Positions 1-35,589 of a stretch of DNA of 35,589 nucleotides are shown here, piece after piece. This stretch comes from a virus. The position numbers and the translations under genes were made by a program. Location of the stretch: the IMG/VR virus record IMGVR_UViG_3300008448_000303, positions 1-35,589 of that record; one strand, written 5' to 3'. Numbering within the stretch: the first letter of the stretch is position 1; every line of letters begins with the position of its first letter. The notes below the pieces were generated by a model, which was not told where the DNA came from, did not search any database, and saw only the letters and a program-made list of their open reading frames with translations.

Positions 1-510
1 CATGTTTACTACTGCTGGGGCGTTTTCTGCCAAGTACTTATAGATACGGCAATCGTGGTTTCCTTCTAGGAATACAATCTCGGCGTCAGGCACAGTTGCT
101 CTCTGTTGCGCTAGGTACTCATAGCCGCGCTGAATTGCTAGGTTGGTCGAGTTTTGGAATGCGATTTCCTGATGGTGTCGGCTCTGCGCTGGCAGGTCGA
201 TGGTATCACCTAGGTTCACGATTGTTTCCACGCCGAATTGCTCATTAGCGTATGCCACAATTTGCATCGCAATCTCAATGGCCTTTTCGTCGTGGAACTC
301 TATTACTGACCCGTCCTCATAGACGCGGTATCCGATTTGGGTATCGGGTAGCAGGGCGGCTAATTTCCAGCCGTCTTTCTTTTTTGGCTTAGTGATGTTG
401 GCCGGTTTAATTACCATCTTCTCTGCCTGTTTAATTATTGGCAGTGGGGCGGAGTAATCCTGTTCTAGGAATTCCTTCAAAACTTTGGCTAGGCTGTCGG
501 ACACGTGCAT
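1..510 (-). CDS. Calcineurin-like metallophosphoesterase, N-terminal part (cut by window edge)
   Basis: The frame is open from an ATG at 510 to the left edge (170 codons), so only the N-terminal part is seen. Three metal-binding blocks of the calcineurin-like phosphoesterase family occur in order: LPDTQIG (near residue 55), NLGDTID (near 98) and EGNHDCR (near 150). The remaining histidine motifs must lie beyond position 1. The start follows AGAGGAAC and sits inside the 3' end of the upstream gene, a coupled arrangement. Phages use such enzymes as phosphodiesterases or phosphatases in nucleic acid metabolism; the substrate here is unknown. Family call is firm, exact role open. Confidence 0.85.
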   Translation of the reverse strand, partial: MHVSDSLAKVLKEFLEQDYSAPLPIIKQAEKMVIKPANITKPKKKDGWKLAALLPDTQIGYRVYEDGSVIEFHDEKAIEIAMQIVAYANEQFGVETIVNLGDTIDLPAQSRHHQEIAFQNSTNLAIQRGYEYLAQQRATVPDAEIVFLEGNHDCRIYKYLAENAPAVVNM

Positions 511-731
511 GTTCCTCTCATGTGGGCAACAAATGCCGTACGTTTAAATGGAATATCTGGGTAGTGTGACTTGATTAGATTTAGGGTTTGGGTCAGATTT
601 AGATTTGGCTTACTTCGTAGGGAAGTAAAAACTTCTTGAAACTCCTGGTCTTGGCTTACTGCCCAAACACCTACAACACAGCCTTCTATCTCGGCTGATT
701 TGGCTAACGCCTTTAGTTCATCGATTAGCAT
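489..731 (-). CDS. Small hypothetical protein (80 aa)
   Basis: I do not recognise a family. The ATG at 731 has a strong ribosome site (AAGGAGA, spacing 4 to 5) and the stop overlaps the start of the metallophosphoesterase by 22 bases, so translation is probably coupled. The N-terminal half reads like a compact alpha/beta domain (residues 1-35), and the C-terminus ends in a Cys-x-Cys motif. It is the first gene after a terminator and an inverted repeat, so it may head a short transcript running off the left edge. Confidence 0.7.
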   Translation of the reverse strand: MLIDELKALAKSAEIEGCVVGVWAVSQDQEFQEVFTSLRSKPNLNLTQTLNLIKSHYPDIPFKRTAFVAHMRGTCTCPTA

Positions 732-757
732 TTCTCTCCTTGTGGTTGCTATCTACG

Positions 758-770
758 GTTACACTGTAAC
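758..770. promoter_or_regulatory. Inverted repeat, possible operator
   Basis: GTTACA-C-TGTAAC is a perfect 6-base inverted repeat about 27 bases before the ATG at 731. A second, shorter palindrome (TTGTC-GA-GACAA) lies at 796-807. The TTACA/TGTAA half-sites recur at 1216-1239 upstream of the neighbouring gene, so a shared DNA-binding protein is possible. The minus strand through this repeat also contains TACAGT, which fits a TAnnnT -10 box, but no good -35 is present. Confidence 0.4.
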
Positions 771-824
771 ACACAACACCGCGAATTACCACAACTTGTC
801 GAGACAAAATAATCGTGTCAAAAA

Positions 825-850
825 CAAAAAACCCGCCATCTCTGGCGGGT
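825..850 (-). terminator. Rho-independent terminator
   Basis: On the minus strand an 8-base perfect stem (ACCCGCCA paired with TGGCGGGT, loop GAGA) is followed at once by a run of six T. It lies 17 bases past the stop of the gene at 867-1187 and separates it from the gene at 489-731. Confidence 0.88.
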
Positions 851-866
851 TAATTGCTAAGGCTAT

Positions 867-1187
867 TTAGTTGTAGTTGGTGGTACCAGCGTCGAAGTTT
901 GGCTTGGTGCGGTTTAGCGCAGCGGTGAACAAACGGCCGTTGCCCTGTGTTGCTCCAATGCTTGGGTCTTTCCAAGCAGGCATACCAGTACGGATACCGT
1001 ATGCAGCGCCTCCGGTTGCCTTAACAAAGCCACGAACAGGCTTTGCCTGTACATATGGGTCGGTCCCGCCTTTGGCGTTACCTTTCTTCTTCATTACTGT
1101 GCCGCGAAGGTTCTCTGCAGATGCGTTTCTAGCAGTAGTTGCGGCACTGTTTCCCATGGTAGGGAACTTGCTTTTTGGTTGTTCCAT
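867..1187 (-). CDS. Basic small hypothetical protein (106 aa)
   Basis: I do not recognise the family. The chosen ATG at 1187 follows AAAGAGG at a suitable distance; an upstream extension would run through the possible operator at 1216-1239. The protein is rich in Lys, Arg, Gly, Asn and Ala with few hydrophobic residues, which suggests a disordered, nucleic-acid or virion-associated protein rather than an enzyme. It is followed by a good terminator, so it ends a transcript. Its Gly/Lys-rich middle (KKKGNAKGGTDP, near residues 45-55) and YGIRTGMPAW are the most distinctive stretches. Confidence 0.72.
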   Translation of the reverse strand: MEQPKSKFPTMGNSAATTARNASAENLRGTVMKKKGNAKGGTDPYVQAKPVRGFVKATGGAAYGIRTGMPAWKDPSIGATQGNGRLFTAALNRTKPNFDAGTTNYN

Positions 1188-1215
1188 GATTTTACCTCTT
1201 TGGCCTAAAGGTGGA

Positions 1216-1239
1216 CAATTACACAATACCCTGTAATTG
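1216..1239. promoter_or_regulatory. Inverted repeat, possible operator
   Basis: CAATTACA and TGTAATTG form a perfect 8-base inverted repeat separated by 8 bases, giving half-sites about one and a half helical turns apart centre to centre. It lies between the SpoVS stop and the start of the gene at 867-1187. It shares TTACA/TGTAA half-sites with the repeat at 758-770. Confidence 0.45.
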
Positions 1240-1250
1240 GGGGTTAGCGC

Positions 1251-1532
1251 TTACTTAACTGCGTTTACTTTAAACACAATTGCACTAATTTTTTCGCCGT
1301 CGCTCTCTACAGATGCAAACCCAGGGATGGAAACTAGGCTGATGCCTCGTGGGGCTGTGTATCCGCTGGCGATGGCAATGGCCTTTACGGCCTGGTTTAC
1401 GGCTCCTGCGCCTACCGCCCGTAGCTTTACGGTGCCATTTTCATAAATAGCGTGGGCAATAGCAGATGCCAGCGCGATTGGGCTGCTTCCAGCCCCTACG
1501 CGTAGGATGTTTTCTTCTTGTGTGTCAGACAT
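1251..1532 (-). CDS. spoVS: SpoVS-family protein (93 aa)
   Basis: Length and pattern match the stage V sporulation protein S family: LRVGAGSSP near the N-terminus, then the hallmark VGAGAVNQAVKAIAIA and a closing IPGFASVESDGE. SpoVS proteins have an Alba-like fold and bind nucleic acid; in Bacillus they affect septation and sporulation. The start at 1532 follows AGAGGA and removes an unlikely 21-residue extension. In a phage it may act as a nucleoid or RNA-binding modulator of the host, which is inference. It sits between the Nmad1 protein and a small basic protein, all on the minus strand. Confidence 0.9.
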   Translation of the reverse strand: MSDTQEENILRVGAGSSPIALASAIAHAIYENGTVKLRAVGAGAVNQAVKAIAIASGYTAPRGISLVSIPGFASVESDGEKISAIVFKVNAVK

Positions 1533-1612
1533 TATTCCTCTAATTATGGTTGGGGTTCTCCCGCTATTACCACTATAGAGGTATTTAGCCGCCAACTAAG
1601 GGGCTAAACGGA

Positions 1613-1993
1613 TTATTTTTCTGGCCAGTCCCCGTCAATTACCATAAGGGCGATAATGGCATAATTTGCCATGTCCAGGAAGGAATCACGCAGACTCTCG
1701 TTTTTAGGCTCAACGCCGCTGTCTAGCAGGTGATTGATGCGAGCACTCTTGTCGTGGATACGGACGCGTAAACCGTTTAGCGGGCCGCCTGGGGCGTTTG
1801 AGATATTAGTAGGCCCGTAGTCTTCGTGCTTCTGAAGTAGCAGGGACTTGGCCTCTTGAAACTTAAACTGTAACGCGTCGTTAAACCGCTTATTAAAGCC
1901 GTTTCCGCGTATGTTCTCTAATACTTTTGGTGACACCTCTGGGATTGGGCGCGGGGAATCAAAGATGCTTGAAAAATCTTCATAGTTTGACAT
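1613..1993 (-). CDS. Nmad1/DUF1599 domain protein
   Basis: The 126-residue protein contains the DUF1599 (nucleotide modification associated domain 1) pattern: KHEDYGPTNIS around residue 55, a central RVRIHDKSARINHLL, and the C-terminal DSFLDMANYAIIALM helix. Members are common in phages and have been linked by genome context to nucleotide metabolism or DNA modification; the reaction is not established. The ATG at 1993 is preceded by AAAGGAAAG. A 143-base non-coding leader lies upstream. Confidence 0.8.
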   Translation of the reverse strand: MSNYEDFSSIFDSPRPIPEVSPKVLENIRGNGFNKRFNDALQFKFQEAKSLLLQKHEDYGPTNISNAPGGPLNGLRVRIHDKSARINHLLDSGVEPKNESLRDSFLDMANYAIIALMVIDGDWPEK

Positions 1994-2136
1994 TTGGTAT
2001 CTTTCCTTTTGGTTTAGTTGTGGAGGCTAGCTTAGGCCCCTGGTCTGTGGTGCTGTGGCAGTGGCACATGCACTGCGGTCGACTATCAGTGTGGCCAGGG
2101 CACACGTCGTGATACCCTGTGTCACAGTATCCAGTG
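1994..2136. other. Non-coding stretch with repeats between two minus-strand genes
   Basis: No credible reading frame is present. The region holds two direct copies of GTGTCAC (in about 2118-2160, one reaching into the end of the gene at 2137-2265), a perfect CTGTG-T-CACAG inverted repeat, flanking GATA/TATC arms, and several CACTG or CCACAG motifs. This could be a structured leader RNA, an operator cluster or a transcript boundary. No U-tract terminator and no convincing -35/-10 pair is visible. Confidence 0.4.
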
Positions 2137-2265
2137 TTAGTCAGTGTCACGGATATCGTCGTAGTCGTCTGGGCTAAAAATAACTGATAGTACCATCGCT
2201 ACGCCCATGCCTATTAAAATAACGAGGGTAAGTGCGGTCAGCACCGCAATAGTATTTGCAACCAT
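2137..2265 (-). CDS. Small membrane protein (42 aa)
   Basis: The ATG at 2265 directly abuts the TAA of the RuvC-like gene and uses AGGGAG as ribosome site. The product has one long hydrophobic helix (about residues 4-29, TIAVLTALTLVILIGMGVAM) followed by a short acidic tail rich in Asp (PDDYDDIRDTD). This is a single-pass membrane peptide with an N-out or N-in orientation I cannot settle. Function unknown; small membrane proteins beside recombination genes are common in phages. Confidence 0.75.
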   Translation of the reverse strand: MVANTIAVLTALTLVILIGMGVAMVLSVIFSPDDYDDIRDTD

Positions 2266-2856
2266 TTATTTCTCCCTGTACTTGGGGTCTTGTATATTGT
2301 GATAGATTTCGCGCTCATATGTCAAGTCGCACTTTCCTGCAACTAGGTGCGCTAGTGCGTAGGAGTCCGCGGCATTATCGTCGTTGAACTCGATACCCCA
2401 CTTCTTAAATACGTGCAACAGCATTTGGTTCTTTTGCACGCCAGTTCCTTTGCCTGTTACATACTTTTTAAGGACGGTTGGAGGAATTATATAAGGGTAT
2501 CTGCCGGCGTAAGACTCAAATTCTTGCCAGCAAAACCACTTGACTATAGCGCCGAGTTCCCCGGCCATGTTGGCCATCTGCGAGCCAAAGGCATATCCCT
2601 CCATAGCCACCGTGATTTGTGACTTAACATCAAAGGTTACGTGCCTGTCGATAATTTCGCCAAGTCTGTCGTAGACGTAGTTTAGGCGTTCAATTCCCGT
2701 GCCCTCGGCCTTAAACACTGTGGTTGCATACCCGCCGGTTTTTACATCCATAACTGTAATTCCGAAGCCAGAGTAAGATTGGTCTATGCCAATCGCGTAA
2801 TTTTTACAGGATGACGGTACGCCTGGGCCAAATACTTTGTCTGCTTTTTTTGACAT
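2266..2856 (-). CDS. RuvC-like Holliday junction resolvase
   Basis: The 196-residue protein shows the RNase H-fold catalytic pattern of RuvC: GIDQSYSGFG (Asp25), an acidic strand ending MEGYAFGS (Glu86), and a C-terminal DDNAADSYALAH with Asp160 and Asp164. RuvC enzymes cut four-way DNA junctions symmetrically, here probably to resolve recombination intermediates before packaging. The ATG at 2856 overlaps the preceding stop as TAATG. Its neighbours are a coiled-coil-like protein and a Cas4-like nuclease. Confidence 0.9.
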   Translation of the reverse strand: MSKKADKVFGPGVPSSCKNYAIGIDQSYSGFGITVMDVKTGGYATTVFKAEGTGIERLNYVYDRLGEIIDRHVTFDVKSQITVAMEGYAFGSQMANMAGELGAIVKWFCWQEFESYAGRYPYIIPPTVLKKYVTGKGTGVQKNQMLLHVFKKWGIEFNDDNAADSYALAHLVAGKCDLTYEREIYHNIQDPKYREK

Positions 2857-3359
2857 TAGATGTTGAACTTTCGGCTGCGAGTCTTGAAGTTGTCGCTCGA
2901 GGTTCTGCGTGTCAGCTCACGGCTGCACACGGAGCTACTACGCTCGCAGTTATTTGCCATAGTCTCTAGTACCTTGCGGTACGCGTACTTGTTCATGTGC
3001 TCCTTTTTTAAGGAGTTAATCGACTCTTCGGAGTCTGCCATGGCTTTTAGTGATGTGACAGTAGACTTTGGGTTTTCACTCTGAAGTCTGAGTAGGGCCA
3101 CCGATTCTTCGTAAGAAATCTGGCGCTCCAGTTCCTTCTCGTCTACGACTGCACATGACAGCTGGGTGTTCACAAAGTCGCTGTACATAGAAAACCTGGT
3201 GTACAAAAGCATTAGGTCTTCGTCGTTTAGCGCGGTAATGTCTTCCGGCATAGACGGGCGGTCTAACTCAACCTCTCGGTCTACACTAAGCCCCTGCTTA
3301 TCTAGCGAGTCTAGGACGTACTTGCTTGTGGTTTCTGTTATTAGGGTACTCTTGGTCAT
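2856..3359 (-). CDS. Hypothetical helical protein in the recombination block (167 aa)
   Basis: No family recognised. The sequence is charged and predicted mostly helical, with a likely coiled-coil stretch around residues 50-90 and another near 105-140. The C-terminus is basic and Ser/Arg-rich (RELTRRTSSDNFKTRSRK), suitable for DNA contact. Its ATG overlaps the stop of the Cas4-like nuclease (ATGA) and its stop overlaps the RuvC start (TAATG), so it is translated with both nucleases. A role as an accessory factor in recombination is inference from position only. Confidence 0.8.
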   Translation of the reverse strand: MTKSTLITETTSKYVLDSLDKQGLSVDREVELDRPSMPEDITALNDEDLMLLYTRFSMYSDFVNTQLSCAVVDEKELERQISYEESVALLRLQSENPKSTVTSLKAMADSEESINSLKKEHMNKYAYRKVLETMANNCERSSSVCSRELTRRTSSDNFKTRSRKFNI

Positions 3360-4231
3360 TCGTTAAATCCTTCGCACTGTTTGCACTTTAGCGCTCCACC
3401 GACATTGCAGTCAGGCGCTGTGTTCTTAGATAACGAGTCTACCACAAGTTTTGCACCGTCAATAATGTGCTGAACTCCCCACGCATCTCTGCGTACGATG
3501 AACTCTTTTACTTCCTGAGTAGGCTTGGCTTCGTATAGGACAACTGCCTCGTTAGGCACATCAGTAACCCCAGATAGGTTTAGCACTTCCATGTAAAGCT
3601 GAATCTGAGAAACGTGCGACTCAAACGGGGCGGTTAGACCCTTCCAAGCGGAATCAAAACTCTGGTCTCCGGCGAACCATGCTGACTTGTCGAGCCACAT
3701 AAATGTACCGGCACCAACTGACTTAATCTCAAGCATTAGGTCATCGCCAAATCCCTTTAGCCAACCATCCGAATGACCGGTAATCATAAGCTCGTTGTTG
3801 ATGACCGGCACCTCTTTGTATTTTACCTTGGTAGAACCGCAGGTAATGCAGCGGAAGGGGCTAAGGTCAGTCCAGTAGTATGAACATTCTCTACACTGCC
3901 ACGAGCCGTACAAGGTGCCCATCTCGTAAAACCAGTTCTGCCACGTTTGGTGGATAGCGTGTCCCTGAGCAAAGATAAGCTCGGTCTTAAACTTACGGGC
4001 TTCTGGGGCCGGGTGGTTGCCCTTTAGATGAAAGTACGAGGCTCTGTGGCACCAGTACTTGCTTACCATGGCAGACGGGTGCAGGCCATCGAATGACCTG
4101 GAGTTGTCTACGGGCTTTGATAAAACGTGTCTCTCTACTCGTCCTATGACCCTAGTAGTTGACTTACCCGCATCGACAAAGTTCTTTAGTTTTCCAGCGG
4201 TAATCTTTTGCAGCTTGTTTGTTTTTGGCAT
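3356..4231 (-). CDS. Cas4/RecB-like PD-(D/E)XK exonuclease with likely Fe-S cluster and zinc ribbon
   Basis: The 291-residue protein has the nuclease core GHSDGWL (His153, Asp155), LMLEIKS (Glu168, Lys170) and SQIQLY (Gln209 to Tyr213, the RecB QxxxY motif). Cys61 before the core and Cys275, Cys283 and Cys286 after it match the layout of a 4Fe-4S cluster as in Cas4 and AddB. A separate four-cysteine knuckle (Cys113, 116, 128, 131) looks like an inserted zinc ribbon. The ATG at 4231 follows AAGGAAGG. Expected role is processing DNA ends for RecA-dependent recombination. Confidence 0.87.
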   Translation of the reverse strand: MPKTNKLQKITAGKLKNFVDAGKSTTRVIGRVERHVLSKPVDNSRSFDGLHPSAMVSKYWCHRASYFHLKGNHPAPEARKFKTELIFAQGHAIHQTWQNWFYEMGTLYGSWQCRECSYYWTDLSPFRCITCGSTKVKYKEVPVINNELMITGHSDGWLKGFGDDLMLEIKSVGAGTFMWLDKSAWFAGDQSFDSAWKGLTAPFESHVSQIQLYMEVLNLSGVTDVPNEAVVLYEAKPTQEVKEFIVRRDAWGVQHIIDGAKLVVDSLSKNTAPDCNVGGALKCKQCEGFNE

Positions 4232-4251
4232 GTGTACCTTCCTTGCGTATG

Positions 4252-4280
4252 ACGCTAGCACACATTATTCCAAATGTCTA
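4252..4280 (-). promoter_or_regulatory. Promoter candidate for the Cas4-like nuclease operon
   Basis: The minus strand reads TAGACA, 17 bases, TAGCGT. The -10 fits the actinobacterial TAnnnT pattern. The TAG inside the -35 box is the stop codon of the WhiB gene. Predicted transcription would start about 12 to 16 bases before the nuclease ATG, just upstream of its ribosome site. Confidence 0.45.
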
Positions 4281-4661
4281 CTTGCCTTTTTTTGCTAATT
4301 CTTCCAAGGTCTTACCCTGTCGAATAGCTTTTCTTTTTAGCGCTGCTCGTTCTCTGTGGCTCATGCCGCCCCAGATACCGTGAACCAAATCTTCTTTGTC
4401 TGCAAAAAGTAGACACTTCATTCTAGCGGGGCATTCTCCACGACCGTCTTTACCATAGCAAATTGATTTAGCTTTATCTGCGATTGGTTTGTAGAGGGAC
4501 TTATCTCTGGGAGGAAACCAAAGGTCTGGTGGGTACAGATTTTTAGTCTCAGTTGAGCCCTTTATCTGGACCTGCTCAGCACACTTGGCCTCCTCCATCC
4601 AGTCTAGGAATTGGATACCTAATGAGGTGTTTTCTGGTGTCGGTTCATATGGTGAACGCAC
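4278..4661 (-). CDS. whiB: WhiB-family transcription regulator
   Basis: Four cysteines (Cys27, 68, 77, 83), the GIWGGMSHRERAALKR turn and basic helix (residues 95-110) identify a WhiB-like iron-sulfur protein. These bind the host primary sigma factor and adjust transcription in Actinobacteria; phage copies can interfere with host gene control. The usual Cys-X2-Cys between the second and third cysteine is expanded to Cys-X8-Cys here (ICYGKDGRGEC). The start is GTG at 4661 with GGAG seven bases upstream. This is the best marker of an actinobacterial host in the window. Confidence 0.93.
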   Translation of the reverse strand: MRSPYEPTPENTSLGIQFLDWMEEAKCAEQVQIKGSTETKNLYPPDLWFPPRDKSLYKPIADKAKSICYGKDGRGECPARMKCLLFADKEDLVHGIWGGMSHRERAALKRKAIRQGKTLEELAKKGK

Positions 4662-4683
4662 GGGTGCTCCGAAAGTAGTAGGG

Positions 4684-5028
4684 CTACGACTCTCCCGTGT
4701 GCTCCTCTAAACATTGTAGCACAAACTCCCGCATAGTTAAGAAATCGTTTTCGTCCATTACAACATAGTTAATGTCATTTAGGCTGATTCCTAGTACCGG
4801 GGTTCTGCTCTCAATCAGTGCCTCGGTCGTAATTTTTTCTAAAATGCTTGACTTTAAAGTAAATGACTTTTTACCAGTCCACTTGTGCTCAATCAAAAGG
4901 TCCTTTGACCGAACGTCTCCTTTGCGAAACCAGAACGCGCCAGAGGCCACGCTTCTCTGACCGCCTATGGTTTTAGCTAGCCTCTTTTCGTGCTTCTGGG
5001 ACTGCTTTTGGCCCTCTGATTTAGGCAA
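4684..5028 (-). CDS. Hjc-like PD-(D/E)XK nuclease (114 aa)
   Basis: The pattern is Glu14 in an N-terminal helix (KHEKRLA), then GGQRSVASGAF, KGDVRSKDLLIEHKW with Asp38, Glu47 and Lys49. This matches small archaeal-type Holliday junction resolvases and VRR-like nucleases. It would give the phage a second junction-cutting enzyme besides the RuvC-like one. The start is TTG at 5028, overlapping the stop of the previous gene; no in-frame ATG lies nearby and the ribosome site is weak, so expression likely depends on coupling. Confidence 0.78.
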   Translation of the reverse strand: MPKSEGQKQSQKHEKRLAKTIGGQRSVASGAFWFRKGDVRSKDLLIEHKWTGKKSFTLKSSILEKITTEALIESRTPVLGISLNDINYVVMDENDFLTMREFVLQCLEEHTGES

Positions 5029-5215
5029 TATTTAGCTCTTTCTTAACAAACTCCCAGAAGTCATCCTTGTCTAGTTGAGCCGACTTCGGTTTTGGATTAA
5101 TACTTGGATTAAATCGGTCTTTATTAACTGCCATGTAGTGTCGCTTGCATAGGCCTTTTGCGTAGTGCCCTTCTCCGCACTCTTCGCATTCTTTATTTAC
5201 TTTTGGCCTAGCCAT
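5021..5215 (-). CDS. Small zinc-finger-like protein (64 aa)
   Basis: A compact Cys/His cluster near the N-terminus (CEECG, then GHYAKGLCKRHY, about residues 10-27) suggests a single zinc knuckle. The rest is basic and then helical, ending KKELNIA. It is translated between RecA (TAATG overlap) and the Hjc-like nuclease (overlap at 5021-5028), so a DNA-binding accessory role in recombination is plausible. The family is not recognised beyond the zinc motif. Confidence 0.78.
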   Translation of the reverse strand: MARPKVNKECEECGEGHYAKGLCKRHYMAVNKDRFNPSINPKPKSAQLDKDDFWEFVKKELNIA

Positions 5216-6231
5216 TATACAGCCAGCTTAAGTGTCCCAAGAACGTCTTTTTGCAGCATTTCCTGTAGGTCTACCTCTTCACGAATCGAAGATAGTAAAG
5301 CGTCTGCGCCCTGCCACTGGCGTTCTGCGTACCGATAGTATGCACCAGCTCTGGTAATAATCTTGTTTAAGATTCCTAGTGACACAATTTCTTTGGCGTA
5401 GTCGTACTCGCCTTTGTCAATCCCGGTCCCGTCATCGAAGTAAAAATCAGTAAAGGCAACCTGGCCCGGAGGCGCTGATTTGTTCTTCTTAGTAGTGAAC
5501 TTAATAGACTGACCGACTTTACGCTTTTCTTGGCCAGTGCCGACCTCAATCCAGTCGTCACGCTTTACTTCTACTCGTGTAAAGAAGAAATAGTTCTTAG
5601 CCTCTCCGCCAGGGGTGGTTCGTGGGTCACCGTACATGACACCAATCTTCATACGCCACTGGTTAATAATAATACCGATGAATGGGCGCTCTCCGCCTAG
5701 TAGGTCGCGCTTTCCGGCCTTCTCCATTTTACGGAAGAACTTGCCCATCAACTGTGCGCCACGGCCTACAGTAAACTCGTCCATCTCTTTCTCATCTTCA
5801 GCAGATGGGACTAGGGCAGGCAACGAGTCAATAACTACGCAGTCTACTTCCTGGGTCTCTACAAACTCTAGAACTGCTGTAAGAGCTACCTCCATAATGT
5901 TGCTTGTAAACACGTGAACTCTAGAAGGGTCTACCCCGCACATCTCTGCGTACTCCGGTACCCACTCCTCAGCAGCAATCCATATAGTCGTGAAGTTAGG
6001 GTCTCGTTTTTGGTTGGCTGCGATGGTCTTAAGGGCGAGCGCCGTCTTACCATTACTGGCCTCGCCAATAATCTCGTGCCACTGATTAGTAGGCCACCCT
6101 CCGCCGAGAATCATGTCTAGCGATAACGAGCCGGACGTAAACCGTGTAGGAGCAACAATCTCTGATGCTAGTACTATGGTGTTTTCGCCGTACTTCTTGT
6201 TGATTGATGCGAGTAGTTTTTGAAGTGACAT
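5215..6231 (-). CDS. recA: RecA/UvsX-like recombinase
   Basis: A 338-residue RecA-fold ATPase: Walker A GEASNGKT (56-63), the glutamate-bearing AAEEWVPEYAE strand (near 86-96), Walker B CVVIDSLPALVP (near 130-142) and a PGGEAKNYFFFTRVEVK block after the DNA-binding loops. It is the size of bacterial RecA but diverged as in phages. It should form filaments on single-stranded DNA and drive strand exchange for recombination-dependent replication. Start and stop overlap both neighbours as TAATG, placing it in the polymerase-to-nuclease transcript. Confidence 0.93.
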   Translation of the reverse strand: MSLQKLLASINKKYGENTIVLASEIVAPTRFTSGSLSLDMILGGGWPTNQWHEIIGEASNGKTALALKTIAANQKRDPNFTTIWIAAEEWVPEYAEMCGVDPSRVHVFTSNIMEVALTAVLEFVETQEVDCVVIDSLPALVPSAEDEKEMDEFTVGRGAQLMGKFFRKMEKAGKRDLLGGERPFIGIIINQWRMKIGVMYGDPRTTPGGEAKNYFFFTRVEVKRDDWIEVGTGQEKRKVGQSIKFTTKKNKSAPPGQVAFTDFYFDDGTGIDKGEYDYAKEIVSLGILNKIITRAGAYYRYAERQWQGADALLSSIREEVDLQEMLQKDVLGTLKLAV

Positions 6232-6596
6232 TAGCCAATCCTGTCGATAATTACGCCTGGGTTAAAGTTGTTTGCTGTATTAATTTGTGTCGCCGCTACA
6301 GTGTTGCCGTTAGATGGAATGTGCATTCCCGGCATACCTGTACCTGACTGGGTCAGTGGGTAGCCACAATCATAGCACCTAGCTTTAGCCTCTGGGAACC
6401 CCGGCATCTTGCCGTAGTTGCCGCTGGCACAGTTAGGGCATCGGTCATACGACTGGGCACTGCTGGGTAGCCTCTGACCCTGCTGAGGCACTTGCTGCTG
6501 AGGCACCTGCTGTTGTGGGGATACCGGGGGAAGGTAGTTTTGTGCCTGCTGAGGCGGCTGGTTACCGAGCTTGTTAGCCCACCATGAATTTGACAT
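6231..6596 (-). CDS. Pro/Gln-rich zinc-ribbon protein (121 aa)
   Basis: The N-terminus starts SWWANKLG, followed by a low-complexity Pro/Gln stretch (about residues 13-48, with repeated QQQVP units). A four-cysteine ribbon follows (RCPNC near 53-56 and RCYDCG near 73-77) and then a Gly/Asn-rich tail. No enzyme motif is present. It lies immediately upstream of RecA in a TAATG coupling, so it may be a flexible adaptor or nucleic-acid-binding partner of the recombination or replication machinery. Function is unknown. Confidence 0.82.
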   Translation of the reverse strand: MSNSWWANKLGNQPPQQAQNYLPPVSPQQQVPQQQVPQQGQRLPSSAQSYDRCPNCASGNYGKMPGFPEAKARCYDCGYPLTQSGTGMPGMHIPSNGNTVAATQINTANNFNPGVIIDRIG

Positions 6597-6597
6597 A

Positions 6598-7059
6598 TTA
6601 TTCCTTTATCTCGTCTACGTCAATTAATGAACCCTCTGTAGATAGGATTCCTAGCTCTACTGCGCTAGACAGCATTGTCATAAGCGCTGAAAGAGAAATT
6701 AGTTTGTAAAACTGCTTCATCTTGTTTGAATCTTTTTCTAGCTTCTCAGCAATCTCAGGTGATACCTCGTCTATGACCTCTCGCTTTTGCATCTCAAAAA
6801 CGTACTGAGCGGTCATGGTTGAGTACAGATTCATAAGTGGAAGAAGCTCTTGAATCTGCTCCATTCTGAGCCTCGACTCTTCCTGCTCCTTTTCGTCACC
6901 CTCATCGCTTACCGCTGTTATTTTAAATATGTCAACGTGGTTGTTTGGGTTTTCTGTGTGTATGTCATACATAAACCAGCGGTATAGGGTAGTAAGCGGA
7001 ATCTTGCTAAGGTAGTGACCCTCAGAGAAGTCGTGCTCGTGGTCCTCGTGCTCACTCAT
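6598..7059 (-). CDS. Hypothetical protein between polymerase and RecA (153 aa)
   Basis: No family recognised. The first 15 residues are very acidic and His-rich (SEHEDHEHDFSEGH), which could bind metal. The remainder is predicted helical, with an acidic stretch near 50-62 (DEGDEKEQEESR) and an amphipathic C-terminal half rich in Met and Leu. The ATG overlaps the polymerase stop (ATGA). Conserved placement within the replication block is all that hints at function. Confidence 0.8.
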   Translation of the reverse strand: MSEHEDHEHDFSEGHYLSKIPLTTLYRWFMYDIHTENPNNHVDIFKITAVSDEGDEKEQEESRLRMEQIQELLPLMNLYSTMTAQYVFEMQKREVIDEVSPEIAEKLEKDSNKMKQFYKLISLSALMTMLSSAVELGILSTEGSLIDVDEIKE

Positions 7060-9038
7060 TTAGCCTCACCCCATCTGTCAACAATCTTTACGTCTGCTAC
7101 TAGCGGTACTTTTAACACTTGAATGTCCTCCATAGCCTCTCTTAGTTTTTCTGCAGTTTCCTCTGCCATATCGGCCGGAGTAGTTAATACGAGTTCATCG
7201 TGAACTGTGAGGATAATCTTACTCTCTTTTGGAATCATAGTGTGCGCCCTTACCATAGCAATCTTGATGATGTCAGCGGCGCTGCCTTGAATCTTAGTGT
7301 TAAATGCCTGCCTCTCAGCACCGGCCCTAAAGCTATTGTCACGCGACATAATCTCTGGTAAGTATCTGCGACGTCCAGTGATGGTTTTTACACAGGGTAC
7401 AGGCTTTGCCATTTTAGTTGAGCCGATTACTTTTGCGCGGTACTTTGATATAGAACTAAACTCAGAGGCAAACCGGTCAAGCAAATCTTTAGCCTCAGTC
7501 CTAGTACACCCGATGCTTGCAGCAATCTTGTCTGGCCCTACACCGTATGCCATGGCTAGCACAAGGACCTTGCCTGCCTTGCGGTCCACTCCCATGGTGT
7601 CTCCTACAGTGGTGTAGATGTCCTTACCGTTTAGGTAGTTGTCCATCATAATTGGGTCTTCAGAGAAAGAGGCAATAACTCGCGGCTCAATTTGCGAGTA
7701 GTCAGCGACCACTAACTTGTGCCCTGGCGGAGCCACGAAAAGATTACGAATAGCCTTACCGTGCGGCGTGTGAGGAGCGGGTACATTCTGCAAGTTTGGG
7801 TTACGGCTAGAGAACCTGCCGGTCTCTGCACCTATCTGAATGAAGTCTCCGTGAATTCTGCCATTTATTAGGATGCTTTCTTTAGTCTCAGTCTTGGTCT
7901 TTCCCCCGACTGTTTTCTCGATGTCACCGCCTAGATAAGGAATTACATACGTAGAAAGAAGTTTGTTGTAGTCGGCATACTCCAGCATGGCAGTTACTAG
8001 CGGGTCCTTGTCACGGTATGGCTCTAATGCTTCAGCTGATACCGAGTAGTCGGACAGCGCCAACTCCTCTTCACCGCGCGACTTGGTGTTCCCCTTTGGG
8101 GTTAGCACCTGAGCCTTTAGCCCTCGACCCCCCTCTGACTTAGGGCCGTAAAGTAGAGCCTGCTTCTCTGGGTTTGAGTTGATGTTAAACTCTCGACCAG
8201 CTGCTTTGTAGATGTTGCCGCGGGCCTCTTCTACCTTTGCCTCGAGGTCAATCTTTAGTTGCTTTAGAGAATCGGTGTCGATAGTTGCGCCAGTTAGTTT
8301 CATGTCGCATAGAACTGCTAGGACATCCATCTCTAGCGAGAACACGCGACCTAGGTCTCCGGCCTCTAGCTTTGGCACTAGCGACTTCCACAATAGGAAC
8401 GTGTACTTTGAGTCTAGGTATGCGTACTTCGCAACGGTATTAAAGTCGTAAGCCTCGACCTCTTTACCTACTCCCTTGGCCATCTCGTAGCCAAACTCTC
8501 GCTTAAGGCAATCAGCAAGACCGCACTTGTTCTTGTTGCGGTTATCGGATATAAAAGACGCCACCATCGTGTCAAAGTAGGGAGCAGTAGGTATTCTGCC
8601 GCCGTAGTATTTTGATATTGAGGTTACGTCAAACATTAGATTGTGACCGATAGTTAGAATCTGGTCATTAAACATTAGAGGCTCTATCGCCTTAAAAACC
8701 TCGGCTGGGTATAGTTGCTTGGGCGCTGGGCCAAATACCTTGGTGGCTTTCTTGGCATCGCGGCTGTAGTCACTTGGTCGAAGTGACAGGCCCTTCTGTT
8801 TTCTAAGTTCACCCTGGCCGGTTAGAGGAAATACCTCTTCAATAAAGTCTCCGTGCGGGTGCCCCATCGGGATAACGTCGCACCTACCGTGAGTAGCAAA
8901 CGTAATCCATAAGACTTCGTTTACTGGAGTAAGCCCTCTAAATGGGCCTACAGTTTCAACGTCAAAAGCAAAGGCATCTTGGGCAAGGTAGTACTCTACC
9001 ATGTCAGAAAGTTGTTCGGCAGTTGTAATAATGTTCAT
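7056..9038 (-). CDS. Family A DNA polymerase with 3'-5' exonuclease domain
   Basis: The 660-residue enzyme has an N-terminal DEDD exonuclease (FAFDVETVG with Asp26 and Glu28, GHNLMFD, YLDSKYTFLLW) and a C-terminal Pol I core: VVADYSQIEPRV (motif A, near 446), the O-helix region VLAMAYGVG and VHDELV (motif C, near 613). No 5' nuclease domain is present, as in T7-type phage polymerases. It is the replicative polymerase. The ATG at 9038 follows AGGA; five extra upstream residues are possible but lack a site. A hairpin terminator lies just upstream. Confidence 0.95.
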   Translation of the reverse strand: MNIITTAEQLSDMVEYYLAQDAFAFDVETVGPFRGLTPVNEVLWITFATHGRCDVIPMGHPHGDFIEEVFPLTGQGELRKQKGLSLRPSDYSRDAKKATKVFGPAPKQLYPAEVFKAIEPLMFNDQILTIGHNLMFDVTSISKYYGGRIPTAPYFDTMVASFISDNRNKNKCGLADCLKREFGYEMAKGVGKEVEAYDFNTVAKYAYLDSKYTFLLWKSLVPKLEAGDLGRVFSLEMDVLAVLCDMKLTGATIDTDSLKQLKIDLEAKVEEARGNIYKAAGREFNINSNPEKQALLYGPKSEGGRGLKAQVLTPKGNTKSRGEEELALSDYSVSAEALEPYRDKDPLVTAMLEYADYNKLLSTYVIPYLGGDIEKTVGGKTKTETKESILINGRIHGDFIQIGAETGRFSSRNPNLQNVPAPHTPHGKAIRNLFVAPPGHKLVVADYSQIEPRVIASFSEDPIMMDNYLNGKDIYTTVGDTMGVDRKAGKVLVLAMAYGVGPDKIAASIGCTRTEAKDLLDRFASEFSSISKYRAKVIGSTKMAKPVPCVKTITGRRRYLPEIMSRDNSFRAGAERQAFNTKIQGSAADIIKIAMVRAHTMIPKESKIILTVHDELVLTTPADMAEETAEKLREAMEDIQVLKVPLVADVKIVDRWGEAK

Positions 9039-9060
9039 TTGGCATCCTGGCATTGACGCA

Positions 9061-9086
9061 AAAGGCGGGGGCGCTAAGCCCCCGCC
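9061..9086 (-). terminator. Rho-independent terminator after the SSB-like gene
   Basis: On the minus strand GGCGGGGGC pairs perfectly with GCCCCCGCC around the loop TTAGC, followed by TTTT. It lies 15 bases beyond the stop of the gene at 9102-9761 and before the polymerase start. The short T run may make it only partly efficient, letting some transcription reach the polymerase. Confidence 0.8.
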
Positions 9087-9101
9087 AATCGCTAGGGTTA
9101 T

Positions 9102-9761
9102 CTAGATAAGGGCTTCGGCAATCTCGGTGAGCTCCTCTAGTGAGTGCTCCTTGATGAGATTGCGGGTGTAGACCTCAGACGAGGCTACAGAAGAGGCTGC
9201 CTTTTCGGCATCAATCTTCCAGTCTTCCTCTAGGTCACGCTCTTTGATAGGGGTAACTGTGTATGCAGTCTGTGGGCCTTTGCCAAGGCGCACAATAGCC
9301 CAATATCCTTTGGTTAGAGGACCTTGTGGTGAATAGTGAGCTGCGTGTAGTGCCTGGTATAGACGGGCACCCGAGATAAGCATCTGACGCTGCATTCCCT
9401 GCTCACCATTTAGGGTGACAACAGTGAATGCTCGCTTGTTCTCTGGGCGGTCCTGCAACTTAATGCAGAGAGGGCAGTCAGCACCAATGCAGACATACGA
9501 GCGCTTACCGCTGGTCTTCTGCTTTAGGAAGTGCTGCTTGTAGATAGCAAATGGTCCGTTCTCATCTAGGAACTTGAAGACCAAGTGCTTGCCATCTTCG
9601 AACTTAACTTCAGTAGGGAAGTCAGTAGAAGTGGTTAGTGTGTCCGCCGCGTCCCAGCCTGAAAGTACTGAGGTTGACGAAGCAGTTGCCTGCTCTGGGC
9701 GGTCGTCAATGTCGTCTGCAACGTAGCTGGCGGCATCTGGGGCATTTTGCTGAATTGGCAT
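9102..9761 (-). CDS. Single-stranded DNA-binding protein-like (219 aa)
   Basis: The order of features resembles T4 gp32-like phage SSBs: a flexible acidic N-terminus, a core with a cysteine cluster (CIGADCPLC, near residue 92-100), aromatic and basic strands (YKQHFLKQKTSGKRSYV), and an acidic helical C-terminus (LEELTEIAEALI). No OB-fold signature can be proven by eye. It lies next to the polymerase and after a MerR-like gene, and the strong terminator suggests an abundant transcript, as expected for an SSB. An alternative is another zinc-containing replication accessory protein. Confidence 0.68.
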   Translation of the reverse strand: MPIQQNAPDAASYVADDIDDRPEQATASSTSVLSGWDAADTLTTSTDFPTEVKFEDGKHLVFKFLDENGPFAIYKQHFLKQKTSGKRSYVCIGADCPLCIKLQDRPENKRAFTVVTLNGEQGMQRQMLISGARLYQALHAAHYSPQGPLTKGYWAIVRLGKGPQTAYTVTPIKERDLEEDWKIDAEKAASSVASSEVYTRNLIKEHSLEELTEIAEALI

Positions 9762-9773
9762 GTTTTTCCTTTA

Positions 9774-10235
9774 TTAGTTATTTTGCATTTCTTCTGCGCG
9801 GATATTCTCCCACGCCTCGGCAATCTTGTCAACAAGACTCCGGTGTAATGACCATTCTATACGAACTGTTCCCAAAAGTCCAGCTTTAGAAAACAACTCT
9901 ATAGTGGCCTGTACCATTGCCTTGCTATACAAGCGCCTACCAGCATACACCTTACCATCGACACCCTGCTTGGACGGGAGGCGGTAAGGCGATGTTGGAA
10001 GTATTCCATTTTCCACCCAATACCTTACGGTCTTGGTTGGTCGGCCTAGGGCCTTGGCTAACGAGCCTAGCGTATACATTTGAATTTGTCTACCATTTGG
10101 CAAAGCTTTTTCAAAAAAGTCTGTTTCCCATGAGCTGTCTTTTGCAGCCTCTGCTGGGGCTTCTCGACGCTTACGTTTACTACCGGGATAAAATACGTCC
10201 AGGCCACCAAACGTTTCTTCGATGAAGTCACTCAC
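9774..10235 (-). CDS. MerR-like helix-turn-helix protein (153 aa)
   Basis: Residues 50-80 contain a winged helix-turn-helix of MerR/excisionase type: MYTLGSLAKALGRPTKTVRYW, then ENGILPTSPYR. A basic linker and a helical C-terminal half follow. The N-terminus has a basic patch (GSKRKRREAP). It probably binds DNA upstream of a phage or host gene. The start is GTG at 10235, overlapping the stop of the small gene upstream. It precedes the SSB-like gene by 12 bases. Confidence 0.83.
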   Translation of the reverse strand: MSDFIEETFGGLDVFYPGSKRKRREAPAEAAKDSSWETDFFEKALPNGRQIQMYTLGSLAKALGRPTKTVRYWVENGILPTSPYRLPSKQGVDGKVYAGRRLYSKAMVQATIELFSKAGLLGTVRIEWSLHRSLVDKIAEAWENIRAEEMQNN

Positions 10236-10407
10236 TAGGTTCTCCAGTTACTAATTTTAAAGCCTTCTCTGGAAGGACTATTTTGTTTTTACTCAGGACA
10301 GTAAGTATACGCTCACGCTCCGACATTGCAATATATTCATCATGCAGTCTAAGCCATTCTGAATACTCTGGGCCGAATCTTTTTAAAAAGCTAGCTAACT
10401 TGCTCAT
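10228..10407 (-). CDS. Small hypothetical protein (59 aa)
   Basis: A short frame with ATG at 10407, ribosome site AAGGACA, and stop overlapping the MerR-like start. The protein begins SKLASFLKRFGPEYSEWLRL and continues with a charged helix (SERERILTVLSKNK). The overlap of 17 bases with the gene upstream and 8 bases with the gene downstream argues that it is real. No family recognised. Confidence 0.7.
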   Translation of the reverse strand: MSKLASFLKRFGPEYSEWLRLHDEYIAMSERERILTVLSKNKIVLPEKALKLVTGEPSE

Positions 10408-10606
10408 TCTTGTCCTTCTTAATTTTGGTTTTTAGATACACCAACACTGATTGAACAATTGTTGCATCGCTGAAAGAACCAGACTCGATGAGGTCGTTAA
10501 CCGCTTTAAGCATAGCTGTTCGTTCCATGGCTCGTCCGTAAAGGTACGAGTCCCACCTGGCTTCAGATAAAGCCTGGTGAACTTTGTCGTTTTCTTCTGG
10601 GGTCAT
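10391..10606 (-). CDS. Small helical protein, distant paralog of the next two genes (71 aa)
   Basis: Shares with the proteins at 10795-10977 and 10974-11177 a Tyr-x2-Gly-x3-Glu pattern (YLYGRAMERT), a following amphipathic helix and a hydrophobic segment ending in Lys-rich residues (VLVYLKTKIKKDK). Predicted all-helical. Function unknown. The start ATG at 10606 has only a weak ribosome site. Confidence 0.75.
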   Translation of the reverse strand: MTPEENDKVHQALSEARWDSYLYGRAMERTAMLKAVNDLIESGSFSDATIVQSVLVYLKTKIKKDKNEQVS

Positions 10607-10672
10607 TTTGTATCTCGTAGTAGTTGGACAAGTAGTCTAGCAACTAAATTTTTAAAGTTTAGCGTGACTTTT

Positions 10673-10798
10673 TTATTTCTTTTTGTCTAGGTCGCGCTTG
10701 TTATTGCGGTCCTCTTTGTTCCAAACAAATATGATGTAAACAAACACAGCGGTATACATAACTGCAACTGCATAAGACAAAACCGTCACTAAGCTCAC
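10673..10798 (-). CDS. Small membrane protein (41 aa)
   Basis: GTG start at 10798 forms a GTGA overlap with the stop of the gene upstream, whose 3' end supplies AAGGGAGA as ribosome site. One hydrophobic helix (about residues 3-26, with YAVAVMYTAVFVYIIFVW) is followed by a strongly basic, polar tail (NKEDRNNKRDLDKKK), which predicts a single-pass inner-membrane peptide with its C-terminus in the cytoplasm. Function unknown. Confidence 0.75.
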   Translation of the reverse strand: MSLVTVLSYAVAVMYTAVFVYIIFVWNKEDRNNKRDLDKKK

Positions 10799-10977
10799 TT
10801 ATTTTCTCCCTTGATAAGAGCGATGAGGCGGCTAAGTTTAATTTCGACATAGCCCGTAATTTCTGCTTGTTCTTCTAGCAGTTCGATAATCTCTAATTCA
10901 CGCTCTGCCCGACCGAACTCGTAGGCATACTCAGGGTTAAGCATCTTTTTTTCGATGTCCCGCTTGAACTGGCTCAC
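10795..10977 (-). CDS. Small helical protein, paralog B (60 aa)
   Basis: Charged helical protein ending in IALIKGENK, with the pattern YEFGRAERELEIIELLEE in the middle. The C-terminal residues IKGENK are identical to those of the upstream neighbour, and the pattern Tyr-x2-Gly-x3-Glu is shared with two neighbours. GTG start at 10977 overlaps the previous stop (GTGA). No known family or function. Confidence 0.78.
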   Translation of the reverse strand: MSQFKRDIEKKMLNPEYAYEFGRAERELEIIELLEEQAEITGYVEIKLSRLIALIKGENK

Positions 10978-11177
10978 TTGTTCTCTCCCTTGATAAAGGC
11001 AATCAACGACTGAGAGTTGAAGTGGTCACGGTAAAGGTTATTGCCAGGCTCGAGCTCAATTGCAGAACGGTTAGCTTCAATCCATTCGATGATGCGAGCG
11101 TTAGCATCTTCAACACCAACATTGTAAGAGTGTAAGTCACGGACTCCCTGAGCATCTAGGTCAGCGATGCGTGCCAT
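10974..11177 (-). CDS. Small helical protein, paralog A (67 aa)
   Basis: Predicted helical protein with YNVGVEDANARIIEWIE in the middle and the C-terminus LIAFIKGENK, which recurs almost unchanged in the next gene. The ATG overlaps the preceding stop (TAATG). Its last codons double as the ribosome site (AAGGGAGA) for the downstream gene. Function unknown. Confidence 0.78.
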   Translation of the reverse strand: MARIADLDAQGVRDLHSYNVGVEDANARIIEWIEANRSAIELEPGNNLYRDHFNSQSLIAFIKGENK

Positions 11178-11611
11178 TATTTCTTCTCCAAAACTAGGGC
11201 CCAGGTAACCTTCTCAGGGAACATGGTATCAATGTCAGAATCAGTGAGTTTGCCTTCGTAGTAGGCAGCCATTACAGCATCCTGGTCAAGCATAGTGACA
11301 GTGGTAGTGCAGGTGTCGAACAAGCCCTTTGACTTCAAGAGGTCGTTGGCGGTGTTCTCATCGAACTGCTTAGAGACACGGCGCTGCTTTACGATAGCGC
11401 GGGTGCCGGTGCGGTCGTCTTCTACAGGAAGAACGATGCTGCCTTTTTCGTTTGGCTCGCCTAGGTCTTCGATGTACGCAGTAAGGCGCTTCTTGATTGT
11501 AGTAACGCGCTCGGTAATGGCTTCGGCCTCGTCCTTAAGAGTGACGTACTGCTGAAGTTCGCGTTTGATGGTATCCATGTTCTGGTCTGGAGAGTCGTTG
11601 ATGATTGGCAT
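11177..11611 (-). CDS. Hypothetical coiled-coil protein (144 aa)
   Basis: Not recognised. Residues 14-50 form a likely coiled coil (ELQQYVTLKDEAEAITERV), followed by a beta-rich middle (KGSIVLPVED, RAIVKQRRVSKQF) and a short C-terminal strand (TWALVLEKK). The layout is loosely like Gam or Gp157-type phage proteins, but I see no decisive motif. The ATG at 11611 follows AAGGA with good spacing, and a promoter candidate and a hairpin lie upstream, so it heads a transcript that includes the small paralogs. Confidence 0.8.
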   Translation of the reverse strand: MPIINDSPDQNMDTIKRELQQYVTLKDEAEAITERVTTIKKRLTAYIEDLGEPNEKGSIVLPVEDDRTGTRAIVKQRRVSKQFDENTANDLLKSKGLFDTCTTTVTMLDQDAVMAAYYEGKLTDSDIDTMFPEKVTWALVLEKK

Positions 11612-11630
11612 GTATTTCCTTATTAGTCTA

Positions 11631-11646
11631 AACCCTCTTGAGGGTT
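11631..11646. promoter_or_regulatory. Perfect hairpin in a short leader
   Basis: AACCCT-CTTG-AGGGTT lies between the promoter candidate at 11667-11695 and the start of the gene at 11611. With only a short T run after it on the minus strand it is a poor terminator. It may act as an mRNA 5' stabiliser or as an operator. Confidence 0.4.
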
Positions 11647-11666
11647 GCTAACTTTTAGCAATACAT

Positions 11667-11695
11667 ACGCTAAGACTATTCGTCTGGGTTGTCAA
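11667..11695 (-). promoter_or_regulatory. Promoter candidate for the 11611-leftward operon
   Basis: Minus strand TTGACA, 17 bases, TAGCGT: a perfect -35 and a TAnnnT -10. It lies over the last codons and stop of the ribbon-helix-helix gene. The same -10 and spacing occur at 4252-4280. Confidence 0.5.
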
Positions 11696-11840
11696 GTCCT
11701 GACACGCGGTATTTTTCTAGGGCTTCTAGAATTACACTGGTTACAGTGACGCCCTCTTCTGCGGCCTTAGCCTGAACAGCGGCCCAGAGCTCGTCTGGAA
11801 CTCTCACTGTACGGGTAGGTGTTTTGTGTGCGTTTGGCAT
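11676..11840 (-). CDS. Ribbon-helix-helix (CopG/Arc-like) regulator (54 aa)
   Basis: The layout is typical: a basic N-terminus, the beta strand TRTVRVPDELW, then helices AAVQAKAAEEG and TVTSVILEALEKY. Such proteins bind DNA as dimers through the strand and often regulate themselves. The ATG at 11840 lies 6 bases after an extended -10 (TGC-TATACT), so the message appears leaderless; an upstream extension would place the promoter within the gene. Its target may be its own promoter or the hsp20 region, which is inference. Confidence 0.85.
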   Translation of the reverse strand: MPNAHKTPTRTVRVPDELWAAVQAKAAEEGVTVTSVILEALEKYRVSGLDNPDE

Positions 11841-11846
11841 ACACCA

Positions 11847-11855
11847 AGTATAGCA
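11847..11855 (-). promoter_or_regulatory. Extended -10 promoter of the RHH gene
   Basis: TGC-TATACT on the minus strand fits an extended -10 (TGn-TAnnnT). No -35 is recognisable because the upstream DNA is the stem of a hairpin. The start of transcription should coincide with the A of the ATG at 11840. Confidence 0.55.
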
Positions 11856-11895
11856 AAGCCCGAGGCACAACATCGGTGTATCTCGGGCTTCGCTA
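11851..11895 (-). terminator. Hairpin terminator after hsp20, fused to the next promoter
   Basis: GAAGCCCGAG-type arms: nine pairs (AAGCCCGAG with CTCGGGCTT), a mismatch, then four more, with a 17-base loop. On the minus strand the 3' arm runs into TTTGC and the TATACT box. It lies 18 bases past the hsp20 stop. The T run is short, so termination may be partial. Confidence 0.6.
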
Positions 11896-11913
11896 ACTAT
11901 GGTAGCAGATTAG

Positions 11914-12450
11914 CTACTTGATGTCAATTACCTTAGGCTTCTTTTCTTCAGGCAATTCTTTCACAAAGGTAATGACCAGCATGCCGTCCTCTACCTTGGC
12001 GTCCTTGATTTCCCAGAACTCTGCCACAGCCAGGGATAGAGTGAAGTTACGCCCAGCGATTCCCTGGTAAACTACTTCGCCCTCCGGCCTACCCTTCTTC
12101 TTGCCCTCAATCTTGAGGACAGAGTCTTGAACAGACACGGTAAGGTCCTTCTTGCTAAATCCTGCCACAGCGACATTTAGAACGTTAGTCTCGTCGTCAA
12201 TCTTGACGATGTCGTAAGGCGGGTAAGAAGGTTTGGTTGCAGTGACCTCTTTGAGAGTGTCGAGAATTGGTGACCAGCCAATAGATAGTCGCCCCAGATT
12301 TGGGAACAGGTCGGTGATGGTGAGAACCCTAGGCGGTTCTGGTTTCTTAATACCCTCGGAAATGCGGGGGTCCTGAGGAGAAATGTATGGTTTCTTGTGC
12401 CAGTCTTTTTCTGGACGAGGTGGGTAGAAATCATCATTACGGTTTAGCAT
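11914..12450 (-). CDS. Hsp20/alpha-crystallin small heat shock protein
   Basis: The C-terminal 100 residues form an alpha-crystallin domain: YDIVKIDDETNVLNVAVAG, FSKKDLTVSVQDSVLKIEGKK, a central GIAGRNFTLSLAV and KVEDGMLVITFVKELP. The N-terminal 65 residues are Pro-rich. Small heat shock proteins hold unfolded proteins; they are frequent in large myoviruses, where they may protect host or virion proteins. The ATG at 12450 is chosen because the promoter and leader structures lie upstream of it. Upstream is a structured leader of about 100 bases. Confidence 0.92.
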   Translation of the reverse strand: MLNRNDDFYPPRPEKDWHKKPYISPQDPRISEGIKKPEPPRVLTITDLFPNLGRLSIGWSPILDTLKEVTATKPSYPPYDIVKIDDETNVLNVAVAGFSKKDLTVSVQDSVLKIEGKKKGRPEGEVVYQGIAGRNFTLSLAVAEFWEIKDAKVEDGMLVITFVKELPEEKKPKVIDIK

Positions 12451-12554
12451 GTTATCTCTTTCGACGATAGCTGTGCCTAGACAAAATACGTAGTATTTTA
12501 TGTATTTTACTGCCCGAAGCACAGTACTTGTTTGCGACACCCGGTTGGCGTGTC
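12451..12554 (-). promoter_or_regulatory. Structured hsp20 leader, possible ROSE-like RNA thermometer
   Basis: Assuming transcription from the promoter at 12561, the leader is about 104 bases and folds by eye into four hairpins. They are GACAC/GTGTC; ACTG...CAGT with a UUCG loop; AAAATAC-TAC-GTATTTT (12483-12499); and a last hairpin just before the ATG. The last pairs TATC and TC with GA and GATA around a GAAA loop, leaving one bulged G opposite the ribosome site (12453-12469). ROSE thermometers in front of bacterial small heat shock genes have this plan. The palindrome at 12483 could alternatively be a repressor site, since a half copy GTATTTT recurs at 12502. Confidence 0.5.
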
Positions 12555-12560
12555 CCCTAC

Positions 12561-12568
12561 AGTATAGC
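12561..12568 (-). promoter_or_regulatory. Extended -10 promoter of hsp20
   Basis: Minus strand TTTTGC-TATACT, nearly identical to the box in front of the RHH gene (TTTGC-TATACT). The -35 region falls in the terminator stem and is not recognisable. Transcription would start near 12554. Confidence 0.5.
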
Positions 12569-12595
12569 AAAAGGGCCCCCTTTCGGAGGCCCTTT
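12569..12595 (-). terminator. Rho-independent terminator after the NlpC gene
   Basis: On the minus strand an 11-pair stem (AAAGGGCCTCC with GGGGGCCCTTT, one G-U pair) closes on a GAAA tetraloop and runs into TTTT. It begins three bases after the stop of the NlpC/P60 gene and leads directly into an extended -10 box. Confidence 0.82.
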
Positions 12596-12598
12596 CTG

Positions 12599-13135
12599 TT
12601 ACAAGGTTTTAATTAGCCGTACGAACTTAACCGTACTGCCTTTAAATGCTGGACTATCCACGTCAATGACCTGGGTAGTGGTCCCCTTGCGGAAACCTGC
12701 ATGGATTGCTTTTCCATCTCCGATATAAATTCCGGCGTGGTAGTAAGACTTGGAGCCTTTATAGCCCCATACCACAATGTCCCCAACCTGCGGGTCTTTT
12801 ACACCCTTGGCTAGGTGTCCCTGCTTGTTTGCTGAATGAGGGACTTCTATTCCTAATTGTTGATATGCCCAGTAAACGAGACCTGAACAGTCCCAGCCAC
12901 TAGGCGTTGAGCCTGAAAATACGTACCAGGTTTTTCCGATGCGCTTTTCCAGGCGGGTTACTACTTTTTGAATTCTGTGACGTTCAGCCATAAGAGCGAC
13001 TTTAGCCATGAATTCAGGCGCAGGTTCCACAACCTGCTGAACGGCTACTGCACTAGCCTTTTCTTGGGGCCCAATACTTGCGGAACACCCTGTCATTACT
13101 AGTGCGATAACACTAACTGCAATGAGCTTTTTCAT
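12599..13135 (-). CDS. NlpC/P60 peptidase with lipoprotein signal
   Basis: A 178-residue protein with a lysine start, hydrophobic segment and lipobox LVMTGC (Cys17), then a linker and an NlpC/P60 domain from about 54. Catalytic residues are visible: Cys83 in WDCSGLVYWAY, His133 in YHAGIYIGDG and His145. It should be a cell-wall endopeptidase or amidase, lipid-anchored to the outside of the cytoplasmic membrane. It is transcribed away from the lysis cassette, from a divergent promoter region, and is alone on its transcript because a terminator follows. It may help lysis or modify the wall earlier in infection. Confidence 0.9.
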   Translation of the reverse strand: MKKLIAVSVIALVMTGCSASIGPQEKASAVAVQQVVEPAPEFMAKVALMAERHRIQKVVTRLEKRIGKTWYVFSGSTPSGWDCSGLVYWAYQQLGIEVPHSANKQGHLAKGVKDPQVGDIVVWGYKGSKSYYHAGIYIGDGKAIHAGFRKGTTTQVIDVDSPAFKGSTVKFVRLIKTL

Positions 13136-13157
13136 TTAGCGACCTACCTTTCCTTGG

Positions 13158-13185
13158 TAGTTAGTACTCGGTCGTTTATTGTCAA
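13158..13185 (-). promoter_or_regulatory. Promoter candidate for the NlpC lipoprotein gene
   Basis: Minus strand TTGACA, 16 bases, TAACTA. The -35 is perfect and the -10 is weak. It would give a short leader of about 15 bases before the ATG at 13135. Confidence 0.4.
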
Positions 13186-13236
13186 AGTGACATTGTTTCT
13201 ATATTCAGTTGTAGGTCAAGCCTAGCACAGAATACC

Positions 13237-13273
13237 CCCCGCTGGCTAAACTTGCCAGTTATGGCCCGCGGGG
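13237..13273. other. GC-rich nested palindrome between divergent promoters
   Basis: CCCCGC (13237-13242) pairs with GCGGGG (13268-13273), and inside it CTGGC pairs with GCCAG around a 7-base loop. There is no T run on either strand, so it is not an ordinary terminator. It sits directly upstream of the plus-strand promoter candidate at 13281. Confidence 0.5.
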
Positions 13274-13280
13274 AGGGGAG

Positions 13281-13308
13281 TTTACACCCTAAAAACCAAG
13301 CTTATAGG
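13281..13308 (+). promoter_or_regulatory. Promoter candidate for the lysis cassette
   Basis: TTTACA, 16 bases, TATAGG, with the predicted start about 27 bases before the ATG at 13342. A second possible plus-strand pair (TTGTCA, 15 bases, TATATT) lies at 13179-13205 and shares its -35 region with the minus-strand promoter. Confidence 0.42.
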
Positions 13309-13341
13309 GCAAAATTGAAATAAGTCAAATTTGAGGAGCTA

Positions 13342-14751
13342 ATGACCCTACTGCGCAAGCTCGCAGCATCATTTGGCGTATTAACCGTTGTTTTTGGGCC
13401 TCTTCTACTCGCCACACCAGCGTACGCAAGTACCGCGATTCAGTTCACGTATTACTGGACTGAGCAAAACTTCACGTTTACCGATGAACAGGTGACCGTT
13501 GTCGTTACTAACGACATTACGAACAAAATCGGCGGCGACGGTGAGGTAGTTGACTCCTACCGTATTACTTTTGGCACTCAAGTTATTGAGGTAACTGAGA
13601 AACACGGGGCAAGGCCTTACGTGTTTGACGTAGTAGGTACTCAAACTATAAAACTTGAGGGCATTGATAATGGCTTTTGGTCAGGCAACTATGGCCCAAT
13701 CATGGAGATTAGTTCTACTCCACTAACTCCACCTGTGCCGAACTGGTGGGCACAGGAAAACTGGGAAGGCGAATCTGTTACTTTAACTGCCCCTGAGGGC
13801 TGGGAGTTTGCTTATGTACGTGGGTGGTACGGTGCGCCTAACGATTGGAACTGTGGCGTAGATGTGTCAGAGATTATGGGCACCTACATGCTTGGTAAGA
13901 CCACTGCCACTATCGCCTTAGATAACGGGACGTTTGGCGACCCTTGCGGTGGCGTAGTCAAAGTAACACGTTTTACTTGGGGTATTGTTCCGATTTCATC
14001 TCAACCGGTAGTTGAGCCCACTCCAACACCTACCCCAGAGCCTACACCAGAACCTACTGTCGCTCCTCCTGTTGTAGAGCCTACTCCTGAACCGACTCCA
14101 GAACCGACTCCTGAGCCCACCCCAGAACCTACGGAGGAACCTACAGTTGAACCGACGCCAGAACCTGAACCTGAACCTGAACCAACGCCTGAGCCGTCCG
14201 AGGAACCTACTGAAGAGCCAACAACACCTGAGCCTGAACCGACACCAGAACCAGAGCCGAGCGATACCACCGAAGAATCCGTTGCCGTAATTGAAGACCT
14301 AACTGCCATTAAGCCAGAAGAACTAACCGACGCCGAAGTAGAAGAGCTTGTAGAAGCAGCTGAAGAAGTCCTGGCTAACACTGAGCAGGGGTCTCCAGAG
14401 TACCAGCAGGCTCTTGAAGCGCTAGCGATTGCCGCAGTTGCTGATGACCCAGAGGTATCTGAAGAGCTAGCAGCGGTACCTGTGGTTGGAGCTGTGGCTA
14501 CAGCAGTTTTGGAGTCGTTCAACGCCCTAGGAAACGTGGGAGCCGACATGGCACCACAGGTCCGTGAAGACGCAGAGAAAACTGTCCTTGCGTCCGTTAT
14601 CGCAACTGGAGCCGCCGTACAGGCGACTGTAGGAGCGGCCACTGCAGCGGCTTCTATGGCCGCCTCAGCGCCAACAGGAGGCTCTACCGGCGGCTCTACC
14701 GGCGGTGGTGCAGTTTCAGCAGAATCAACTATCAGAAGGAAAGAACAATGA
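13342..14751 (+). CDS. Secreted Pro/Thr/Glu-rich repeat protein at the head of the lysis cassette
   Basis: The 469-residue protein starts with a Sec signal peptide (hydrophobic core to residue 24, cleavage likely after AYA at 29). Two beta-rich regions follow (about 30-130 and 135-215, the second with WGIVP at its end), then a Pro-Glu-Thr repeat linker (about 223-310), an acidic helical segment ([19 protein letters not shown], near 330), and an Ala-rich hydrophobic stretch (about 415-445) with a short basic tail. It should be exported and span or cover the thick cell wall. Function is unknown; the ribosome site GAGGAG is strong. Confidence 0.88.
14008..14275 (+). repeat. Pro-Glu-Pro-Thr coding repeat
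   Basis: Degenerate 6- and 12-base units coding for [10 protein letters not shown] and EPEP repeat through this stretch. Synonymous third-base changes between units show that the protein repeat, not the DNA repeat, is maintained. The reverse strand stays open only because of this composition. Confidence 0.8.
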
Positions 14752-14915
14752 AGAAATTCGTGAATGACCTACTGGGCCAGGTATGGACCTTGCTTGGTAT
14801 GTTCGTGGCCTGGGTGGTGCTCGAGGGGTCTGCAAAGACCATTGTCGGGTACTGCATTATTGGCACCCTAATCCTGTGGGCAGTAACTTACCGCCTACGC
14901 AACCCGAAAGAGTGA
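14748..14915 (+). CDS. Small two-helix membrane protein, holin-like (55 aa)
   Basis: ATG overlaps the stop of the secreted protein (ATGA), with AGAAGGAAAG upstream. Two hydrophobic helices (about residues 11-25, [13 protein letters not shown], and 31-48, [15 protein letters not shown]) flank a short charged turn, and the ends are basic. Size and topology suit a class II holin or its partner. A larger holin-like protein lies downstream, so the two may form a holin/antiholin pair, which is inference. Confidence 0.75.
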
Positions 14916-14921
14916 CGCCTC

Positions 14922-15146
14922 ATGTCTTGGCTCACTTATTGGATTAGGTACCGGATGCACTACTACACTCCAAAATTTAAAGATATTCAAAAACTTGCCT
15001 TTGAAGAAGCGATTGCCTACTACAAAGATAAGACCTGGACCCGAATAGAGTTCCGTGCTTTTCAGGACGGCTTTATTAAGGCCTATCGCAGAGCTTACGC
15101 CCAGGCTGAAATGGCCAAAGAATTAGCCAAGTTAAATTTGGCCTAA
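14922..15146 (+). CDS. Hypothetical protein in the lysis cassette (74 aa)
   Basis: Not recognised. The sequence is basic and aromatic at the start (SWLTYWIRYRMHYYTPKF), then helical with charged residues and a C-terminal AQAEMAKELAKLNLA helix. It lacks a signal peptide and a clear membrane segment. It follows the small membrane protein by six bases and precedes the endolysin by 35, so it is co-transcribed with lysis genes. Confidence 0.75.
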   Translation: MSWLTYWIRYRMHYYTPKFKDIQKLAFEEAIAYYKDKTWTRIEFRAFQDGFIKAYRRAYAQAEMAKELAKLNLA

Positions 15147-15181
15147 TAACCGACAATAGATAGATACCCGAAAGGAACAAC

Positions 15182-15667
15182 ATGGCATTTACACCATGGA
15201 AACTACCATTCCCTGAAAAGAAGGTAACCGAGCACTACGGTGAAATGAGTGCATTCCGCAAGAAGATGAAACTTCAGCCACACTCTGGTACTGACTGGGC
15301 TATGCCTGGTGGCACCAAGATTCCAGCCGTTGGTAACGGACGAATCAAGTTTGTTGGCGAGTCTAAGGTTCTCGGCAACGTAATTGTACAGTCAGTCGCT
15401 GACAAAGAAGGTAACATCTGGTACATCGGCTACTGCCACCTACAGAAGGTCCCTACCCTAAAGGTCGGAGACCCAATCAAGGTTGGAGAGACTATCGGCC
15501 TCGTAGGAACAACTGGTACCGCATCAAGCGGAAACCACCTTCACGCAACCGCTAGCCGCAAGGTTAAGGGTGTATTCGGAGCAACATCAGACAAGGTTGA
15601 CTTAGTCAAACTTTGGAAGAAAAACTCAACCCCAGTCGCAGCCCCAGCTGCAGAAGGAGCTAAATAA
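15182..15667 (+). CDS. M23-family endolysin (161 aa)
   Basis: The M23 metallopeptidase pattern is complete: PHSGTDWAMPGG (His34, Asp38) for zinc, YCHLQ (His86), and GNHLHATAS (His119, His121). Such enzymes cut peptide bridges in peptidoglycan. There is no signal peptide, so release through a holin is expected, and holin-like genes flank it on both sides. A short Pro/Ala-rich tail ends the protein. The ATG follows AAAGGAAC. It is the main lysis enzyme candidate. Confidence 0.92.
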   Translation: MAFTPWKLPFPEKKVTEHYGEMSAFRKKMKLQPHSGTDWAMPGGTKIPAVGNGRIKFVGESKVLGNVIVQSVADKEGNIWYIGYCHLQKVPTLKVGDPIKVGETIGLVGTTGTASSGNHLHATASRKVKGVFGATSDKVDLVKLWKKNSTPVAAPAAEGAK

Positions 15668-16059
15668 TGAAAGAGCTCATTAAAACTATTCTTGCCCGCG
15701 CGTTCGGTCTTCTACTTGCAACGTTCTTTGCAGGTACAGGTGTTGGTGCTATTGCTACCAACGGTGACTGGGTACTCGGTTCACTAATTGGTGTAGGTTC
15801 AGCGTTTGCTGTCGTACTAACCACCATTGGTGTGACCCTAGCCTGGTCAGGAACTTTGAACCCGCAGGACATCGCTAATGCGTTCCGTGCGGCTGTGGCT
15901 AAGGCCGCCGATGGCAACGAGAACCTAGAGGCCGCTTTGAAGGTAAAGCAGGATGACAACTTTGATTTCGATGATGTCAACTTTGACTCAGACGACGACC
16001 TCAACGAGGACGATGACGATGACGAAGCTACCGTTGCTCCTGGAGAAGACGCTAAGTAA
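15667..16059 (+). CDS. Holin-like membrane protein with acidic tail (130 aa)
   Basis: Two hydrophobic helices (about residues 11-31, FGLLLATFFAGTGVGAI, and 36-60, VLGSLIGVGSAFAVVLTTIG) are followed by a helical linker and a strongly acidic C-terminus, almost all Asp and Glu near residues 98-120. A two-helix topology next to an endolysin is typical of holins, although acidic rather than basic tails are unusual. The ATG overlaps the endolysin stop (TAATG). A bidirectional terminator follows. Confidence 0.82.
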   Translation: MKELIKTILARAFGLLLATFFAGTGVGAIATNGDWVLGSLIGVGSAFAVVLTTIGVTLAWSGTLNPQDIANAFRAAVAKAADGNENLEAALKVKQDDNFDFDDVNFDSDDDLNEDDDDDEATVAPGEDAK

Positions 16060-16065
16060 TTAAAT

Positions 16066-16107
16066 AAAAAGCCGCCTTTGCAGGTAACCTGCTTAGGCGG
16101 CTTTTTT
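16066..16107. terminator. Bidirectional terminator between convergent genes
   Basis: A long hairpin, GCCGCCT with AGGCGGC and inside it GCAGG with CCTGC, is flanked by AAAAA on the left and TTTTTT on the right. It can end both the plus-strand lysis transcript and the minus-strand replisome transcript. Confidence 0.93.
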
Positions 16108-16110
16108 ATT

Positions 16111-16245
16111 TTATTTGCGTACTAGACGACGCTTAATAGCATCAAAAATCTTTGGGCGCTTCTTGAAGGCCTTGCCGTTCTTGCGGTCACCCTCGTTGCT
16201 CTTTTTTGGGGCAGGTGCTCCACCTTTGCCTTTGCCTTTAGCCAT
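16111..16245 (-). CDS. Small basic protein (44 aa)
   Basis: ATG at 16245 preceded by AGGAGA. The protein is Lys/Gly-rich at the start (AKGKGKGGAPAPKK) and ends in a basic amphipathic helix (PKIFDAIKRRLVRK). About 40 percent of residues are Lys, Arg or Gly. It is the last gene of the replisome transcript. Function unknown, possibly nucleic-acid binding. Confidence 0.72.
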   Translation of the reverse strand: MAKGKGKGGAPAPKKSNEGDRKNGKAFKKRPKIFDAIKRRLVRK

Positions 16246-16253
16246 CTTTTCTC

Positions 16254-16487
16254 CTATACTTCAAAGCCAGAATTAGTTGCCCGCCAAATACTCGGCGAGT
16301 GGTTTTGCTCTACTAGACGTTTTTCTACTACGTCTTTGTAAAGGCGAATGATGTGAATGCAGGCGTCTTCATTATCCATGAAGTCCTCCTCACCCTCAGT
16401 CATTGGAATGCCATCGTGCGTGGCACAGACTGATGGGCCACACCAGTTGTTTTTTAGGCCAGTTTGTAGCCATTCATCAAACGTCAT
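16254..16487 (-). CDS. Small hypothetical phage protein (77 aa)
   Basis: A short acidic protein with MTFDEWLQTGL at the start, then a Cys/His group (WCGPSVCATHDG), an acidic loop (EGEEDFMDNEDACIHIIRLY) and a variable tail. I associate this pattern with small uncharacterised phage proteins, but cannot assign a function. The cysteines and histidines could bind a metal. It follows the SNF2-type helicase by eight bases in the same transcript. Confidence 0.8.
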   Translation of the reverse strand: MTFDEWLQTGLKNNWCGPSVCATHDGIPMTEGEEDFMDNEDACIHIIRLYKDVVEKRLVEQNHSPSIWRATNSGFEV

Positions 16488-16495
16488 TTTATCTC

Positions 16496-18079
16496 CTAAA
16501 CAGATGTATCTAACAGGAAACCACGTAGTGACCCAATTGTCAAGTCCACGCCACCTTTATCATTAATTCCCTCTCCGTCAATTACAGCAGAGGCTACGGC
16601 GTTCTTTTGCTGCAGGGCCTCATATTGACGGACCTCAATTGAGCCGTTGATTAGGAAGTCCTGAATTACAATGGTTTTCCACTCAGAGCTAGCGCGGCGA
16701 ATACGGCCGTTGCGCTGAGTAGCCAGGCCGCTAGACCAAGGTAAATCGTAGTTAATGAGCATGTTTGCTGCCGGCAGGTCAACACCATAACCACCAGCAT
16801 CTGAGCTAACAATGACACGAGTGTTAGGGTCATTATTAAGAGCATTTTTGTGCTTCTCCTTAGTTTTTGCGTCTAGTTGACCGGTGTAGGTGACGGTTAT
16901 ATCGCGTCCAATCCTATCGGCTATTATACCTACCATGTCTACGTATGAACAGAACACCACCAGTTTATTGCGCTCGTCCTGCTCTAAGAAAGATTGTACA
17001 TATTGTACAAAATTATCCAATTTGGTGTTTGGCAGTCCCTCTAGCAGGTCTTCTTCCACCAGTTGATTAGCGTAGGCAGAGCCTTCGCCATTTCCCTCTA
17101 AGAACTTTCTGGAACTTACCTTTAGCAGCTCAGGCGAACAGGCAAGCATCTTCAGAGCACCAATCTTTGACATAACCTGGCCACGTAGCTCGTCTGCAGG
17201 TCCTCCCCACGACTTCTCAAAGCCATAGTGGGCCATAATATTAAATGAGCTGCCAAACATGGTCTGCGCGTTATCTAGGTCAAGTAGTAGGTCATCTACG
17301 ATTCGCTTGTAGAGCTTAGAAGTTTTGCGGTCCAAGTGAACGTAAATCGGGTCCTTGTGAATAGTCTCAGGCAAGAAAGGGGCTACGTCCGGGTCTTTTT
17401 GCGCCTTACGTACAGACGCTTCTTTCATCCTCTCGTGAAGAATAGGCAAGTTTCGGTAGCGGTCTACTCCGCCCCAGTTATTGCGCACAATAAAGGTCAT
17501 GTCAAACTTATCGAAGCGTCCGAGCACAGAGTCGTCAACAAACTGCATAATGCTAAATAGTTCTTCCGGCTTGCCATTCTCAACGGGGGTTCCGGTTAAG
17601 GCAAATCTGTACTCGCAAGTAGCCAGCTTCTTAGTAGCCTTAGCACGCTTGGACCTAAATGACTTAATAGCGGTTGCTTCATCTAGAACAACAAAGCCTC
17701 TAGGGAGCTTGCTTACAAATTCCCAATCGTTTACTACCTGCTCGTAATTCATGATGATGTAGTCTACGCCGGTTGTTTTCCACTTCATAGCGCGTTCGTA
17801 CTGGCGCTTACGCTGGTCTGGGGTACCGTCTATAACTACTGAGGTAGACCCGTTAGTAAACTTTTTTATGGATTCAGCCCACTGATACTTAAGGCTAGAT
17901 AAGCAAATAATTAAGCCGGGCTCTGTGACCTTTCGCTCATCCATTAGGCGCTCAACTGCTGCAATTGTCAAAACAGTTTTTCCAAGCCCTAGGTCGTATG
18001 CCACTAGCATCTTTTTGCGCTCGCACATTTTGTCCACAGCCTCTGGCTGGTATGGGAGAAGGGTGCCTACAAAACTCAC
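16496..18079 (-). CDS. SNF2/UvsW-like DNA helicase (527 aa)
   Basis: Superfamily 2 motifs appear in order: Walker A YDLGLGKT (28-35), VLDEAT (131-136, motif II), ALTGTPVENG (160-169, motif III) and RNGRIRRASS in the second RecA domain (motif VI, near 480). The QPEAVDKM start is the Q-like region. Phage relatives act in fork reversal, branch migration or transcription-replication switching like T4 UvsW. The ATG at 18079 overlaps the primase stop. It is in the middle of the replisome block, which suits a recombination-dependent replication role. Confidence 0.9.
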   Translation of the reverse strand: MSFVGTLLPYQPEAVDKMCERKKMLVAYDLGLGKTVLTIAAVERLMDERKVTEPGLIICLSSLKYQWAESIKKFTNGSTSVVIDGTPDQRKRQYERAMKWKTTGVDYIIMNYEQVVNDWEFVSKLPRGFVVLDEATAIKSFRSKRAKATKKLATCEYRFALTGTPVENGKPEELFSIMQFVDDSVLGRFDKFDMTFIVRNNWGGVDRYRNLPILHERMKEASVRKAQKDPDVAPFLPETIHKDPIYVHLDRKTSKLYKRIVDDLLLDLDNAQTMFGSSFNIMAHYGFEKSWGGPADELRGQVMSKIGALKMLACSPELLKVSSRKFLEGNGEGSAYANQLVEEDLLEGLPNTKLDNFVQYVQSFLEQDERNKLVVFCSYVDMVGIIADRIGRDITVTYTGQLDAKTKEKHKNALNNDPNTRVIVSSDAGGYGVDLPAANMLINYDLPWSSGLATQRNGRIRRASSEWKTIVIQDFLINGSIEVRQYEALQQKNAVASAVIDGEGINDKGGVDLTIGSLRGFLLDTSV

Positions 18080-19029
18080 TGTAGTGCCCCTAATCCGTGT
18101 ACATTGTGCTTGGCATTATTTAGGCCAGTAAGTATCTCCGATTTGCTCATGCCTCCAACGTCTTTCATCTCCGTGTGCGCGTAGTTAAAGAACCACGCCT
18201 CAAAACCTAACTGTATGCTTTTCTCGAGCATAGACTTAGATGCGGCTAGTCCCGCTTCGTCGTTATCTAGTGCAAACACTACCTCTTCAGCCTCTCTAAT
18301 TAGGTTTAGTTGCGTGTTTGAAATTAAAGCGCCGTAGGTAGAAACCCCGCCGCTGATTCCTAGAGAGTCTAGCCTGATTACATCTAGCGGGGACTCTACG
18401 ACAATCATACGACCGCCGTCATACCTGTTAAATCCAAATAGCGTCGTTGACTTCTGAACACCTGGCGGGTAGTTCTTAAAGTAACGGTGCCTAAATCCTT
18501 TTTCCTGCCACCCTAGAAGCTTGTTTGTTCTAGGCTCTCTAATCACAGTAATCCAGTTACCAAAGTTAGGGTCCCAGAGTAGCTGATACTTGCTTGCCGA
18601 CTCTAGAGTTAGTCCACGCGCTTTTAGGGCAGACGCCGGAGGGTAGGTAAACAAGGCTAAACGGGACTCGCCCATTCCCTGAACCTCTTTGAATACAGGC
18701 TCGTCATCCTGGTCGTCTTCGGTAGGCCCAAGCGAGATGTTGTCAAAAGACAGGTATAGCCAGTCTTTTGCATCGGCGTAGTCTAGAAAACCGTTAGCGT
18801 CCCTGAGCCCCTGCACCGTAGCAATCAGTGACCAGATGTTTCCCTTGAACCCGCAAGAAAAGCAAATGTGAGCACCTGTCTCAGCGTTTATCCACCATGA
18901 TGGATTGTGGTCTTCTTTTCCCGTAATCTCTTTGTGGCCTGGACACAGAGCAAGTATCTCGTCTCCGCGGGTCTGTACAGGCTCAATGTTTAGACGCTCT
19001 AAGACCCGCTCCATCTCGTTTAGCATCAT
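18076..19029 (-). CDS. DnaG-like primase (317 aa)
   Basis: An N-terminal zinc-binding domain shows Cys29, His32, Cys56 and Cys59 (CPGH ... CFSC), followed by a TOPRIM domain with MIVVESPLDVIRL (Glu212) and VVFALDNDEAG (Asp255, Asp257). The helicase-interaction C-terminus of bacterial DnaG is missing, as is usual for phage primases. It makes RNA primers for lagging-strand synthesis. Its start overlaps the helicase stop; two adjacent ATGs at 19029 and 19026 are both possible. Confidence 0.92.
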   Translation of the reverse strand: MMLNEMERVLERLNIEPVQTRGDEILALCPGHKEITGKEDHNPSWWINAETGAHICFSCGFKGNIWSLIATVQGLRDANGFLDYADAKDWLYLSFDNISLGPTEDDQDDEPVFKEVQGMGESRLALFTYPPASALKARGLTLESASKYQLLWDPNFGNWITVIREPRTNKLLGWQEKGFRHRYFKNYPPGVQKSTTLFGFNRYDGGRMIVVESPLDVIRLDSLGISGGVSTYGALISNTQLNLIREAEEVVFALDNDEAGLAASKSMLEKSIQLGFEAWFFNYAHTEMKDVGGMSKSEILTGLNNAKHNVHGLGALQ

Positions 19030-20252
19030 ACGTCATCACCGTTCATCTCACGGAACATACCAGAGGCCCAGTCCCACATTAGAGACGCTTCTACGTTTGC
19101 GCTGTTACGTGCGGCCATGACTTTGAGAATACGAGTGTCGTCTACAGTCTCGTCTTCTTTTTCTAGACCGAATACAACGTCTGCATCCTGTAGGAACGAG
19201 GAAGAGTAACCAATCGAGTCGGTAGATACCTTGCCCTTTTTAGTCTTCCAGTTGAGGGCCTGTGTCGTAATTACCACTGGCTTGTTCATGCGCTGCGCAA
19301 GTCTCTTCAGCGAGCGCGTAATTCCCGTCAGGGCCTGTGGAGTGTTTGACTCGCCAGTCTGCTCGTCCAGCATCAGGTAGACACCGTCAATGAATATTAC
19401 GTCAGGCTGTAGCACCTGCACCTTGCTTTGAATAGCAGATACCGTGATACCGTGCGCTGAGTCAACAAGCCAGAAGTTTGTCTTATCGTCAGCCATAGTC
19501 TCGAGAGACTCTTTGTATCGCTTTTCTTCATCAGCATTAAGTGAGCCGGTGATTAGTCGATTGTGAGAGACCTGGGCACGCATTGAGTCATATCGGTCCT
19601 GCTGCTCGCGGTTTGTCATCTCGAATGACTGGAACATTGGAGACAGCCCCTGCTTGTGAATGTTATTCGCAATCTGTAGGGCGAGGGTTGACTTACCGGT
19701 CTTAGGCGTTGCTACGACAACAATCAACTGGCCCTTTTGCAGACCGTTGGTGACAGCGTCAATGGTTGGGAATCCTGTAGCAACACCTAGTAGGCCTGGG
19801 TTGTTCTTACGGAATACGTAATCTTCCCAGCGAGACTCGGTAGTTTGAATAAGGTTTACATCCGAGGTCTTGTTTAGGCCCTCTTCTTCCAACCTAACAA
19901 TCCCGCCCTGCATAACCATCAAGGCGGACTCGTGGTCCTTATTGTTTTGAATCTCTTCGACAGCCAGACGCAAGGTGCTTGATATGGAATTCTTGCGGCG
20001 CTTGTCTAGCAAATCATCGAGCAGATAATCTACTGAGTCAGTAAGTTCTTGTAGTTGATAGGCGGGGAAGTTTGCTTGGACAACTTCCATGCTTGGGCAC
20101 TCCGCATACTTAGCAAAGTGGCTGCGTAGGAACGCCCAGACTCTGCGGTCCTCCTCGTCGGGGAACCAGCTGTCTGAGATGTTGCGCTCAAATAACGGGG
20201 ATAGGTCTCTTACTCTAATTACTGAACTGAGTAGTTTTGATTCGGTACTCAT
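19026..20252 (-). CDS. DnaB-like replicative helicase (408 aa)
   Basis: The C-terminal half is a RecA-fold DnaB ATPase: Walker A ATPKTGKST (181-189), FQSFEMTNREQQDR (the conserved E after the third strand), VIFIDGVYLM (Walker B) and VVITTQALN. The N-terminal 130 residues are an all-helical DnaB-N-like part. It should unwind the fork, be loaded by the DnaC-like protein and work with the primase encoded next. The ATG at 20252 is preferred for its ATGA overlap with the gene upstream. Confidence 0.93.
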   Translation of the reverse strand: MSTESKLLSSVIRVRDLSPLFERNISDSWFPDEEDRRVWAFLRSHFAKYAECPSMEVVQANFPAYQLQELTDSVDYLLDDLLDKRRKNSISSTLRLAVEEIQNNKDHESALMVMQGGIVRLEEEGLNKTSDVNLIQTTESRWEDYVFRKNNPGLLGVATGFPTIDAVTNGLQKGQLIVVVATPKTGKSTLALQIANNIHKQGLSPMFQSFEMTNREQQDRYDSMRAQVSHNRLITGSLNADEEKRYKESLETMADDKTNFWLVDSAHGITVSAIQSKVQVLQPDVIFIDGVYLMLDEQTGESNTPQALTGITRSLKRLAQRMNKPVVITTQALNWKTKKGKVSTDSIGYSSSFLQDADVVFGLEKEDETVDDTRILKVMAARNSANVEASLMWDWASGMFREMNGDDV

Positions 20253-20656
20253 ACTGTAGGAAAGTCCAATCCCCATCGTCCGTACCTCAATAGGCGGGAT
20301 GGTATGTCAATTACTCCGGCAACCTCTGGTCTGTAAGGAAGCTCAGAAACCAGCTTGTCTACGGACTTGTAAGCGGTGCCGTATCTAAACGGGTTCGTTC
20401 CAACCTTATCAAGGTGAATCATCAAATCTATCATTTCTTTTTCTGTTCGGTCAAAACTTACTAGCTCTAGGGTTATGCCCCGCTTAAGCGTAAAGACATA
20501 AAGGTGGCTTAGGACCAGGCGGTTGTACTCTATTTTTTTAGACCTGACAGGGATTACCTTTAGTACCTTTGTAACAGATTTGTACTCGTCAGTAATAACG
20601 TCAGTCGTTACTAAAATACGCTGAGGAAGCGCGTTGCTGATGTCGTTGCCTTGCAT
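20249..20656 (-). CDS. Hypothetical protein in the replisome block (135 aa)
   Basis: I do not recognise it. It is a mixed alpha/beta protein with an N-terminal strand ILVTTDVIT, a basic middle (KVIPVRSKKIEYNR) and the distinctive VSFDRTEKEMIDLMIHLDKVG followed by SELPYRPEVAGVIDIPSRLLRYGRW. No Walker, zinc or nuclease motif is seen. It is translated in overlap with both the SWIM protein (TGATG) and the helicase (ATGA), which implies a function in replication. Confidence 0.82.
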   Translation of the reverse strand: MQGNDISNALPQRILVTTDVITDEYKSVTKVLKVIPVRSKKIEYNRLVLSHLYVFTLKRGITLELVSFDRTEKEMIDLMIHLDKVGTNPFRYGTAYKSVDKLVSELPYRPEVAGVIDIPSRLLRYGRWGLDFPTV

Positions 20657-20949
20657 CAAATCACCTCTATTTTGGTGTTTTTGATGACAAACTCTCTGAA
20701 CAAGATTTCTGTTTCCATGGCTGCTTTTAGGTCGTTCTCTTTGACCGTGCCTAGGAACTTGAACGGGTATATCCCGCCGTTGTTACCGATTCTGGTCTCA
20801 ACAGTCTGTACGTGCTTGCAGTCGCCTTTGACGTTAAACCCTGGGCATGTGCAAGTCAGCTCATTGTCTTCTTTGCTAACTAGAACCTCAAAGATTCCTG
20901 GATTGTTTCCTCGGTAGCTTAAAAATACCTGTAACAAGTGGCTGGACAT
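20656..20949 (-). CDS. SWIM-type zinc-finger protein (97 aa)
   Basis: Residues 33-46 read CTCPGFNVKGDCKH, the Cys-x-Cys-x8-Cys-x-His signature of a SWIM zinc finger (Cys33, Cys35, Cys44, His46). SWIM domains bind DNA or protein and occur in recombination regulators such as the Shu complex. The start at 20949 is fixed by GAGGA and a TAATG overlap with the AAA+ gene. Placed between helicase loader and helicase, it may help loading or DNA recognition; that is inference. Confidence 0.85.
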   Translation of the reverse strand: MSSHLLQVFLSYRGNNPGIFEVLVSKEDNELTCTCPGFNVKGDCKHVQTVETRIGNNGGIYPFKFLGTVKENDLKAAMETEILFREFVIKNTKIEVI

Positions 20950-21635
20950 TACTTCCTCAAATCTTCTGCTGTGTTCATGTTTAGCCAAATGAATGCCTCG
21001 TGAATAAAGGATTGAGTCGCTGCTCCGTAGTGGGCATCCCAATCGTTTAGGGCTACATTTGTTGTAACTATTGTGGGCAATCCGTTGTTGAATCGGGTGC
21101 GCAAGACGTGGTGGAGCATGTTCTTCTGCCAGCCCGAAGCGCTTGAGTGCTCCTTGCCTACGTCGTCTAGAACCAGGATTCGGACGTTGTATGAGTCATC
21201 CGTAGCCTCGCCTAGCAGGCCATTGTAGAGCAGCTCGTCGTTAGGGTCGTGGTCCTCCATAATGGCTCCCTTTAGGTCTAGGAGGCCGTTATAGGTGATG
21301 AAGTAGCAAGGTCGTGGAACGGCTCTCCCCGGCTCCATACCGACCACAGAAGGGTCTACGTTGCGGATGATGTCCTGTATCACAGCATTGGCTACTGTGG
21401 TCTTACCGCGCCCTGGGAGGCCGTAGAACAGCATTCCAAGGCCGCAGGTCTCCTTACCCTCAGCACGCAGTATACGGCCGTTGTAGAGGCTTTTAAGCCA
21501 CTTTTGGATGGCTTCTGTGGATTCCCCTGGGATGTCCTTACAGTCAGTTAGTTCCCAGCCAATCTTGGCTGGAGGCACGTTTGCGGTCTTAACCCAGGTT
21601 CTCCTGCGAGCAGGCAGTTCGTCAGGCTTATACAT
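20949..21635 (-). CDS. DnaC-like AAA+ helicase loader (228 aa)
   Basis: Walker A is GLPGRGKT (72-79), Walker B ILVLDD (153-158), and TTNVALNDWD follows near residue 195 as the sensor region. The N-terminal 60 residues carry little recognisable structure apart from a basic start. DnaC-family proteins deliver DnaB-like helicases to single-stranded DNA. The gene overlaps the winged-helix gene upstream and is followed by the SWIM protein and helicase, the expected loader context. Confidence 0.9.
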   Translation of the reverse strand: MYKPDELPARRRTWVKTANVPPAKIGWELTDCKDIPGESTEAIQKWLKSLYNGRILRAEGKETCGLGMLFYGLPGRGKTTVANAVIQDIIRNVDPSVVGMEPGRAVPRPCYFITYNGLLDLKGAIMEDHDPNDELLYNGLLGEATDDSYNVRILVLDDVGKEHSSASGWQKNMLHHVLRTRFNNGLPTIVTTNVALNDWDAHYGAATQSFIHEAFIWLNMNTAEDLRK

Positions 21636-22482
21636 CTTCGTCCTCCAAAAGGGCTAGTTTCTTCTTGCTAACCTGCTGGTCATCGACAATAGCGGTCTGC
21701 ACATCTTCTGCAGATACTACACGTTCTTTCGCAGATTGCAAAAGCAGCGGGGCCTTGTACATAAATGCCCGCCACAAGTGGTTGCCATCAGTGTACTTTT
21801 CAGCCTGAAGACCAGAGAAAAACATGTTAATGATTTCTAGCTCCAGCGCCCCGTTTGTGTCGTGCTGCTTGCGGAATCCGGCCAACGCCTGCACAAACCT
21901 GGACTGAGTTACGCTAAATGGCTTGATGCTCCAAATGTTTGCCATGCGGTCTGCAAACTCGTAGGCCACGTCCTTGCAAGTCCAACTAATTGGGTCCAGC
22001 TTTGACCGGTGTATGTCTTTACGCTGCTGAGCCTTCTTTTCTTGAGCCTCAGCATACTCGGCCTTCTTAACCGCCATGTGCTTTTCGCGCTCGCGGATAA
22101 TCTCATCATCGCCAGTAGATGTGCTTTCAAAAAAGTCGTAACCCACTTTGTCGCCTTCCTCTTCGACCTCGTCGAAGAATTTATTTGTAGCATAACTGCT
22201 AGTACTAGCAATACTGCTATTGGAAATACTGCTTATTGGCTGTACTGCTGTAACGGATGTAACGGAGCTTACCGCTACGGTAAGTTCTAAATTAGTTCCG
22301 ATGTGGCGTGAGCGCTTAGCATGAATTAGTTTTGCGGCCTTAAGTTCACGGATGATGTCCATGCTTTTTCTACGGCTAACTGGGCCGTACTTCATCAGAG
22401 CATGGTAATTAATCCGCACCTCTGGGTGCAGGTAGAAGAAATCCAACCAAGCCTTAGCCTGGTCACTTATGTTAGGGCTCAT
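21628..22482 (-). CDS. Winged-helix replication protein, possible initiator or DnaD-like (284 aa)
   Basis: The N-terminal 60 residues form a likely winged helix (INYHALMKYGPVSRRKSMDIIRE, KAAKLIHA). A Ser/Thr/Val-rich linker (about 68-97), an acidic patch, a Lys/Glu/Ala-rich coiled coil (about 130-155) and a helical C-terminal domain follow. This order resembles phage initiators or DnaD/DnaB-type loader partners, which couple with a DnaC-like loader; no specific family motif is proven. The ATG overlaps the upstream stop (TAATG). Confidence 0.75.
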   Translation of the reverse strand: MSPNISDQAKAWLDFFYLHPEVRINYHALMKYGPVSRRKSMDIIRELKAAKLIHAKRSRHIGTNLELTVAVSSVTSVTAVQPISSISNSSIASTSSYATNKFFDEVEEEGDKVGYDFFESTSTGDDEIIREREKHMAVKKAEYAEAQEKKAQQRKDIHRSKLDPISWTCKDVAYEFADRMANIWSIKPFSVTQSRFVQALAGFRKQHDTNGALELEIINMFFSGLQAEKYTDGNHLWRAFMYKAPLLLQSAKERVVSAEDVQTAIVDDQQVSKKKLALLEDEDV

Positions 22483-23168
22483 TATTTGCCGATTATTTTT
22501 TTGAATTCATCAGCAAATGAGCGAGCAAAATGCCGAGCTGCTTCTTCTATAGCATTTTCTAAAAGCTCACCTAAGTCCCAAGTTTCGTCTTCCTCAGACT
22601 CATCAAGGTCTTCTTCTTCTGGCTCTTCTTCCGCGTCATCGCTTGCTAGAGCGCCCTCTATCAGAGTGGCCACAGCCTCTCCTACGTCTAGTACGACTCT
22701 TCGACTGCCAGACCCTTGAGATAACTGCGGCTCAACAGGCTCAGAACTAACCTGAGTTTCTATCTCCGGAATTTCTGTTACAGCCGGCTTCTGTATCGTG
22801 CTAGAAGAGAACGGAATTTGCATCAGACCGTTAGTCAGGTCGTATGCAATAATTGAGTTTTCCTGCGCCACGGACGCTGCCAGTTGGCACTCCGGGTCCT
22901 CGTCATCCCACAGGATAAAGAACTTAATCTCATTATCCTTGTGCTCTTTAAGTAGGGTTTTGTAGTCATTCTTGTCGTACGCTACCCACGGGATACTTTT
23001 GTCTTGAGCAAGTTGTTCTGCCCATATTTGGCCGTCTGACTGCTTGTCTTTGTAAACAGTAGCCAGTGCTACCGAATCCATGGCATCAGCCATGTCTGTA
23101 ATTAGGGCCTCTACGTTAGCCCTGGTTGATTTTGCGTTTCCAATAACCGCGATGGTTACTCGTCTCAT
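22482..23168 (-). CDS. Rossmann-like N-terminal domain protein with acidic tail (228 aa)
   Basis: The N-terminal 120 residues alternate strand and helix (RVTIAVIGNAKSTRANVEALI, KFFILWDDEDPECQLAASVAQ, SIIAYDLTNG), like SLOG or DUF2493-type nucleotide-binding proteins, although no proven motif is present. The C-terminus is very acidic (about 175-205) and ends in an amphipathic helix. The start at 23168 follows a near-perfect AAGGAGG and lies after the promoter at 23194-23222; the longer frame's ATG lies upstream of the predicted transcript. First gene of the replisome transcript. Confidence 0.8.
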   Translation of the reverse strand: MRRVTIAVIGNAKSTRANVEALITDMADAMDSVALATVYKDKQSDGQIWAEQLAQDKSIPWVAYDKNDYKTLLKEHKDNEIKFFILWDDEDPECQLAASVAQENSIIAYDLTNGLMQIPFSSSTIQKPAVTEIPEIETQVSSEPVEPQLSQGSGSRRVVLDVGEAVATLIEGALASDDAEEEPEEEDLDESEEDETWDLGELLENAIEEAARHFARSFADEFKKIIGK

Positions 23169-23193
23169 GGTTTCCTCCTTTGACGGAGATATC

Positions 23194-23222
23194 ATGTTAT
23201 GACGAAGTTATGGGCTTGTCAA
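23194..23222 (-). promoter_or_regulatory. Strong promoter for the replisome operon
   Basis: Minus strand TTGACA, 17 bases, TAACAT: perfect -35, ideal spacer, TAnnnT -10. The TGA in the -35 is the stop codon of the gpI-like gene. Transcription should start near 23187, about 20 bases before the ATG at 23168. Confidence 0.75.
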
Positions 23223-25228
23223 CTTCCAATGAAAAGTGCCCAAGTAGACCCGAGTTGCATGTACTCTGGCAGGGCGGTAATCAATCGTTTGGTAACGTAA
23301 AGCCTGTTTTTGTAGTAGTAGCTTTTGCCGTTTGTGTCGTCGTTGTCTTCCCACAAAAGGTCGGTAGTTTCGTAGTATCCAGCGTCACCATCGAAGTACT
23401 GGTTTAGTGAGTCTGTTTGCTCAAACAAAGCCCCATCAAAGTAGGCTTGAGTACCAGACGCAGCAGCAGAATAAGATTCAATTGAGATAGTTGCAGTGGC
23501 TGCGTTAGCAGGCGCTACTCCAGTCACATAAACCCTAGTCCACCCTGACGAACTAACTGCAGTTGTAGTTCCGCTTGATGTGCTGATAAGCGTAGAAGAG
23601 CCGTCATACCAACTTATCCCTGCCTTGTAACTAACGGCGCTGTTTACGTCTTTTACATACATTGACCACGTGTATGCTGAGCCAGCTGTAACAGGAACTG
23701 AAGATTGATTACAACCAAACTTTGCCCCTCCGTTGGAGGTTAGCAGTAGTGACCCCGTTCCAGAGTAAGCTGCCGCGGTACTTACAGAGTTTGCTGATGA
23801 AGACACTACAGACCAGTTAGTTGTAGCCGACGCAAATGTCGGGTTCTTAGCCAAGTTGACACGCATAGCGGCTAGGTATAGGTCAATTCTTCTAGCGTCT
23901 ACGTAGTCTGACGCTGAGGAAGCTTGCTCAAACTGACCCGCATCTAGGTAGTGAATATCTGCTGCAGTAGCGGCAATAGTAACTACTGGTACAGCAAAAG
24001 CCGCACCGGAGGGAGCGGTCCTGTTAGCAGTTGATACACGAGTCCAACTGCTTTCGTTGTTTGTAGCAGAGCTAGAAGATGAGCTGCTAATAAACGTTCC
24101 GTCAGACTTGTACCAGTCAATCTTTAAAGAAACAGAGCGGGCTGTTCCAGACAGGCTAGTCCTGGTGTAGATGCTAAATGTGTACGCTTGTCCGGCTACT
24201 ACTGGGATACCCTGGTTAATTGGATTTGCAGCTCCACACGCTAGCACTGAGTTTGCAGTAGAGGCCGCAACGACCTTCAGTATTCCAAGCTGTGAGTTCG
24301 GGAACAGGGCTGGAGATGTCGACTCAATGTACGGAGGAACCGCAGGAGACTCTCCAGCTCCGCTTATGTTAGTTATTGTTCCGTTAGATACTACAGACCA
24401 CGAGCCCTTAGCGTTCTCAAAAGAAGAGTCCTCGATTGTAAGGAACAAGTTTTTCATTGCAGCTATCGTTGTTGAGTAGCCTGAGAATGACTTTACAAAT
24501 GCTCGTATTCCGTAAGATGAGCCCTTAGTTAGGTAGATAGCAGCAGCGTTCTCTAGAAGTCTGCGGCCTTGTTCGATACCCATTTCAGGCTCGTAGACAA
24601 ACCCAAGCTGGTCCATCATTAATGGAACAAGGCGGCCGTGCAACTTAGAGACGTTGTATCTGTCTTTAACGTTAGTGGCTAAAGACTTAAAGTAGTCATA
24701 CTCAAACCCAAATACATTTAAAAAGTTAGCAAGGTCTAGATTCTTCTTAGCGTCTAATGACAGGAGGTCGTCAGTATTAATCGCGCGGTATGGGAGTGGG
24801 GTGTAGTCGTACATTAAGGCACCGGTACCGCCATCACCCACAGAGGTAGTTAGGTTATTGCCAGCCTTTACCCATTTGCCGTCGATAGTTCTCTTTACAA
24901 AAAGCGAGTAGTAGTATACAAAGTCAGAACCTAGTAGAAAGTTCTCGTTTGCAATAGACGCGCCTGAATCAATATAAGGCAGGTCCAGGGAGTCGTGTTC
25001 AGCATTTGTAACCGACAGCAGTATGTCCCCATCATCCGGGGTAACCGGAAAACCAAACGTGTTTCTTACCAGAAGCAAATTAGTCCAGTCTCCAGATGGC
25101 TTTGTCCATCTAATAGAAATGGTGTTGTAGTAGTGTGGCCGTACAATGAACGGGGTAGCGTCAAACTCTACAAGAGGCTCAGCGCCGTATGTAAAGAGCC
25201 CATAAAAATTACTACCGTATACAGCCAT
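23219..25228 (-). CDS. gpI-like tail protein with two carbohydrate-binding-like modules (669 aa)
   Basis: The N-terminus reads VYGSNFYGLFTYG, followed by an Fn3-like stretch to about 115, then a gpI-type region (TDDLLSLDAKKNLDLANFLNVFG; LVPLMMDQLGFVYEPEMG; KSFSGYSTTI) to about 260. Two related jelly-roll modules follow, about 265-447 and 462-613; each has a WSVVS start, a VxAGxAYT strand, a WYxSxGT-like turn and an FEQ end. Tail position after baseplate J suggests a baseplate-tail-fibre connector that binds host surface sugars. The protein is longer than P2 gpI because of the modules. Confidence 0.8.
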   Translation of the reverse strand: MAVYGSNFYGLFTYGAEPLVEFDATPFIVRPHYYNTISIRWTKPSGDWTNLLLVRNTFGFPVTPDDGDILLSVTNAEHDSLDLPYIDSGASIANENFLLGSDFVYYYSLFVKRTIDGKWVKAGNNLTTSVGDGGTGALMYDYTPLPYRAINTDDLLSLDAKKNLDLANFLNVFGFEYDYFKSLATNVKDRYNVSKLHGRLVPLMMDQLGFVYEPEMGIEQGRRLLENAAAIYLTKGSSYGIRAFVKSFSGYSTTIAAMKNLFLTIEDSSFENAKGSWSVVSNGTITNISGAGESPAVPPYIESTSPALFPNSQLGILKVVAASTANSVLACGAANPINQGIPVVAGQAYTFSIYTRTSLSGTARSVSLKIDWYKSDGTFISSSSSSSATNNESSWTRVSTANRTAPSGAAFAVPVVTIAATAADIHYLDAGQFEQASSASDYVDARRIDLYLAAMRVNLAKNPTFASATTNWSVVSSSANSVSTAAAYSGTGSLLLTSNGGAKFGCNQSSVPVTAGSAYTWSMYVKDVNSAVSYKAGISWYDGSSTLISTSSGTTTAVSSSGWTRVYVTGVAPANAATATISIESYSAAASGTQAYFDGALFEQTDSLNQYFDGDAGYYETTDLLWEDNDDTNGKSYYYKNRLYVTKRLITALPEYMQLGSTWALFIGS

Positions 25229-25236
25229 TTAAAGTC

Positions 25237-25704
25237 CTATCCGAATACGTATGTAGTTACGTACAGGTTGTCTAGGTCTGGGGTTAGCTTGGTGTCTGTT
25301 AGCTCTCCAGATGCACTAATAGATGCGATTACAGTTCCGCTACTATTCTGAACCTCTAGAAGGTTTGCAGACTGGCTAGACGCGCCTTTGATAATAACGC
25401 CTTTGGTCGAAGAGGTAGCTGCAGTAATCAAGCTTCCTCCCGCAACTTTAACGTACTGGTTGTGAGAGTCGCCGATAATTCCAACCTCTAGGTTTGTAAG
25501 CCTAGCGGCTAGGGTCAGGTGGCTAGTTCCTACAGTGAACCCAGAGCTAGTGTAGGTGTTAGTTCCAGTTGCTGGGTTGGTGCCTACAGCAGTCTGAACA
25601 GCAACAACTTCGTCTTGCAACACGTTCACGTGCGCAGCAAGAACTAGGTCCGTGTTATCTACCTTAGTAGTAAACGTGTGTAGGTTTCCTGGATAAGATG
25701 CCAT
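25237..25704 (-). CDS. Short tail-fibre-like protein (155 aa)
   Basis: The start MASYPGNLHTF leads to a helical segment LAAHVNVLQDEVVAVQTAVG, often seen at the head of small phage fibre or receptor proteins, and a beta-rich repetitive tail with GTVIASISASGELT, a typical fibre or head-decoration pattern. It follows baseplate J and precedes the gpI-like gene, so it is part of the distal tail. Trimerisation and receptor binding are inference. Confidence 0.72.
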   Translation of the reverse strand: MASYPGNLHTFTTKVDNTDLVLAAHVNVLQDEVVAVQTAVGTNPATGTNTYTSSGFTVGTSHLTLAARLTNLEVGIIGDSHNQYVKVAGGSLITAATSSTKGVIIKGASSQSANLLEVQNSSGTVIASISASGELTDTKLTPDLDNLYVTTYVFG

Positions 25705-25712
25705 GATTCTCC

Positions 25713-27422
25713 TTACTGAATTCCGCCGATAGCGGTTAGGTTAAACGTGCCTTCTGACGGAATTTCGTTTACGGCACATGTGATTGTTTCAACTACCTGA
25801 GCCTTAACAGACCCTACTGGGGATACAGCAGTAGAAGTAATTGTTCCGCTGGTCAAAGTTGCGTATGCGATAGTAGTTCCAGTAACAGCTGTAACTACCC
25901 ACGTACCATTAGCGGCGGACGATACTTCTGCAACAACAATTGTTTGACCGACTGTAATGTTGTGGGTTGCGCTAGTAGTAATGGTTACTACGTTTGTGCT
26001 TCTACTGTAGTTGTTTACAGAAAATGTTTGAGCAGCAGTTGTTCGTCTCAATAGCTCTACGGTTGCATAGTCCACACCAGGAACAGAGCTTACCGCGTTC
26101 AGGATATACTGCACCGGAATTATCTCAGAGAAGAATGAGTTATCTTGAGAAACTAACTCTCTAATAGATGCCAGTGCACTGGTTGTGGTAGCAGCCTGCT
26201 GGTATTGCGGTAATACACGGACAGTCATGTCAATGTCAATTTCTACATACGTAGGCGGAAGAATAGTAAGCGTAGTGTTTGGAGGAGTTTTATCTAAGAA
26301 GTAAGCAGCTACGTTAGTCGCTAGCGCATTAAACGCAGCGGTTGGTACGTACACACCGCCAGATAGAACTACTCCAAGGTCTCCAAATGGCGCAACATAT
26401 AGAATCACGTTTGTGTAGACAGATGAACTAGCGTTAGCCTTGGCAACGCCCGGTACTTGAAGCGCGAGGTAGGAGTAGTCTTTTAGAGACACAGCCCTAG
26501 TCAAAGCCTTCAAAGCTCTTGGGGCGTTTAGTCGAATAGAGTCAGAGGACTCCTCATCCGCTCCACCAATTGCTCCTTCATTATTGCTCACCGTAATTCC
26601 TGCGGTGATGTTGGTCAGCATGTTGTCGAGAGTAAACGCTGGAACATTACCGAGAGTTCCATTTCCAACCCTGTATGTTGCGTAAATTGTGGATGCCGTA
26701 GGGGGAACTCGGCCACCGATTCCGTCTCCAAATACAACATACGTGTATCCCTCAGCGTCAGTATTCAAAGAGAAAACAGAGTCGTAAGAGTTGTTGTTCA
26801 GCAAAGACGAGCTGTACGAATAGTTAACTCCGTTAATTAATACTGAAACGCTAGAGTTAATTACGTCAGGCTCTGATAGTCGGAAGGCCTGGCTAGGAGC
26901 ACCATTAGATGTGCCAAGCACTTCACTGGAGATAGTCACGCCTTCGCTAGCCAAAACCGTAGCGCTTCCGTTAGTAGCGCCCACTTTAGCGGGTACCGTA
27001 ACTGCCGAGTCTGTCTCAAAAATGATTTGCGTGTTAAGGCCGTTTACTACCGAGGTGGTTGCTACCTGAGTCTTAGCTGGAACTACTACGCTAGAGGCGG
27101 TTGAGTTGCTAAAGGTCAGCGTTACGGATGCAGCTGAGATTGCTGTTGGAACGTAGCCAAGCATACGAGCAAGTTGAAGAAGGCTGTCCCTTTGGCTCGC
27201 AGTTGCAATAAAACCTTCGTTTGCAGCTCGGTCAGTGTAGAAGTTCATCAAATCGCCAAGGTATGAGAACAACTCAATCATGACCATGCCTAGGTCAGAC
27301 GGGTCACGGCTAGTCCAGTTAGGGGCAAACTGATTAATAAGATTAGTTAGGTCGTCCCTAATTGCTATGTAGTCCCTAGAGGTGTAATCTACCTGTGGGA
27401 TATAATTAATGTTATTATCCAC
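25713..27422 (-). CDS. Baseplate J/gp6-like wedge protein (569 aa)
   Basis: The N-terminus has YTSRDYIAIRDDLTNLI and WTSRDPSDLGMVMIELFSYLGDLMNFYTDRAANEGF, the hallmark of baseplate J and T4 gp6-like proteins, then a beta-rich middle with VFGDGIGGRVPP and a helical block (DEESSDSIRLNAPRALKAL). Residues beyond about 480 look like an extra beta module with VTITTSATHNITVG. It links wedge subunits around the hub. The start is GTG at 27422 with AGGAG upstream and an 8-base overlap with gp25. Confidence 0.93.
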   Translation of the reverse strand: MDNNINYIPQVDYTSRDYIAIRDDLTNLINQFAPNWTSRDPSDLGMVMIELFSYLGDLMNFYTDRAANEGFIATASQRDSLLQLARMLGYVPTAISAASVTLTFSNSTASSVVVPAKTQVATTSVVNGLNTQIIFETDSAVTVPAKVGATNGSATVLASEGVTISSEVLGTSNGAPSQAFRLSEPDVINSSVSVLINGVNYSYSSSLLNNNSYDSVFSLNTDAEGYTYVVFGDGIGGRVPPTASTIYATYRVGNGTLGNVPAFTLDNMLTNITAGITVSNNEGAIGGADEESSDSIRLNAPRALKALTRAVSLKDYSYLALQVPGVAKANASSSVYTNVILYVAPFGDLGVVLSGGVYVPTAAFNALATNVAAYFLDKTPPNTTLTILPPTYVEIDIDMTVRVLPQYQQAATTTSALASIRELVSQDNSFFSEIIPVQYILNAVSSVPGVDYATVELLRRTTAAQTFSVNNYSRSTNVVTITTSATHNITVGQTIVVAEVSSAANGTWVVTAVTGTTIAYATLTSGTITSTAVSPVGSVKAQVVETITCAVNEIPSEGTFNLTAIGGIQ

Positions 27423-27816
27423 GTGCTATCTCCTGTAGTAAGTCGCCGGTTCTATTGAACAGGGCCGTGTTTAGGGAGACGCTATCCTGCTCTCCAGACG
27501 GAAGTGAGTACCTGATTTCAAACTCCATGATGCCCGAATAGTCGTCGTATGTAGGGTTAATCTCTAACAATTGTAGGTCACCGAGCCACTGATTAAAGGC
27601 GATAGTGATGCTGCGCTGGGCTATTTCCATGGCCGTTTCTTCGTTCTCAAATACGGTTGTGTGCAAGTCGCTGCCAAAGTCAGGGCGCATAACTCGCTCG
27701 CCAAACTTAGTAGCAAGCAGCATAACTATGCGGTTCTTCCAGACAATCCTGGCGTCTGTAGTAGCTTCTATACGGCCTAGTGAGTTAAACCTAAAAGGCA
27801 TAGCGATAACTGACAT
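27415..27816 (-). CDS. gp25-like baseplate wedge protein (133 aa)
   Basis: The family hallmark FGERVMRPDFGSDLHT appears near residue 38, after a basic helical start and before an SITIAFNQWL helix. Proteins of this family are the most conserved wedge part in contractile systems. The ATG at 27816 (TAATG overlap with the spike stop, GGAG upstream) is preferred to an ATG six codons upstream at 27834. Confidence 0.93.
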   Translation of the reverse strand: MSVIAMPFRFNSLGRIEATTDARIVWKNRIVMLLATKFGERVMRPDFGSDLHTTVFENEETAMEIAQRSITIAFNQWLGDLQLLEINPTYDDYSGIMEFEIRYSLPSGEQDSVSLNTALFNRTGDLLQEIARG

Positions 27817-28499
27817 TATGAGGCTCCAATCCATAGTGGGAAGTTAGGGTCTCCGCCTTCAAACGAGGCCCAAACAGCTTGAGAAGGTCTGGGTTTGTAC
27901 TTACCCACCAAATTAAGGGTAGCAATAATACCCGGCGTAGCGGGGCCAACTCCTGCGGCATCAGAGCTGATAAAGGTGTTTGTACTGCTGGCTGAAGAAA
28001 CAAACTGTATATAATCTCCAGCTTCTAAGTCCAAAATAAGACTGACGGTCATTGTAACTTCAGCGTCATTGCCTGCCAGAGTAATCTTAGTGTTGCTATC
28101 CGGTATGTCTGTGCCGTTCTTCCTAAACCATATGTTTGCGGTGCCAGAGCTAGAGTTAGTTTTAATAAGCATGGAAGAAAACTGTACAAAGTAATCTCCA
28201 GTTTCTTCTACGTATATTTTAGCACCATCCAGGTAAGTCTTATTAGTATCGCCTTCAACCCAGCTAGTATTAATTACCGTAGCTGTGTTAACTCCGATAC
28301 TTTGGTCAGCGGTTGTGTAAAAAGTTCCGTAAGGGTAACTTACCTGACTGATAGCCCCGCCAACTGGCCAAGCCCAATCCGTTACTTGTTCACCCATAAC
28401 TTGTGGGACTATCATCTTTACTCTGCCCAGATTTTTAGGGTCATTATTATCTACAACGACTCCTCTATATAACCCAAAGTACTTTTCATCGTGCGACAT
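27816..28499 (-). CDS. OB-fold baseplate spike protein with inserted jelly-roll-like domain (227 aa)
   Basis: The N-terminal 48 residues (YRGVVVDNNDPKNLGRVKMIVPQ, then WAWPVGG) and the C-terminal 22 (PSQAVWASFEGGDPNFPLWIG) are the two halves of a gp5/gpV-type OB fold. Between them, residues about 51-203 form a separate beta-rich module with GDYFVQFSSML, ANIWFRKNGTDIPDSNT and GDYIQFVSS, which resembles C1q/TNF-like domains in phage tail proteins. The OB half should cap the hub; the insert may bind the host surface. No helical spike or lysozyme domain is present. Confidence 0.85.
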   Translation of the reverse strand: MSHDEKYFGLYRGVVVDNNDPKNLGRVKMIVPQVMGEQVTDWAWPVGGAISQVSYPYGTFYTTADQSIGVNTATVINTSWVEGDTNKTYLDGAKIYVEETGDYFVQFSSMLIKTNSSSGTANIWFRKNGTDIPDSNTKITLAGNDAEVTMTVSLILDLEAGDYIQFVSSASSTNTFISSDAAGVGPATPGIIATLNLVGKYKPRPSQAVWASFEGGDPNFPLWIGAS

Positions 28500-29799
28500 T
28501 TCGGGCCACCTTAGCTCTAATTGTGGGCGACATAGATGGTTTTTGTGGACGGCTATTCAAGTTGCCCTGAACTGATACCCAGGTATTTTGACGTATGTGC
28601 TTGCTAGCAACGTTTGCTCTGTTAGTCCTGCTTACCAAAGAAACAGCGCCTTTTGGTTTTGACTGGTTACCCGCAGACCTCAACACAGTTTGTGGTATTA
28701 CTCGAGTGCTTCTTGTCCTAGAAGATATTAGTCGAGTAGCCCTAGATGGCGGTGTTATTGGATACTTAGGGTCAGCGGTTTCTCCTAAAGAGTCCGTGCC
28801 TAGTAGAAGCCTTGTAGTAAACCTCTGAGCGTTTAAAGACTCTTCGATAACATAATGCTCTACGCGTAGCACTGTCCAGTATCCAGAGTACTCAGTTCCA
28901 ACACCGGCAATGTATACCGGATGACCTGGCTTAAGACGAGTATCGCCAATTACCTCCGCCTCAGCAGAGTACGGAAAACGACTTTTCTCATCAGCACTTT
29001 TGGCTTCTTGAACGGCTGTATTGTAGTTATTTGCAACAACAGCCGTGCTGTGCTTATCAAATAGCTCAGGCTGTGAGTTACGCCTGGTGGGTAGTGAGCG
29101 GCGTTGTTTTGTATATTTAAAATATTTGCCTGTCTCAGGGTCTACACCCGCAATAGATATTGCTGACTTGTCCGCCCCGTTATGCGCTAGGGTCTCGCCA
29201 ATCAGCGGCTTAAATGAATACAGCGGAACAGAGGATTTAAAGCCCGCGTCATTTTTAGCAAAGATTGGCGCTTCATAGATGTACTCTTCAAAGTCCTGAG
29301 TAAGTGGCTGAAAATATATAGATGTATTTTCTGCTCGCAAAAAGTACCCGCACTGCTTGGCTAGCTTAACCATAAGCTCCCAATCAGTAAGACCGGCCTG
29401 AGAAATCTGCGGGTAAACGCGTGGGTGCGGCGTCACCTTGTACGAGAACCCGTACTTCTTAGCTATTTTTACGATGACCTGGTCTGCGGTAACGTTCTTG
29501 TAAACCTCTTGGCTACCCTGGCGCATAACGTAGGATGCCCCAATAATACCGACCTCGGTAAAGTTAGAGTTTGAGTCCTGGTGTCCTCTAACGTCATGGA
29601 CATAGCCAAAAAACTCTTTATTTTTTAGTTTAATAATAATTGGGCTGCCTGGCCTAGACTTGTTGAGGGCAGCGTTCCAGTCCCTAAAATAAACCCTAGC
29701 GTAGTCGTGCTCGTAGTTATGCTGACGGTAGGTAACTTTAAACACGCGCTTAAATTGCAGCGTGCTAGCAGGAAGCTCTACAGAAACATAATTAAACAA
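28486..29799 (-). CDS. Baseplate hub protein, gpD/gp27-like (437 aa)
   Basis: Matches the late-control gene D family in order: a first beta barrel (FRDWNAALNKSRPGSPIIIKLK, FFGYVHDVRGHQ), a helical ATP-independent block (VTADQVIVKIAKKYGF) with TDWELMVKLAKQCGYFLRAEN, then the second barrel ending FTTRLLLGTD. The C-terminal 80 residues are basic and disordered (ISSRTRSTRVIPQ). It forms the central hub beneath the tube and holds the spike. The start is TTG at 29799 with AAGGA six bases upstream; no ATG fits. Confidence 0.88.
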   Translation of the reverse strand: MFNYVSVELPASTLQFKRVFKVTYRQHNYEHDYARVYFRDWNAALNKSRPGSPIIIKLKNKEFFGYVHDVRGHQDSNSNFTEVGIIGASYVMRQGSQEVYKNVTADQVIVKIAKKYGFSYKVTPHPRVYPQISQAGLTDWELMVKLAKQCGYFLRAENTSIYFQPLTQDFEEYIYEAPIFAKNDAGFKSSVPLYSFKPLIGETLAHNGADKSAISIAGVDPETGKYFKYTKQRRSLPTRRNSQPELFDKHSTAVVANNYNTAVQEAKSADEKSRFPYSAEAEVIGDTRLKPGHPVYIAGVGTEYSGYWTVLRVEHYVIEESLNAQRFTTRLLLGTDSLGETADPKYPITPPSRATRLISSRTRSTRVIPQTVLRSAGNQSKPKGAVSLVSRTNRANVASKHIRQNTWVSVQGNLNSRPQKPSMSPTIRAKVARNVAR

Positions 29800-30073
29800 C
29801 TGGAATCCTTAACACAGTTCCGGCTGGTATTTTATTGTGGTCATCAATTTGAGGATTAGCCTGTGCAACAAGCCACCACAGCTCCGGGTACCTATAGAAT
29901 TTAGCAGCTACCTGGTCCATGCGGTCACCCTCTTGCCAGGAGTATTCTGAATAGGTAATCCGCCCGATATCAGGAAATTGGTAAAACACAACAGGAGCTG
30001 CGGTTTCAGGGGAACGGTATGCAAGAAAATCTACAGTAGAGTTCTCGTACCTAGAGCCTAAATAGATAGCCAT
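29792..30073 (-). CDS. LysM-like baseplate protein, gp53-like (93 aa)
   Basis: A short protein with a C-terminal LysM-like fold: WQEGDRMDQVAAKFYRYP, WWLVAQANPQID and GTVLRIPVV. This order, adaptor then LysM protein then hub, is typical of phage baseplates where gp53-like or LysM proteins join hub and tube. The N-terminal 45 residues include a FYQFPDIGRI strand. The TTG start of the hub overlaps its stop. Confidence 0.87.
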   Translation of the reverse strand: MAIYLGSRYENSTVDFLAYRSPETAAPVVFYQFPDIGRITYSEYSWQEGDRMDQVAAKFYRYPELWWLVAQANPQIDDHNKIPAGTVLRIPVV

Positions 30074-30081
30074 ATTAGTCC

Positions 30082-31428
30082 TTACTGTGTGGTCCCAGAC
30101 AAACCGACTGTAGCAAGCAGGTTTAGGGAGATAGTTAAATCACTGCGAATAGGAATCATTTCCTGGGTAAACGAAGTGTGGTTTACCTGAAGATTGGTTA
30201 CATAACCCTGATAAGAAAGAGGCCCAATGTCTATGTTTAACAATGTAGGCATCAAGAAACCAATATCAGCGGTAGCTATGCCTCGGCTGTTAATCCATTT
30301 GTTGCCAACACTTAATGCGTTTTGAGTACCAGGACCAGGTCCATTAATAGCCATATATAGATATTCAATATCCGCTATAGTACCTCGTTGCAATAAATCA
30401 ACAATGTTGTTTACAAATAGCTCTTCGTTAACATCTGAGCCGGCGAAGAAACTGGTAGGAGTGGCGTAGAAATCTTTAAACCGCCTAGCGTAGTCTTTAG
30501 TAACCCAGTTATCTGCAATTACCCCGGTACCAACTTTAGCTATTTGCGTTGGCCTGCCAGTAGCGCCAGCGGCACAAGCAAAGTCGTTTGTTCGGTCAAT
30601 TCTTATATTAAAAGTAATTGTTTCGGTAGCAGGAAATGCACCAGCAACGGCCAGAAATCGGTCGTTCGCATTAGGGGTCGCCTCCATCTGAACTGCAACA
30701 CTAGTGCCGAATGTCTCTGGATTCCACAGAAACTGAAAACCGTACCGTCTGGCCTCTGAGTCCTGAAGGTTTAGTTTAGCAGTCTTATCAACGGCTCCAC
30801 GTTTATCAGAGGAAAAAACTTGTACGGTAGGGTCATTCGCTTTCCACCAAATACGTCCGCGCCTGTATGCATCAGAGACAGGTTTTCTCATCCTGCCTTT
30901 ATCGCCTGCGGCAAATTTGTCAGGGGCCGGTCGTAGAGGCATGCTCCACTTGTGCGGCGGCAAGTTCCACTTATATTTGTTTGGGTTTTCTGGCGGTGCG
31001 GGGATAGAGCCGCCTTGCTCAGCGTAATCTTCAATAACACTACTGGCGTTTGCTGCAGGAACATAGGTGTATGAGCCGTCGGCAAGTCTGTACGGTTTTG
31101 TCGCCTGATTGTCAATGACGCTTGAATTTGTTGCAGGCTGCCCGTATATATATTTTGCTTCAAAGGGGCTGTCATACGCAGTTTGGCTGTTATAGTTCCA
31201 GCCGTACTTAGTTACTATGTCACCGGGTTTTACGTCAATTGGTAATCCGGCTTCTTTTTGAATGATTGGCGGCGACTGGTAGAAAATAGTAGGCGACACA
31301 CCAGTGCCTACTGTAGTTCTAACTACTGGTTGGTACTGCCTTTGACCATTTCCATAAACGTAAACTACCTGGGTATCCCTAGCCGCTGTGGTATTAACTG
31401 GGCCGCTTTGGGTATCAAAATCTGTCAT
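30082..31428 (-). CDS. Baseplate/tube adaptor protein (CIS-tube-like, 448 aa)
   Basis: The C-terminal part contains FQFLWNPETFG, then a long region to YQGYVTNLQVNHTSFTQEM and a closing RSDLTISLNLLAT, which matches the tube/LysM adaptor family of contractile injection systems and myophages. The N-terminal 160 residues are a low-complexity, Pro/Asn/Tyr-rich extension (VYVYGNGQRQYQPVVRTT; PPENPNKYKWNLPPHKW), longer than in most relatives. ATGA overlap links it to the tape measure gene. Role as adaptor is inference from family and position. Confidence 0.8.
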   Translation of the reverse strand: MTDFDTQSGPVNTTAARDTQVVYVYGNGQRQYQPVVRTTVGTGVSPTIFYQSPPIIQKEAGLPIDVKPGDIVTKYGWNYNSQTAYDSPFEAKYIYGQPATNSSVIDNQATKPYRLADGSYTYVPAANASSVIEDYAEQGGSIPAPPENPNKYKWNLPPHKWSMPLRPAPDKFAAGDKGRMRKPVSDAYRRGRIWWKANDPTVQVFSSDKRGAVDKTAKLNLQDSEARRYGFQFLWNPETFGTSVAVQMEATPNANDRFLAVAGAFPATETITFNIRIDRTNDFACAAGATGRPTQIAKVGTGVIADNWVTKDYARRFKDFYATPTSFFAGSDVNEELFVNNIVDLLQRGTIADIEYLYMAINGPGPGTQNALSVGNKWINSRGIATADIGFLMPTLLNIDIGPLSYQGYVTNLQVNHTSFTQEMIPIRSDLTISLNLLATVGLSGTTQ

Positions 31429-33482
31429 CGGGTTACCGCCATTCTTAGCTGTTCTTCGTCTGCCAATACTCGCTTGATTTCTCTAGCAAGTTTTTCTTCA
31501 TTAAGCGCAGTTCCAGTAGGCACGTTAATGTTTACCGTTACTCCACCGTAATTAACTCCAGAGTTTCCAACACTGACGTATGAGCTTCCGCCGATTGCCC
31601 CTACGCCCTCACCGCCAGCAGCGTCAGTAGTCGGTGAGTCAGACCACAAAGAACTAGAACCGCTTGTCTGAGACCATAGGCTTTTAGGCTTAGTCTCGGC
31701 AGTATCTGATGCCTCCCCTTCATCAGCAGAACTAACTGGTGACGCGCCGCTTAAGAAAGCCGAGGGGTCAATTGCCTTGCCGCTACTTGTTTCAAGACCG
31801 AGGTGTAGGTGAGCCCCTGCTGGCCCCTTAGGGTTAACCCCGCCAGAATACCCCGCATACCCAATTAACTCACCCGCAGAAACAGAGGAGTCTTTTCTAG
31901 CGGCAATTTTACTAAGGTGAGCATAAACAGTTCTATTGCCGTCTTTGTGTTTAATTCGTACCATGTTTCCGAGGTCTCCCTCGTCACCGGCCTTGACTAC
32001 GGTTCCGTCTTTAACAGCAAATACAGGGTCTCCAGTGTTTGCCCTAAAGTCTACGCCTCGGTGTTTTCTACTTCTAAAGCTTGCCTGGTTACCAAACTCA
32101 CCGTGAGTAGGGGTAGATAACTTTCCTTTTAGTGGCGACGATACTCCAGAGCCACCTACGCCCTCACCACCTACGCCCTCGCCTCCAGCTGCTTTGCTGA
32201 AAAGATTTCTACCAAAATTAACTACGCTACCAAGGATGGTTCCCGGAGCGCCGCCAAAGGCACCCATGATGTTCTGTCCGCCAGAAGTAAAACCTACGAA
32301 TACATCTACGGCGCTCTTGAACAGCCCAGTTGCGTCAGCAAATACATTAGCAACATTTGTAAGCATGTCATTTGAGGTAATTACTCCTCTAGTGCCTGCA
32401 TCAGTGAAGGTGTCAATAGCGCCGTACTCTGCAGCCTTGCGACGTCCAAATGACTGTGTAACTTCTGGGTTAGCGCCGCTTTTTTGTAGAGACTCTTTAG
32501 AAAAACTTCCGCCACCAGCTTTCTGATATAGAGCTGCCACAACACTTTGTCTTAGCACAGGGTCGTTACCAAAGTACTGGTTAAGAAGCATGTCAAGCGA
32601 GTTACCAGGCTGCAAAGACAGCGCCAAGTCTTCAGCTGTAATTTTTCCAGCACCGGTCTTTTGACGGGTTAAGGTTGACCAAAGGTCATTTGCAATGTCT
32701 TCAAACCCGCGCATTAAACCTTGTTCATTTCGAACATTAATGCCAATCATACGAAGCATGTTGACATTTCTAGCCTGGTTCAGTCCTGACACAGCGCCCG
32801 CAGCCTGCTCACCGCTTACGCCAGGTGTGAGGTTAGACACAGTGGCCATGCTGTTAAGAACTGTATTGTAGTTCTTCATTCCAGGCATTAGGCCCATGCT
32901 GGCCCCGGCAGATACTGCGCCAGCAGCATCCATTGGGTCCATAAATGTTCCGCGGTTCATAAGGGTTCTCATAGCCCCAGAGCCCGCCTGAGTTCCAGGC
33001 TGACCAGAATAGAAACCAAAACGACGACGAACTACGTCGTTCATAATCATGCCCTCGACATCAACCGCTTGGGCACCGCCCGCAGCTAGTCCGAGTCCAA
33101 GTTGACCTATGTTTGCCTTAAAGTTGTCCCATACTTCAGCTTTTCTATTGGGGGAGACAAATCCAGTAGGAGTAGTGACTTCTAGCTTTCCAGCCCCCTT
33201 GCCCTGGAATCCTAGGGAAGTAAAGTCGCCAGAGCCCTGGCCCATAGGTATGTTTGCGGCAGGGCCGATAGGAGGCAGGTTCATGCCGCCCATTACGTCG
33301 CCAGTGCCGCCGCCTTTTCCAGTTGCTTTTCTGAGGTTCTTAGCAATATCTTCAGAAAGCTTTTTGGTCTTTTCAAGAACGGTGTTTAGTTTGGCGTACT
33401 CTGAGGTAAGGTCAGCGACCAGGCGGACTTTGTTTCCGGACTGCCCGCCGATTCCAAACTTACTCATGAAGTCAGATGCCAT
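31425..33482 (-). CDS. Tape measure protein with M23 peptidase domain (685 aa)
   Basis: The N-terminal half is helical with LTSEYAKLNTVLEKTKKLSED, Gly-rich stretches and a hydrophobic segment near residues 370-440. Residues about 455-585 are an M23 peptidase: KHRGVDF (His474, Asp478), VYAHLSK and AHLHLGLE (His558, His560). The C-terminus NVPTGTALNEEKLAREIKRV is a fixed end segment. The protein sets tail length and the peptidase helps the tail through the cell wall. At 685 residues it predicts a tail of only about 100 nm by the usual residue-to-length ratio. Confidence 0.88.
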   Translation of the reverse strand: MASDFMSKFGIGGQSGNKVRLVADLTSEYAKLNTVLEKTKKLSEDIAKNLRKATGKGGGTGDVMGGMNLPPIGPAANIPMGQGSGDFTSLGFQGKGAGKLEVTTPTGFVSPNRKAEVWDNFKANIGQLGLGLAAGGAQAVDVEGMIMNDVVRRRFGFYSGQPGTQAGSGAMRTLMNRGTFMDPMDAAGAVSAGASMGLMPGMKNYNTVLNSMATVSNLTPGVSGEQAAGAVSGLNQARNVNMLRMIGINVRNEQGLMRGFEDIANDLWSTLTRQKTGAGKITAEDLALSLQPGNSLDMLLNQYFGNDPVLRQSVVAALYQKAGGGSFSKESLQKSGANPEVTQSFGRRKAAEYGAIDTFTDAGTRGVITSNDMLTNVANVFADATGLFKSAVDVFVGFTSGGQNIMGAFGGAPGTILGSVVNFGRNLFSKAAGGEGVGGEGVGGSGVSSPLKGKLSTPTHGEFGNQASFRSRKHRGVDFRANTGDPVFAVKDGTVVKAGDEGDLGNMVRIKHKDGNRTVYAHLSKIAARKDSSVSAGELIGYAGYSGGVNPKGPAGAHLHLGLETSSGKAIDPSAFLSGASPVSSADEGEASDTAETKPKSLWSQTSGSSSLWSDSPTTDAAGGEGVGAIGGSSYVSVGNSGVNYGGVTVNINVPTGTALNEEKLAREIKRVLADEEQLRMAVTR

Positions 33483-33493
33483 GTTATTACCTT

Positions 33494-33664
33494 CTACTTA
33501 CCAGTATTTTTTCTTCCAGCCGCTCGCGACAGCCAGTTATTACGTTCTCTGGAAGAAAGCTCTTTAATATCAGAGAGCGTCCATCCAGGGAAGAAACGGG
33601 ATAATGCTTCGTACTGGTCGAGTAGTGCTTCGTAATCTGATTCTTTATAGACGAAACAAGTCTG
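33494..33664 (-). CDS. Start-less downstream reading frame, probable frameshift extension of the tail-assembly gene
   Basis: This frame opens after a TAG at 33665-33667 and runs to TAG at 33494-33496 without any ATG, GTG or TTG in its first 35 or so codons, although it encodes a protein-like sequence (VYKESDYEALLDQYEALSRF, PGWTLSDIKELSSRERNNWL). The frame is +1 relative to the upstream gene. At 33653-33656 the upstream frame reads TTT-C; a Phe tRNA can slip from TTT to TTC and continue here for 52 codons, giving a fused product of 315 residues. This copies the layout of tail-assembly chaperone pairs between tube and tape measure. Confidence 0.68.
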   Translation of the reverse strand, partial: QTCFVYKESDYEALLDQYEALSRFFPGWTLSDIKELSSRERNNWLSRAAGRKNTGK

Positions 33665-34442
33665 CTAACGACAGCGGCATAGGAATGTCCTCTCCGCAAG
33701 CCTCGCAGGTCGTCTTCACCTCCCCGAGGCGTGGGCCCGGGTTACGGTCTACAATCTCAGCAATGATGGCCTCTCGGTCAGCCATGCCAAGACCTAGTAC
33801 GGTTGATGCCCCGAGGGACACCTTTCCGTCTACGGAGTCAACGCAGCCCGCAAGCAGAATGGTGTTTAGCTCTGCTCTGGTCTTGTCGTTGTTCTCCAGA
33901 AGTTTCTTTTGCGTCATACCATTAGGTAGAGAGATAACGATGTCTCCCTTGGTCTTTGACTTGTACGTAAAGCTTCGCTCGTTAATTGGGTCTTCAAGAT
34001 TTTTGTAAGGGATGTCCTTATTCAAATCCACCGTTACATCTAGCTCTGTGGAGCAGCTAGGGCAGGTAAGGTTGTAGTCGATAGAGTCGCCAAATGTTAC
34101 TTTTCGAATGCCGAGTAGAATTGTGTCTCGGTCTCCGCTTAGCAAGCTATCCAAGTCTTCCTTCTTCACCGTCTGGTCACCGATTGAAACTAAGCCTCTC
34201 TGCAACATGGCTACCAGCACTCTGCCGATAGACCCTGCCCTAGAAATGGCCTCTTCATCTGAGCCAGTAAGCTCTCGTACTTCTGCGTACTTGACGAGGC
34301 TGCCGTCCCCGGCTATGAAACCGCCGGGGAGCGACACCTCAGTCTTAGACGGTGCTACCGTCTTAATAGCAGGTTTTTCCGGATTCTCGAGTTCGGCTGC
34401 TGCTGCGTTTATAGCGTTTGGGTCGCTAGTAAAGTTCTCCAT
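33645..34442 (-). CDS. Tail assembly chaperone / T4 gp26-like zinc-binding protein (265 aa)
   Basis: Located between tube and tape measure, where tail assembly chaperones are expected. Two Cys-x2-Cys pairs (Cys127/130 in CPSC and Cys246/249 in CEACG) suggest a zinc site. The region VREL, the acidic helix KKEDLDSLLSGDRDTIL and LPNGMTQKKLLENNDKTRAELNTIL resemble the T4 baseplate-protein family (PF12322, gp26-like), so this may be a baseplate assembly factor rather than a classical chaperone. A +1 frameshift at its last codons probably adds 52 residues (33494-33652). ATG at 34442 with AGGAG upstream. Confidence 0.78.
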   Translation of the reverse strand: MENFTSDPNAINAAAAELENPEKPAIKTVAPSKTEVSLPGGFIAGDGSLVKYAEVRELTGSDEEAISRAGSIGRVLVAMLQRGLVSIGDQTVKKEDLDSLLSGDRDTILLGIRKVTFGDSIDYNLTCPSCSTELDVTVDLNKDIPYKNLEDPINERSFTYKSKTKGDIVISLPNGMTQKKLLENNDKTRAELNTILLAGCVDSVDGKVSLGASTVLGLGMADREAIIAEIVDRNPGPRLGEVKTTCEACGEDIPMPLSLADLFRL

Positions 34443-34480
34443 TTAATGCTCCTAGTTAATTCGGGTTTACCTATTAGTTT

Positions 34481-34503
34481 AACAACTAAAATATTTAGTT
34501 GTT
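34481..34503 (-). other. Perfect 10-base hairpin at the end of the tube gene
   Basis: AACAACTAAA-ATA-TTTAGTTGTT is a perfect inverted repeat that includes the last two codons and stop of the tube gene. No T run follows on the minus strand. It could be a processing or stability element for the abundant tube message. Confidence 0.6.
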
Positions 34504-35094
34504 TACGAAGCTGACTGACAAGCCCTCGTGTACCAAGGTCATGTCTTCGTACATCAAGTTGTTGTCAGCTGCGCTTAGGCCGCTAAAGTTTAGGCTCGTA
34601 ATCCATGCGTTGTGGACAATGAACTTCATCTTGTAGGCGGTTGGGCTGTAAGCGTCTCCAGCACCAGATGCGGTTAGCTGTGGTGAGGCTACGATTGGGT
34701 GGTCAAGGACAAGGATTTCCAAGTTGCAACGGAAGTTCTTTCCGCCAGAGCCTGGAATACCTTCACCGGCTGCTGCAGTGAATAGCTGCTTCATCCAGTT
34801 GATGGCCTCTGACTTTCCGTACAATACGCCTCGCTGAAGCGAAATTGGTTGGAATGATGCCTGACCAGGAACGTAGTGAAGGGTGGTGTTAAAACCGCCT
34901 TCACGGTATCCGATACTTTGAATAGACGTGCTTAGACCGGTTACCTGAGTAAAGCCACCGGTAAAGCTGCGCCATGCGCTAGGCTCATTGTTGCTGTCAC
35001 CGCCAGAAGAGAATGTAAAGTTCACTAGGAACCTAAAATTTCTTAGCGGGTCCGTCTCCAACTTAGAGAAGCGTGAGATGCTGCTGGTTGCCAT
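34495..35094 (-). CDS. Tail tube protein, T4 gp19-like (199 aa)
   Basis: The pattern KLETDPLRNFRFLVNFTF at the start, VTGLSTSIQSIGYREGG, LHYVPGQASFQPISLQRG and the final helix and strands (DNNLMYEDMTLVHEGLSVSF) matches the T4 gp19/tail tube family. It builds the inner tube as stacked hexamers. Next to the sheath upstream and the assembly gene downstream it has standard placement. ATG preceded by AGGAGG at 35099-35105. Confidence 0.95.
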   Translation of the reverse strand: MATSSISRFSKLETDPLRNFRFLVNFTFSSGGDSNNEPSAWRSFTGGFTQVTGLSTSIQSIGYREGGFNTTLHYVPGQASFQPISLQRGVLYGKSEAINWMKQLFTAAAGEGIPGSGGKNFRCNLEILVLDHPIVASPQLTASGAGDAYSPTAYKMKFIVHNAWITSLNFSGLSAADNNLMYEDMTLVHEGLSVSFVNN

Positions 35095-35105
35095 TTATGT
35101 TCCTC

Positions 35106-35589
35106 CTAGGATACGGTTACAACAGCGCCGCTGTCGTATTGGCTAATGCGGATAACTACGAATTCAGCAGGGCGCTGTAGAGCCACACCGACTTCAATGT
35201 TTACCTCACCTTGGTCAATTGACTCAGTAGGGTTGTTCTCTGAGTCACACTTAACAAAGTAGGCGTCAGCAGGAGCTAGACCTCGAAGGCCACCCTGCTG
35301 CCAGAAGTCAGTAAGGAATGCCTCTAGTGCTGAGGTAATCTGGCTCCATAGTCTGAAGTCATTTGGCTCAAATACAGCAAATGAAGTCAGGTCAGTAAGC
35401 GCCTTGCGTAGGTAAATAAGGCTACGACGAACCGGAATGTAGCGGTCAGCGTATCCTGGCTTTAGAGTACGAGCACCCATTACTACGATGCCTGAACCCG
35501 GAATGTAACGGATTGCGTTTACTGGTGCTGGGTCACCCTGGTTTAGGTCATCCAACTCAGAGTTAGTAAGCGCAGCAACCGAAACAACG
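35106..35589 (-). CDS. Tail sheath protein, C-terminal part (cut by window edge)
   Basis: The frame is open to the right edge (about 160 codons). The visible part shows the sheath C-terminal domain: NAIRYIPGSGIVVMGARTL, DRYIPVRRSLIYLRKAL, FEPNDFRLW, ALEAFLTDFWQQGGLRG and a final NIEVGVALQRPAEFVVIRI strand, as in T4 gp18 family proteins. It forms the contractile sheath. A TTG at 35555 can mimic a start, but the frame and homology continue to the right of it, so the true start lies outside the window. Confidence 0.95.
   Translation of the reverse strand, partial: VVSVAALTNSELDDLNQGDPAPVNAIRYIPGSGIVVMGARTLKPGYADRYIPVRRSLIYLRKALTDLTSFAVFEPNDFRLWSQITSALEAFLTDFWQQGGLRGLAPADAYFVKCDSENNPTESIDQGEVNIEVGVALQRPAEFVVIRISQYDSGAVVTVS

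Follow-up and report, generated by a model that had tools for sequence, protein, structure and literature searches.

The window analysed here, meaning the whole stretch of 35,589 nucleotides of viral DNA, encodes on its minus strand genes for a sheath, a tube, a protein of family PF12322, and a tape-measure-like protein, in that order. The same order of tube, PF12322 gene, and tape measure was found in phages GiJojo, SP-15, and immuto. The PF12322 gene ends inside a second, overlapping reading frame, and the features of this region are the following, with E, P, and A sites named for a ribosome positioned on the putative slip codon:

34495-35094, minus strand: tail tube gene (T4 gp19 family; PF06841, E = 2e-18), the upstream neighbour
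33645-34442, minus strand: zero-frame gene of 265 codons, T4_baseplate family (PF12322), predicted short product of the frameshift gene
33657-33659, minus strand: E-site codon TTG, also TTG in 62 of 79 distinct junctions
33654-33656, minus strand: P-site slip codon TTT; base 33656 is position 0, and C at 33653 completes TTT_C
33651-33653, minus strand: zero-frame A-site codon CGT, the first C of which would be the skipped base
33645-33647, minus strand: TAA, the stop of the zero frame, at the second codon after CGT in the A site
33497-33652, minus strand: +1-frame extension of 52 codons, with stop TAG at 33494-33496
31425-33482, minus strand: tape-measure-like gene (PF01551, E = 1e-26; PHROG 4070, tape measure, E = 4e-15), the downstream neighbour

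The zero-frame protein matched PF12322 with an E-value of 2.6e-14 (53.9 bits, above the curated cutoff of 24.5; Pfam), as well as PHROG 150 (baseplate hub, E = 5e-12), and contains four conserved cysteine residues that make up two CxxC pairs. In the tape-measure-like protein, the M23 peptidase domain (PF01551) sits in the second half of the sequence.

The zero-frame gene ends with TTG TTT CGT CTA TAA, in which TTT occupies 33656-33654 and TAA 33647-33645. The +1 frame opens after a TAG at 33667-33665 and ends at the TAG at 33496-33494. A first-pass annotation had described this arrangement, and all of its coordinates, including the end of the zero-frame gene and the TAG at 33665-33667, were correct base for base. 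Its remark that start codons are missing from roughly the first 35 codons of the second frame also holds, and extends further: ATG, GTG, and TTG are absent from the whole +1 frame in the window. Joining the two frames at TTT_C would yield a protein of 263 + 52 = 315 residues.

A scan of IMG/VR yielded 80 relatives of the zero-frame protein, and a tblastn search of phage records retrieved the Streptomyces phages GiJojo, pSt2308, LuckySocke, Alone3, and BRock at 37-38% identity. Subsequent scans extended the set by a soil clade grouped around BRock, extra members of the window's own clade, and a marine clade. Loci that are truncated before the junction or have a broken frame (such as L037, L083, L038, and L257) are exceptions to the pattern described below. 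Prophage relatives were searched for in bacterial genomes, and none were found. The relatives also give an indication of the host. A gene for a WhiB protein (PF02467, E = 6e-12), a family that belongs to actinobacteria and the phages infecting them, lies at 4338-4601 on the minus strand of the window, and WhiB was present in all six relatives searched; among 14 control genomes, only Corynebacterium gave matches. Together with the Streptomyces relatives, WhiB supports an actinobacterial host.

In both the window's clade and the Streptomyces/soil clade, the zero-frame gene ends soon after TTT_CNN, every relative having a stop a short way past the slip site, and the +1 frame runs on into a single shared domain. 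The consensus of this domain is DYexLLDQYExLxRxFxGWTLxDIRxLSxRERxNWLxRA, with Y, E, W, L, R, R, W, and R as invariant residues. The extension frame was open in 53 of 53 nonidentical relatives, compared with one and none for the other two frames. An open frame of 46 codons turned up in 4.7% of shuffles of the downstream sequence, so that its presence throughout the relatives exceeds what chance would give. Purifying selection acts on the extension, with a pN/pS of 0.31 (0.36 for the N-terminal part). No start codon was conserved at a usable position of the second frame in either clade, and many members had none.

TTT_C was present at all 79 distinct junctions, and the P-site codon was never TTC. 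Mapped onto a tree of 53 members, the slip codon has no changes at its third base; at twelve other conserved two-fold codons of the same gene, there are 5-15. The E-site leucine codon showed two synonymous changes, against a gene average of 15.3 for leucine. The A-site codon was CGN at 75 junctions (CGT 38, CGC 26, CGA 10, and CGG 1) and CAG at the remaining 4. As the CG of the A-site codon is kept while the residue encoded in the +1 frame varies between Val, Ala, and Glu, the codon itself, more than the +1 residue, appears to be the target of selection. Taken together, the comparison indicates that the slip site is under strong selection. The first-pass annotation had listed findings among relatives that would speak against a frameshift: a start codon for the second frame, a second frame full of stops, or loss of TTT_C with both frames kept. 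None of these was encountered: neither clade has a conserved usable start, the frame is open in every relative with data, and TTT_C is never lost.

Comparison across relatives shows a conserved site, selection acting on both frames, and conserved RNA elements upstream, and on this basis the two frames very probably constitute a single gene for a putative tail assembly chaperone pair, read via a programmed +1 frameshift. Most ribosomes would read on to the TAA and produce the 265-residue short form, and presumably only a small fraction would continue in the +1 frame after the slip to produce the 315-residue form. By analogy with lambda gpG and gpGT, the short form may form a coat on the tape measure, and tube subunits may be recruited by the long form, which would be rare. 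The join of 263 and 52 residues through a move of tRNA-Phe from TTT to TTC, as first proposed from the window, is supported by the comparison of relatives. A forward move from UUU to UUC in the P site would be favoured because the tRNA-Phe anticodon GAA pairs better with UUC than with UUU, as was also concluded for influenza PA-X (PMC3498833). At the PA-X site UCC_UUU_CGU, a +1 shift was shown by mass spectrometry at 0.7-1.3%, and a UUU_C class with restricted A- and E-site codons, and with CGN preferred in the A site, was proposed from that work (PMC3498833). A hungry-codon pause at CGT is unproven here, since at 8.6 per 1000 codons CGT is not rare in this phage. The first-pass annotation had further pointed to the nearby stop codon. 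A stop is indeed present, but it does not occupy the A site at slippage; lying two codons past the A-site codon, it is not a classical stop-in-A-site stimulator.

The sequence upstream of the slip site contained two candidate 5' stimulators, a hairpin and the Shine-Dalgarno (SD)-like GGGGAGGTG:

33664-33701, minus strand (-45 to -8): candidate 5' stimulator hairpin, core stem 33697-33692 paired with 33679-33674
33716-33725, minus strand: invariant SD-like sequence GGGGAGGTGA, candidate stimulator, in which GGAGGTG starts 67 nt before the slip site

The 60 nt before the slip site are strongly structured (z = -2.35 against shuffles). In the window, the hairpin has a predicted energy of -11.1 kcal/mol, with a core stem in which -41 to -36 pair with -23 to -18. 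Its minimum free energy has a z-score of -2.2 against synonymous-codon resampling, and the score lies below -1 in 90% of 68 sequences. In one pair of the core, -40/-19, both partners are synonymous third positions, -40 in a Cys codon (TGT/TGC) and -19 in a Pro codon (CCA/CCG). At this pair, about 6.8 of nine independent changes at -40 were matched in the pairing direction, compared with 3.9 for the next best column; a sign test reached a median p of only 0.07, as there were few independent events. We consider the covariation of the hairpin good, not overwhelming. The conserved core ends 18 nt before the slip site, farther away than in reporter experiments, and a less conserved lower stem reaches -8. 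Apparent covariation was also seen at -48/-8, but this outer-stem pair was rejected, as no stable stem fits it.

Within the gene, strong synonymous constraint was seen only in the 90 nt that lead up to the slip site, where the SD-like element is located. Its codons GGG GAG GTG (Gly, Glu, and Val) showed no synonymous changes at all, against about 34 expected from the gene averages of 15.1, 7.1, and 11.8. GGAGGTG was found at exactly -67 in 63 of 64 relatives, and survives even where the encoded glycine is replaced. It occurs once in the window, as does GGAGGTGA, a full match to the anti-SD sequence of the 16S rRNA; the single occurrence of the latter is unsurprising, and it is the invariance that is surprising. 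A role of the element as a start site for the extension was considered and rejected, as the relatives share no start codon at a distance from it that would be suitable. In the Streptomyces/soil clade (L002-L005 and L165-L179), the SD-like element at -67 is missing; most members of this clade have a different, tight hairpin, CCCAC...GTGGG, between -22 and -8, as read by eye.

Other elements that might accompany a frameshift site were sought and found absent. No structure was detected downstream, the 60 nt after the slip site being almost the least structured of 121 windows of the gene (z = +1.2). There is no SD sequence directly upstream of the slip site, where pairing to the anti-SD was weaker than at control positions, and no SD-like element close to the slip site as in prfB. 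An Rfam search returned no match to a known RNA family.

Upstream hairpins that refold behind the ribosome have been studied in reporters, where they stimulate +1 and lower -1 frameshifting on 70S ribosomes (PMC6321510) and stimulate +1 frameshifting in yeast (PMC3639245). Since hairpins upstream of the slip site have this effect, we lean towards the hairpin being a stimulator here as well, one that would favour forward movement by refolding behind the ribosome. The SD-like element might, for its part, be moved nearer to the ribosome by the hairpin. These elements might then form a natural bacterial +1 cassette with a new layout: a UUU_CGN site, no 3' element, a cotranslationally refolding 5' hairpin, and a distant (67 nt), invariant SD-like GGAGGUGA that is perhaps brought near the ribosome by the hairpin. 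We put this layout forward tentatively, as a proposal with somewhat less than an even chance of being right. If it is correct, sites of the PA-X type would serve ribosomes of bacteria and not only those of eukaryotes, and the chaperone genes of many contractile-tail phages would switch between +1 and -1 shifts on poly-U sites.

Alternatively, the hairpin and the SD-like sequence could serve mRNA stability, translation coupling, or protein binding, with UUU_CGN slipping unaided, as it does in PA-X, which has no recognised stimulator (PMC5009743). The distance of 67 nt, which is far beyond the spacing in prfB, fits such a role, as does the lack of conservation of the SD-like element in the Streptomyces clade. 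It would not readily explain why synonymous constraint is restricted to the 90 nt upstream of the slip site, nor why the hairpin ends just behind a ribosome standing on that site. We regard this alternative as a serious one, even if less likely than not.

The joined reading of the two frames has to be weighed against translation of the extension as a separate small gene, by reinitiation or from a nonstandard start downstream of the zero-frame stop. In the records of GiJojo, LuckySocke, and BRock, a separate small ORF is annotated at the extension, and two distant loci (L191 and L196) carry a homologous-looking extension in the -1 frame that has an ATG of its own right behind the zero-frame stop and may represent a form that does without frameshifting. 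Against a separate gene speak the absence of ATG, GTG, and TTG from the whole +1 frame in many relatives as in the window, and the lack of an SD sequence before the extension, given the weaker anti-SD pairing mentioned above. It would also leave unexplained both the synonymous constraint and an invariant TTT_C lying upstream of any start. We therefore consider a separate gene quite unlikely. Less probable still is a shift of -2, as in phage Mu, which leads to the same downstream frame and is indistinguishable from +1 by frame bookkeeping. The LIS04 site, GAG TTT TTT AGT, would also permit a -2 shift. On TTG TTT CGN, however, it would place tRNA-Phe on UGU with a mismatch at the middle base, which makes it unlikely, and the conserved C after TTT matters only for +1 re-pairing. 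A sequencing or assembly error, or a broken gene, has nothing to recommend it beyond the frame break itself and is practically negligible, as the same break recurs in 79 distinct sequences, which come from several isolates and a large number of metagenomes.

The programmed +1 shift proposed for the window may also have counterparts among deeper relatives with contractile tails. A +1-frame extension of the homologous gene was found near TTT_C or TTT_T in SP-15 (TTT TTT CAC), GXN1 (TTC TTT CGT), immuto (TTT CTT), Mel-JY01 (TTT TTT TGG), LR756508 (TTT CTA), and the marine clade (TTC TTT TGG), at loci L259, L260, L264, L265, L006, and L181-L198; these sites are single observations. The hosts of these phages are Bacillus for SP-15, Streptococcus for GXN1, Flavobacterium for immuto, and Microcystis for Mel-JY01, and LR756508 is uncultured. 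Comparison of extension profiles between deep clades by hhalign gave probabilities of 23% and 54%, and 88% between the two distant clades, which is only suggestive of homology of the extension domains. In the T4-like and jumbo phages XacN1, Melnitz, Atu_ph07, Serratia BF, and PBECO4 (L262, L263, L266, L267, and L268), the frame that follows is shifted by -1, with T_TTT_TTC or a run of T alongside it at the end of the gene, again as single observations. These homologues may use -1 shifting, and some have an ATG that would allow separate translation.

Two compositional features of the window were observed alongside. TTT before a pyrimidine is strongly depleted in the coding genes (odds ratio 0.23 for TTT_C and 0.27 for TTT_T), which could stem from selection against slippage or from a codon-pair bias of the ordinary kind. 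The deficit of TTT_C was considered as a sign that UUU_C is prone to shift in the host, and was discarded as nonspecific, because TTT_T and GAT_C are depleted as well. GATC is absent from the entire window (1-35589), against 82.8 occurrences expected from shuffles, and in coding frames GAT is never followed by C (0 of 169, against 120 of 433 for GAC), which suggests strong avoidance of a host restriction enzyme targeting GATC.

Frameshifted tail assembly chaperones are known, and most use a -1 shift. The gene described here shares with the lambda G/GT type, including those of P2, SPP1, and Mu, its position between tube and tape measure, its overlapping frames, and an N-terminal part common to a short and a long product. 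As in that type, the second frame overlaps the first, lacks a start of its own, is conserved, and would be entered through a shift at a slippery site that is likewise conserved. The two differ in the shift, which in the lambda type is -1 on a heptamer (or -2 in Mu) and here would be +1 on UUU_C, and in the N-terminal part, here PF12322. No heptamer X_XXY_YYZ is present at the junction, where the downstream frame is +1 and the site reads TTG TTT CGT, and no relation of the zero-frame N-terminal part to lambda gpG was detectable, PF12322 being its sole match in Pfam. The extension matched P2 GpE (PF06528) weakly (E = 0.0015; 18.4 bits, below the cutoff of 23), as did 9 of 23 members. Among characterized systems, SPP1 17.5/17.5* uses the -1 heptamer UUUUUUC (PMC6316719), and the tail chaperone of Mu uses -2 (PMC3498833). 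A +1 event in a tail chaperone, first called an unusual variant, is not unprecedented. A +1 frameshift has been described in the tail chaperone of the archaeal myovirus HSTV-2 (PMC5009743, PMC8211752), and the program PRFect was trained on 350 cases with forward slippery sites, mostly annotated tail chaperones, from SEA-PHAGES annotations (PMC10885494). HSTV-2 shares the contractile tail, the +1 direction, and the chaperone gene, and differs in its archaeal host.

Bacteria have few known sites of programmed +1 frameshifting. The CCC_UGA and CCC_UAA sites in the Listeria PSA and SPP1 tail tube genes, and CUU_UGA of prfB, have the same P-site slip in bacteria. These shift beside a stop or a rare codon and lie in other genes, and prfB has its SD sequence near the slip site, compared with 67 nt for the SD-like element here. 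A 5' stimulator of this kind is known to us only from constructs; the hairpin and SD-like element, backed by synonymous constraint, would be a natural case. In the engineered systems, an upstream refolding hairpin likewise acts with nothing on the 3' side; those are reporter constructs with the stem next to the E site, whereas the hairpin here is natural and its conserved core ends at -18 (PMC6321510, PMC3639245).

A further close parallel is the UUU_CGN class of influenza PA-X, chronic bee paralysis virus, amalgaviruses, and fijiviruses, which shares the UUU_C P site, the CGN A site, a restricted E site, and the absence of 3' structure (PMC3498833). The phage site differs in its bacterial ribosome, in TTG instead of UCC in the E site, in the conserved 5' hairpin and SD-like element, and in that CGU is not rare in the phage. 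Firth et al. (2012) predicted the UUU_C class with A-site CGN as a general one from eukaryotic viruses and left its wider use open (PMC3498833). A phage family in which UUU_C is conserved in 79 of 79 junctions offers an opportunity to test this in bacteria, with codons that vary naturally in both the A site and the E site. In the public records of Streptomyces phages examined, the gene is not annotated as joined, so that these annotations would need correction, and we found no description of this frameshift gene in the open-access literature. What was already known, then, are frameshifted tail chaperones and, in HSTV-2, a +1 precedent; what is new is a UUU_CGN site in bacteriophages that is near-absolutely conserved and accompanied by a conserved 5' hairpin and a distant SD-like element.
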